The position numbers and the translations under genes were made by a program. A DNA stretch of 42,834 bases from IMG/VR virus record IMGVR_UViG_3300025098_000100, positions 1 to 42,834 of that record; one strand, 5' to 3'. Positions 1 through 42,834 of the stretch are shown here, one piece after another. Under the pieces are notes generated by a model. It did not search any database. It was not told the DNA's origin and was given only the letters and a program-made list of their open reading frames with translations. Every line of letters starts with the position of its first letter. The stretch's first letter is position 1. The stretch comes from a virus.

Positions 1-144
1 AGATTAATAGAAAATGGTAATCGTGGCAACGAAGAAATATCTATGATGATGCTTGAATATAATAAAGCAGATGGTAAGGTTAATGAAGGTTTAACTAAAA
101 GACGGCAAGCGGAACTCGATCTGTTTACACAAACAAATTCATAA
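1..144 (+). CDS. Virion-block protein, C-terminal fragment (5' cut by window)
   Basis: An open frame runs from base 1 to a TAA at 142-144 and gives 47 residues with no start, so the gene begins before the window. The fragment is hydrophilic and charged (it includes a KRRQAELDLF stretch) and ends in a small polar tail. I do not recognise it. It is followed 15 bases later by the next gene on the same strand, so it belongs to the late virion block. In podoviruses of this kind the genes after the tail fibre encode internal virion or tail proteins, so a structural role is plausible but is an inference from position only. Confidence 0.7.
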   Translation, partial: RLIENGNRGNEEISMMMLEYNKADGKVNEGLTKRRQAELDLFTQTNS

Positions 145-159
145 AGGACTATAATAAAA

Positions 160-699
160 ATGTTTAGTGCACCTATTCCTGGTCAGTCATTGACCTCAGA
201 ACCAAAGAACTCTCCTTGGGAGAATCCACCTCAGATGAATAAACCTGAAGAAGCTGTACTGTGGCACTTAAAGAAACTTGATAAACCTAAGTCAGTTAAA
301 TCTGTGGTAGGTTTACTGGGTTTGGGTTTAGATTTAGTTACACTTACTGAGGGTTTACTTCGTGGTGCTGTTGCTGAAGGTAGGCACAGTATTGATGTAA
401 GCTTACTTATAGCTCCTGTTATACATGAATATATAAAAGGTATTGCTGATGCATCAGGTGTTGAATACAATGAAGGTCTTGATGATGGCGAAGAAGAGTT
501 AGACTTAAACATAGTAGCTTTAGATATTCGTGAAAGAGAAGCAGAAAAAGTAATACAAGAGTATAAAGATAAAGGTACTATAGATATGTCCGAGCTATCT
601 ACTCCAGATGAAATGGTAGAAGAAGAGCCGATGCAAGTTGATGAAGAACCTGTGGAAGAAAGTATGCCAATGGGTCTTATGTCACGGAGGAATGTGTAA
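160..699 (+). CDS. Hypothetical virion-block protein, 179 aa
   Basis: Unrecognised protein of 179 residues. The N-terminus is polar and proline-rich, residues about 45-100 are more hydrophobic and may be helical, and the last 70 residues are strongly acidic (many E/D with proline) before a basic MGLMSRR-type end. The start follows an AAAGGA ribosome site 9-10 bases upstream. The stop overlaps the next start as TAATG, so the two are probably translationally coupled. Position between virion genes suggests a minor structural or internal virion protein. No catalytic motif or membrane segment is visible. Confidence 0.8.
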   Translation: MFSAPIPGQSLTSEPKNSPWENPPQMNKPEEAVLWHLKKLDKPKSVKSVVGLLGLGLDLVTLTEGLLRGAVAEGRHSIDVSLLIAPVIHEYIKGIADASGVEYNEGLDDGEEELDLNIVALDIREREAEKVIQEYKDKGTIDMSELSTPDEMVEEEPMQVDEEPVEESMPMGLMSRRNV

Positions 700-1724
700 T
701 GGGTATGTGGGGTGGAATACGTCAAGGTATAGCAGACCGAAGAGCTGAGAAGTTAGAAGATGAAAAGTTAAGGTTAGCTACTGCTGCTGAGGAAAGAGCA
801 GTAGAATTACATGATTTAAATATGAGGACAGGTAACTTAGATTTATTTACAAATGCTAGAAAAATGTTTGGTTCTAGTGGTGTTTCGGGTGATGGTAAAA
901 AAGTAACAGGTTCAAGAGAGGCATCTCTTAATCTTTTAACAAATCTATTACCTGAAGAAAGTGAGTTAGCATCTAAACTTGTTAATCTTGATTTAAAAAC
1001 TTTAAATGCAGGTATAGCTCTGGTTCAGAAAGAAAATAAAGATAGATCTAAAAATGGTTATCCTATGCAACCAGATCAGATTGAAAGTTTATTAGGTGGT
1101 TTATATACAGAATCAGCTAAACCAGATTTTGATATGTTTAAATGGGCAGAAGAAAGTGGTATAGATCCAGGTAAAGAATTAACCCCTGGCATAACTTGGA
1201 AGCAATACTTTGATTCTGCTCAAGGTAAAGACAGTTATGTGTCTGGTATGTTTGCACCTATTTATGAAACAGATATGCCTACTGCTGCAGAAAGTACTCA
1301 AGCAACTACATTATTTAGAACTGAGTTAGAAAACTCTCTTCGTAGTAGAATGGATGATTATAACAGACGTGTTAACGCAGGTGAAGATTTAGGTCAAGCA
1401 GGACAAAGACAATTTAAAGCTATAGAAGAAGCATTAAAATCTCTTACAGGTGAAAATAAAAGTACTTATCTTGCAACTAAAATTGTAGGTGTAGAAACCG
1501 TAATAGATTTCTTTGGTAGAAATCCTAAGTTTGCTAACGATAAATTTAGAGGTATGTTCAACAGAGGATTAGAGTTTGATTCTGATGCTACTGGTAATTT
1601 ATTATTAGCTCAAGCAATTAAAGCTGGTGTCTTTGATGAAGGTGATTCAATTATTCGTGGTGGTAAGAGAATAACTTTAAGTGAAGAGATGAAAAATAAA
1701 GTATTAGCTCTAGATATTAGGTGA
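699..1724 (+). CDS. Probable internal virion protein, 341 aa
   Basis: Unrecognised 341-residue protein. It opens with a short Gly/Trp-containing segment (MGMWGGIRQGI) and then a highly charged stretch at about residues 10-45 that looks like a coiled coil, followed by a mixed alpha-helical body without Cys clusters or membrane segments. It starts in a TAATG overlap with the gene before and ends three bases before the 1210-residue gene, so the three form one translation unit. Size and place, between the tail genes and a giant protein, resemble the internal-core/ejection proteins of podoviruses. That assignment is positional inference. Confidence 0.85.
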   Translation: MGMWGGIRQGIADRRAEKLEDEKLRLATAAEERAVELHDLNMRTGNLDLFTNARKMFGSSGVSGDGKKVTGSREASLNLLTNLLPEESELASKLVNLDLKTLNAGIALVQKENKDRSKNGYPMQPDQIESLLGGLYTESAKPDFDMFKWAEESGIDPGKELTPGITWKQYFDSAQGKDSYVSGMFAPIYETDMPTAAESTQATTLFRTELENSLRSRMDDYNRRVNAGEDLGQAGQRQFKAIEEALKSLTGENKSTYLATKIVGVETVIDFFGRNPKFANDKFRGMFNRGLEFDSDATGNLLLAQAIKAGVFDEGDSIIRGGKRITLSEEMKNKVLALDIR

Positions 1725-1727
1725 TAA

Positions 1728-4700
1728 ATGGAAGAACTTGATTTAGAACTATCAAATATTTTTGATGATGCAGTTGAGGTTCAACAAGAAGTAGATCTTG
1801 AACCTACTATACCTGAATTTAAAGATGATAATACTACATTAAATGATACTCTGTCAGAAACATTTAATTCACTACCAGTTGATGATAGTGAAACTTTCTC
1901 TGATATCTTTGATCAAATGTTTGAGAACGCAGAAGAAGTACCTAAGCAAAACTTAGGTTCTACTGTTGAAGCTCCTTACGTAACTCTCATGAGAGAAGTA
2001 AAAAAGCTAAGTGCGGATGGACCTATAGATGAAGAGGTTGCATTAAATAACCCTACGATAATGCAGGGTATAAAAGATATTATGAAGTCTAGACGTATTG
2101 GTACTACAGACTATACAGCATTTGATGAAAAATACGACAGAGACTTATCAGGTAAAGAGTTGTATGAAGAGTGGCAAAACTGGATGAGGTCACTTGAGGG
2201 TGGTCAAACTATAACAAGTTGGAATGATTTTGCATGGTCTAAACAGAGTAATGATGCAGATAGATTTTTATTAGGTGCATCTTTAGAGTTGTTTGATGCA
2301 GGTAGAAATATATTTGACAAGGATACTAGTTGGACAGAGTTTGGAGATGGTTTAAGAGACTATACTAGAGCTGCATTTTGGGACCCGACTACAGCAATAG
2401 GTCTAGGTATAGGTAAACTCTTTGGTACAGTTGCTGCTAAAGGTACTGTAGGTTTTGCTATGAGACAAATAGTAAAAGAGCTACGAGAAGATTTAACAAA
2501 GAAGGGTATTACAAAATCTGCTATTGATCAACAGGTAAGAAATACACTTAAGCAAGGATTTAAAAGTGCTGGTCGTAAGAGGTTAGGTAGGCTTGCAGCT
2601 ATAACAAGTGTAGATATAGTGTCTTCTGTAGGTTCAGATTACGTAAATCAATCCCTTAGAATAGGCTCTGGTATACAGGAAAAATATAGTGCACCTCAAT
2701 CTGTAGGTTCAGCAATGGGTGTTATACTATTACCATCTTTAATGGCCAGTATGAGGGCTGTAGACTTAGGTACTAAAACAGAATTTATAAAAAGATATTT
2801 ACCAGATTTTGCAGCTTATCAAAATATATGGAATAAGCTTGGAGGTCAATCTAAATCTACTATAGAAAAAAATGTAATGGATCAGGTAGACTTATCTAAA
2901 GTTAATGGTAATCTTAAGTCAGTCTTTGAGAGATTTAAAAATGATCTAGACCTTGAAGAATTTTTACCTTACATGCAAGCTAGAGATGAAGCTGAGAAAC
3001 TAGTTACTAAAAAAGATATAGCAGGTAATCCATTATCTCAAGAAAACTTTTTTGAAATTACACTAACAAATAATTTTATTGAAGCTTTATCTGAAGCAGG
3101 ATTTAGATACGCACCTCGTGAAGCTGATGATAATGTATCTAAATTTATAACAGATGCAATGATTTACCTTGATGATAGTACAGTAGATAGTTTAAAGAAT
3201 GCCTTTACAGAGCAGTTTGGAAAACTACCAGACTCAATATCTAAGATAACTAACTCTAAAGAGTTATCTGCATGGTTTTTAAATCGTGGTAGATCTGCCG
3301 GTCAAACTTTAGGTTATAGAAGTCAGATGTCTAAGTTACTAGGTAAAGAGCCTGGAGATATAACAGTCGCAGATCTTTTATCTGCAGCTAAAGGTGATGC
3401 AGCTAAAATTAAACCTGGGCCACAACGTGTAAAATATCTCCAGTCTATATGGAAACGTATGGTAACTTCTCACCCATCTACAGTAGGTTTAAATGTTAAA
3501 GGTTGGGCCTATACTCATAACATGGGTATAGCTTCGGATGCAGTCATGGGTTTTTTACATGCTGCAAAATTTGAAGGTAAAAAATCAAGAGGATCTTTAC
3601 TAGGTGCTACACGTAAGGGTTTAAATCTTTTAACACCAGAGGCAACAATAGATTCTGCTGATGCATACATAAAATTATTTCCAGAAGTGGGACAAAGATT
3701 ATATGCTGAACGTGCAGGTGGTATAGATCACTTAAAGATATTAGAAAACTTAGGGTTAGATCCAAATGCTAAAGTTAATAAACTAACTGAAGCTAGTATT
3801 AGTAAACTACAGAAGTTTATGGGTGTTCAACTTCAAGATGAAATAACTAAAAGTATTTCTTTCATGGGTGAGATAGATAAGAATATACAAAAACATTATG
3901 GCATGGGTTATAATAAGTTTATGAATCAACCTGATGCTTATGCTAAAATGTTCAGTGAAGATTATTTATCTAATGTACTTGAACCTTCTTTAGCTGTAGC
4001 TAAGAGAGAAACTTATTCAACATCTTGGGCTGGTAATCCTAATCAAACTTTTATGGGTATGTTGGCTGATGAAGTTGAAAAATATTCTAATAAAGCTGGT
4101 ACTGGTTTACTTCTCCCTTTCGGTAGATTTTTTAACACAGCTACAGCTACGTTAGGTGATCACTTACCATTAAATGCCCTTAGACACATAGCTCTTGGTT
4201 CTTTTCAAGACAGCAGAGGACCTAAAGGTATAATTAAACGTGCTTTAGATGATAAAGGCACAGAACTTATGGCTAAAGCAACAGTTGGTGCTGGTTTAAT
4301 ATATGGAATTAGTGCTGATGGAGAGTCAAATTTTACTAAGTCTAAAGATAAAGTTAGTAATGGTTTGACTTGGAATCAAATAGAACGACCTGATGGTTCT
4401 ATTGCAGATATAACTGCAGAATTTCCAGAAGCTTATGTTCAGATAATATCACATGGTCTTGCTCACTTAGAACTTGATGGTAGGATACCTCCAGCTTTAC
4501 AAGAGGAAGCTTTAAAAATTATGCTTAGTAATGCATTTAGAGACTCAGGTGCTGTATACGAAGCATTAAAAAACTTTATGGGTATAGTAGCTGATGGTAA
4601 TAAACAACAAGTATATAAAGCTTCATTAGGTATACTATCAGATAGTGTGGGTAAGGTTGCTGCTGGTATAACTAGACCAGCTGAACCTTTTAATCAAGCT

Positions 4701-5360
4701 CTCATGTTTTACAACGATGACTTTGAACAAAAAAATATTAACTCTGGTACTTCTATGCAAAAGCTTTACAATAAAAGCTTTAGATATATCAATCAACTAA
4801 TACCTCCAGTCGGTTCAGTAACCACTAAATCCATGGCAACTAAAGATGATACTTTTGTAGACATAGGTAAGACTTTAGGTGGTGTAAGATCAACGTCAGG
4901 TCCAACTCCATCTGAAAGAGTTCTTGGTTCAATATCTGAGAAGCCTTGGCAAGCTGTTAAATGGGGTGGAAGCGCTGAATATAAAAACAGGATGAATGGT
5001 TTAGTAAGTGAGATATTAAACTTTGAATCTACACTTCTTATTGAAGACGGATTTCTCAAGTTACCTTTAACTAAAAGACTTGAAGAAGTAACTAGGTTAA
5101 AAGAAAGAGTTAGAAAAAGAGCAGTCTCTGCAATAGCTACAAGTACTAATGTAAGAGATAAGATATTTTTAATAGAAAATAAAATAAAGAGATTATCTGG
5201 TAAAAGAAATAAAGATTTACTGTACGTCTTAGATTATCTTGAATACGATGGTGATATTGAAGATATTAAAGGAGAAGTAGGTGGAGAAGAGAAACTAGAA
5301 TTTATATTGATGTTACTTGAAAATAAAGATGAAGGTATATTCAGAGACATCTCAAAGTAA
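1728..5360 (+). CDS. Giant probable internal virion / DNA ejection protein, 1210 aa
   Basis: At 1210 residues this is the largest complete protein in the window. The first ~110 residues are very acidic and probably disordered. The rest is long, mostly helical and polar, with small Gly/Ala-rich segments around residues 220-245 and 320-345 that could touch membrane, and a basic, Lys-rich C-terminal part (about 1120-1170). No lysozyme or transglycosylase signature could be read with confidence. T7-like phages carry a protein of similar size (gp16, about 1300 residues) at the same point of gene order, last of the virion genes, which is ejected into the cell. The call rests on size, order and composition. 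It is the last gene before the converging leftward run. Confidence 0.85.
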   Translation: MEELDLELSNIFDDAVEVQQEVDLEPTIPEFKDDNTTLNDTLSETFNSLPVDDSETFSDIFDQMFENAEEVPKQNLGSTVEAPYVTLMREVKKLSADGPIDEEVALNNPTIMQGIKDIMKSRRIGTTDYTAFDEKYDRDLSGKELYEEWQNWMRSLEGGQTITSWNDFAWSKQSNDADRFLLGASLELFDAGRNIFDKDTSWTEFGDGLRDYTRAAFWDPTTAIGLGIGKLFGTVAAKGTVGFAMRQIVKELREDLTKKGITKSAIDQQVRNTLKQGFKSAGRKRLGRLAAITSVDIVSSVGSDYVNQSLRIGSGIQEKYSAPQSVGSAMGVILLPSLMASMRAVDLGTKTEFIKRYLPDFAAYQNIWNKLGGQSKSTIEKNVMDQVDLSKVNGNLKSVFERFKNDLDLEEFLPYMQARDEAEKLVTKKDIAGNPLSQENFFEITLTNNFIEALSEAGFRYAPREADDNVSKFITDAMIYLDDSTVDSLKNAFTEQFGKLPDSISKITNSKELSAWFLNRGRSAGQTLGYRSQMSKLLGKEPGDITVADLLSAAKGDAAKIKPGPQRVKYLQSIWKRMVTSHPSTVGLNVKGWAYTHNMGIASDAVMGFLHAAKFEGKKSRGSLLGATRKGLNLLTPEATIDSADAYIKLFPEVGQRLYAERAGGIDHLKILENLGLDPNAKVNKLTEASISKLQKFMGVQLQDEITKSISFMGEIDKNIQKHYGMGYNKFMNQPDAYAKMFSEDYLSNVLEPSLAVAKRETYSTSWAGNPNQTFMGMLADEVEKYSNKAGTGLLLPFGRFFNTATATLGDHLPLNALRHIALGSFQDSRGPKGIIKRALDDKGTELMAKATVGAGLIYGISADGESNFTKSKDKVSNGLTWNQIERPDGSIADITAEFPEAYVQIISHGLAHLELDGRIPPALQEEALKIMLSNAFRDSGAVYEALKNFMGIVADGNKQQVYKASLGILSDSVGKVAAGITRPAEPFNQALMFYNDDFEQKNINSGTSMQKLYNKSFRYINQLIPPVGSVTTKSMATKDDTFVDIGKTLGGVRSTSGPTPSERVLGSISEKPWQAVKWGGSAEYKNRMNGLVSEILNFESTLLIEDGFLKLPLTKRLEEVTRLKERVRKRAVSAIATSTNVRDKIFLIENKIKRLSGKRNKDLLYVLDYLEYDGDIEDIKGEVGGEEKLEFILMLLENKDEGIFRDISK

Positions 5361-5361
5361 A

Positions 5362-5377
5362 GGGGCTATAAAGCCCC
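5362..5377. terminator. Hairpin between converging transcription units
   Basis: GGGGCT-ATAA-AGCCCC forms a perfect 6-bp stem with a 4-base loop in the 18-base gap between the stop codons of two convergent genes. On the minus strand it is followed by TTTACTTT, a modest U-tract; on the plus strand there is no U-run. It probably ends the leftward transcript and may also slow the rightward one. Confidence 0.65.
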
Positions 5378-5378
5378 C

Positions 5379-5612
5379 TCAATCATCATCATCTTCTAGT
5401 ATGTGATCAGCCCAACCATAAGCTTCACGTTTAACTTCCTCAGTACGACCAGCACCCCTACCACTTGCAAGTATACCCGACAAGGCTTGACCTGTCAGAT
5501 ATAGGCGAGAGGTTAGGGGTTTTTCTTTTGGCCTATTCTTTTTAGTGTAAGCCTTAGCTTCCTCTTCTAGAGGTGGTAAATTATTCTGCTCTGCTTTAGT
5601 TGGTCTGCCCAT
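5379..5612 (-). CDS. Hypothetical protein, 77 aa
   Basis: Small hydrophilic protein, unrecognised. The N-terminus MGRPTKAEQ resembles the AT-hook-like GRP start seen in some DNA-binding proteins, the middle is basic, and the end is a run of acidic residues (EDDDD). It is the last gene of the long leftward run, starting 9 bases after the DUF3310 gene, with an AGGGTG ribosome site about 6 bases before the ATG. No function can be assigned; DNA-binding is only a guess from the GRPTK motif. Confidence 0.7.
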   Translation of the reverse strand: MGRPTKAEQNNLPPLEEEAKAYTKKNRPKEKPLTSRLYLTGQALSGILASGRGAGRTEEVKREAYGWADHILEDDDD

Positions 5613-5620
5613 GTATCACC

Positions 5621-5890
5621 CTATTTATATTTTTCTGCTAGTGCTTCATTCATTCTTTTAAGATACCATTCTGCTTTCTTCATATCCTCTACACCATTAC
5701 CTTTGTATCTGTACCTGTGTTGATACTTAATCATGTTACCATGACAGTAAGATATGAACCCATCTAAACCAAGAACTTGTCGTATATAATCAATACATTC
5801 TATACCATCTTGGTTATAGTGTGCAGGACGTTCTACTGGATCAAATGTTTCTTGATCTTTCATTATGTGAAACTCCTTCCATTTAGCCAT
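5621..5890 (-). CDS. DUF3310 protein, copy A
   Basis: 89-residue member of the DUF3310 family (SaV-like phage proteins, sometimes loosely annotated as nucleotide kinase). The signature is complete: RPAHYNQDGIECIDYI, then GNMIKYQHRYRYKGN and EDMKKAEWYLKRM. The biochemical role of the family is not established; it occurs near nucleotide-metabolism genes in many phages. The start overlaps the stop of the gene before (TAATG). A second copy lies at 14559-14828 and is identical at 78 of 89 residues by my count, with the differences grouped at residues 8-15 and scattered elsewhere. Confidence 0.92.
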   Translation of the reverse strand: MAKWKEFHIMKDQETFDPVERPAHYNQDGIECIDYIRQVLGLDGFISYCHGNMIKYQHRYRYKGNGVEDMKKAEWYLKRMNEALAEKYK

Positions 5891-6336
5891 TATGTATTCA
5901 CCAACTCTGCTGATGTATATGGAATGTGAAAGAACAGTTCACCTTTTTGTATGTACCTACCCTTAGCTTCTGCTAAACTTTCTTGAGTTAACAATGTGTC
6001 TTTGATACGCCATACTTGTTTCATATCCTCACGGAATACATAGAAATTTAATACCCCATTTGTACCATCATACTTATCCAGTAAACGTTGCTTACGTTCT
6101 GGTATACGGATCTCAGACCAATGTGTAGGCCAATCTTCCTTCCAAGCTACTTTGACTTCAGCTTCATTGAAGTATGTATAGCCATCTTTCTGAGAGACAA
6201 CGTCTACGAAATAGTTCTCTTCGGTATTAACTATAGTATGTCCTTTTGATTCTAAGAGTTTAACCAAAGTATCTTTAGCTTTCTTATCGTAAGCTTGGTA
6301 CAATGCTCTGCTAAAGTTTTTTCTTACTGGTTTCAT
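5890..6336 (-). CDS. PD-(D/E)XK nuclease-like protein, 148 aa
   Basis: 148 residues with an arrangement typical of small PD-(D/E)XK-fold nucleases. A long N-terminal helix is followed by a strand with D45 (YFVDVV) and then a strand with E-V-K (NEAEVKVAWK, about residues 58-67). Downstream is a basic segment (IPERKQRLLDKY). This would make it a restriction-fold or resolvase-like DNA endonuclease, but I read only the core motif and cannot name the family. It overlaps the glutaredoxin gene by 26 bases and shares a TAATG junction with DUF3310, so it is part of a tightly coupled group after RNR. Confidence 0.8.
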   Translation of the reverse strand: MKPVRKNFSRALYQAYDKKAKDTLVKLLESKGHTIVNTEENYFVDVVSQKDGYTYFNEAEVKVAWKEDWPTHWSEIRIPERKQRLLDKYDGTNGVLNFYVFREDMKQVWRIKDTLLTQESLAEAKGRYIQKGELFFHIPYTSAELVNT

Positions 6337-6559
6337 CTAGGTATTCCTTTAGTTCTGTGTAGCCCCCAAGGTGAGTGCCATCTGGTTTAAATATTTGTGG
6401 TACTGTAGTGTACCCTGATTTACGCATTAAAGTCAACAACCATTTACTACTTGCTGACTGCACATTATATGTTGTTACTTGACTTCCTGCAACACCTCTT
6501 AGTAATTGTAAAGAGGCATCACAGAAGTTACATTGGTTTCTAGTTATTACTATCCACAT
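6311..6559 (-). CDS. Glutaredoxin-like thiol-disulfide protein
   Basis: 82-residue glutaredoxin-fold protein. The redox motif is C10-N-F-C13 after a first beta strand (MWIVITRNQ). The cis-proline element is TVPQIF, and the glutathione/partner loop is GGYTELKEYL near the end. Such proteins pass electrons to ribonucleotide reductase. Its start overlaps the RNR stop codon (TAATG), which fits a dedicated reductant for the reductase encoded immediately upstream. The CNFC centre is not the usual CPYC of cellular glutaredoxins, so the physiological electron donor is uncertain. Confidence 0.9.
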   Translation of the reverse strand: MWIVITRNQCNFCDASLQLLRGVAGSQVTTYNVQSASSKWLLTLMRKSGYTTVPQIFKPDGTHLGGYTELKEYLDETSKKKL

Positions 6560-8472
6560 TAAACTAAGTCAACTATCTCACAGCTATCACCACTACATGC
6601 TAGTGTTTGACTACCTGCTGTGTTGTCTTCCTGTTCATACTCAGATAGTTTATCCCAATCAATACTATCAGGCATCTTGTCTAAAAGAATGTGATAGTCT
6701 GTAGCTAAACAGTCTTGGTAAGGTGCTTGCTGATAAGTGTGCTCATTGAATGGTAAGAATGATACACCTGACATCTCATCGAAATGTTTATAAACAAATG
6801 CACCTACCTCAAACCACTCGTTATTCTTTACGTTAATCGTAACAGATGGTTTATGTTCACACCATGATCGTTGATAGGCTAACCACATTTCTAGCTGTTC
6901 TATAGCAGTCATATCAGCAGTAACTGTTGCACCATCTGGAGCTTTCATAGGAAAGCTAAACACAGTAGTCTGATCAGGCTTCATTACATCTGGCTCGTTA
7001 GGTATACCTTGATCAATCATAAACTGTGTCAGCGGGTCTTTGTTGTCTCCACGTACAGTGCGAATATAATAGGCTGAGTGACGAGCGTGTATGCCACTGC
7101 TAGAGTCAACCAGTTGGCTGACAGTACCGCTTGGTTTAACACAGCTGATAGCAGTACTGACAGGGATATCAAGGCGTTCAGCCCACTTAGCATTAGTAGC
7201 AACGGCGATTTGTTTGAGGTGTTCAAGAGTTTTCTCCAATCCTTTGTTAGCTTTTGTGGTTAATGGGTTGTCCATAATACCTGTCATAGACACACCAAGT
7301 AATCTTTCTTCTTCTGTATTAGTTTGCCATGACTTACGTAAGTATGGAAACTTAGTGAATGATGATTGTATTGTACCTAAGATAGTAGCTATACGTACCT
7401 TACGTTCTAAGTCTTCTGTAGTATCATTAGCTCTTACAACTACCTCTGTTAAATTGCAGAACTGGTTCGGGCGTAATATTATCTCACTGCAAGGATTCGT
7501 CCCGAACTCATAGTTAGGATCACGTCTACCATTCTTAGCTGCTTGTTTCTTAGATGCTTGTCTGTTGAAGATACCACGTTCACCTGAGCCTGACTCAACT
7601 AACGCCATCCACTCACGCATGAAAGATAAACTGTCAGGCTTCTCAGTGTATGACACAGAGTTGTTAGCCAAGGCACGTTGAGGGTCGTTGTCCCACCATG
7701 AGCCTGATTTAGCGTGTCTCATACGATCATCAGATAGATTAGATAGAGAGATCATAGCTGATCTACGTACACCACCAACTACAACTACCTCACCAATCTT
7801 ACACATGATGTCGTGACATTCTAGTGATGATAGCTTACGTCCTTTGGCATCCTTGAATGTCTTGATTACAAAGTTAAACAGATCAATCAAAGGCATAGGA
7901 CCTGATGCTCTACCACCAAATGTCTTTAGCTTTGCACCTGCAGGTCGTACCTTAGACACATCCCACTTAGGTATCTCACCACTGTATAGTAGGGCAATCA
8001 TCTGACGTAGTGACTTAGCCCAACCTTCTTTGCTATCCTTAACTACAATAGTTGTTTCACTATCATACATATTCTCAGGTACTTCTGGTAATTTAGTTAC
8101 AGACTGACGTTCTACTGAGAACCCAACACCTGTACCACACAACAGAATAAACATAGCCTCATCAAAAGATTTAACATCGTCTACTGCTAGGTACGAGCAA
8201 TTGTAACCTGCTGTATTGTCACGTGCTAAAGCTGGACCAGCAGTCATTAATGCTCTCATAGAAGGCATCACTTCTAATCCTAGTATAGCCTGTTCAATCT
8301 CTGCTATCTGCTTAGGTTTATCACCCAATGCAGGTCGCACTAGGTTCTTCATGTATCTTCCTACTGTTTCTGACCACGTTTCTCTACGGCCTTCATCCTC
8401 AAGCCAACGTGCATAACGTGACTTGTGTATGAAAGATTGATAGTCAGTTGGTAAATGGTTATTCATATTCAT
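6559..8472 (-). CDS. nrdJ: Ribonucleotide reductase, class II, adenosylcobalamin-dependent (monomeric type)
   Basis: 637 residues. It reduces ribonucleoside triphosphates to deoxy forms with a B12 radical, supplying precursors for phage DNA. Residues match the Lactobacillus leichmannii enzyme pattern: C92 (GYNCS), the radical/active-site pair C328 and E330 in NPCSE, C339 (NQFCN, 11 residues after C328 as in the reference enzyme), and the C-terminal relay pair C626 and C631 (CSGDSC). There is no separate small subunit, as expected for class II. The gene follows a 52-residue ORF by one base and is coupled to glutaredoxin. Class II enzymes need no oxygen but need cobalamin from the host. Start chosen with GGAG five bases upstream; a second ATG two codons later is possible. 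Confidence 0.96.
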   Translation of the reverse strand: MNMNNHLPTDYQSFIHKSRYARWLEDEGRRETWSETVGRYMKNLVRPALGDKPKQIAEIEQAILGLEVMPSMRALMTAGPALARDNTAGYNCSYLAVDDVKSFDEAMFILLCGTGVGFSVERQSVTKLPEVPENMYDSETTIVVKDSKEGWAKSLRQMIALLYSGEIPKWDVSKVRPAGAKLKTFGGRASGPMPLIDLFNFVIKTFKDAKGRKLSSLECHDIMCKIGEVVVVGGVRRSAMISLSNLSDDRMRHAKSGSWWDNDPQRALANNSVSYTEKPDSLSFMREWMALVESGSGERGIFNRQASKKQAAKNGRRDPNYEFGTNPCSEIILRPNQFCNLTEVVVRANDTTEDLERKVRIATILGTIQSSFTKFPYLRKSWQTNTEEERLLGVSMTGIMDNPLTTKANKGLEKTLEHLKQIAVATNAKWAERLDIPVSTAISCVKPSGTVSQLVDSSSGIHARHSAYYIRTVRGDNKDPLTQFMIDQGIPNEPDVMKPDQTTVFSFPMKAPDGATVTADMTAIEQLEMWLAYQRSWCEHKPSVTINVKNNEWFEVGAFVYKHFDEMSGVSFLPFNEHTYQQAPYQDCLATDYHILLDKMPDSIDWDKLSEYEQEDNTAGSQTLACSGDSCEIVDLV

Positions 8473-8473
8473 A

Positions 8474-8632
8474 CTACTCCACTATTGTTTTGATTGATTG
8501 GATTTCCATCCCGTCAACATCATATATAAACTCTTTTAATGCGTCTTCTACTTCATCGTCTATCTTCCCATCTACAGGTACAGGATATTCATCTTCATCT
8601 AGATCAAGAGTTAGAAATATTTTTACTATCAT
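8474..8632 (-). CDS. Small acidic protein, 52 aa
   Basis: A short frame fills the gap between RNR and the next gene upstream. It encodes 52 residues starting MIVKIFLTLDLDEDEY and ending IKTIVE, very acidic in the middle (residues 9-32). A strong AAGGGGG ribosome site lies about 9 bases before the ATG and the stop comes one base before the RNR start, so it looks like a real coupled gene. The beta-strand-like start resembles small phage proteins of unknown role. Function unknown. Confidence 0.75.
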   Translation of the reverse strand: MIVKIFLTLDLDEDEYPVPVDGKIDDEVEDALKEFIYDVDGMEIQSIKTIVE

Positions 8633-8645
8633 ATCATTGTCCCCC

Positions 8646-8999
8646 TTAATGAAACTTAACGTTGATTATATTTTTATCTACACTGGTTATGTCTGGTTTC
8701 TTTTTAGTTTTCTCTTCTGGTAACTCTGTTAAGATACCTTCACTCTTAGCTTCCTCTACTATCTCACTTAGTAGATCACGAACTTCTGCACTCTCTTCCA
8801 TAGCAGGTATAGAGGCACAAATCATCTGAGTTAGATGTGTAAGTTGGTAGTGATCATTATCATTCATCACATTATCTTCTGTAGATATAGTGCCTACCAT
8901 CAACTCTCCTGTCCAGTTACCCTTCTCATCTAAAAATGGAGATAGCTTGATAATATAATCATTAGGATGGAAATCTATTAATACATTCTCTTCATTCAT
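8646..8999 (-). CDS. Hypothetical protein, 117 aa
   Basis: Unrecognised 117-residue acidic protein. Residues 1-45 look like beta strands, 50-95 a helical region with many Glu, and the tail has a KTKKK patch. It lies 6 bases downstream of endonuclease I in the same run and 13 bases before the 52-residue gene. Place among DNA metabolism genes is the only clue to function; no motif supports a specific role. Confidence 0.78.
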   Translation of the reverse strand: MNEENVLIDFHPNDYIIKLSPFLDEKGNWTGELMVGTISTEDNVMNDNDHYQLTHLTQMICASIPAMEESAEVRDLLSEIVEEAKSEGILTELPEEKTKKKPDITSVDKNIINVKFH

Positions 9000-9006
9000 G
9001 TCTGCG

Positions 9007-9459
9007 CTATCCTCTCTTTATCTTTTTGTATGGGCAGTTAATTAAATCTGGATGTTTATCTTTACCTTTTTCTTTTAACCACTCCAATGGAATGATACGA
9101 TCATGATACTGTATACCATTCTTCTCACACCATTGTCCATAGCTAGTTTTAGCACCCTTGCTTATTTTAGAACGACTGTTAGTAAATATAAATCGTATAT
9201 CTAACTTAGGGTGTTGCTTCTTAATTAACAAATGTTTACGGCGATCTGCAGCTTTAAACATTCCCTTTGTCTCAATTATAATGCCGTTCTTCAATACAAA
9301 GTCAGGGGTATAGGTGCGGTACATAAGGTCTTCCCATTCAATCTTGATCTCCTCATATTTGAATGGCATCTCATGCTCAATTAGATAGTCTCTTGTCTTG
9401 ACCTCTAACCCACTCCTATACCCATGCTTCCTTGCGGCAGCGTACTGCTTTGCCTTCAT
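9007..9459 (-). CDS. T7-type endonuclease I (Holliday junction resolvase)
   Basis: 150 residues, the usual length for T7 gp3 (149). It cleaves branched DNA such as four-way junctions, and in T7 it also helps break down host DNA. The catalytic set of the family is intact: E19 in SGLE, D53 in TPDF, and E63 and K65 in ETKG. Downstream stretches RKHLLIKKQHP, TSYG-WCEKNGI and IPLEWLKE also align with the T7 protein from memory. It sits just after the exonuclease gene (3-base gap), a pairing that parallels T7 gp3 and gp6 roles. Confidence 0.96.
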   Translation of the reverse strand: MKAKQYAAARKHGYRSGLEVKTRDYLIEHEMPFKYEEIKIEWEDLMYRTYTPDFVLKNGIIIETKGMFKAADRRKHLLIKKQHPKLDIRFIFTNSRSKISKGAKTSYGQWCEKNGIQYHDRIIPLEWLKEKGKDKHPDLINCPYKKIKRG

Positions 9460-9462
9460 AGT

Positions 9463-10317
9463 TTAACCCTCGTTTATAGTAATATAACTTACTGTTGGTT
9501 TAACTCTAGCTTGAGATACTTTAGATGGTAGCTCCTGTAACTCTGGGAAACATTCAAACCTAAAGTCACAGAACTTACAGTTAGGATTTAGAATAGTGTT
9601 ACCTGATGGCTTACCCCGAAACGTTTCTGGTACGGGATTGAAACATCTTTTAAACTCATTCTTATTAACTGTGTCTACAGTGTCTTGTATCTTAGCTATC
9701 TCTGCATCCAAGTCAAGTCCATCGGCAGGTACATACTTGATGTTACCATTAGCCTTGTTGACTACCCACCAACCACCAGCTTTCTTACCAGTAGCCTTTG
9801 CATAACCTGCAAGCTGACCAATGTAACCAAAGGAATCACCCTTACTGAGTGTATCATATGACTCAAACTTGTTACGATATGACCAATCAGATGCTGACTT
9901 AACATCATCTAATGCATCATCCATAATAAGATCGTATGATCCATGGATTGTGTCTTCATTTAATTCGAGTTGAACAAAGTTATCTTCATCCTCATAGGCT
10001 ACACCTGCTTCTGTAATAATACCTTTGAATGCAGCTTCAACTATGTCTCCAAGTAACATGTTCATCACAAACGTTGTCGGTTTGGGCAACGCTTTCTCTG
10101 GCTTGTTCTTAGCAAACCAAAGCTGACAAGTAGGCTTACCTATGTTAGACATACGCAAACGAAACTCCTCACGGCTGTTGCCCCCACCGAACTGGCGGCG
10201 TACTGAATCCATTACATCATTACCAATCTGTTGTATTGTCTCTTCAGACATACTAGATTTACCAGATGTAGCATCTTCAAGATACTGATTTATCGCCAGT
10301 TCAGCAGGGTGGTTCAT
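9463..10317 (-). CDS. Cas4/RecB-like Fe-S exonuclease
   Basis: 284 residues of the PD-(D/E)XK superfamily. The nuclease core shows H125-GSYD129, then D138-V-K140, and the QLAGY element at 168-172, matching the H, D, D/E-x-K and Q motifs of RecB-family nucleases. C64 near the N-terminus together with C247-x2-C250-x5-C256 gives the four-cysteine iron-sulfur pattern of Cas4 and AddB nucleases. It probably degrades DNA ends, a role like T7 gp6 in nucleotide salvage and recombination. Start overlaps the SSB stop (TAATG). It is not a CRISPR gene here: no array or other cas gene is present. Confidence 0.9.
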   Translation of the reverse strand: MNHPAELAINQYLEDATSGKSSMSEETIQQIGNDVMDSVRRQFGGGNSREEFRLRMSNIGKPTCQLWFAKNKPEKALPKPTTFVMNMLLGDIVEAAFKGIITEAGVAYEDEDNFVQLELNEDTIHGSYDLIMDDALDDVKSASDWSYRNKFESYDTLSKGDSFGYIGQLAGYAKATGKKAGGWWVVNKANGNIKYVPADGLDLDAEIAKIQDTVDTVNKNEFKRCFNPVPETFRGKPSGNTILNPNCKFCDFRFECFPELQELPSKVSQARVKPTVSYITINEG

Positions 10318-11210
10318 TATACGAAGTCCTCTGCGTCAATGTCCACGAAGGCTTCAACAGTATCTGTATCTACATCTTCGTTCTTGTGCATGTTCTCATT
10401 CCATGCATTGAGAATATATGTATTGTAGTTCTCAATCCACGCAACAAAGTTAGCAAAGACTGCTTGTGACTCATTGTCCATGTCTAGTGTGTTAGACAAG
10501 TCAATGTCAGTCTCTGGTACATAGAAACTGCTACCATTTGGTAGTGGTACTTCCTTAGTAGTAGAGGTAATGTAATGCTGTGGCGGTAGCCTACGCATCT
10601 TAGACAACTTAGCAAACTGTTCACCCAATGTTTTGAATGCATCACGATTGTCAATCTCCCAGATGAATGCAGTAGTATCTACATCAACAGGATTACCATC
10701 AGCATCAGTAGGATTAACCAACTCTACTGTGCCAAACAAAGCACGCACACGTTTGATTGACTTGATTAAGTCTTTCATACTGTCAGGTAGTGCTGCCCAA
10801 TCCTTGATGAACCCTGCAGGTTTACCACAGTTGAAGCCACCATCGTTGTCTTTCATGTCACTGTTAAGATCATTAGCCATGACAGTCTTGACGAACTTGT
10901 TAGGTGTCTTATCACTACCCTTGACAAACTTCTTGTACATAAATCGCTGTAGGAATGGTCGTATAGATACTTTATCAGCGTAGTACGTAGGACCATCTGG
11001 TATCTCTAGTTTGTATGCACCACCACCAATGACTTCTACGTTCTTCATCTTACCTGCAATCTCTTGCTGACCCATGATGGGTGTATGGTGAATGCGTAGA
11101 CGTGCCAATGTACTAGCTGACTTGCTAGTCTTAGGTGTATCAGCACCCATACCCATTGCTTGTGCCATCTCTGCAAAGTTGTTTGTATCTACTGTTGTTA
11201 CTGTGTTCAT
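10317..11210 (-). CDS. Probable single-stranded DNA-binding protein
   Basis: 297 residues. The centre is a mixed alpha/beta domain rich in aromatic and basic residues (for example PFLQRFMYKKFVKG). The C-terminus is a long acidic tail ending AEDFV, the hallmark of phage and bacterial SSBs that use the tail to recruit partners. Place between DNA polymerase and exonuclease supports the call, as gp2.5 in T7 lies near equivalent functions. It has a clear AGGAGA ribosome site and its own promoter overlapping the end of the polymerase gene, consistent with the high copy number an SSB needs. Sequence alone does not prove an OB fold. Confidence 0.75.
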   Translation of the reverse strand: MNTVTTVDTNNFAEMAQAMGMGADTPKTSKSASTLARLRIHHTPIMGQQEIAGKMKNVEVIGGGAYKLEIPDGPTYYADKVSIRPFLQRFMYKKFVKGSDKTPNKFVKTVMANDLNSDMKDNDGGFNCGKPAGFIKDWAALPDSMKDLIKSIKRVRALFGTVELVNPTDADGNPVDVDTTAFIWEIDNRDAFKTLGEQFAKLSKMRRLPPQHYITSTTKEVPLPNGSSFYVPETDIDLSNTLDMDNESQAVFANFVAWIENYNTYILNAWNENMHKNEDVDTDTVEAFVDIDAEDFV

Positions 11211-11249
11211 ATGTCTTATCTCCTATATATGTTTATCAGACGAAAGGTA

Positions 11250-11278
11250 GTTATATCACACTACGTCTTTTGTGTCAA
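11250..11278 (-). promoter_or_regulatory. Sigma-70-like promoter of the SSB operon
   Basis: On the minus strand TTGACA (11273-11278) is followed after exactly 17 bases by TATAAC (11250-11255), about 40 bases before the SSB start. The -35 is perfect and the -10 matches 5 of 6. The -35 lies within the last codons of the DNA polymerase gene. Confidence 0.7.
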
Positions 11279-13301
11279 GCCAGTTAGGGCCAATTTTTGC
11301 TTCTAATAATAATGGTATGTTAAAGTCCAGTGACCACTTCTTATTTACTATAGGTATCAACTTGTCGTTGGCTACCTGTATGATCTTCAATACTATTTCC
11401 TCTTCATCTGGGTGTATGTCAATTACAATTGAATCGTGGACTGTGTTCACAACACAACTGTGTAACTTGTTAGCCGTAAGTAACTTATCTATATAGATCA
11501 AAGATATAGGTACTATGTCGGCAGTAGCGAACGATTGTACTGGATAATTTTTAATCTGTGTGAAATATGTCACACCTCCAAATCGTCTACGTTGTACATC
11601 GGGGAATGCAAACTCACGCCCTGATGGTGTCGTTATCTTGCCAGTGTTTAGTGCTTCCTTGGCAAGTGCAGTATGCCACTTAGCAATACCTGCATACTTA
11701 GTAGTGAACTGCTTGTAGTATGCAGCTTCAGCTTGTGATCTACCAAAGCCACTAGCTCCATACAAGGGAGCAAACGTGTGTGCCTTGGCTTCTTGTCGTG
11801 ACATAGGCTGACCTGCATCTGTAATAACTTTAGCTGTATAACTATGCACATCAAAGCCTGTAGTAACCTCGTCAATGGCAGTCATATCTTGTGATAAGTA
11901 TGCAGCAACTCTGAACTCAAGCTGTGCAAAGTCAGCTTCCATTATCTGCCCACCTTTCCAACGTGACACAAACACCTTCTTAACAGGGAATGTACCGCCA
12001 CGTGGCATGTTCTGCATGTTAGGGTCAGCACCTGATAGTCTGCCTGTACCTGTACGATGCTGTAATAAACGTACATGTAGTAGGCCATCAGGCTTGACGA
12101 AGTTAGCAATACCTTCAACAAAACTACTGAGGTAAGTCTCAACTGCAGACAACCTACGTACATTACGTAAAAATGTCTCAGCTTCTTTCATGCCTCTTGA
12201 TCTTGCAATACCTTCAAGGAATAATAGATTGTCCTTGCCTGTACCAAAACCATTGGCACTGATCCACTTAGCAGTAGGTGGTGTGAACTTTAACCCAGCC
12301 ACCCTACTATGATTATCAGCAAAACTATATCCTGTAGCGTCACAACTAACGCATCTATTTGGTTTAGCATATGGTGTACCATCCTTCTTTTGTTTCCATG
12401 TTTTGCCAGTGCCATTACATATACGGCATTGACTAGCTTTCTGTTTGAATAGCTTACTACTGTACGCATTTACATTACGTTTGTATTCTGCATCAGGCAT
12501 ACGATCATCAAACAATTCTTTCCAGAACTTCTTATCGTGTGGCTTACGACTATATATAACCCATGACAATTGCTCTGGACTGTTGAGGTTAATAGGTCTG
12601 TCACCCATTAGCTCTGCAGTCTGCTGCTCAAGTGAAACTGTTAGTTCGTTACGTTCTTGTTCGAACTCTTCTCTAACAGAGTTTAGTGCATTCATATCAA
12701 CCTTTAACCCACGTTGGTATATACGTGCTAGGTGTACAGCTAACTGATTAGTCAGCTTGATGGTTGGTTCTAGTGTACTGCATCCCTCGTATGATATCCG
12801 CAAACGATCATACAATTGCTGTGTAGCATGAAGGTCGGCAGACAAGTACTCTGATAACTCAGCGTGATTCATGTCACGTACTGACTTACCTGCCTTGAGC
12901 CACTCCTTCAATGAGTCTTGCTTCTGTGTCTCTAGCATGTAACGTTCTGCACATGCCTCAAGGGATAGTGGTTGCTTCTGACCACGTTGTAATACGTACT
13001 CGCCAAGCATAGTATCGAATACGTCACCATCATATGTAAAGCCCGACTCCCACAACCACAGTAGATCATGGGGTGCATTGTGTGCTACAAGCAGACGGGT
13101 CTTGTCCAATTTATCTTGAACAATATCCCGCCCATTTGCAGTAGGTGATTGCTCTGAATGATCGAATGTTACAATTGTTTCGTTATCGTTATCATCTAGC
13201 ATACCCACCATTACTAGTGTGTTCTCAGGCTCGAATGGGTCAAGGTGAAGCTTACCATTTCTTTTTACTACTGTGTTCTCTACATCTAAGGTAAGTATCA
13301 T
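11256..13301 (-). CDS. DNA polymerase, family A, with 3'-5' exonuclease and DnaJ-like zinc insert
   Basis: 681 residues, the phage replicase. Exonuclease motifs: D6-x-E8, AHNAPHD (N75, D79), and YLSADLHAT (D156). Between exonuclease and polymerase lie C292-x2-C295-NGTG and C317-x2-C320-DATG, a partial DnaJ zinc module, which is the domain oddity reported for HMO-2011-type phages. Polymerase motif A is MEADFAQLEFR (D457). Motif B has R502, K506, F510 and Y514 (position 762 of E. coli Pol I is Phe here). Motif C is VHDS (H622, D623). No 5' nuclease domain. Start has GGAG upstream. T7 polymerase uses host thioredoxin at a thumb insert; whether the zinc insert binds a partner is unknown. Confidence 0.97.
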   Translation of the reverse strand: MILTLDVENTVVKRNGKLHLDPFEPENTLVMVGMLDDNDNETIVTFDHSEQSPTANGRDIVQDKLDKTRLLVAHNAPHDLLWLWESGFTYDGDVFDTMLGEYVLQRGQKQPLSLEACAERYMLETQKQDSLKEWLKAGKSVRDMNHAELSEYLSADLHATQQLYDRLRISYEGCSTLEPTIKLTNQLAVHLARIYQRGLKVDMNALNSVREEFEQERNELTVSLEQQTAELMGDRPINLNSPEQLSWVIYSRKPHDKKFWKELFDDRMPDAEYKRNVNAYSSKLFKQKASQCRICNGTGKTWKQKKDGTPYAKPNRCVSCDATGYSFADNHSRVAGLKFTPPTAKWISANGFGTGKDNLLFLEGIARSRGMKEAETFLRNVRRLSAVETYLSSFVEGIANFVKPDGLLHVRLLQHRTGTGRLSGADPNMQNMPRGGTFPVKKVFVSRWKGGQIMEADFAQLEFRVAAYLSQDMTAIDEVTTGFDVHSYTAKVITDAGQPMSRQEAKAHTFAPLYGASGFGRSQAEAAYYKQFTTKYAGIAKWHTALAKEALNTGKITTPSGREFAFPDVQRRRFGGVTYFTQIKNYPVQSFATADIVPISLIYIDKLLTANKLHSCVVNTVHDSIVIDIHPDEEEIVLKIIQVANDKLIPIVNKKWSLDFNIPLLLEAKIGPNWLDTKDVV

Positions 13302-13313
13302 ACCAACTCCAAT

Positions 13314-14051
13314 CTATCTATCATTCTCCTTTAATGCTTCCCATGAAACAGGAAACAAGTCAAGAAGTTTTTTACTAATCTTATTAGCAACTACTCTTGT
13401 TTCATATTGTGTGTCATTCTTGCAACGTAAATTACACATATCAGCAAAGGCATCTAAGCTACCACTCCAATACCACTCAGTCATGGTGGACTGTGGCAGT
13501 ACCATACGTGCTTGCTCAGGGGCTACTCCAGAAAGTATAAGTTTTTTATAAATGGATATAACATCTTCATCACATTCATGTACTTCATCTAGTATACTTA
13601 GATCAGGTACTATACTATCCTTATACACCCCATATTTGTCAGGTTCTTTTTTAAAGACATCCTCTATGTGTTCGAATGTACCATATGAATACATCTTATC
13701 TAATTCTAATACACCCTCACTACCCTGCTTCTTATTAACGCTACGCCCACGCCAAATGTCTGGTTTATAAAACTCAGGGTCAATGTCTACATACCTTCTA
13801 CTAATCTCATTCCAACGTAGAAACTTATGTTTAACTAACTGACGTGCCACAAAGATTGGTGCTTTAATATGAAAGGATGCAAAGCAATGCCCAAAGGGTG
13901 ACATGTGTCTATGTTCTGCAAGATAGCGTATCAGTTTACTATCTCCATCAAGAAACTTTGTGTGTTTCTTACCAAAGCTAACACGAGCTGCATTAACTAC
14001 AGACAAGTCACTACCCATGTGATCTATATATGTTGCCTCAATCAACTGCAA
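13314..14051 (-). CDS. thyX: Flavin-dependent thymidylate synthase ThyX
   Basis: 245 residues, converts dUMP to dTMP with FAD, NADPH and methylene-tetrahydrofolate. The ThyX signature appears at residues 74-87 as KHKFLRWNEISRRY, against the family pattern RHRxxSxNExSxRY: both first arginines are Lys and the first Ser is Arg, while N81, E82, S84, R86 and Y87 are kept. The other family element, VLPQSTMTEWYW followed by a helix with R and Q-x-E-x-R (TQYETR), is present. It precedes DNA polymerase by 12 bases and overlaps the GIY-YIG gene by 14. With RNR it points to self-sufficient dTTP supply. Confidence 0.95.
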   Translation of the reverse strand: MQLIEATYIDHMGSDLSVVNAARVSFGKKHTKFLDGDSKLIRYLAEHRHMSPFGHCFASFHIKAPIFVARQLVKHKFLRWNEISRRYVDIDPEFYKPDIWRGRSVNKKQGSEGVLELDKMYSYGTFEHIEDVFKKEPDKYGVYKDSIVPDLSILDEVHECDEDVISIYKKLILSGVAPEQARMVLPQSTMTEWYWSGSLDAFADMCNLRCKNDTQYETRVVANKISKKLLDLFPVSWEALKENDR

Positions 14052-14562
14052 TCTCCTTTAGTATATCAACAGCTTCTGACTCAGTTATATTAAACCACTC
14101 ACCATTATCTTGTTTACTCCAAGGTATATTCGCCTTACGTGCTGCAAGTATGTGTGCTGAACGCTCAGACTCACTGCGGTCTTTACAGTATACAGAGTGT
14201 ACCAACCTGTAGTTACGCATAGGTGAACTTGTTTGGTAGCTACTCAGCCTATCTTCTGCATCAATAGCCATACCTATCTTAATCCAATCAGGCCATGCAG
14301 AGTTACTAATTGCATACACATAACCTTCTTTGATTTGTTTATAGTTGTTAAGAGAACCAAAGGCTAGATCACCAAATGATTTGTAGTTACCTGCCTTGTG
14401 TAATGGGTGTGACTTAGGTATATACTTACCATTGACCCACATTCTTTGTGGGTTATTACGTGGGTTGTTTTTAGGATTTGTTAAGGCATTACTTCTACGC
14501 TTACACTCTTTGCATTTCTTACCTTCAACCTTCTCATGGTTACATACATTACATACAATCAT
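14038..14562 (-). CDS. GIY-YIG-type (T5orf172/MUG113-like) protein with zinc ribbon
   Basis: 174 residues. An N-terminal zinc ribbon (C4, C7, C17, C20) leads through a basic linker to a GIY-YIG-like domain: GYVYAI at 80-85, WIKIG at 93-97, R105, E133 and GEWF at 154-157. This is the pattern of the T5orf172/MUG113 group, which includes phage DNA endonucleases and homing-type enzymes. Possible roles are a free-standing homing endonuclease or a nuclease acting on host or rival DNA. It is wedged between DUF3310 copy B and thyX, overlapping thyX by 14 bases. Start chosen for a GGGGAG ribosome site. Confidence 0.85.
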   Translation of the reverse strand: MIVCNVCNHEKVEGKKCKECKRRSNALTNPKNNPRNNPQRMWVNGKYIPKSHPLHKAGNYKSFGDLAFGSLNNYKQIKEGYVYAISNSAWPDWIKIGMAIDAEDRLSSYQTSSPMRNYRLVHSVYCKDRSESERSAHILAARKANIPWSKQDNGEWFNITESEAVDILKEIAVD

Positions 14563-14828
14563 TTATGTTTCTCCCCTAATGCCTCATTCATTCTCTTAAC
14601 GTACCACTCAGCTTTCTTCATGTCCTCTACACCATTACCTTTGTAACGATACCGATGCTGATACTTGATCATGTTACCATGACAGTAGGCAATGAACCCA
14701 TCTGTGCCTAACACCTGACGTATATAATCAATACATTCTATACCATCTTGATTGTAATGTGCAGGTCGCTCAACAGGATCAAACACATGATGCTCTTTTA
14801 TTATCTCAAACTCTTTCCACTTAGCCAT
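14559..14828 (-). CDS. DUF3310 protein, copy B
   Basis: 89-residue second member of DUF3310 in the same genome, with the same RPAHYNQDGIECIDYI, GNMIKYQHRYRYKGN and EDMKKAEWY blocks as copy A at 5621-5890. I chose the ATG at 14828 (MAKWKEF) because it matches copy A exactly in length and overlaps the preceding stop in an ATGGCTAA junction; an upstream ATG at 14861 would only add 11 residues without similarity. Eleven differences from copy A mean the duplication is not brand new. Function of the family is unknown. Confidence 0.92.
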   Translation of the reverse strand: MAKWKEFEIIKEHHVFDPVERPAHYNQDGIECIDYIRQVLGTDGFIAYCHGNMIKYQHRYRYKGNGVEDMKKAEWYVKRMNEALGEKHK

Positions 14829-15030
14829 TATTATTAATCTCCTGTTGTTCATCAAAGTCATTTGCCAATTCTACGAAGGCATCTGCCAGTGAGTTATGTT
14901 TATTTACTAGATCATATACATCACGTAATACATTCTCAAGTAATGCTCTTTGTCTATTCTGTTCCCAGAGATTGAACGCAAGTATTGCAACCAACCCCAG
15001 TAACGATACATCTAACCACGTTATCAACAT
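14821..15030 (-). CDS. Small membrane-anchored protein, 69 aa
   Basis: 69 residues: an N-terminal hydrophobic helix (about residues 4-20, VSLLGLVAILAF) followed by a charged helical segment likely to form a coiled coil (about 24-60). The topology looks like a spanin-like or Rz-like small anchor, but its place right after the helicase gene (7-base overlap) and far from the lysis genes argues against a lysis role. Its partner is unknown. An 8-base overlap joins it to DUF3310 copy B. Confidence 0.75.
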   Translation of the reverse strand: MLITWLDVSLLGLVAILAFNLWEQNRQRALLENVLRDVYDLVNKHNSLADAFVELANDFDEQQEINNNG

Positions 15031-16247
15031 ACGTACCTAGCAATCTTGTACTCAAGGTCGGTGTGTACAATGCCATGCCATCCAGATAGTTTGTTCTTAA
15101 CTACATTGATGTGTCGTTGAATGTCTTCTTCTTCTTGTCCTTCTACAGTTGGGTTCTTACTAATCATAATCATCAAGTCTGCTTCTGCTGCCTTACCTGT
15201 ACGTGATCCTTCCATCATAGCTTGGTTTAGTACAACCTTACCTTCTGCATCGGCTGATAACTGTGACATGTAGAATATTGCACACTCTTGTTGTTTAGCT
15301 ATCTGCCTAGCTTGTATTGCATTAGCCTTGAGTGCTTCATCAGGACGTGAGAAACCTGCAGTGCGTGCAAACTTATCACCCATATCAAGTATAACTACGT
15401 CAGGTTTGTATGACTTACATACTGACTCAACCCAATTCATATCACGTCCTGTTGCATCTTTGAACATAATGTTCTGACGTATCTTAGCGAAGGTAGCCAT
15501 AGCATGTGCTTTATTCTTAACAATCTCATGCTTGTCCATACCAGTTGCAGCAGTAATGTATCTGTGTGCTACACGATGGTAGCCTTCTTCATTACATAGC
15601 ACAACAACCCTAGCACCTTGCCACGCAAACCCATTAGGACCTGCAACAAGTGACGCATGGAAAGAAGTCTTACCAGTATTAGGTCTAGCACCTACTTCAA
15701 TCAAGTGACCTGCATTAATACCTTCTACCTTACGTGTAAGTACAGGTATGTTGAAAGTCCATTGTGACTCAAGGTCAGTCATAGCAATAATAGTATCAAG
15801 ATCAATGTCTTCCCACTCAACCTTTAGATTAGGTGTGAAGTCGTCACCATACTGTTCAAGCATTTGACGTAAAGGTTCTAAGCTAGACTTACTACCATTG
15901 ACATAATCAAAGCCAAGGTTAGCAATGTCCTCACCAATTACTTGTTGGAATAGTTTTGATAACACCTCTTGTGCTACATCACTACCCATTGGTTGTTCTT
16001 TGTTTACCTGACGAAACAATGCACTGTATGCTTGACGCTGTGCAGTTGTAAGCGTTGGGTTGTTAGACATAAACAATGCCTCAATCTCAGCAGGTGTAAT
16101 ACTACGCTCGTATGTATTCATGGCTGCATCAATTGCTTGCTTGATCTTGCGAACATCTTTACTAAACAATCTGTCTGGGCAACGTGCGCCCTTGTGATCA
16201 TCATAGAAATCTTTGTCCATCAAGCTACGTATGAGGGATAGTTCCAT
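15024..16247 (-). CDS. Replicative DNA helicase, DnaB/T7 gp4 C-terminal type
   Basis: 407 residues. The C-terminal RecA-like motor has a Walker A, GARPNTGKTS at 186-195, and Walker B VVILDMGD with D288. It continues through a QLSADAEG loop and an R-x-GKAAEAD segment that fits the family arginine-finger region. The N-terminal ~150 residues are helical and may serve as the linker for hexamer formation. In T7 primase and helicase are one protein; here they are adjacent separate genes. It has its own AGGAGA ribosome site. Confident as a DnaB-family helicase. Confidence 0.93.
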   Translation of the reverse strand: MELSLIRSLMDKDFYDDHKGARCPDRLFSKDVRKIKQAIDAAMNTYERSITPAEIEALFMSNNPTLTTAQRQAYSALFRQVNKEQPMGSDVAQEVLSKLFQQVIGEDIANLGFDYVNGSKSSLEPLRQMLEQYGDDFTPNLKVEWEDIDLDTIIAMTDLESQWTFNIPVLTRKVEGINAGHLIEVGARPNTGKTSFHASLVAGPNGFAWQGARVVVLCNEEGYHRVAHRYITAATGMDKHEIVKNKAHAMATFAKIRQNIMFKDATGRDMNWVESVCKSYKPDVVILDMGDKFARTAGFSRPDEALKANAIQARQIAKQQECAIFYMSQLSADAEGKVVLNQAMMEGSRTGKAAEADLMIMISKNPTVEGQEEEDIQRHINVVKNKLSGWHGIVHTDLEYKIARYVC

Positions 16248-16252
16248 ATGTT

Positions 16253-17017
16253 TTATTCTCCTAGTGTTGAAAGGTTAGCCATGTCGGATGGCAGTCTATA
16301 TTTAAGGTCGTCTTCTAGTCGTAGTACTTTGACATCATCAATGTAACCACGTAAATCTTTTGCAAATTGCAGTGTCTTCGGTAATGCATCGGGGTCTAAT
16401 GCAACTATGGCTGATGAGAACTGCGACAAGTACTTCTTGTGTCCATTAGATAATGACGTACCCAACACTGCAACCCCGACATATACACCACTCTCACTTA
16501 CAACGGCAGCACTTACGCAGTCCTCAACAACTACAGCAGTTTTACCACATCCAAATGCATATGGCAAGTCACTCTTACCATATCTCTTCCACTTAGGTAT
16601 ACGTTTTCCAAGTGATCTGCCTGTAGCATCTACCATAACTCCATTGTGTACAACAGGGAACACCACACGATGTTCCTTCACATCATATAATAGACCTAGA
16701 TGTTGTGCATCAAGACCCCATGTGTCGCAGAAGCTTGCTATGCTTTTGTAGTCTCGTACAAACCACTCAGGTTTTGAGAAACTTATAGCATGTGTCTCTT
16801 CTGCAACATGTCCTAATGACTTACGTATATCCTCAGCAGTAAGTGTAGTACGAGTACCACCACTAGCTGTACAACTAGCCTTGTAACAGTTCCATACAAT
16901 AGAACCCATATTGTTTGTGACAGTAAATGTATTCTTAGTATTACACATAGGACATGTCATACGCTTTGTTTCACCATTAGTAAGTGACAAATCATTTATA
17001 ATACTAAGTATATTCAT
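16253..17017 (-). CDS. DNA primase, Toprim type with zinc finger
   Basis: 254 residues, close to the primase half of T7 gp4. The zinc finger is C22-x2-C25 with C44-x4-C49. The Toprim fold shows the conserved E165 (VVVEDCVSA) and the D-x-D pair D208/D210 (VALDPDA). A strand-rich RNA polymerase basic segment (GRSLGKRIPKWKRYG) lies between. It would make RNA primers for the phage polymerase and work with the helicase encoded 5 bases downstream. Its start overlaps the integrase stop (TAATG). Confidence 0.92.
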   Translation of the reverse strand: MNILSIINDLSLTNGETKRMTCPMCNTKNTFTVTNNMGSIVWNCYKASCTASGGTRTTLTAEDIRKSLGHVAEETHAISFSKPEWFVRDYKSIASFCDTWGLDAQHLGLLYDVKEHRVVFPVVHNGVMVDATGRSLGKRIPKWKRYGKSDLPYAFGCGKTAVVVEDCVSAAVVSESGVYVGVAVLGTSLSNGHKKYLSQFSSAIVALDPDALPKTLQFAKDLRGYIDDVKVLRLEDDLKYRLPSDMANLSTLGE

Positions 17018-18138
17018 TATGTATCACTTTCTATGTTACTCGCTGCACTCGATTGTACACTTACATTTCTCTGTGTCAAGGCATTATTTGCAGAATCATA
17101 TGTATGTTTCATATATGGTTGCACAGAAGACACATGATTGTGTCCAGTAACAGACATCACTTGCCCAATTGGTACACCTGCATCAACCATTTGTGTTACA
17201 CCTGTTCTACGTAAGTCCATAAGACGTAACTCTTCTGGTAACTTAGCCAATCTCATGACACGTCTACCCACTTTAGACAGACGTTCCATTGCATATGGTT
17301 GGTACTTACCGCCCATAGGTCGTGGGTGTGGTGCTACATACTCTTGAAAGCCAAAGTCATTACGCTGTTCATTCAACATGTGGCATAGATCATCTGATAT
17401 AGGTAGTGATACATCTGCCCTACGCTTACTCTGCTCTAACTCTAGTCGCTGTGTACGCAAGTCAATGTTCTCCCACTTCAGTGTACGCATGTCACCTAGA
17501 CGTTGACACCATTCATATGCCATGTGCACAATCAAGCCCACATTCCTGTAGTCAAAATCGCTGTACGAATAATCAAGAAACCTGACAACATCACCATGTG
17601 ACCATACAACCTTACGCTGTGGCAACGCCTTACGCTTGATGCTAGTCCAAGGATTTTGTGTGGCATGTTCCATGTCAATAGCGTAGTTGTATACCCTACT
17701 TGCACATGTTGCAGCATGATTAGCAAAACTAATACCACGCTTAACCCACTCTTCATATGCTTGCTTGGCAACCTTAGTTGTTACACTGTCGTACTTCTTA
17801 CCACCCATAGTCTGATGAAGTATGGTTAGGAAGTATCTGTAATCCACCTTAGTTGTGTCTCGTAACATATTGAAATCATTAGATTGATAGTAATAGTTAA
17901 TCAAATCTGTCACCTTACTTGATGGCTTTATCTGCACCACTAATGCTTTTTGTTCACGCCAATGATCAATGTCTGCATTCAACTCCTTCACAATACTACG
18001 CACTTCCTTGAGGTCAGTGCCATATTCTTCACGTGCTACCACACCCTCGTCCACTAAGTTCTGCGGCGGATTAAATCTGTAAGAGATCACCCCGTGAGGT
18101 GATACTCTCTCTTGTACATATCTAGGTAACTTAGGCAT
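17017..18138 (-). CDS. int: Tyrosine recombinase / phage integrase
   Basis: 373 residues. An N-terminal SAM-like core-binding domain (about 75-165) is followed by the catalytic domain with R213 (CQRLGDM, in the TGxRxxE position), K238, R310 (MDLRRTG), H333 (TGH) and the nucleophile Y342 (PYMKHT). The box II His of the usual HxLR is Met307 here; other residues are intact. It should catalyse site-specific integration or resolve genome multimers. It sits between DUF932 and primase with TAATG overlaps on both sides, inside the replication operon, not next to a repressor or an att-like tRNA sequence. This may indicate a temperate phage or a domesticated recombinase. Confidence 0.92.
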   Translation of the reverse strand: MPKLPRYVQERVSPHGVISYRFNPPQNLVDEGVVAREEYGTDLKEVRSIVKELNADIDHWREQKALVVQIKPSSKVTDLINYYYQSNDFNMLRDTTKVDYRYFLTILHQTMGGKKYDSVTTKVAKQAYEEWVKRGISFANHAATCASRVYNYAIDMEHATQNPWTSIKRKALPQRKVVWSHGDVVRFLDYSYSDFDYRNVGLIVHMAYEWCQRLGDMRTLKWENIDLRTQRLELEQSKRRADVSLPISDDLCHMLNEQRNDFGFQEYVAPHPRPMGGKYQPYAMERLSKVGRRVMRLAKLPEELRLMDLRRTGVTQMVDAGVPIGQVMSVTGHNHVSSVQPYMKHTYDSANNALTQRNVSVQSSAASNIESDT

Positions 18139-18965
18139 TAAGCTGCATCCAATACACGGAACTGATTACTGCTTACCCACTTGGATACTTCTTGCTCACG
18201 TGACCACATGTTGATAGCTTGTGTATCATGCCCCGTGTTACGTAGGTTGAAACCATTACGTTCATCAGCGTAACTAGCGTAGTTAGTGAAGGCAGAATAC
18301 AATGCAAACTTGTTGTGTCCACGCACACTAGCCTCAGCATTATACAAACTGAACATCTTCTCAGCCTTAGTCTTAGAACTAATGATACTCTCAATCAAAT
18401 CTTTTACATTGATAAACTTGAGGCTAGTCTCTGCCCACACTTGCATCCTTTTAGCTTGATCAAAGAAGTCAGTACGAGCACGATTTAGTTCATAGATAAA
18501 ACTATCCATAGTAAAGTTAGATGTGTTTTTCTTACGCACCTTGTCGTGATCACCAGTAATCATGCCGTTAGTACAGAAGAAATCTATAGCACCAAAGAAT
18601 ACTTGGTTACTACATGACCCATCAATACCATGTAAGCTGATGATCCTGTTACCAATCTCAGTCTCAGCTTTGTCAGTTGTAATCTTAGTCTTGATGTTAG
18701 GTAGTGTCACGTCAAGCATAGCCCATGCACCATTACGTGCTGTTCTAAACTGATTGACTGCACCATCTAATGCATCAGCACCTAGCTCTTGTGTAGCAGT
18801 GTCCATTACACCACGAAAGAAATCACCATGTGCTGCACACTGAAATGTGTTGCCCACAATGCCAAGGTATTCACCTGTATCTTCATTGATAACGTACTTC
18901 TTATCGTGCATTTTTGTTGGTTCAAATGCTACTTTGAAGTCTAGGTGATCAGGTATATAAGTCAT
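18138..18965 (-). CDS. DUF932 protein
   Basis: 275 residues of the DUF932 (phage/plasmid-like TIGR03299-type) family, recognised from the N-terminal GEYLGIVGNTFQ motif, the central LHGIDGSCSNQVFFGAIDFFCTNGM-like region (here at about residues 105-130) and the helical C-terminus. Function of the family is not known; it is common on plasmids and phages near replication genes. I chose the ATG at 18965 because GGAG lies 8 bases upstream; the ATG at 18977 would contain that ribosome site. Confidence 0.88.
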   Translation of the reverse strand: MTYIPDHLDFKVAFEPTKMHDKKYVINEDTGEYLGIVGNTFQCAAHGDFFRGVMDTATQELGADALDGAVNQFRTARNGAWAMLDVTLPNIKTKITTDKAETEIGNRIISLHGIDGSCSNQVFFGAIDFFCTNGMITGDHDKVRKKNTSNFTMDSFIYELNRARTDFFDQAKRMQVWAETSLKFINVKDLIESIISSKTKAEKMFSLYNAEASVRGHNKFALYSAFTNYASYADERNGFNLRNTGHDTQAINMWSREQEVSKWVSSNQFRVLDAA

Positions 18966-19028
18966 ATTATTCTCCATTTGTTTAAGTATGTGGCAACTGT
19001 GCCATGTTTGTATAGTAATGTCAATGCT

Positions 19029-19205
19029 TTATAATATCAAACCAGTTACATAGCGAACTAATACTGAGAAGGCAAAGCCAATACCTAGCATAGCAAATGC
19101 TGTGAATATTACTACGGCTATCGTCATTATAGTTGCGTCACGTTTTTCTTTACGTGCTTGTACTGTTACAGGTTTACTTCTGTAGTATGGTTTGTATTGT
19201 GTCAT
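19029..19205 (-). CDS. Small single-pass membrane protein, 58 aa
   Basis: 58 residues. A basic cytosolic N-terminus (MTQYKPYYRSKPVT..RKEKR) leads to one hydrophobic segment at about 28-49 (TIAVVIFTAFAMLGIGF) and a short tail. Strong AAGGAG ribosome site 8 bases before the ATG. Together with the similar 44-residue protein at 23769-23903 it forms a pair of tiny membrane proteins in the early leftward region; such phage proteins often act on host membrane functions or exclude other phages, but nothing here shows which. Confidence 0.75.
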   Translation of the reverse strand: MTQYKPYYRSKPVTVQARKEKRDATIMTIAVVIFTAFAMLGIGFAFSVLVRYVTGLIL

Positions 19206-19225
19206 TGTTTTATCTCCTTTGTATT

Positions 19226-19411
19226 TTATGTGTATTCAAACACTACTTCTTTTATTATAAATAAATGTCCATCAGCTCTCATGATTTCATCTGCGCTAAA
19301 CAGTCTATCATCTGGGTCTTCATCAAGAGGGTGTGCTATGTATACTGCATAACCTTCTGCATAAGCCCTCAAAGCTTTGGATACGCTATATGTTTGTATT
19401 TCATCAGTCAT
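19226..19411 (-). CDS. Hypothetical protein, 61 aa
   Basis: 61 residues, acidic, unrecognised: a helix (KALRAYAEGYAVYIA) followed by an acidic loop and a strand-rich end. The internal ATG at 19411 was preferred over 19456 because AAGGAG lies just upstream and the start overlaps the methyltransferase stop (ATGA). The motif YAEGYAVYIAH..DED hints at a compact alpha/beta fold found in other small phage proteins. No function known. Confidence 0.75.
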   Translation of the reverse strand: MTDEIQTYSVSKALRAYAEGYAVYIAHPLDEDPDDRLFSADEIMRADGHLFIIKEVVFEYT

Positions 19412-20517
19412 TGTAAAACTCCTTTCAATATGTGTGCTATCACGTCTACAGTCCACCCATTACCGAGCATCTTGTAACGCTGTGTGTTTGATACACCTTC
19501 AGTGTACCCATCTGGTATTGTTTGTAAGCGTTCACATTCTAATGGTGTTAGCTTACGCCAAGACATATCCTCAATCAAGATACTGTCCTTAGTTACTGTG
19601 GTCAAACAATTAGTCTTATCATCTTCTCTAACTTCAATCATCTGTTTAATTGGTATAGATGTGTCATAGTCTTTACGAGTACCATTAGCATCTAGTCTAC
19701 GCCCAACCATACGTCCACCCTTCACCAATACTTTAGGCTCTAAGTTACCACCACTTGAGGCACACAGACTAGGTGCTTTACCTTCGGCTGCATACACCCT
19801 TCGTACATATCCGTGACCCTTCAAGTCAGCGTCACCTACATGACACATCTGATCATCACTGAATACCAACTGTCTGCGATGCTTCTCAAAGTATGACTTG
19901 AGATTACCACCTTTGAAGTAGTTAGCATCAAGACAATGTGACTTAGTTCTGTCAGTCAAACCATCTTCGAGTATATCTTTCAATACTATACCTTTGTCTT
20001 CTGGCTGTTGAATACCTTCGATGTTAGTCCAATAGAAACGTTTCCTATTCTGTGCAGACACTAGCGCACTGTTGATTAGGTACTTGTTTACATTAGGCAA
20101 TGCTTGCTCAGTATGGTACGTGATGTACTCCTCAAAAGCATTCGACATTCTAACATTCTCCATTAGGTACTTAGCATTAGGGTTATGCTCTAGCACATGT
20201 TGCATGATGTCTAGTACTACCCAAAACAATTGACCTCGTGGATCACGATCACCTTGCTGTTGACCTGCAACTGACCATGCCTGACAAGGGAAACCTGCTG
20301 TAACTAGATCAACTTTAGACCAATCAATATCCCATGATCTCCACTCAGTCATATCACCTACTTGTATAGTGTTAGGATAATTTTTCTGGGTAATTTTAAT
20401 AGCATGTGGGTCTATCTCACTAGCTATATACGTATCAGCTACCATACCTATTCTTTCACCTGCTATCTGACCACCTGATAAGCCATCACATAGGGATAAT
20501 TGTGTTCTAATCTTCAT
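19408..20517 (-). CDS. dcm: DNA (cytosine-5) methyltransferase
   Basis: 369 residues with all C5-MTase motifs: motif I LSLCDGLSGGQIA (SAM site, 7-19), motif IV GFPCQAWS with catalytic C78, motif VI MENV (119-122), motif VIII QNRKRF, and motif X near the C-terminus (LGNGWTVDVIAHIL). The stretch between VIII and IX is the target recognition region, sequence specificity not readable. No partner restriction enzyme is encoded nearby, so it is an orphan enzyme likely to mask phage DNA from host restriction or to regulate expression. Coupled to genes on both sides (11-base and 4-base overlaps). Confidence 0.96.
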   Translation of the reverse strand: MKIRTQLSLCDGLSGGQIAGERIGMVADTYIASEIDPHAIKITQKNYPNTIQVGDMTEWRSWDIDWSKVDLVTAGFPCQAWSVAGQQQGDRDPRGQLFWVVLDIMQHVLEHNPNAKYLMENVRMSNAFEEYITYHTEQALPNVNKYLINSALVSAQNRKRFYWTNIEGIQQPEDKGIVLKDILEDGLTDRTKSHCLDANYFKGGNLKSYFEKHRRQLVFSDDQMCHVGDADLKGHGYVRRVYAAEGKAPSLCASSGGNLEPKVLVKGGRMVGRRLDANGTRKDYDTSIPIKQMIEVREDDKTNCLTTVTKDSILIEDMSWRKLTPLECERLQTIPDGYTEGVSNTQRYKMLGNGWTVDVIAHILKGVLQ

Positions 20518-20815
20518 TGTTATATTCCTTTACAAATTGTTGTAGCTCTTCAAAGCTATCTGTACTACACAGCCATGAATGATCATCTGATTCACCATTG
20601 TAGGTGCTTGCCAATTGAACTATGAAACGTGTAAGCATACCCCAATCTGTACCCCAAATGTTTTTTGCATCAGCCTCACGCACATTTGCATCATGGCTGC
20701 CCATCCATATGTGTAGACCATTTACTTGATAGCTTGGTAGTTCATCATTATTGTAGGTTGTACACTTCCATTCTTTTGGTATATCTAAATCAACTAAGTA
20801 TGTATTCCAATGCAT
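20507..20815 (-). CDS. Hypothetical protein, 102 aa
   Basis: 102 residues, acidic, rich in Trp (W3, W16, W37 and others), strand-like in the first half, unrecognised. It heads a coupled group with the methyltransferase (11-base overlap). Its AAAGGA ribosome site is preceded by palindrome copy 1 at 20837-20852, which also overlaps the stop codon of the gene before. It may be controlled with the methyltransferase through that palindrome. Function unknown. Confidence 0.75.
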   Translation of the reverse strand: MHWNTYLVDLDIPKEWKCTTYNNDELPSYQVNGLHIWMGSHDANVREADAKNIWGTDWGMLTRFIVQLASTYNGESDDHSWLCSTDSFEELQQFVKEYNNED

Positions 20816-20836
20816 TTTATATTTCCTTTCATGGTT

Positions 20837-20852
20837 AGTCCAACATTGGACT
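20837..20852. repeat. 16-bp palindrome, copy 1
   Basis: AGTCCAACATTGGACT, 7-base arms around a 2-base centre. It lies between the stop of the 78-aa gene, whose TAA shares a base with it, and the AAAGGA site of the next gene, 7 bases away. Confidence 0.85.
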
Positions 20853-21088
20853 TATTGAATTGATGGTGGGGTTTCACTTATGTATCCCCATGATGAGTAT
20901 ACCTCATGTACTCTCTCACTACAATCGACAAACTCAACTTGTGAATCAGGTTTGCTACGCATCATCATATGAATAGCAAACTCCGAAGCTGTACGCCAGT
21001 CACTGACAGAAGGATACGTATCATCTAACTTAACGATAGTATTCTCACTGTCAATGGCTAACGTGACTTCATATGCCATAACAGGCAT
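20852..21088 (-). CDS. Hypothetical protein, 78 aa
   Basis: 78 residues, unrecognised. A strand-rich start (MAYEVTLAIDSENTIV) leads to a helix with four consecutive Met/His-rich positions (FAIHMMMRS) and a polar tail. An alternative start at the second Met would remove three residues. The stop codon merges with palindrome copy 1. It follows the 79-aa gene by three bases. No function can be proposed. Confidence 0.68.
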   Translation of the reverse strand: MPVMAYEVTLAIDSENTIVKLDDTYPSVSDWRTASEFAIHMMMRSKPDSQVEFVDCSERVHEVYSSWGYISETPPSIQ

Positions 21089-21091
21089 ACG

Positions 21092-21331
21092 TTACTCGTC
21101 CTCAGTTTTGAATGCAAACTTTAGTGAATACCAAGCTGACTCAATCTTACCTATGTCTGACATGTATAGATCATGTGCTTCTGTAGCCATAGAATATGTG
21201 TTACTCAAAACATCTTGAGCTTCTTTGATAGCTTCACGCTGTTCCTTAGACATACTAGCCAATAACTTTTTATTTACCTTATACCTAGCCATACGTTCAG
21301 CTTTCCACTGTGCTTGTGTTTTATTTGACAT
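21092..21331 (-). CDS. Hypothetical helical protein, 79 aa
   Basis: 79 residues, mostly helical and basic at the N-terminus (NKTQAQWKAERMARYKVNKKLLA), ending FAFKTEDE. Start at 21331 chosen over 21373 because GGAGGCG lies 7-8 bases upstream and the ATG follows the preceding stop by five bases. The basic N-terminal helix could contact nucleic acid, but no family is recognised. Confidence 0.72.
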   Translation of the reverse strand: MSNKTQAQWKAERMARYKVNKKLLASMSKEQREAIKEAQDVLSNTYSMATEAHDLYMSDIGKIESAWYSLKFAFKTEDE

Positions 21332-21336
21332 TGTTA

Positions 21337-21663
21337 TTACGCCTCCAATTGTTGTTTGATATCTGCCAACCAAGTGACAAGCATCTTTTGTTGTGTCTTC
21401 AATGTAGCACGCTTAGTAGTGTACTTGCTACCTATTAAACCCACAGATTGTAGTACTTGTACCCTATATACGATACGATTAGGATATTCGTTTAAGTCAG
21501 ATGCAATCTGTTTTATAGTAGACACTCTCCAGTTTTGTAGAATGTAATCATCAACAGACGCATAGTTGTAGGTATGAATACCTGCTTTTGACATGTGTGC
21601 TGTGTGCTTCACATATAGTTCTGGGTTAGTGTTCTTTACTAGTGGTTTTGAAATAGTAGTCAT
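21337..21663 (-). CDS. Winged-HTH-like DNA-binding protein, 108 aa
   Basis: 108 residues. The middle segment (about 46-78) STIKQIASDLNEYPNRIV followed by YRVQVLQSVGLI reads as a helix-turn-helix with a following wing, the arrangement of small transcription regulators (trigger IKQIASDL, recognition helix NRIVYRVQVL). It has a GGAGCT ribosome site. It is the only clear HTH protein among the early leftward genes, so it is a candidate to bind the palindromes in this region. That link is inference. No oligomerisation domain is obvious; the C-terminus is helical. Confidence 0.72.
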   Translation of the reverse strand: MTTISKPLVKNTNPELYVKHTAHMSKAGIHTYNYASVDDYILQNWRVSTIKQIASDLNEYPNRIVYRVQVLQSVGLIGSKYTTKRATLKTQQKMLVTWLADIKQQLEA

Positions 21664-21677
21664 TTTATGTTAGCTCC

Positions 21678-21851
21678 TTATGCTATACGTTTTGGTTTAT
21701 AATCTGTTATGCCTCTTTGCATATTAGTTTTAATCTTACGTGCTGTTGAACGCTCACGCTTCCAATCATCACGCTTAGGCTTCTTCTTCTTCTTAGTTAG
21801 TCCAACATTGGACTTAGTGAACTTAATAAAGTTCTTCATAGTATATTGCAT
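21678..21851 (-). CDS. Small very basic protein, 57 aa, containing a palindrome copy
   Basis: 57 residues with 19 or so Lys/Arg, including five consecutive Lys at 20-24, and ending YKPKRIA. Likely to bind nucleic acid. The frame starts just after the HhH-GPD-like gene (GGGAGG ribosome site, ATG at 21851; an ATG four codons later is possible). Palindrome copy 2 lies inside the frame and is translated as part of KSNVGLT. Whether the repeat entered a pre-existing gene or a gene formed around it is unclear. Unrecognised. Confidence 0.65.
   Translation of the reverse strand: MQYTMKNFIKFTKSNVGLTKKKKKPKRDDWKRERSTARKIKTNMQRGITDYKPKRIA
21799..21814. repeat. 16-bp palindrome, copy 2 (inside an ORF)
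   Basis: AGTCCAACATTGGACT, identical to copies 1, 4 and 5, but inside the frame of the 57-aa gene and not in front of a ribosome site. Confidence 0.85.
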
Positions 21852-21858
21852 TCATACA

Positions 21859-22479
21859 TTACCTCCCATATGTTATACATTCTACATGAAATTTAGATAC
21901 GACATTGGCTGTAGTAAGCTTACGATTAGCTTTGTTACCTGCAACATATTCGCACCATGTATTCCACCAATACTTTGAACCTGCACGTTGGGTAAGCACT
22001 ATGTACTCTTCAACCTTGCGACGTGCAGTCTCTGGCTTCATAGCCTTTGGTGGTGTCTTTACAGTGTTGGGGTTTATACCTAGTCGCTTGACATTGTGGC
22101 TATCAATACAAGCTACGTTGAAACCTAGACATTGTGCAAGGAAAGATGCCTTGACCATACCCAAGTTAGGTACTTGCATAAATAACTCAACAACATCAGC
22201 ACAAGCCTCAACACTGTTGTAACCTTTTGCATCTGCAATCTTGTACATTTCACTACGTAGGTAGTCACCATGCTTGATAAGGTACTTGTAACCTTCATCT
22301 TTTTTGCCCCATAAACAATTGGCTTTTATACCATCTATGCTTACTTTTTCCATGCTACCTTTTACTGTGGATAAACCTGCTTGTATCGTTAGCAATACAA
22401 ACAAGCCAGTGTTTACAAATGCATCTGTACCGCCCCAACGGACAAATGATTTGATTTCTTTTACATCACGACTATACAT
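21859..22479 (-). CDS. HhH-GPD-like protein (possible DNA glycosylase)
   Basis: 206 residues. Residues 103-131 (VPNLGMVKASFLAQCLG followed by ACIDSHNVKRLG) resemble the helix-hairpin-helix and catalytic-Asp segment of endonuclease III-type glycosylases (LPGVGRKTA...VDTH..R), with D126 in the catalytic Asp position and K110 one residue off the usual Lys. There is no C-terminal four-Cys iron-sulfur loop. A base-excision or modified-base role is possible but unproven. I chose the start at 22479 because it forms TAATG with the stop of the gene before and has GAGGAA upstream; the longer frame from 22509 would overlap that gene. Confidence 0.72.
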   Translation of the reverse strand: MYSRDVKEIKSFVRWGGTDAFVNTGLFVLLTIQAGLSTVKGSMEKVSIDGIKANCLWGKKDEGYKYLIKHGDYLRSEMYKIADAKGYNSVEACADVVELFMQVPNLGMVKASFLAQCLGFNVACIDSHNVKRLGINPNTVKTPPKAMKPETARRKVEEYIVLTQRAGSKYWWNTWCEYVAGNKANRKLTTANVVSKFHVECITYGR

Positions 22480-22727
22480 TACTGTGTTTCCTCTGCACAT
22501 TCTGGGCATGTGTCAACCATACCATCTGTTTCTTCTTTTATAAAATCACAATCATCACAATCATTACAATTATCTGCGATGAAATTATTTATCATCATGA
22601 TTGAAACTATTGCTTCAACTGTATCACCTTTACCTTTAGGTGCTTCAATAAACTTTACTATGTTGCTTATCATTGCAGGTATCTGATCAACTGAATCAGG
22701 AGTGTTGAACATGTTATTCTTTTTCAT
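22479..22727 (-). CDS. Cys-rich small protein, probable zinc binder, 82 aa
   Basis: 82 residues, helical N-terminal part, then a Cys-rich acidic tail: C54-x2-C57-x2-C60 and, near the end, C-P-E-C. The spacing suggests a zinc site formed from the two clusters. It follows promoter module A and palindrome copy 3, with an AAAAGGA ribosome site, and is coupled to the HhH-GPD-like gene. Unrecognised; a regulator or cofactor for its neighbour is possible. Confidence 0.75.
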   Translation of the reverse strand: MKKNNMFNTPDSVDQIPAMISNIVKFIEAPKGKGDTVEAIVSIMMINNFIADNCNDCDDCDFIKEETDGMVDTCPECAEETQ

Positions 22728-22750
22728 TGTATGTAATCCTTTTTATGTGA

Positions 22751-22766
22751 AGTCCAACGTTGGACT
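22751..22766. repeat. 16-bp palindrome, copy 3 (fully symmetric)
   Basis: AGTCCAACGTTGGACT is a perfect self-complementary 16-mer, 24 bases upstream of the ATG at 22727 and just before its AAAAGGA site. It also lies about 2 bases beyond the conserved 3' end of promoter module A. Confidence 0.88.
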
Positions 22767-22767
22767 A

Positions 22768-22833
22768 GTTCCGATGCTTAACAACAAATCAGATAATCAA
22801 CCTGTTGTCAAGCACTATTTTACTACGTAGTAG
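22768..22833 (-). promoter_or_regulatory. Promoter/operator module A
   Basis: On the minus strand: palindrome TACTACGTAGTA (22821-22832), 9 bases, a perfect -35 TTGACA (22806-22811), then the shared element TTATCTGAT and a shared GCATCGGAAC end. The -10 at 17-base spacing is poor (TTTGTT), so activation may be needed. Blocks and spacing match module B without gaps (46 of 66 bases identical by my count). It faces the Cys-rich gene and everything downstream. Confidence 0.68.
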
Positions 22834-22838
22834 TAGTG

Positions 22839-23036
22839 TTATGATTTGCTGTAGGTTCTCCAACCTGAGTCACTCACAAACTCTACTACATTATTTTTGT
22901 TGTCATACACTACATCGACAACAGGTGAAGCACACTTACGCTGTAGCTCAATACGTGCTCGCAGCCGAGCTATGCGATCCGCACGACTAGGCTTTTGCAT
23001 GGTGTACTGTGTGCTTGTATGCAATTTAAATTTCAT
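22839..23036 (-). CDS. Small basic protein, 65 aa
   Basis: 65 residues. An Arg-rich helix (SRADRIARLRARIELQRK, about 18-35) is followed by two strand-like segments ending WRTYSKS. Start at 23036 (MKFKL) chosen because it overlaps the stop of the gene before as ATGA. The C-terminal part VVDVVYDNKNNVVEFVSDSGW resembles a small beta hairpin. Unrecognised, possibly nucleic-acid binding. It is the last gene before promoter module A. Confidence 0.7.
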   Translation of the reverse strand: MKFKLHTSTQYTMQKPSRADRIARLRARIELQRKCASPVVDVVYDNKNNVVEFVSDSGWRTYSKS

Positions 23037-23263
23037 TCTACACAATACCTCGACACTGTTGCATGCAATTGCATATCAATCTTGTTACCATAAAACCTGA
23101 CCCACGTGCGGTCTACACTAGCGTCAACTAGTTCCATAGCATTACTTTCATCTGTTTTTAAGTCTTCGACTTCCCACATAGCTTGCTTAACAGCTTTCTT
23201 CATACTTGAAAACATACCAACCAATCCATCTGCAGGTGTATCTACCTTATAAACATACTTCAT
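23033..23263 (-). CDS. Hypothetical protein, 76 aa
   Basis: 76 residues, alpha/beta, unrecognised: strand (MKYVYKVDT), helix (SSMKKAVKQAMWEVEDL), strands (VDRTWVRFYGNKIDMQLHAT). The start follows AAAGG, with palindrome copy 4 a further 10 bases upstream. It is coupled to the next gene by ATGA. The compact strand-helix-strand layout is like several small early phage proteins, but no specific match is recognised. Confidence 0.72.
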   Translation of the reverse strand: MKYVYKVDTPADGLVGMFSSMKKAVKQAMWEVEDLKTDESNAMELVDASVDRTWVRFYGNKIDMQLHATVSRYCVE

Positions 23264-23286
23264 TTTATTAACCTTTCACAATATTA

Positions 23287-23302
23287 AGTCCAACATTGGA
23301 CT
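23287..23302. repeat. 16-bp palindrome, copy 4 (contains a stop codon)
   Basis: AGTCCAACATTGGACT. On the minus strand the TAG stop of the 78-aa gene overlaps its first two bases; the AAAGG site of the next gene starts 10 bases after it. Confidence 0.87.
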
Positions 23303-23537
23303 AAGATTTCAATATCTGTTTCAAATACGACATTGCATTGTCGTGTATTTCCCACGTGTACCCAAGCTCCTCAATCAATTTGAGTGTGGCAAAGGTAAGC
23401 GTAGTAGTACCTGCAATGTGAGCAAACCGCTTGGCATTCTCACATATGGGGTATATCTTCTGCCTACCATACACATCACGCACTTCAATCTTGATAACTT
23501 TAAACATGTTATCAGCATCTTTATGGTCACTTAGCAT
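23301..23537 (-). CDS. Hypothetical protein, 78 aa
   Basis: 78 residues, unrecognised alpha/beta protein containing KVIKIEVRDVYGRQKIYP, then CENAKRFAHIAG and a C-terminal helix. The start at 23537 (MLSDHKD) forms TAATG with the gene before and is preferred to the upstream ATG at 23552. Its stop codon lies within palindrome copy 4. It belongs to a three-gene coupled group beginning with the 44-aa membrane protein. Confidence 0.72.
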   Translation of the reverse strand: MLSDHKDADNMFKVIKIEVRDVYGRQKIYPICENAKRFAHIAGTTTLTFATLKLIEELGYTWEIHDNAMSYLKQILKS

Positions 23538-23764
23538 TATACAATACCCCAACTTATAACTGCATCACCATTGTCTGGATTTACCCAAACATCGTAGCCA
23601 TACTCACGCAATTGTGCCACATCTACAGAATTAGTTTTGTGTGATGAAACACTCAAAGCATTTCTGCCTTCACTTATAGCAAGTTCTAATACGTCTTTAA
23701 GATACTTAGTTCTTTTTTCAAACGCAATTGTTACAGCCTTATCAGCATTGATTACTTTAATCAT
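23537..23764 (-). CDS. Hypothetical protein, 75 aa
   Basis: 75 residues, unrecognised. A helix (EKRTKYLKDVLELAISEG) is flanked by strands and followed by LREYGYDVWVNPDNGDAVISW, which suggests a small alpha/beta sandwich. The ribosome site GAAAGG overlaps the end of the membrane-protein gene 4 bases upstream. No function known. Confidence 0.72.
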   Translation of the reverse strand: MIKVINADKAVTIAFEKRTKYLKDVLELAISEGRNALSVSSHKTNSVDVAQLREYGYDVWVNPDNGDAVISWGIV

Positions 23765-23768
23765 TGTA

Positions 23769-23903
23769 TTAACCTTTCAATAAAAATGGTAGAAATAAAG
23801 CACTACCCAAAATAAAACCCATCATTGCACCCATGATTGTGTGCTTGAATGCTTCACGTAGCTGTTCTTGACGCTTACGTTGCCTTGATGTTCTGTATGC
23901 CAT
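23769..23903 (-). CDS. Small membrane protein, 44 aa
   Basis: 44 residues: a basic start (MAYRTSRQRKRQEQLREAFK) and one hydrophobic segment (about 22-42, IMGAMMGFILGSALFLPFLL). A good AAAGGA ribosome site precedes the ATG, and palindrome copy 5 lies 10 bases before that. It leads a coupled group of three genes. Same design as the 58-aa protein at 19029-19205 (positive N-terminus then one membrane helix), but the sequences are not alike. Function unknown. Confidence 0.75.
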   Translation of the reverse strand: MAYRTSRQRKRQEQLREAFKHTIMGAMMGFILGSALFLPFLLKG

Positions 23904-23927
23904 TTGACATTTCCTTTCACGATTGTA

Positions 23928-23943
23928 AGTCCAACATTGGACT
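23928..23943. repeat. 16-bp palindrome, copy 5
   Basis: AGTCCAACATTGGACT, 25 bases before the ATG of the 44-aa membrane protein and 10 bases before its AAAGGA site; it lies in the gap after the 218-aa gene. Confidence 0.87.
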
Positions 23944-24008
23944 AGTTAACTTATAAAGTTACACCTAGCTAGGGAGAGAGCCAGATGTAACCTATAAGTA
24001 AACTTATA

Positions 24009-24665
24009 TTATGAAGCTTTACTGTGGCGGATTGCTTCAGCAACTGCACTCTGTGCATCTGCCTCAATCGCATCAGCTTCTCTTAGAAGCATCTCTGCAA
24101 TGTCCATGATGTCCACACCACTGTCATTACAAACCTTGATTAGTTGTTTAAAGATTTCATCTTTACTAAGCTCAACTGGACGTTGTTTAGCTTCGCTAGT
24201 TTTAGGTGATGCATCAGCCTTTGGCTTGTCTTTTGTTGATGCTTTATCATCAGTAGATGATGATGCTTGCTTGTTGGCTTTTGACATTGCACTTTGCAAT
24301 GCTGTAAGTGATGTGAAGCCTTTTTTGCTTTTAGCAATAAACTCACGACATTCAACTTCGTTTTCAACGAACCATTTAGCTTCGCTACGTCTTCTCTTAT
24401 CAACTATGTTGATGCCACAATCAGCAAGTCTAGTTGACTTGATACGACCACTGTCAGTTTCACTGGTAAGAAGTACCATCAAGTGACCTAAAACAGTGTC
24501 AAAACCATCTGCTTTTGTGTGTTCTTTGAACTCACCTGTTTCAAACTTTGTTTTCTTAGCTTTGATTAATTTGTATCTACGAGCTAGGTCTGCACCGATA
24601 AGCTCTGGTGTGTTCAAGACCGCTTTGTTTGTGTCAGTGTTAGCGTTGTTTGCAGAATGTGTCAT
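24009..24665 (-). CDS. First gene of the leftward operon, 218 aa, unknown
   Basis: 218 residues, unrecognised. An N-terminal alpha/beta part (about 20-125) carries basic patches (ARRYKLIKAKKTKFE, VDKRRRSEAKW). A low-complexity Ser/Lys/Asp/Ala linker follows (about 130-165), then an acidic helical C-terminus. First position, 38 bases or so downstream of promoter module B, is typical of an early regulator or host-takeover protein, and the basic patches would allow DNA or RNA contact, but no HTH is visible. Ribosome site is weak (AGGAAAT). Confidence 0.8.
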   Translation of the reverse strand: MTHSANNANTDTNKAVLNTPELIGADLARRYKLIKAKKTKFETGEFKEHTKADGFDTVLGHLMVLLTSETDSGRIKSTRLADCGINIVDKRRRSEAKWFVENEVECREFIAKSKKGFTSLTALQSAMSKANKQASSSTDDKASTKDKPKADASPKTSEAKQRPVELSKDEIFKQLIKVCNDSGVDIMDIAEMLLREADAIEADAQSAVAEAIRHSKAS

Positions 24666-24700
24666 AATAAATTTCCTATTTTGTTTGTGGCAAGTTCGCC

Positions 24701-24766
24701 GTTTCGATGCAATCAGTTAGATCAGATAAATCCGATGGTGTCAACACCTATTTTACTACGTAGTAG
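24701..24766 (-). promoter_or_regulatory. Promoter/operator module B, start of the leftward operon
   Basis: On the minus strand: palindrome TACTACGTAGTA (24754-24765), 9 bases, -35 TTGACA (24739-24744), 17 bases, -10 TCTAAC (24716-24721), with TTATCTGAT in the spacer and GCATCGAAAC just past the -10. Same element order and distances as module A. It faces the 218-aa gene and is the likely main early leftward promoter, with the palindrome as operator or activator site. Confidence 0.75.
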
Positions 24767-24782
24767 TATATGTAGCAAATTA

Positions 24783-24798
24783 AGTCCAATGTGGGACT
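24783..24798. repeat. 16-bp palindrome, copy 6 (imperfect)
   Basis: AGTCCAATGTGGGACT; one arm pair is mismatched relative to the other copies. It lies 17 bases upstream of the TACTACGTAGTA element of module B, so it is placed as an upstream operator and not before a ribosome site. Confidence 0.7.
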
Positions 24799-25224
24799 TG
24801 TTTGGGTAAAAACGAATCACTTTTTGGAGGGTAAACGAATCAGTTTGAAGCCTCGTGTGATGCACGTGATGTGTCCACACGTATAGGGGGGTATGTATAT
24901 GTGCATCAACTGTGCAACACACGTCACTTGCTCGTAGCATGCCTGTGCTTGCATCATATGTGAAGGCAACTGATTGTATAACACTTGCCATGTTGTTGTA
25001 AGTGACTGTTATTGTGGAATATTCCTCGTGTATGGTGTATGTGCCTATGCATAATGTGTATACCTAGCGTGTATATGTGCCTGTGAGCGCACGCAGATGC
25101 CTACAAGAGAGGGTGGGCAGGGGGCATACGGGGGGTGTACGTTAGTATATATGTAGAAATACACAGATCAGAAATATGAGAGCGTTAACCACTATACAGA
25201 TATGGTGTTATGTATACGTGTAGG

Positions 25225-25271
25225 ATCACAGTATGTTACAATATATTACAATATCATCACAGTTTGTTACC
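25225..25271 (+). repeat. Iteron-like repeats with helical phasing
   Basis: ATCACAGTATGTTACA (25225-25240) recurs as ATCACAGTTTGTTACC (25256-25271), 14 of 16 identical and 31 bases apart. Inside, TTACAATAT occurs at 25236 and 25246 and the related TTACCATTG at 25267, spacings of 10 and 21 bases, i.e. one and two helix turns. Confidence 0.6.
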
Positions 25272-25287
25272 ATTGTACGATTAGGGG

Positions 25288-25315
25288 TTGACATAGGGTA
25301 CAGAGTGTGTAAAAC
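25288..25315 (+). promoter_or_regulatory. Rightward sigma-70-like promoter
   Basis: TTGACA (25288-25293), 16 bases, TAAAAC (25310-25315). The -35 is perfect and the -10 differs by one base from the TATAAC used at other promoters in this genome. It is the best candidate to start the rightward gene set. Confidence 0.6.
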
Positions 25316-25464
25316 TATGTATATAGTATATCCGGGTAGGGTCACTATAAGTGATACACGTACAGTATACATGTACTATGTTATATATACTTAAATTATA
25401 TTAACATATTAGTGTATACGTACAGTGATATACATTAGCAATAAGGTATGTACGTACATAGAAA

Positions 25465-25480
25465 TCGCCTTCTTAGGCGA
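25465..25480 (+). promoter_or_regulatory. Leader hairpin before first rightward gene, followed by a TATAAT box
   Basis: TCGCCT-TCTT-AGGCGA forms a perfect 6-bp stem. Nine bases later TTGTATAAT (25486-25494) gives a consensus -10 hexamer 12 bases before the ATG at 25507. The hairpin may be a leader structure or remove upstream transcripts; no U-run follows. Confidence 0.5.
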
Positions 25481-25506
25481 GGACTTTGTATAATTAAGTA
25501 TTGACA

Positions 25507-25719
25507 ATGGCAAAGAAATCAGTAAAACTATATACAGATGATGTTCTTAAACAATTTTACAATCATTTACTTGATGGTAATTTAAAGAACTTACATATTC
25601 CCCATAGTGATGTATTCTACGTAAGAACTGCAGTGGAAGCCCACTATGGTCGTAAGTTTACTTTAGAACACGTAGAGTGGGCAATGAAAAAAGAAGGTTG
25701 GACAGATGGCAATACCTGA
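25507..25719 (+). CDS. Hypothetical protein, 70 aa, first rightward gene
   Basis: 70 residues, unrecognised helical protein: DDVLKQFYNHLLDGNLKN, then FYVRTAVEAHYGRKFTLEHVEWAMKKEGW, which has the look of a small helix-turn-helix or winged fold. ATG at 25507 preferred to the TTG two codons earlier. No Shine-Dalgarno is visible, so the message may be nearly leaderless from the TATAAT box 12 bases upstream, or use an upstream site. It overlaps the next gene by 14 bases. Confidence 0.75.
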   Translation: MAKKSVKLYTDDVLKQFYNHLLDGNLKNLHIPHSDVFYVRTAVEAHYGRKFTLEHVEWAMKKEGWTDGNT

Positions 25720-25999
25720 TCGGGTAAAGAATAAAATGAAAGAGGAAGGACTCAAGGGTGTAAACAAACCTAAGAGAACACCTAGTCACCCTAAGAAGTC
25801 ACACTGTGTGATGGCTAAAGAGGGAGATATCTATAAGTTTATTCGCTTTGGACAACAGGGTGTACGTGGTGCAGGTAAGAATCCTACATCAGCTAAAGAT
25901 AAAGCTCGTAAGAAGAGTTACTATGCTAGACACAATGCTCAAGGTAAACCGACTAGTAAGCTAAGTGCTAAATACTGGTCACACAAAGTTAAGTGGTAA
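25706..25999 (+). CDS. Small basic conserved phage protein, 97 aa
   Basis: 97 residues, strongly basic. Distinctive blocks are KSHCVMAKEGD, YKFIRFGQQGVRGAG, KKSYYARH and, at the end, KLSAKYWSHKVKW. From memory this pattern recurs in small proteins of marine podoviruses, where its function is unknown. The aromatic and basic blocks suggest nucleic-acid or virion binding. It starts within the end of the preceding gene (14-base overlap). Confidence 0.85.
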   Translation: MAIPDRVKNKMKEEGLKGVNKPKRTPSHPKKSHCVMAKEGDIYKFIRFGQQGVRGAGKNPTSAKDKARKKSYYARHNAQGKPTSKLSAKYWSHKVKW

Positions 26000-26012
26000 T
26001 AGGAATAATATA

Positions 26013-26102
26013 ATGAAGACACCTAAGTTTAAAACATGTAAGACTTGTACTAGCCCTGCTAATTGTTCTGCTACAGGTAGATGTCAAGACGCAGGTAAGT
26101 AA
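26013..26102 (+). CDS. Tiny Cys-rich protein, 29 aa
   Basis: 29 residues with four Cys in the pattern C-x2-C-x6-C-x6-C (CKTC..NC..RC), enough for one zinc-binding knuckle. AGGA ribosome site precedes the ATG, and the stop overlaps the next start (TAATG), which supports it as real despite its size. Phages often encode such zinc microproteins; its role is unknown. Confidence 0.65.
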   Translation: MKTPKFKTCKTCTSPANCSATGRCQDAGK

Positions 26103-26473
26103 TGGCTAGTTTAAATAATACTAAGTTTCATACTCAAGGGTATCTTGTAGCTTCTACATCTGCGGATGCTAACGCTACAGTATTATATACGTGTCCGAGT
26201 AACTTCAGTGCTATTGTAAGATACTTACATATAAGCAATAACAGTAACTCAACTAAAAAAGTATATATGCAGTTCTATCACAAAGATGATAATCAGTATC
26301 ATTACATTGCAAATGGTTTAACTATGTCAGGTCACTCTGTAACTAACCTAGTCAATGGTGGGTTCTTTAACCTACACGCAGGTGATAAACTATTAGCATA
26401 TGGCGAGACTACAAACACTATGGATGTAATGGTATCCGTAGAAGAATACTATGACCCAGCTAGAAATGCATAA
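26102..26473 (+). CDS. Probable minor virion protein, beta-rich, 123 aa
   Basis: 123 residues, predicted mostly beta strands (for example ATVLYTCPSNFSAIVRYLHISN, here split at about 25-46, and KLLAYGETTNTMDVMVSVEEYYD). This looks like a small jelly-roll or decoration/tail-fold protein of the type common in marine phages. No signal peptide or membrane segment. It is coupled by TAATG to the Cys-rich microprotein. Virion location is an inference. Confidence 0.8.
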   Translation: MASLNNTKFHTQGYLVASTSADANATVLYTCPSNFSAIVRYLHISNNSNSTKKVYMQFYHKDDNQYHYIANGLTMSGHSVTNLVNGGFFNLHAGDKLLAYGETTNTMDVMVSVEEYYDPARNA

Positions 26474-26478
26474 CGGGG

Positions 26479-26507
26479 TTGCATTATTATCTATAGTATG
26501 GTATAAC
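26479..26507 (+). promoter_or_regulatory. Promoter of the DUF1127 gene
   Basis: TTGCAT (26479-26484), 17 bases, TATAAC (26502-26507). The -10 matches 5 of 6 and equals that of the SSB and capsid promoters. A TATGGTATAACTA direct repeat follows at 26497-26509 and 26512-26524. Transcription should begin just before the leader structure. Confidence 0.62.
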
Positions 26508-26519
26508 TAACTATGGTAT

Positions 26520-26570
26520 AACTATCTCTGTAAGGTAAACAAGCCTTACATATACATAACGGAGATAGTT
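26520..26570 (+). promoter_or_regulatory. RNA leader structure hiding the DUF1127 ribosome site
   Basis: AACTATCTC (26520-26528) pairs perfectly with GAGATAGTT (26562-26570), 9 bp, enclosing a second 7-bp hairpin TGTAAGG/CCTTACA (26529-26535 with 26544-26550). The ribosome site GGAG (26561-26564) lies in the outer stem, 9 bases before the ATG, so translation should be low unless the stem opens, as in an RNA thermometer, riboswitch-like or protein-controlled leader. Confidence 0.7.
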
Positions 26571-26573
26571 AAA

Positions 26574-26717
26574 ATGTTTAAAAGATTATTTAATAATATA
26601 CAAAGAAGCAGACAAGCAAGTGCCGACTTATGGTTACTTAATAACATGTCTGATAAAGATTTAAGAGATATAGGTATTACTCGTGGCGAAATCGAAAGCA
26701 AAGTCAAAGGTAAATGA
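26574..26717 (+). CDS. DUF1127 small protein
   Basis: 47 residues. The C-terminal half LNNMSDKDLRDIGITRGEIE is the signature of the DUF1127 (YjiS-like) family, small Arg-rich proteins abundant in Alphaproteobacteria, where some control RNA turnover and carbon, nitrogen or phosphate metabolism. The N-terminus MFKRLFNNIQRSRQA is basic. It is the only gene in the rightward set with its own promoter and a structured leader. Probably captured from the host and used to act on host regulation. It overlaps the next gene by 35 bases. Confidence 0.9.
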   Translation: MFKRLFNNIQRSRQASADLWLLNNMSDKDLRDIGITRGEIESKVKGK

Positions 26718-26868
26718 GGCAGGAAATTATACTAAGCCTACTATGCGGAAGCGTTTGTTTGAACGTATTAAACGGGGAACTAAGGGGGGCAAGGCCAATC
26801 AATGGTCCGCACGTAAAGCACAGATGCTCGCTAAAGCCTACAAAGCTGCAGGTGGGGGATATAAATAA
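26683..26868 (+). CDS. Small basic protein with WSARKAQMLA motif, 61 aa
   Basis: 61 residues, very basic. The motif GGKANQWSARKAQMLAKAYKAAGGGYK at the C-terminus (about 35-61) recurs in small proteins of marine phages and large viruses from memory, of unknown function. It uses a GTG start inside the DUF1127 gene because no upstream ATG exists in frame. It is coupled by TAATG to the next small gene. Probably a DNA-binding or virion-associated basic protein. Confidence 0.8.
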   Translation: MAKSKAKSKVNEAGNYTKPTMRKRLFERIKRGTKGGKANQWSARKAQMLAKAYKAAGGGYK

Positions 26869-27038
26869 TGGCATCGGGAATGAAACATTATTTTAAGAAT
26901 GGTAAAGAGTATAAGGGTAAAACCCATAAACATGCCAATGGTACTTTAATGTCAGGTGCAAAACATACTGCATCAAGTAAAGTTTTATTTCACTTTAAAG
27001 AATTGTCTGCTACTGCCAAAAAGGTTGCTAAGAAGTAA
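26868..27038 (+). CDS. Small basic protein with HYFKNGKEYKG motif, 56 aa
   Basis: 56 residues, beginning MASGMKHYFKNGKEYKG followed by THKHANGTLMSGAKHT and a helical Lys-rich end. HYFK-DG-EYKG-type proteins occur near WSARKAQ-type proteins in other aquatic phages as I recall. Both ends overlap neighbours by TAATG, so the four genes 26683-27295 are translated as a chain. Function unknown. Confidence 0.78.
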   Translation: MASGMKHYFKNGKEYKGKTHKHANGTLMSGAKHTASSKVLFHFKELSATAKKVAKK

Positions 27039-27295
27039 TGGCTCTTTCTAAATCACAAAAGAGTTTAAATAAATGGACTCGTCAAAAATGGGGGACTAAA
27101 AGTGGAAAACCTTCGACTCAAGGTACGAAAGCTACAGGAGAACGTTATCTACCTGCTGCAGCTCTTAAAGCGATGTCTAGTTCGCAGTACGCAGCTACTA
27201 CTGCAAAAAAGCGTAAAGATACTAAAGCTGGTAAACAGTTTTCTAAACAGCCTAAAGGCGCTGCTAAAACTTCTAAAAGATATAGGAAAGTCTAA
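27038..27295 (+). CDS. Small basic protein with KSLNKWTRQKW motif, 85 aa
   Basis: 85 residues, highly basic with about a quarter Lys/Arg. Blocks are SQKSLNKWTRQKWGTKSGKP, RYLPAAALKAMSS and QYAATTAKKRKDTKAGKQF. In other viruses I recall these blocks and the WSARKAQ block of the protein at 26683 in a single small protein (DUF5872-like), here apparently split into separate genes. The name of the family is from memory and should be treated as tentative. Likely binds nucleic acid. Confidence 0.8.
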   Translation: MALSKSQKSLNKWTRQKWGTKSGKPSTQGTKATGERYLPAAALKAMSSSQYAATTAKKRKDTKAGKQFSKQPKGAAKTSKRYRKV

Positions 27296-27297
27296 GA

Positions 27298-27627
27298 ATG
27301 ACTAGCTTTGAAGAAGTTGATGTAGACAACAGTGGTTCTATTGACAAGAGTGAATGGGATGCTTTAGCATTAGAAGATCGTAGACGTAGGCTAGATGATG
27401 AAGATGCTCAGAGAGATGCACAAAGACGTATGGCATGGTTCTGTCTAGTTGGTATGCTTGCATATCCATTCCTAGTATTACTGTGTAGTATAGTAGGTGC
27501 TGATCAAGCGGCTGACATCATTGGCTCTATGGCATCTATATATTTCTTATCTGTAGCTGGTATTGTTGGTGTATTCTTCGGAGTCACTAACATGAGCAAG
27601 AAAGAAGTTAAAGGGAATAACGGATAA
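27298..27627 (+). CDS. EF-hand membrane protein, 109 aa
   Basis: 109 residues. The first 20 contain a canonical calcium loop: D8-x-D10-x-S12-G-S14-I15-D16-x-x-E19. A charged helix (LEDRRRRLDDEDAQRDAQRR) leads to two hydrophobic segments (about 45-67 and 75-96) and a polar tail. Such a calcium-sensing membrane protein immediately before the holin and lysozyme may take part in lysis timing or membrane sensing, but no functional family is established. Last codons overlap the next start (TAATG). Confidence 0.85.
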   Translation: MTSFEEVDVDNSGSIDKSEWDALALEDRRRRLDDEDAQRDAQRRMAWFCLVGMLAYPFLVLLCSIVGADQAADIIGSMASIYFLSVAGIVGVFFGVTNMSKKEVKGNNG

Positions 27628-27983
27628 TGTTAGGACTAAATTTAATAGGTCAAGTAGCTAACTTAGCTGGTACAATGATCGAAGGCAAGACTGCTGTAAA
27701 GAAAGCAGAAGCTGAAACAAAGATGAAGATAGCCACAGGTGAAATAGACTGGGATATCGAAGCAATGAAAGCTACGCAGAATAGCTGGAAAGATGAGTGG
27801 ATTACTCTTCTATTTTCTATACCATTAATCCTAGCCTTTTGTGGGCAATGGGGAAATGATATAGTACATGCAGGGTTTGAAGCCTTGGAAATTATGCCTG
27901 ATTGGTATCAGTACTCGTTAGGTGGAATCGTGAGTGCCAGCATTGGTATGCGTGGCGTAAGTAAATTTTTTGGAAAGAAATAA
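27627..27983 (+). CDS. Probable holin (GTA_holin_3TM type)
   Basis: 118 residues with an amphipathic N-terminus, a charged middle (AETKMKIATGEIDWDIEAMK) and then ATQNSWKDEWITLLFSIPL, the W-DEW-x-hydrophobic block typical of three-segment holins of gene transfer agents and marine phages. Two strong hydrophobic segments lie at about 57-72 and 93-108. A holin would open the inner membrane for the lysozyme encoded about 200 bases downstream. Start overlaps the preceding stop. Confidence 0.82.
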   Translation: MLGLNLIGQVANLAGTMIEGKTAVKKAEAETKMKIATGEIDWDIEAMKATQNSWKDEWITLLFSIPLILAFCGQWGNDIVHAGFEALEIMPDWYQYSLGGIVSASIGMRGVSKFFGKK

Positions 27984-27987
27984 TATT

Positions 27988-28188
27988 ATGAGCAAAACTA
28001 CTACAGAACCTGCATGGTTAAAAGCTATGAAAAAAGAAGCTGACAAATTAGGTATACCTATTAGAGAGCTTCTAACACAGAATATGAAAAAAGCACCTGC
28101 TAAAAAGAAAACACCTGCTGCTGGTAAGAAGAAGACAGTTATGGCCGCTAAAGGTGGCTACATGGCTAAAAAGAAAAAGAAAAAATAA
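27988..28188 (+). CDS. Small Lys-rich protein, 66 aa
   Basis: 66 residues. A short helical N-terminus (EPAWLKAMKKEADKLGIPIRELLTQ, the first half resembling a helix-hairpin) is followed by a tail that is nearly all Lys/Ala/Pro and ends in six Lys. ATG at 27988 preferred to the TTG at 27970. It precedes the lysozyme by a TAATG overlap. A histone-like DNA-binding or scaffolding role is imaginable; nothing proves it. Confidence 0.72.
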   Translation: MSKTTTEPAWLKAMKKEADKLGIPIRELLTQNMKKAPAKKKTPAAGKKKTVMAAKGGYMAKKKKKK

Positions 28189-28700
28189 TGAAGAGTAACT
28201 TCAATGAATGTTTAGAAATGCTACTGGAACACGAGGGTGGTTATGTAAATCATCCTAGTGATCCCGGTGGCATGACTAATCTTGGTGTAACTAAACGTGT
28301 CTACGATGAATGGATTGGTCGTGAGTCTACTGAAGAAGAGATGCGTGACTTAACACCTGATGATGTAGCTCCAATATATAAACAGAACTATTGGGATAGA
28401 GTCAAAGGTGATCAACTACCTTCTGGGGTAGATTGGTGTGCATTCGATTGGGCTGTTAATAGTGGTAGTGGTAGACCTGCTAAAGCTATACAACGTGCAG
28501 TAGGTGCTACAGCAGATGGTGCTATTGGTCCTAAGACATTACAACTTGTTATGGAGAAAGACCCTAAGTATATTATTGATTATGTATATACAGTAAGACA
28601 AGGGTTTTATGAAGGATTAGATACGTACAAAACATTTGGTCGTGGATGGTCTAGGCGTAACAAAGAAACGCTTGAACAAGCATTGCATATGGTGGAATAA
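28188..28700 (+). CDS. Endolysin, glycoside hydrolase 108 muramidase
   Basis: 170 residues. N-terminal GH108 domain with catalytic E16 in HEGGYV and the conserved DPGG-TNLGVT loop (about 25-35). The C-terminal peptidoglycan-binding part has the AIQRAVGATADGAIGPKTLQ pattern (about 100-120). It cuts the glycan strands of the wall for lysis. No signal peptide is seen, so it depends on the holin. It overlaps the preceding stop and is adjacent to holin and membrane genes, the lysis cassette. Confidence 0.94.
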   Translation: MKSNFNECLEMLLEHEGGYVNHPSDPGGMTNLGVTKRVYDEWIGRESTEEEMRDLTPDDVAPIYKQNYWDRVKGDQLPSGVDWCAFDWAVNSGSGRPAKAIQRAVGATADGAIGPKTLQLVMEKDPKYIIDYVYTVRQGFYEGLDTYKTFGRGWSRRNKETLEQALHMVE

Positions 28701-28707
28701 TAATATT

Positions 28708-29082
28708 ATGGCACGTGAGTTAACAGATAGACAAAAGAAATTTTTAGCAGTCCTTATGGACGAAGCTGGTGGAGATATTACTAGTGCTAAAATTATGGCA
28801 GGTTATTCAGCTAATACTTCTAACACTGAAATAACAAATAGCCTTAAAGAAGAAATCATTGATGTTACTCACAGCTATTTAGCACGTAATGTACCTAAAG
28901 CTGCAATGGCTATGGTAGGTGCATTGTATGATCCTACTGAGTTAGGCATACGTGATAAAATGACTGCAGCAAAAGAACTACTTGATCGTACTGGTTTAGT
29001 TAAAACTGAGAAGATGCAAGTAGAAGCTAAGGGTGGTGTCATGTTGATGCCAGCTAAAAAAGCACAGGAAGAAGATGACTAA
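28708..29082 (+). CDS. Terminase small subunit
   Basis: 124 residues from the ATG at 28708; the longer frame from 28636 would overlap the lysin gene. The start region TDRQKKFLAVLM..GGDITSAKIMAGYSANT reads as the N-terminal helix-turn-helix of small terminases, and the C-terminus is acidic (QEEDD) after MLMPAKK. It recognises DNA for packaging and recruits the large subunit encoded after one intervening gene. Ribosome site is weak. Confidence 0.82.
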   Translation: MARELTDRQKKFLAVLMDEAGGDITSAKIMAGYSANTSNTEITNSLKEEIIDVTHSYLARNVPKAAMAMVGALYDPTELGIRDKMTAAKELLDRTGLVKTEKMQVEAKGGVMLMPAKKAQEEDD

Positions 29083-29500
29083 ACCATTAGGTAAATGGAA
29101 ATTACCACAACCGACAGACCTTAAAGAAAATAGTAGATGGGTAGCAATCCCACGTGTAGCAAGAACAATTCCATTTGGTTATGAATTAGACCCAAAAGAT
29201 AAAGGAATACTCTTGCCAATCAGTGCAGAACTTGATATGCTTGAGCAAGCACAGAAATACTTGAAACAGTATTCATATCGAGAAGTTGCTAACTGGTTGA
29301 CTAGAAATACTGGTAGAACTATTTCTCATGTAGGTTTAAAGAAACGGTTAGATAATGAGCGACAAAGAAAAAACAAAGCTGGAAGCCTTCGCCGATGGGC
29401 AGACTATGCGAAAAAGGCAATTGCCAAAGCGGAAGAAATCGAACGCACAAGGCTCGGTGCAAAAGAAAAAGAAGAAACAAAAGAAACCAGAGCCGCCTAA
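29075..29500 (+). CDS. HTH-containing packaging-region protein, 141 aa
   Basis: 141 residues. The central part ELDMLEQAQKYLKQYSYREVANWLTRNTGRTISHVGLKKRLDN contains a likely helix-turn-helix (YSYREVANWL / SHVGLKKRL). The C-terminus is very basic and charged (RLGAKEKEETKETRAA). It overlaps the small terminase by 8 bases and the large terminase by 146 bases in another frame. A second DNA-recognition component of packaging is possible. Similar genes precede large terminases in marine podoviruses as I recall. Confidence 0.75.
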   Translation: MTKPLGKWKLPQPTDLKENSRWVAIPRVARTIPFGYELDPKDKGILLPISAELDMLEQAQKYLKQYSYREVANWLTRNTGRTISHVGLKKRLDNERQRKNKAGSLRRWADYAKKAIAKAEEIERTRLGAKEKEETKETRAA

Positions 29501-30935
29501 AGTTTTAGTTGATCATGATCTAGCTAAAGTTGAAGAACAGCATAACGTAATATTCAAACCTAATGCTGGGCCACAGACTGACTTCCTTGCCGCAGGTGAA
29601 CGTGAAGTATTATATGGTGGCAGTGCTGGTGGTGGTAAGTCATATGCTATGTTAGCTGATCCATTACGTTTTATGGGACACCCATCCTTCTCAGGATTGC
29701 TACTAAGACATACGACAGAAGAACTAAGAGAACTTATATTTAAGTCTCAGGAAATGTATCCTAAAATATGGCCGGGTATCAAATGGTCAGAACGTAAGAT
29801 GCAATGGACAGCACCATCAGGTGCAAGACTGTGGATGTCATACCTAGATAAAGAGGATGATGTATTAAGATACCAAGGTTTAGCATTTAGTTGGATAGGC
29901 TTTGACGAACTTACACAGTGGCCTACACCCTTTGCATGGAACTATATGCGATCACGTTTACGTTCTACTGCAAGTGACTTACCTGTGTATATGAGGGCTA
30001 CAACCAACCCCGGTGGTAGAGGCCATCATTGGGTTAAGAAGATGTTTATTGATCCAGCTGCTCCTAATAACTCATTTGATGCTACTGACATTGAAACAAC
30101 TGAAGTATTAAGATACCCTGCAGGTCATAAGAAAGCTGGTAAGGCACTATTCAAACGTAAGTTTATACCTGCTAGATTATCTGATAACCCATACCTAGCC
30201 GCACAAGGTGATTACGAAGCAATGCTTCTATCTCTACCTGAGCAACAACGAAGACAATTACTAGAAGGTGATTGGGATATTAAAGAAGGTGCAGCCTTCA
30301 CTGAGTTTGATAGAACAATACATGTAGTAGAACCATTTGATATACCAAGTAACTGGGTCAAGTTCAGAGCATGTGATTATGGTTATGGTAGTAAATCTGG
30401 TGTAGTATGGTTTGCAGTATCTCCAAGTGAACAACTTATAGTATATCGTGAGTTATATGTAAGTAAAGTATTAGCGGCAGATTTAGCTGATCAAGTACTT
30501 GACTTAGAAGCTGGAGATGGTAATATTAAGTATGGGGTACTTGATAGTTCATTATGGCACAAGCGTGGTGACACAGGGCCATCCCTAGCAGAACAAATGG
30601 TTCAAAGAGGTTGCAGATGGCGACCATCAGATAGATCAAAAGGTTCACGTGTAGCAGGTAAGAATGAGATACACAGGCGGTTACAAGTAGACGAGTATAC
30701 TGAAGAACCAAGACTAGTATTCTTTAACACATGTACTAACATGGTAGCTCAATTACCTGCGTTACCAATAGACAAAAGAAACCCAGAAGATATAGATACT
30801 ACCTCTGAAGACCACTTGTATGATGCATTACGCTATGGTATCATGTCACGACCACGATTTAGTATATTTGATTATGATCCACATGGACGACCTTCAAGTG
30901 GTATGAATGTAGCAGACTCCACGTTTGGATATTAA
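29355..30935 (+). CDS. Terminase large subunit
   Basis: 526 residues, the packaging motor. ATPase: Walker A GGSAGGGKS at 88-96 and Walker B WIGFDE with D183 and E184. Nuclease: D340 (RACDYGYG), D396 (GVLDSSLW) and D485/D489 (EDHLYDALRYG). The first 50 residues are a Lys-rich extension encoded inside the gene before; a GTG at 29457 would shorten it and reduce the overlap to 44 bases, so the exact start is uncertain. Confident family assignment. Confidence 0.95.
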   Translation: MSDKEKTKLEAFADGQTMRKRQLPKRKKSNAQGSVQKKKKKQKKPEPPKVLVDHDLAKVEEQHNVIFKPNAGPQTDFLAAGEREVLYGGSAGGGKSYAMLADPLRFMGHPSFSGLLLRHTTEELRELIFKSQEMYPKIWPGIKWSERKMQWTAPSGARLWMSYLDKEDDVLRYQGLAFSWIGFDELTQWPTPFAWNYMRSRLRSTASDLPVYMRATTNPGGRGHHWVKKMFIDPAAPNNSFDATDIETTEVLRYPAGHKKAGKALFKRKFIPARLSDNPYLAAQGDYEAMLLSLPEQQRRQLLEGDWDIKEGAAFTEFDRTIHVVEPFDIPSNWVKFRACDYGYGSKSGVVWFAVSPSEQLIVYRELYVSKVLAADLADQVLDLEAGDGNIKYGVLDSSLWHKRGDTGPSLAEQMVQRGCRWRPSDRSKGSRVAGKNEIHRRLQVDEYTEEPRLVFFNTCTNMVAQLPALPIDKRNPEDIDTTSEDHLYDALRYGIMSRPRFSIFDYDPHGRPSSGMNVADSTFGY

Positions 30936-30945
30936 GGACAAATAA

Positions 30946-33096
30946 ATGGCAGAAGAAAACGAAGGCTTTATCGAAGATGATGCAATTATCCTAGCAGATA
31001 GTGATGATTCAACGGTTGACGATGCAGATACAGCAAAGATAATACCATTTATTATGGACAAATATAATCGTGCTGATGAATATAGACAGCAAGATGAACA
31101 GCGTTGGTTACAAGCTTATCGTAACTATCGTGGTGTATATAGCTCTGATGTACAGTTTACTGAAGCTGAGAAGTCAAGGGTATTTATAAAAGTAACTAAA
31201 ACTAAGACACTTGCCGCCTATGGTCAGATAGTAGATGTATTATTTGCAGGTCAGAAGTTTCCACTAACAGTTGACCCTACTGAACTACCAGAAGGTGTAG
31301 TATCTGATGTACACTTTGATCCTAAAGAACCTGAGCAGTTACGTGAGTCAGAGTTAGGTGAAGTTGTAAACCCTTATGGCTTTGCTGGTGATGGTAAAGA
31401 TTTACCTGCAGGTTCTACTGCTAAAACCTTACTAGATAGTATAGGACCACTTAAAGATAAACTAAGTGAGATTGATAATGTACGTGAAGGTGTAGGTAAA
31501 ACTCCTACATCTATTACGTTTAGCCCTGCTATGATAGCGGCTAAGATGATGCAGAAGAAGATACATGATCAGTTAGAAGAGTCTAGTGCTAGTAAACATT
31601 TACGTAGTACAGCTTTTGAGATGGCACTGTTTGGTACTGGTGTTATGAAAGGCCCATTTGCAGTAGATAAAGAGTATCCTAATTGGGACGATGAAGGTGA
31701 GTATTCACCAGTAATAAAAACAATACCTCAAGTATCACACGTATCTGTGTGGAACTTCTACCCTGATCCAGATGCTACTAATATGGATGAGGCACAGTTT
31801 GTTATAGAACGACACAAGATGTCAAGAACACAGTTACGTTCATTGAAACGTAGACCACACTTCCGTTCATCTGTTATTGATGAAGCTGTTGCTCTAGGTG
31901 AGAACTACAGTAAAGAATCTTGGGAAGACGATTTATCAGATTACGCACCTGAGCATGGCATTGAACGCTACGAAGTCCTAGAGTATTGGGGTATGGTAGA
32001 TGTTGAGATGTTATTAGAACAAGGTGTAGATATACCAGATGAATTATCTAATGTAGACGAGTTACAAGCTAATGTTTGGATTTGTAATGGTAAACTATTA
32101 CGTATGGTTATGAATCCGTTCAAACCTGCACGTATACCTTACATGGCTGTTCCATATGAGCTTAACCCTTACAGCTTCTTTGGTGTAGGTATAGCTGAGA
32201 ATATGGATGATACACAAACACTAATGAATGGTTTCATGCGTATGGCTGTAGATAATGCTGTACTATCAGGAAACTTGTTGATAGAGGTAGACGAAACTAA
32301 CTTAGTGCCGGGACAGGATATGTCCGTGTATCCCGGTAAAGTCTTTCGTCGCCAAGGCGGTGCACCCGGGCAAAGCATTTTTGGAACTAAGTTTCCTAAT
32401 GTGGCTCAGGAGAACTTGCAACTCTTTGATAAGGCACGTGTCCTTGCAGATGAGTCCACAGGATTTCCATCTTTCGCACATGGTCAAACAGGTGTGTCGG
32501 GTGTAGGTCGTACTGCTTCTGGTATTAGCATGCTCATGGGTGCGGCACAAGGTGGCATTAAGAATGTTATCAAGAATATTGATGATTATCTGTTACGTCC
32601 ATTAGGTGAAAACTTATTTAGATTTAATATGCAGTTTGATTATGATCCTAAGATCAAAGGTGACTTAGAGGTTAAGGCTCGTGGTACAGAGAGCTTGATG
32701 GCTAATGAAGTACGTAGCCAAAGATTAATGCAGTTTATGCAAATTTCTTCTAGTCCAGCCCTTGCACCTTTTGCTAAATTTCAGTATATTATACGAGAGA
32801 TTGCAAAGTCTCTTGAGTTAGACCCAGACAAGGTTACTAACAATATGGACGAGGCGGCTATTCAAGCTGAACTCATGAAAGGTTTCCAACAACCACAACA
32901 GCCAACAGATCAACAAGGTGCACCAGCAGGTGCTAACCCAGCAGACCCTACAGGCGCAGGTGGCGGAAACATAGGTACAGGACAAGCACCTCTACCACAA
33001 GAACAAGGATTTAGCGGAAATGCAGAAGGACAAGGAGCACCTGAGCAAGCTCAAGGCGATGGTCAGCAACCACCAGCAATGGGAACAGTTCAATAG
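30946..33096 (+). CDS. Portal protein
   Basis: 716 residues, podovirus-type portal that forms the ring through which DNA enters and leaves. Typical features are the N-terminal helix pattern EYRQQDEQRWLQAYRNYRGVY (about residues 45-65), the body with WNFYPDPDATNMDEAQFV, and the C-terminal low-complexity tail rich in Gln, Gly, Ala and Pro (about 645-716). It follows the large terminase by 10 bases. The identification rests on length, order and these blocks. Confidence 0.92.
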   Translation: MAEENEGFIEDDAIILADSDDSTVDDADTAKIIPFIMDKYNRADEYRQQDEQRWLQAYRNYRGVYSSDVQFTEAEKSRVFIKVTKTKTLAAYGQIVDVLFAGQKFPLTVDPTELPEGVVSDVHFDPKEPEQLRESELGEVVNPYGFAGDGKDLPAGSTAKTLLDSIGPLKDKLSEIDNVREGVGKTPTSITFSPAMIAAKMMQKKIHDQLEESSASKHLRSTAFEMALFGTGVMKGPFAVDKEYPNWDDEGEYSPVIKTIPQVSHVSVWNFYPDPDATNMDEAQFVIERHKMSRTQLRSLKRRPHFRSSVIDEAVALGENYSKESWEDDLSDYAPEHGIERYEVLEYWGMVDVEMLLEQGVDIPDELSNVDELQANVWICNGKLLRMVMNPFKPARIPYMAVPYELNPYSFFGVGIAENMDDTQTLMNGFMRMAVDNAVLSGNLLIEVDETNLVPGQDMSVYPGKVFRRQGGAPGQSIFGTKFPNVAQENLQLFDKARVLADESTGFPSFAHGQTGVSGVGRTASGISMLMGAAQGGIKNVIKNIDDYLLRPLGENLFRFNMQFDYDPKIKGDLEVKARGTESLMANEVRSQRLMQFMQISSSPALAPFAKFQYIIREIAKSLELDPDKVTNNMDEAAIQAELMKGFQQPQQPTDQQGAPAGANPADPTGAGGGNIGTGQAPLPQEQGFSGNAEGQGAPEQAQGDGQQPPAMGTVQ

Positions 33097-33238
33097 TTAC
33101 ATTGATTCTTTGATAGATCAACAGCACAGAACTATGGAACAAGCTGACAATGATAAGATCATATACCGAGCACAGGGTGCGATCTTTCAATTACGTAGAA
33201 TAAAATTATTACGTGACGAAGTATTAAAACACAAATAA
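33059..33238 (+). CDS. Small helical protein after portal, 59 aa
   Basis: 59 residues from 33059 (38-base overlap with portal); an ATG at 33020 would extend it by 13. The core QQWEQFNSYIDSLIDQQHRTMEQADNDKIIYRAQGAIFQLRRIKLLRDEV, which spans about residues 5-54, is a long charged helix typical of a small protein that follows the portal in marine podoviruses, possibly a portal or scaffold partner. The same block was recalled, not searched. Confidence 0.75.
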   Translation: MVSNHQQWEQFNSYIDSLIDQQHRTMEQADNDKIIYRAQGAIFQLRRIKLLRDEVLKHK

Positions 33239-33249
33239 GGAAACATCCC

Positions 33250-36200
33250 ATGATGGAAAAACAAATGGAACTATTCGCACGTGGTGGCTTAAAAGATGAA
33301 GGTGGTATGATTGACGAAGAGTCTGGTAACAGAGTTCCTATCGGTGGAACTCGTGAAGGTGTTCGTGATGATATTAATGCTAACGTGAGCGAAGGTGAGT
33401 TTATTCTGTCTGAAGATGTTACAAGATACCATGGGCTTGAGAAGCTTATGAACTTACGTCAAGAGGCTAAGATGGGTCTAAAAAGAATGGAAGCTATGGG
33501 ACAAATGGGTAATAGTGATGAAGCTACAATGCCAGATGATTTACCATTTGGTATGGATGATTTAATTATTGTTGCAGGTGGTGAACCAGAAGATGATGGT
33601 GAACTTAACATGGCTGTTGGTGGTTTAACTACAGGTACTACAAATGTTATACGTACACCTGACCCCGTTGCCTCTGTTGCAAATAATCCTGTTCTTCCAG
33701 CAACTACAACTGGAGTGCGTAGACTTACACCAGAAATTACACAACCACCACGTACTAATGTAGACTTTAAAAAGTTTATGGGTGAAGCATCTATTGAATA
33801 TAAAGAGTATAGAAATGCAAATGGTCAAAACATACTAATACCATTTTTAGATGGTAAAGCTATGTTCTCAATACCAGAAGGATATACTTTATATACAGGT
33901 GAAGGTTCTATAGGTACTGGTACTACCCCTGTAGACGATATAGTAGCAGATACTAATAATGCAACACAAGAAGTACGCTCAAGAGGTAGTGATGATCGTA
34001 CAGAGGTTGATGTACGACCTACACCTATTGATTATGATAATATTAGCAATGAAGACCTTTTAAAATTAGCTCAAGATCAAACAGGTACTAAAGGTACTAT
34101 AGCAAAAATGGCAATGGCTTTTATGGGGCCTTTAGGTATCTTTGGTATGTTAGCTATGTCACATCAAAGTAAAAAAATACAAGAAACGATTAACAAAAGA
34201 ATAGCTTCTGGTATCATAGGAAATGATTTAAAAGGTGAGTTTACAGAAATACTTGGTTTATTAAGTAAAGGTTCTGGTGGATTACTTGGTGGCGTATTAG
34301 ATTTCGTTGGTGGATTGTTAGGTAAAACACCAGAAGAAATTGCAAAAGCTAAAAAAACAAATATTATAACAGAAGAAAAAGCCAACCCTAATATTCCATT
34401 ATTTACAGTAAATCCAAGATCGGGTGCTACTGAACTTACTGTTTCTGTACAGGATGCAGTACAATCGGTACTTAAAGATATACCTGCTACTGCTACAGAT
34501 CAACAAATGACAGAACGTCTTACAAATAGAGTAAGAAATAAAATTACAGAAGGTCAGCGACAGGCATTATCAAATGCTGCATTTGCACCAACTGGAGGTG
34601 TTCTTCCAGATGATTATGATTTAGCTAGAGAAGCAATGGCTGAAGTTGCACCAATAGGTGCTGTAGATGCTTTAACTGGTACACCTAAAACAACATACAG
34701 AGATATGTCACCAGAGGAGCAAGCTAAACGTGCGTCTAGGATATCTGTAGCAGGTGTAGGTGCACAATTACCAACAGGTACTACTACAGCCGTAACACCA
34801 GAGTTAACTGGCTTAGAACAATTAGAAGCTTCTATGGCTTCAACTAAACAGTATGAACCTATTAATGACCTAATGCCCGGAGAAGTTAGAGAGGTTGCGC
34901 CTACATCATATAGTTCTGGTGCAATCAATATGCGTCCTGATGCTTTGGATATAGCTCCAGTAACTCCTGTAGATACTTCTACATATACACCACCTTCTTC
35001 TATGAGTTTTGCACCAACTGGAACTAGTGCTGACCCACAAATACAATCATACTTAGAGCCGTTAGCAGAACGTGCGGATCCTTTAATTACTACACCTGCT
35101 ATAGATTATTCAACACCTTCTGGTACATTACCCTTTATGGAGTCTGTAGCAAACCAAAGAAATGTAGGATTGTCTCAGACTGATGCAATGTTACGAGGTA
35201 GCAGTGCTGACCCTCTAGTAGAACCATATGTAGCACCTTCAGTACAAAGCACCATAGGAGGAAGGCCAGTATACGATACTACAACTGCTCTGGGTAAGAG
35301 GGCTATTGAAGCTTCCTATTTGATTCCTACAGGTGATCCTGATTTAGCATCACCATCTGTCACACCTTCAACTGTGTCTAAACAAACTACTAGTGCATTT
35401 CCTTCATACACACCGCCTAGTGTTTCTGGTATAGTACCATCTAAACCAATAGGTAGTGGTCGTGGTGAAGGTGCATTTGAAGTTGCACAAAGACAGGCAG
35501 ACTCTTCTCCTACATACACACCAGATGCTACACAAAAAGTACAGGGTGGTTTTGGGGTTACACCTACAGTAACTAGTTCTACAATGGATATTACTACAAA
35601 ACCTGTAGCCCGACCAAGTGGGTTAGGTTCTAAAACATCTACACCTATGCAAACGTATAAAGCTGGTGATTCTAATCAAGCTACTGGGTGGATGAATCTA
35701 CCAGATGCTAACATAGCTCAAGCCGCTGACTTAAACAGAAGGTATGCAAAAACAGGTGGTACTGCAGTAGATGATTACGCAGTTGGTGCTATTACAGATG
35801 GCGATAAACCCGGTGTGTATGCAGACAAAGATGGTTTTGCCTTGCGTGATGAAAACAATAGAGTTGTATTTAAAACGGATAAATATGAAGAACCCGTAGT
35901 TAAAACTACAGTATATGAAAGATTAGTTTTAAAAATGGATTCACATAAACCTGCTGGTAAATTTAATGAGAATGAAGCAAGTACTGCAAGTACCAATAAA
36001 GCAAAAACTGTTACACCAGCTAAAAAGAATCAGCTATCTAAAACAGCAAAAGCTAAGATAGGTACAGATGCTAGTGGTGGTGATCCTAACATGGCAGGTG
36101 CAGTATGGACTTCTCAACCGGGAACTAACGTATTAACACGTACATTCCCTAAGAAAGATGCTACACCTGCACCAGTAACAACTACTAGTAGCAGTAGTAG

Positions 36201-36570
36201 CGGTAGTAGTGGCGGTGGAAGTAGTAGCAGTGGCGGTGGTAGTAGTAAAATAGTATGTACTGCTATGAATGAGTCTTATGGCTTTGGTTCATACCGTCAG
36301 GCTGTGTGGTTAAAATATTCAAATAGTAACTTGACAAAAGAACATGAAGTAGGATACCATACATTATTCCTACCTTTAGTAGAACTTGCATACCAAAAAG
36401 ATTATAAGTATGTACGTAAAACACTAGAGAATATTGCGAGACATCGTACTGCAGACCTTAGAGCAGAGATGCAAAATAAAAAACGTGATAAGTTAGGACG
36501 ATTCTATAGAGCTATATTAGAACCAATCTGTTACTTAGTAGGTGCATACAAAATGTTTAGGAATAAATAA
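33250..36570 (+). CDS. Large low-complexity virion protein, 1106 aa
   Basis: 1106 residues. The first ~90 residues (MMEKQMELFARGGLKDEGG, ANVSEGEFILSEDVTRYHG) are a motif set I recall near the portal in marine podoviruses. A glycine-rich hydrophobic segment with membrane-like character lies at about 280-330. The middle 400-850 is a Pro/Thr/Ser-rich low-complexity stretch with repeated TYTPP, ADPL and SADP elements. A Ser/Gly linker (about 978-1000) joins a C-terminal ~105-residue domain (CTAMNESYGFGSYRQAVWLKYS, then EHEVGYH and PLVELAYQK). Probably a tail or internal virion protein. Its function is not known to me. Confidence 0.82.
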   Translation: MMEKQMELFARGGLKDEGGMIDEESGNRVPIGGTREGVRDDINANVSEGEFILSEDVTRYHGLEKLMNLRQEAKMGLKRMEAMGQMGNSDEATMPDDLPFGMDDLIIVAGGEPEDDGELNMAVGGLTTGTTNVIRTPDPVASVANNPVLPATTTGVRRLTPEITQPPRTNVDFKKFMGEASIEYKEYRNANGQNILIPFLDGKAMFSIPEGYTLYTGEGSIGTGTTPVDDIVADTNNATQEVRSRGSDDRTEVDVRPTPIDYDNISNEDLLKLAQDQTGTKGTIAKMAMAFMGPLGIFGMLAMSHQSKKIQETINKRIASGIIGNDLKGEFTEILGLLSKGSGGLLGGVLDFVGGLLGKTPEEIAKAKKTNIITEEKANPNIPLFTVNPRSGATELTVSVQDAVQSVLKDIPATATDQQMTERLTNRVRNKITEGQRQALSNAAFAPTGGVLPDDYDLAREAMAEVAPIGAVDALTGTPKTTYRDMSPEEQAKRASRISVAGVGAQLPTGTTTAVTPELTGLEQLEASMASTKQYEPINDLMPGEVREVAPTSYSSGAINMRPDALDIAPVTPVDTSTYTPPSSMSFAPTGTSADPQIQSYLEPLAERADPLITTPAIDYSTPSGTLPFMESVANQRNVGLSQTDAMLRGSSADPLVEPYVAPSVQSTIGGRPVYDTTTALGKRAIEASYLIPTGDPDLASPSVTPSTVSKQTTSAFPSYTPPSVSGIVPSKPIGSGRGEGAFEVAQRQADSSPTYTPDATQKVQGGFGVTPTVTSSTMDITTKPVARPSGLGSKTSTPMQTYKAGDSNQATGWMNLPDANIAQAADLNRRYAKTGGTAVDDYAVGAITDGDKPGVYADKDGFALRDENNRVVFKTDKYEEPVVKTTVYERLVLKMDSHKPAGKFNENEASTASTNKAKTVTPAKKNQLSKTAKAKIGTDASGGDPNMAGAVWTSQPGTNVLTRTFPKKDATPAPVTTTSSSSSGSSGGGSSSSGGGSSKIVCTAMNESYGFGSYRQAVWLKYSNSNLTKEHEVGYHTLFLPLVELAYQKDYKYVRKTLENIARHRTADLRAEMQNKKRDKLGRFYRAILEPICYLVGAYKMFRNK

Positions 36571-36571
36571 T

Positions 36572-36778
36572 ATGGATTTTGAAGAATATAAAATTAATGT
36601 GTCAAGTAGATTTGATGCACTATCGGAAGAAGATCAACAACAAATAATTGAATTAATGAGAACTCCTATAGGACAATTGGTTATAAGTGTATTGGGTAGT
36701 GAACTGTTGGATTTAACTCCTCCACAAGAAGAACCTACTGCACCTGTAAGACGTGGATTAGCAGCACGAACTATTTAA
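36572..36778 (+). CDS. Small acidic protein, 68 aa
   Basis: 68 residues, acidic, with the core FDALSEEDQQQIIELMRTPIGQLVISVLGSEL (about 9-40) and a Pro-rich tail ending RRGLAART. Start at 36572 is the first in-frame ATG after the previous stop; the upstream ATG would overlap the large gene. It sits between the large protein and scaffold, a typical spot for a small head protein. Unrecognised. Confidence 0.75.
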   Translation: MDFEEYKINVSSRFDALSEEDQQQIIELMRTPIGQLVISVLGSELLDLTPPQEEPTAPVRRGLAARTI

Positions 36779-36856
36779 TCTCTGCTAAATTTGAACTGGC
36801 TACCCATCCCCCTACCAACACTAGGCTACGGCGGCCCCAGTATGAAAGACTGAAAT

Positions 36857-37729
36857 ATGAATAATAAAATAATGGCAGAAGAAGTAAAGCCAGAAACTAA
36901 AGTTGCATTTGCAAATCGTAAGTACTCTAATGAAGACAAGCGTAAGATGGAAGAGGAAGAACTCGAACAACTTATAGCTGAACAAAAAGGTGAAACAACA
37001 GAAGCTACTGAAGAAGTAGTAGAAGCTGAACCTATTAATGCTGAAGAAAAAAGTTTTAAGAAACGCTACGGTGATCTTAGACGGCATATGCAAGACAAAG
37101 AAAAAGATTGGGACGACAAGTTTAAAACACTACAACGTCAACTTGAAGACTCAACTAAACAAGAGATTAAGTTACCTAAGTCTGATGGAGACATTGAAGC
37201 TTGGGCAGAACAATACCCAGATGTAGCGGCTATAGTAGAAACTATTGCAATTAAGAAAGCAAAAGAACAAGCGGCTGGATTAGAAGAACGTGTAAAAGAA
37301 ATTGATGAAATGAAAGCTGATGCGGCACGCAAGAAAGCTGAAGTAGAATTAATGACTGCACACCCTGACTTTGGTGAAATCAGAGATGATGATGCGTTTC
37401 ATAATTGGGTAGATGAACAACCTAAGTGGGTACAGGATGCTCTATATGAGAATGCTAGTGACTCACGATCAGCCGCACGTGCAATTGATTTGTACAAAGC
37501 TGATATGAATATACAAACAAAGAAACCTGCGAGCAACAATAAAGATGCCGCACGTTCAGTAAACAGTCGTAGTAACGCTACACCTGATTCAGAAGATTCT
37601 AAGAATGTATTTAAGGAATCACAAGTGAATAAGATGACAGCACAACAGTATGAAAAAGCTTCTGACGCTATTATGGAAGCCATTCGTACTGGTAAGTTTA
37701 TTTACGATATGTCGGGCAATGCTCGATAA
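36857..37729 (+). CDS. Probable capsid scaffolding protein
   Basis: 290 residues, very acidic and helical. Long charged stretches (KYSNEDKRKMEEEELEQLIAEQ, KKRYGDLRRHMQDKEKDWDD) form a coiled coil at about 20-155. The central part has AEQYPDVAAIVETIAIKKA and HPDFGEIRDD; the C-terminus is TAQQYEKASDAIMEAIRTGKFIYD. This is the profile of phage scaffolds, which lie immediately before the capsid gene and are removed during maturation. An ATG at 36872 is an alternative start. Confidence 0.85.
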   Translation: MNNKIMAEEVKPETKVAFANRKYSNEDKRKMEEEELEQLIAEQKGETTEATEEVVEAEPINAEEKSFKKRYGDLRRHMQDKEKDWDDKFKTLQRQLEDSTKQEIKLPKSDGDIEAWAEQYPDVAAIVETIAIKKAKEQAAGLEERVKEIDEMKADAARKKAEVELMTAHPDFGEIRDDDAFHNWVDEQPKWVQDALYENASDSRSAARAIDLYKADMNIQTKKPASNNKDAARSVNSRSNATPDSEDSKNVFKESQVNKMTAQQYEKASDAIMEAIRTGKFIYDMSGNAR

Positions 37730-37734
37730 AGCTA

Positions 37735-37762
37735 TTGACATATAATATATTTATGATATAAC
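37735..37762 (+). promoter_or_regulatory. Promoter of the major capsid gene
   Basis: TTGACA (37735-37740), 16 bases, TATAAC (37757-37762), directly after the scaffold stop. Perfect -35 and the same -10 as the SSB and DUF1127 promoters. It explains high capsid expression separate from scaffold. Confidence 0.68.
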
Positions 37763-37981
37763 TATATGTACAATGTAGTAGTGTGACCCCTAAGACACAG
37801 GTTACTCACACTACGACTAAACCCACGCAAACAACAAAATACTTCTTGACAACCTAATGTCTTATGGCCCATTATAGTGAAGGTAGGCCAACTTTCATAA
37901 TAATGCACCCTACAAGTACTTAGCCTCTATATAAGTGAATAGTCGTTTGCATCTGTAATCTAATGCTAAAGGAGAATTAAA
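37763..37981 (+). promoter_or_regulatory. Structured capsid leader, 219 bases
   Basis: Between the promoter and the AAAGGAGA site of the capsid gene. It has a perfect 9-bp stem GTAGTGTGA/TCACACTAC (37778-37786 with 37806-37814) and an inner alternative (GTGACC with GGTTAC). TTGACA recurs at about 37847. No open frame fills it. It may stabilise the capsid message or regulate it; no known RNA family recognised. Confidence 0.55.
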
Positions 37982-39052
37982 ATGGCATTTGGAAAGGCTT
38001 CGGGCTATACAAACTTACCTAACGGTAACTTCTCGCCCGTTATTTACAGCAAACAGGTGCAACTTGCATTTCGCAAATCTGCTATCTGTGAAGCTATCAC
38101 TAACTCCGACTATTTCGGAGAAATCGCTCAAATGGGCGACTCAGTAAAAATCATAAAAGAGCCTGAGATTTCAGTTACTGCGTATCTACGTGGTACTACT
38201 ATCTCAACTCAGGATTTATCCGATAATGATTTTTCATTAACAATCGACAAAGCAAACTACTTTGCATTTAAAGTTGATGACATCGAAGAAGCACACTCAC
38301 ATGTAAACTTCCAAAGCCTAGCTTCGGATCGTGCAGCATATCGTTTGGCTGATCAGTATGACCAAGATGTTCTTGGTTACTTATCTGGTTACAAACAGGC
38401 TGCGTTACATGCAAATGCTAGTGCGGTAAACAATGTAGTAAATGGTACTAAAGCTAACTCAGCAGCTGGTTCAGACGAACTGCTTGCAGCGAACAAGCTT
38501 ATCAAAGGTTCATTTGGTAACATTACAACAACTTCTGCTGGTGATCATTCGATTCCAGTTGCAGCACGTCTGCCGGGAGCTACTGCATTACCAACAGCTA
38601 CTGTTTCACCAGCTATGTTGGTGGCACGTATGAGTCGTTTACTAGACGTTCAAAACGTAGACACACAAGGTCGTTGGATCGTAATTGACCCGGTGATGAT
38701 GGAAGTCTTACGTGATGAAGATTCACGCCTATTAAATGCTGACTTTGGTGGTGATGGCCTAAAGAATGGCCTAGTGTTGAACAACTTCCACGGTTTCCGT
38801 GTATACGTTTCAAACAACTTACCATCAGTAGGTACTGGTGCATCTACAACAGGTGCGGCTAACCAGAACGCCAACTACGGTGTTATCTGTGCTGGTCACG
38901 ATTCGGCTGTTGCAACTGCAGAGCAGATCAACAAAACTGAATCATACCGTGATCCAGACTCATTTGCTGACATCGTGCGCGGCATGCATCTATATGGCCG
39001 CAAGATTCTGCGTCCAGAAGCTTTGGTCACTGCTAAATACAACTTAGCATAA
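37982..39052 (+). CDS. Major capsid protein
   Basis: 356 residues, HK97-fold major head protein in podovirus order (after scaffold, before tail adaptor). Typical blocks are FRKSAICEAITNSDYFGEIAQMGD, the early N-arm, then YADQYDQDVLGYLSGYK-like helix (about 120-135) and the end GRKILRPEALVTAKYNLA. A strong AAAGGAG ribosome site and own promoter mark it as highly expressed. Codon use looks richer in C/G than neighbouring genes. The next gene is separated by an intrinsic terminator. Confidence 0.92.
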   Translation: MAFGKASGYTNLPNGNFSPVIYSKQVQLAFRKSAICEAITNSDYFGEIAQMGDSVKIIKEPEISVTAYLRGTTISTQDLSDNDFSLTIDKANYFAFKVDDIEEAHSHVNFQSLASDRAAYRLADQYDQDVLGYLSGYKQAALHANASAVNNVVNGTKANSAAGSDELLAANKLIKGSFGNITTTSAGDHSIPVAARLPGATALPTATVSPAMLVARMSRLLDVQNVDTQGRWIVIDPVMMEVLRDEDSRLLNADFGGDGLKNGLVLNNFHGFRVYVSNNLPSVGTGASTTGAANQNANYGVICAGHDSAVATAEQINKTESYRDPDSFADIVRGMHLYGRKILRPEALVTAKYNLA

Positions 39053-39067
39053 ATAAACTAATTGTAG

Positions 39068-39098
39068 GTGGGCTGGGAAACTAGCCCACTTATATTTG
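39068..39098 (+). terminator. Intrinsic terminator after the capsid gene
   Basis: GTGGGCT (39068-39074) pairs with AGCCCAC (39083-39089), 7 bp with an 8-base loop, followed by T-rich TTATATTTG. It lies 16 bases after the capsid stop and before the tail gene. Partial read-through would give capsid excess over tail proteins. Confidence 0.75.
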
Positions 39099-39115
39099 TA
39101 TTTATAGGAATTAAC

Positions 39116-39811
39116 ATGGCAACATACATAAACCTAGTCAATGAACTACTTCGTAGACTTAATGAAGTACAGATTGACCTAGCTAATTTTGGAACAACTA
39201 AGAATGTTCAATCCTTAGCTAAAGATGCTGTTAATTCTTCTATACGTGAAATACTACAGGAAGCTCAAGAATGGCCTTTCACACTAGTCACGTATGAACA
39301 CACACTAGAAGTAGGCACTAAAACCTACAGCTTCCCTTCTGACTTCTCTAAAGCAGATTGGGATACATTTTATTTAACTAATGCACAATCTGCATACCCA
39401 ACTAAGCTACCTAGTATTTCTTATGAGTCATACATAAATGATCGAAGAAGTCTTGATGATGTAGCAGGTGCAGGTGGACACTCTAAACCAGACACAGTAT
39501 ATAAAACACAAGAGCATAAGTTTGGTGTAACACCAATCCCCGATAATACTTATGTTATAGAATATAGATACTGGAAAGTCCCTGCTGATTTATCTGAGAG
39601 TACAGATGTTTGCATTATTCCCGACAGATTTAAACATGTAGTAATTGATGGTGCTATGATGTACCTAATGCACTTTAGATCAAATGATCAATCTGCTAGA
39701 TTACATGAAGATAAGTTTAGAACTGGTATTAAGTCAATGCGTAGATTGTTAGTAGACAGTAAAGACTATTTAAGTTCTACTGTAATATATAGGACGGGTA
39801 GTACCTTTTAG
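39116..39811 (+). CDS. Head-tail adaptor / tail tube A-like protein
   Basis: 231 residues from the ATG at 39116 (an upstream frame from 39068 starts inside the terminator). Block ATYINLVNELLRRLNEVQIDLA followed by VNSSIREILQEAQEWPFTLVTYEHTL and FPSDF-KADW matches tail tubular protein A (T7 gp11-like) of podoviruses. It closes the head and joins the nozzle protein encoded next. TAGGA ribosome site is present. Confidence 0.88.
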   Translation: MATYINLVNELLRRLNEVQIDLANFGTTKNVQSLAKDAVNSSIREILQEAQEWPFTLVTYEHTLEVGTKTYSFPSDFSKADWDTFYLTNAQSAYPTKLPSISYESYINDRRSLDDVAGAGGHSKPDTVYKTQEHKFGVTPIPDNTYVIEYRYWKVPADLSESTDVCIIPDRFKHVVIDGAMMYLMHFRSNDQSARLHEDKFRTGIKSMRRLLVDSKDYLSSTVIYRTGSTF

Positions 39812-41353
39812 ATGGTTGATAAACTAAGTACATATGTTTCAGTTTGTGCTGGTGGTTTAATAACTAATGTAGACCCCCTAACACAAGCAGTAAACCTATC
39901 AGGTAGTGCAGTACGTATGATAAATTACGAACCTGCTTTGTCTGGTGGGTATCGTCGTATTAGTGGATATGCAAATGATTATGGTACTGTACCGGGCACA
40001 GGTCCTGTTTTAGGTGTAACAGTAAATGGTAATTTACATGATGGTATATTCGCATGTAGAAAACCTACAACTGGACATGACTATTTATATAGATGGCAAG
40101 ACTCCAGTGATTCTTGGGTAGCTATACCCGAAGCTGGTAATCCTAATATGACTAATGTTACTAAAGTACGTTTTAGTAATTTTAACTGGTCAGGTGAGGT
40201 GATACTACTTACGGATGGTGTTAACCCTGCGGCAACCTATAATGGTACTACTTACACACAGATTACACATGCGGATGCTCCAAACAACCCTAAGTACTCT
40301 GAAGAGTTTTCATCTCATATATTCTTGTGTGGTGATTCTTCTGAACCATATAACCTATACTTTAGTGCACCATTAAATGCTACGGACTTCAACTCTGGTT
40401 CTGGTGCTGGTGTTATCAATGTAGGTTACACTATAACAGCTATCAAGAAGTTCCGTAATCAATTATATATCTTTGGTGCTAATAACATAAAAAGATTAGT
40501 TGGTAATAACATTGCTAACTTTACACTAGAAAACGTTACATCTAATATGGGTTGCCTTGCTCCCGATTCTGTGGTAGAGTTTGGTGGTGACTTATTATTC
40601 TTAGGTCCTGATGGTATACGACCCATATCTGGTACTGATAAAATTGGTGACGTTGAGCTTGCTACAGTATCAAAAGAGATACAGTCTATATTTGATAACT
40701 ACTATCTATCAGAACAGATAACGGACATTTCTATTGTAGTACTAAGAAAGAAATCACAGTTTAGGTTCTTCTTTAAAAATGATGCTTCATTATCTTTAAT
40801 AGGTGGCATACGTAAGAGTCAGAATAAACAGAGTATCTTTGAGTATAGTCAGTTAATTGGTATAGAAGCTAATTGTGTAGCTAGTGGATATATAGGCCAG
40901 TTTGAACATGTGATACATGGTGATGGTGCAGGTAAAGTACATCGCCAAGAAAAAGGTAATAACTTTGGTGGACTTGAAATATTTAGTTTATTCCAAACAC
41001 CTTACTTTTATATGGAAGACCCAGAAGTACGTAAGATAGTACATAAGGTAAACACATACCTTAGATCAGAAGGTGACACAGAAGTATTTGTTGGCGTGTC
41101 ATATGACTATGATGATTCAAACACATTAAACCCTACCAACTATGATTTTACTACAGAGGGTGCGGCTTCAGTATTTGGTACAGCCATATATGGAGCAGGT
41201 GGTATTTATGATGGTAATCCATCACCTAAGACATTAACTAACATAGAAGGATCGGGTAACTCTGTGTCTATAAGTTATGTTACCAACAATACAAATGCAA
41301 GTCATACTATACAGGCAATAGCCTTGACGTATGAGACAGCCGACAGGAGATAA
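39812..41353 (+). CDS. Tail nozzle / tail tube B-like protein
   Basis: 513 residues, beta-rich: repeated strands and turns (RWQDSSDSW, YSEEFSSHIFLCGDS, FRNQLYIFGANNIKRLVG, EFGGDLLFLGPDGIRPISG), a propeller-like layout. This is the position and size of the tail tubular protein B family that makes the short tail nozzle in podoviruses. Begins immediately after the adaptor gene; ends five bases before the tail fibre. Confidence 0.85.
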   Translation: MVDKLSTYVSVCAGGLITNVDPLTQAVNLSGSAVRMINYEPALSGGYRRISGYANDYGTVPGTGPVLGVTVNGNLHDGIFACRKPTTGHDYLYRWQDSSDSWVAIPEAGNPNMTNVTKVRFSNFNWSGEVILLTDGVNPAATYNGTTYTQITHADAPNNPKYSEEFSSHIFLCGDSSEPYNLYFSAPLNATDFNSGSGAGVINVGYTITAIKKFRNQLYIFGANNIKRLVGNNIANFTLENVTSNMGCLAPDSVVEFGGDLLFLGPDGIRPISGTDKIGDVELATVSKEIQSIFDNYYLSEQITDISIVVLRKKSQFRFFFKNDASLSLIGGIRKSQNKQSIFEYSQLIGIEANCVASGYIGQFEHVIHGDGAGKVHRQEKGNNFGGLEIFSLFQTPYFYMEDPEVRKIVHKVNTYLRSEGDTEVFVGVSYDYDDSNTLNPTNYDFTTEGAASVFGTAIYGAGGIYDGNPSPKTLTNIEGSGNSVSISYVTNNTNASHTIQAIALTYETADRR

Positions 41354-41357
41354 TACT

Positions 41358-42834
41358 TTGGCAGGTTATGTAAGACAGTCTACAGCAGACATAGTACCAA
41401 CAGCTACGGTTCGAGCAGCCCCAATTAATGCTGAGTATAACAAACTCCGTGATGCATTTGCTATATCAAGTGGACACAAGCATGATGGATCAACAGGAGA
41501 AGGTGGATATATTCCTCTTATCGGTGATGTTGATGCATTAAACAAAGTTGTTATAGATACATCAAACAATAGAGTTGGTGTATTCGTAGAAGTATCATCT
41601 GCGGCTGTAGAACAAGTACGTTTCCAAGATGGTGTTATACTTCCAGTTACAACTAATGACATTGACTTAGGTTCAAGTTCAGCTAAGTTCAAAAACTTAC
41701 ACTTACAAGGCACTGCTACAATAGCTACTGTAGATATTAATGCAGGTAATATTGATGGCACTATCATTGGTGCAAGTACACCTACAACTGCTACATTTAC
41801 AAGTGCTACATTAAACAATAACTTAACTGTTACAGGTACATCAACACTTGTAGGTACTACAACTATTACATCAGTTGACCTTAACTCAGGTGCAATTGAT
41901 AATGCTACTATTGGTTCAGCTACACCAGCGGCAGGTACATTTACTACACTGAATGCTAATACATCTTTAGTAGCCGCTACAGCAGACATAAATGGTGGTA
42001 CATTAGATGGAGCTACTGTAGGTGCATCAGTACCAAGCACAGGTGCATTCACTACATTAGGAGCTTCTGGTACATCAACTCTTGCCACTGTAGATATTAA
42101 CGGCGGTAACATAGATGGTACGGTTATAGGTGCTTCTACAAAAGCCGCAGGTAGCTTCACAACGCTGTCTACAACAGGTCAAGCTACCCTAGCTACTGCG
42201 GACATTAACGGTGGCTCTATAGACGGTTCTACGATAGGTGCATCATCAGCATCTACTGGGGCATTTACTACACTGACTGCTTCTGGCGGTATCACTGGAT
42301 CGCTGACAGGAAACGTAACGGGTAATACCGCTGGTGTTCATACTGGTGCAGTAAATGGCAACGTAACAGGAAACCTAACAGGTAATGTAACCGCAGGTTC
42401 TGGCACATCTACATTCACTAATTTAGTAGTCAACGGCAATCTTAATATGAATGCTGGTACATCTGCTACTATTACTAATCTAACAGCACCAAGTGCAGAC
42501 TTAGATGCCGCAACTAAGAAATATGTAGATGATGAAATATCAGGACTTATTGGTGATGCAGGTGCAGGGCTAGATACACTAGGTGAATTAGCTGATGCTC
42601 TCAATGATGATGATGCATTCAGCACTACAGTAACAAACTCTATTGCGACTAAACTACCTAAAGCTGGTGGCACAATGACAGGTGCTATCGCAATGAGTAC
42701 CAACAAAATTACTGGAGTAGGCAATCCTACATCAGCACAAGATGTATCTACAAAAGTATATACAGACACACAGAGAGATACTCGTGTAGCTAAGACAGGC
42801 GATACCATGTCTGGTGCATTAGCTATGGGTAACA
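41358..42834 (+). CDS. Tail fibre protein, 3' part beyond window
   Basis: At least 492 residues, no stop before the window end. Start is TTG at 41358 because no in-frame ATG exists for several hundred bases; AGGAGA lies 8 bases upstream. Begins AGYVRQSTADIVPTATVRAA, a virion-anchoring segment, then a repeat region with DINGG-x-IDG-x-x-IGAS-(10)-FTTL units of 36 residues (41730-42305). Next are GNVTGN repeats, then TKKYVDDEISGL and KAGGTMTGAIAM / KTGDTMSGALAM elements typical of phage fibres. The receptor-binding tip is outside the window. Confidence 0.9.
   Translation, partial: MAGYVRQSTADIVPTATVRAAPINAEYNKLRDAFAISSGHKHDGSTGEGGYIPLIGDVDALNKVVIDTSNNRVGVFVEVSSAAVEQVRFQDGVILPVTTNDIDLGSSSAKFKNLHLQGTATIATVDINAGNIDGTIIGASTPTTATFTSATLNNNLTVTGTSTLVGTTTITSVDLNSGAIDNATIGSATPAAGTFTTLNANTSLVAATADINGGTLDGATVGASVPSTGAFTTLGASGTSTLATVDINGGNIDGTVIGASTKAAGSFTTLSTTGQATLATADINGGSIDGSTIGASSASTGAFTTLTASGGITGSLTGNVTGNTAGVHTGAVNGNVTGNLTGNVTAGSGTSTFTNLVVNGNLNMNAGTSATITNLTAPSADLDAATKKYVDDEISGLIGDAGAGLDTLGELADALNDDDAFSTTVTNSIATKLPKAGGTMTGAIAMSTNKITGVGNPTSAQDVSTKVYTDTQRDTRVAKTGDTMSGALAMGN
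41730..42305 (+). repeat. Tail fibre tandem repeats, 108-bp unit
   Basis: Coding repeats starting with (V/A)DINGG-like codons at 41730, 41874, 41982, 42090 and 42198. The last three intervals are exactly 108 bases (36 residues); the first is 144. Protein consensus is DINGGxIDGxxIGASxxxxGxFTTL. Typical trimeric beta-helix shaft repeats. Confidence 0.8.

Follow-up and report, generated by a model that had tools for sequence, protein, structure and literature searches.

A predicted early-operon regulator and its candidate set of palindromic operators in an HMO-2011-type phage

The N protein of phage lambda acts on RNA at one nut site per transcript. Other phages have short sites in many copies. 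The stoperators of cluster A mycobacteriophages (L5, Bxb1) are asymmetric, number 20–30 and are bound by the immunity repressor (PMC6550527). The ESAS of cluster K mycobacteriophages are 17-bp imperfect repeats whose spacer varies; they are found next to a 13-bp SAS, which itself overlaps the ribosome site, and have no known binder (PMC3203893). Cluster O mycobacteriophages (Corndog) have 17-bp palindromes in more than 30 copies genome-wide, with no meaningful orientation and no known binder, and no integrase (PMC4351075). In the ocean the HMO-2011-type phages are a dominant group, and an integrase is present in many of them; the main survey of these phages makes no mention of a repressor (PMC9038755).

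The DNA analysed here, referred to as the window, is a stretch of 42,834 bp. Its primase, integrase and early genes match those of CRP-345, CRP-1 and HMO-2011, and with replication and structural genes and early-gene order shared, the HMO-2011-type assignment made in the preliminary description holds. The consensus AGTCCAA-N2-TTGGACT (7-bp arms around a 2-nt centre) occurs at six sites between positions 20837 and 24798, within an operon on the minus strand. Five of them are perfect, with exact copies at 20837, 21799, 23287 and 23928 and a copy with a CG centre at 22751, and the one at 24783 has one mismatch. A search of the whole window allowing up to 3 mismatches gave 12 strand-matches, which correspond to these six sites, and no further copies, in agreement with the original count. 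In 100 shuffles the mean was 0.55 matches and the maximum 2, as compared to the 12 strand-matches observed, and chance is rejected as an explanation.

Four of the copies, all read on the minus strand, stand at gene starts. Copy 1 (AGTCCAATGTTGGACT, 20837–20852) is followed after 7 nt by the ribosome site of gene 20507–20815, and the stop codon of gene 20852–21088 has its last base in this copy. Copy 3 (22751–22766) has a repeat called D16 on one side and the ribosome site of gene 22479–22727 on the other. Copy 4 (23287–23302) precedes the ribosome site of gene 23033–23263 and overlaps the stop codon of ORF 23301–23552, and copy 5 (23928–23943), 66 nt past the stop codon of the candidate regulator gene, precedes the ribosome site of gene 23769–23903. 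As described earlier, AAAGG follows these four copies at 7–10 nt, and bases of copies 1 and 4 are used in the stop codons of the preceding genes. The association with starts does not extend to the remaining two, because copy 2 (21799–21814, minus strand) lies within a 57-aa ORF (21678–21851) and copy 6 (24783–24798, minus strand), upstream of both the regulator gene and D16, is about 120 bp from the first gene of the operon. In its ORF copy 2 reads K-SNVG-L, and SNVG is also encoded by the in-gene copies of relatives.

The early operon begins with a gene (24009–24665, minus strand) for a 218-aa protein of an unannotated family, which is our candidate regulator. The protein is predicted to consist of a helical DNA-binding domain (residues ~20–136), a disordered linker (138–163) and C-terminal helices (168–217). 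The predicted recognition helix comprises residues 120–136 (24258–24308, minus strand), with the Thr121 codon at 24303–24305, and an Arg-rich motif ahead of a Trp is invariant in the protein. Family and fold look-ups did not yield a clear match in Pfam, PHROG or the PDB. Since the AlphaFold model also had no match among solved structures, the helix-turn-helix was deduced from the helix pattern and from covariation. The best BFVD match was S4S2E1, a 205-aa viral protein that is possibly HMO-2011 gp74. The six palindromes are very probably landing sites for the 218-aa product, a previously unrecognised phage protein.

Upstream of the regulator gene lies the conserved repeat D16 (24721–24768, minus strand), which contains the palindrome TACTACTACGTAGTA and TTGACA and forms a putative promoter region that scored weakly in the consensus scan. 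Its second copy (22788–22835, minus strand), upstream of operator copy 3, is a putative internal promoter region. The sigma-70 consensus scan gave fewer matches than were seen in shuffles and no strong promoter match. A tyrosine integrase gene (PF00589; 17017–18138, minus strand) is found downstream on the same strand as the operon. In relatives, a conserved hairpin element that may be an origin adjoins the regulator gene.

The motif search in related HMO-2011-type genomes that had been proposed for this family revealed conservation. Of 97 distinct loci bearing the regulator, 96 carry the same palindrome class, NGTCC-N6-GGACN, and the remaining one has a remote regulator homologue with a palindrome set of its own. 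The usual count per regulator locus is 4–7 sites per ~6 kb, against 0.03 expected, and the 61 loci having enough sequence contain 3–9 sites per operon. Cultured phages are included, namely HMO-2011, where gp74 is accompanied by five AGTCCGACAGCGGACT, and CRP-1 and CRP-345 (gp01). No such palindrome set was seen with kin of the neighbouring 216-aa gene that occur without the regulator. The dispersed set is also absent from CRP-2, CRP-603, CRP-207 and CRP-3, all of which have an integrase; the integrase is thus rejected as a strict partner of the palindromes, and the palindrome system belongs to a subset of the phages.

The sites occur only in the early operon, mostly at the heads of gene groups. 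Their ends lie mostly 18–23 nt ahead of a start codon and outside the ribosome site. Of 507 counted sites, 86 lie upstream of the regulator in mixed orientation and 79 inside its coding region. For the asymmetric classes, sites downstream of the regulator are almost all in sense orientation (151 versus 7 reversed). HMO-2011 has sites in both orientations. Among 426 distinct sites, 94% have a pyrimidine-purine step at the centre, and the outermost base pair of the palindrome is unpaired in whole clades.

The sites within a genome resemble each other, as operator pair 6/11 agrees within genomes at 0.92 compared to 0.66 (maximum 0.70) after permutation. This pair is tracked by residue 121 of the regulator, which is T in 68 of 71 loci with A:T and S in 13 of 14 loci with G:C. 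Counted on a tree built without the operator-associated protein columns, the switch from A:T to G:C occurred about 11 times. Residue 121 changes concordantly in 6–7 of the eight supported independent pairs, and no pair shows the opposite (sign test with a median p of 0.016). Columns 121, 125, 127 and 128 ranked at the top for association with operator type, with 121 highest, if column 151 is set aside; the latter is the relatives' in-gene operator itself, where an Asn to Asp codon switch tracks operator type. Neighbouring proteins also show some association with operator type, via shared ancestry. One clade carries half-changed sites, with G6/T11 in 12 and A6/C11 in 2, and this Ser121 clade is possibly an intermediate in a change of specificity.

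Where the first gene has been replaced, the palindromes are replaced as well. The loci L056, L057 and L058 have neighbouring DNA that is ~95% identical and first genes between which no similarity could be detected; they carry the palindromes TGTCACT-N-AGTGACA, GTCTGAA-N-TTCAGAC and TGTAACG-N-CGTTACA, respectively. Homology of these three first genes to the 218-aa protein was not supported by hhalign. TGTAACG is kept in L210, which has a relative of the L058 gene, and GTCGGAT-N-ATCCGAC is kept by all fetched relatives of the L190 gene. The chances seem evenly balanced that HMO-2011-type phages have an exchangeable specificity cassette here. Its first early gene could then encode one of a number of unrelated DNA-binding proteins, to each of which belongs a dispersed palindrome set near gene starts, and within one protein family the Thr/Ser change in the recognition helix would re-specify all operators and create immunity-like classes.

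Co-occurrence, homogeneity within genomes, the tracking of pair 6/11 by residue 121 and joint replacement together argue that the six palindromes are likely to be double-stranded DNA operators of the 218-aa first-gene product, their predicted binder. The covariation of protein and palindrome supports the initial suggestion of operators, and the protein probably regulates the early operon in a stoperator-like way. It would bind each 16-mer as a homodimer through a helix-turn-helix-like unit (helices 103–112 and 120–136), with Thr121 packed on the methyl group of the thymine in pair 6/11. Less certain is that it regulates its own operon. Autoregulation might involve two sites, one upstream and one within or directly behind its own gene, possibly by looping or roadblock, and at the sites 18–23 nt ahead of the starts of later gene groups elongation might be blocked or tuned in stoperator fashion. 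The role could be either in lysogeny, an integrase being present, or in early-gene shut-off only; no relatives of the regulator were found in the genome contigs searched, and this makes the lysogeny version weaker. The single orientation of the downstream sites, for which a plain symmetric dimer has no need, counts against the DNA-operator reading.

The same orientation (151 versus 7) is one of several features that fit sites acting as RNA, i.e. 6-bp hairpins with a 4-base loop by the ribosome sites, bound by the first-gene product and working as translational operators or in nut-like antitermination. Also consistent with RNA are the clustering at 18–23 nt from start codons, the preference of half-changed sites for G6/T11 (12 versus 2 A6/C11), which would form a G-U pair, the invariant Arg-rich motif before the Trp, and the logic of lambda N and boxB, where the first early-operon gene goes with allele-specific hairpins. 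However, hairpins agree poorly with the 86 of 507 sites upstream of the regulator in mixed orientation, with the 79 inside its coding region, with an outermost pair that is unpaired in entire clades and with the two orientations in HMO-2011. Moreover, the correspondence of Thr/Ser with A:T/G:C fits a contact to the thymine methyl group, which is absent from RNA. The hairpin option raised in the preliminary description is thus weaker than DNA operators because of the upstream and in-linker sites and the Thr/Ser code, although the conserved downstream orientation favours it, and we regard it as unlikely.

A role in genome handling, with a host or phage protein binding the palindromes for replication, ParB/parS-like partition or condensation, appears improbable. 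Several dispersed 16-bp palindromes close to the gene for the protein that binds them do resemble parS sets, and the possible-origin hairpin adjoins the regulator in relatives, but the sites are limited to the early operon and mostly head gene groups, no ParA partner was found in the part of the window's proteins that was scanned, and a host protein would leave phage-specific, co-varying sites unexplained. Finally, the sites could be read by another protein of the operon, such as the 108-aa protein (21337–21663) named earlier as a binder, with the first gene merely linked. This protein is found in many (42) of the site-bearing loci, but it is 97–100% identical between phages of the window clade with A:T and G:C operators, has no detectable homologue in HMO-2011, which has operators, and its best column explains less of the operator type than the regulator's best; the proposal is therefore unsupported and very improbable.

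If the reading as DNA operators of the 218-aa protein is correct, an abundant group of ocean phages gains a specific candidate regulator together with all of its operators, and a residue-to-base code is proposed. The possible intermediate, the Ser121 clade, is relevant to the question of how specificity can change jointly in a regulator and its many dispersed sites. The cassette reading, if true, would mean that a virus group among the commonest in the ocean is divided into immunity-like classes. The same comparison of gene and palindrome covariation could reveal the binders of the cluster K and cluster O repeats.

The proposed likeness to stoperators and start-associated sequences holds. As with the cluster A stoperators, there are many dispersed sites for a phage regulator (the binder here being predicted), one near the putative early promoter and most in the operon, they are oriented with transcription (151 sense, 7 reversed downstream), and the consensus varies between subgroups (subclusters in cluster A) together with the regulator. 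In contrast to cluster A, the sites here are 16-bp palindromes (7-bp inverted repeats) in 3–9 copies per operon, often 18–23 nt before starts, one is often inside the regulator's own coding linker, and the regulator gene is the first of the early operon. Family scans gave no Pfam hit at the curated cut-off and no supported PHROG family, and thus no homology at the family level to L5 gp71/Rep or another known repressor. The cluster K ESAS are likewise inverted repeats by start codons, with subcluster-specific consensus and occasional stop codons inside, but here there is no SAS (the 13-bp core GGGATAGGAGCCC is absent from the contexts of the six sites), a candidate binder is indicated, and most sites end 18–23 nt before the start, outside the ribosome site, with others upstream or in coding sequence. 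The cluster O palindromes are also short and perfect with a variable centre, and occupy short intergenic gaps as well as genes of the leftward operon, whereas here there are 3–9 copies per operon, a predicted binder and an integrase. With lambda N and nut the system shares the first gene of an early operon and short phage-specific hairpins; it differs in having many sites, some of them upstream of the gene or within coding regions, and in a Thr/Ser code pointing to DNA.

The window genome, a 42,834-bp IMG/VR virus record related to the HMO-2011-type phages CRP-345, CRP-1 and HMO-2011, has an early operon running leftward from about 24.7 kb. A search of the whole window revealed six copies of the 16-bp palindrome AGTCCAA-N2-TTGGACT, all between 20837 and 24798 in this minus-strand operon, and no further copy in the rest of the window with up to three mismatches allowed (shuffles gave a mean of 0.55). 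As the preliminary description had it, coordinates included, four copies precede an AAAGG ribosome site by 7-10 nt, and at two copies the palindrome overlaps a stop codon. Not all copies are start-associated, since copy 2 (21799) lies within a 57-aa ORF, where it encodes the peptide SNVG, and copy 6 (24783) lies upstream of the operon's first gene.

Relatives were fetched through the neighbouring 216-aa protein and through the 218-aa product of the first gene (24009-24665, minus strand), and repeated palindromes were sought at each locus without a preset sequence. Each phage carries a set that is near-uniform inside its genome and different from genome to genome. Related words are AGTCCAA..TTGGACT, AGTCCGA..TCGGACT, CGTCCAA..TTGGACA, AGTCCRA..TTGGACC and GGTCCAA..TTGGACA, and more distant phages carry the unrelated words TGTCACT-N-AGTGACA (locus L056), GTCTGAA-N-TTCAGAC (L057), TGTAACG-N-CGTTACA (L058) and GTCGGAT-N-ATCCGAC (L190). 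Other HMO-2011 subgroups are without dispersed sets and have, ahead of the early operon, a cluster of three to four palindromes spaced about 30-45 bp apart (TGTGATCACA and TAGTTTA-N4-TAAACTA; phage CRP-603, L204 4104-4213; L044 897-1000; L192 5690-5760), possibly marking another regulator type or iterons.

The GTCC..GGAC class was present in 96 of the 97 distinct loci carrying the 218-aa family; the exception, L190, has a remote homologue (E = 2e-4) and its own palindrome set. Where at least 5 kb of downstream sequence is available (61 loci), each locus holds 3-9 sites vs 0.03 predicted from base composition. Lineages without the 218-aa protein lack the set, and some loci counted as regulator-less are contigs starting past the regulator. 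The family includes gp74 of HMO-2011 (E = 1.8e-47 after iteration), whose genome contains five copies of AGTCCGACAGCGGACT, one of them reversed, with one upstream of gp74 and one directly after it. Across unrelated protein families, too, the palindrome word goes with the first gene, because L056, L057 and L058 share neighbouring DNA of about 95% identity, have first genes with no detectable similarity to one another and carry a distinct word each at like positions, because the L058 gene has a 56%-identical relative in L210, which carries the TGTAACG set, and because the GTCGGAT set is present with every relative of the L190 gene that was fetched. The downstream sequence of L211 was too short for its set to be judged. 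An orphan L056-type palindrome, TGTCACTCAGTGACA, lies at about 2911 in L057, past an apparent recombination boundary.

The identity of pair 6/11 of the operator (A:T or G:C) was largely uniform per genome (agreement 0.92 vs 0.66 when permuted, maximum 0.70). When all regulator columns were compared, residue 121 was most associated with it, with Thr at 68 of the 71 A:T loci, Ser at 13 of the 14 G:C loci and Lys in HMO-2011; the three Ser-bearing A:T loci all come from a clade with mixed G6/T11 sites. The next-ranked columns (128, 125 and 127) all fall inside predicted helix 120-136, and column 151 scores too because in relatives it corresponds to the operator copy within the regulator gene. When these columns were left out of tree building, operator type and residue 121 changed 11 times each, and eight supported independent pairs gave 6-7 concordant and 0 discordant cases (median p 0.016). 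The nearest kin of the window (Thr, A:T) is L068 (Ser, G:C), at 90% identity. Neighbouring proteins were more weakly associated with operator type than the regulator. Covariation gives good support to the reading that the first-gene product recognises these palindromes, and it suggests direct DNA contact, as Thr to Ser would remove a methyl group and A:T to G:C the thymine methyl.

Judged from sequence, action at the DNA level is favoured over a function in RNA or a polar one, because, of 507 counted sites, 86 are found upstream of the regulator gene and 79 within its coding sequence, with Asn/Asp codons there tracking operator type, because the central step is pyrimidine-purine in 94% of 426 distinct sites, because the outer pair is unpaired across whole clades and because HMO-2011 has sites in both orientations. 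An RNA or polar role would fit the 18-23 nt from site end to start codon and the bias of downstream sites (151 in one orientation vs 7 in the other), but orientation is not decisive, since stoperators are oriented as well.

The regulator could not be placed in any Pfam, PHROG or PDB sequence family. AlphaFold2, with a 20-homologue alignment, gave a confident helical domain at about residues 20-136, followed by a linker predicted as disordered and by helices at the C-terminus (mean pLDDT 76, pTM 0.53), and Foldseek returned no solved structure at E <= 0.001 for this model. In the proposed mechanism, the first-gene product would autoregulate by binding upstream of its own gene and again within or shortly after it, and binding ahead of later gene groups would block or tune elongation; it may thus act by repression or looping and may have a part in immunity. 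A tyrosine integrase is encoded at 17017-18138, and a survey of HMO-2011-type phages reported integrases and CRP-3 integration, with no mention of a repressor or palindromes (PMC9038755). No regulator relative was found in bacterial genomes, so that search lends a putative lysogenic role no support.

In most relatives a conserved element some 90 nt long also lies between upstream operator and regulator (AGTTT..hairpin..GCA..GAAACGRC..GCGCAGAGGAT; L200:3828-3918, L199:3946-4036, L201:4502-4592, L018:260-350 and about 60 other loci), which is absent from the window clade. It lay upstream of the regulator in 63 of 63 pattern-fetched loci with a callable downstream regulator; seven further contigs end too early for the call. 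Its stem is heavily covarying, with both-side changes in 9 of 15 pairs, and has zero G-U pairs among 39 sequences. This pattern speaks for a hairpin or inverted repeat in DNA more than for an RNA, and the element may, for example, be an origin or a recombination site. Rfam gave no match at gathering score.

Several other features were seen in the window. A 48-nt repeat (22788-22835 and 24721-24768, minus strand), comprising palindrome TACTACTACGTAGTA and then TTGACA, lies directly upstream of operator copy 3 and between copy 6 and the regulator; it is kept across the window clade and is perhaps a promoter element of a second regulator. A long imperfect inverted repeat, AGTTTACTTATAGGTTACA...TGTAACTTTATAAGTTAACT (23944-24005, minus strand), between the regulator stop and copy 5 is a possible terminator or processing hairpin. 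The 216-aa protein (21859-22509, minus strand) is widespread in the phage group and without a Pfam match, and its motif VPNLGMVKASFLAQCLGFNVACIDSHN resembles HhH-GPD DNA glycosylase. The 271-nt stretches 5623-5893 and 14561-14831 are 82% identical and represent a duplicated small gene of the early operon.

Among known systems, the ESAS of cluster K mycobacteriophages (PMC3203893) and the 17-bp palindromes of cluster O mycobacteriophages (PMC4351075) look similar to the window sites, and neither paper names a binder. In its proposed function the window system is closest to cluster A mycobacteriophage stoperators (PMC6550527), but it is not a member of that group: its sites are palindromes and its regulator is, by the scans made, an unrelated protein.
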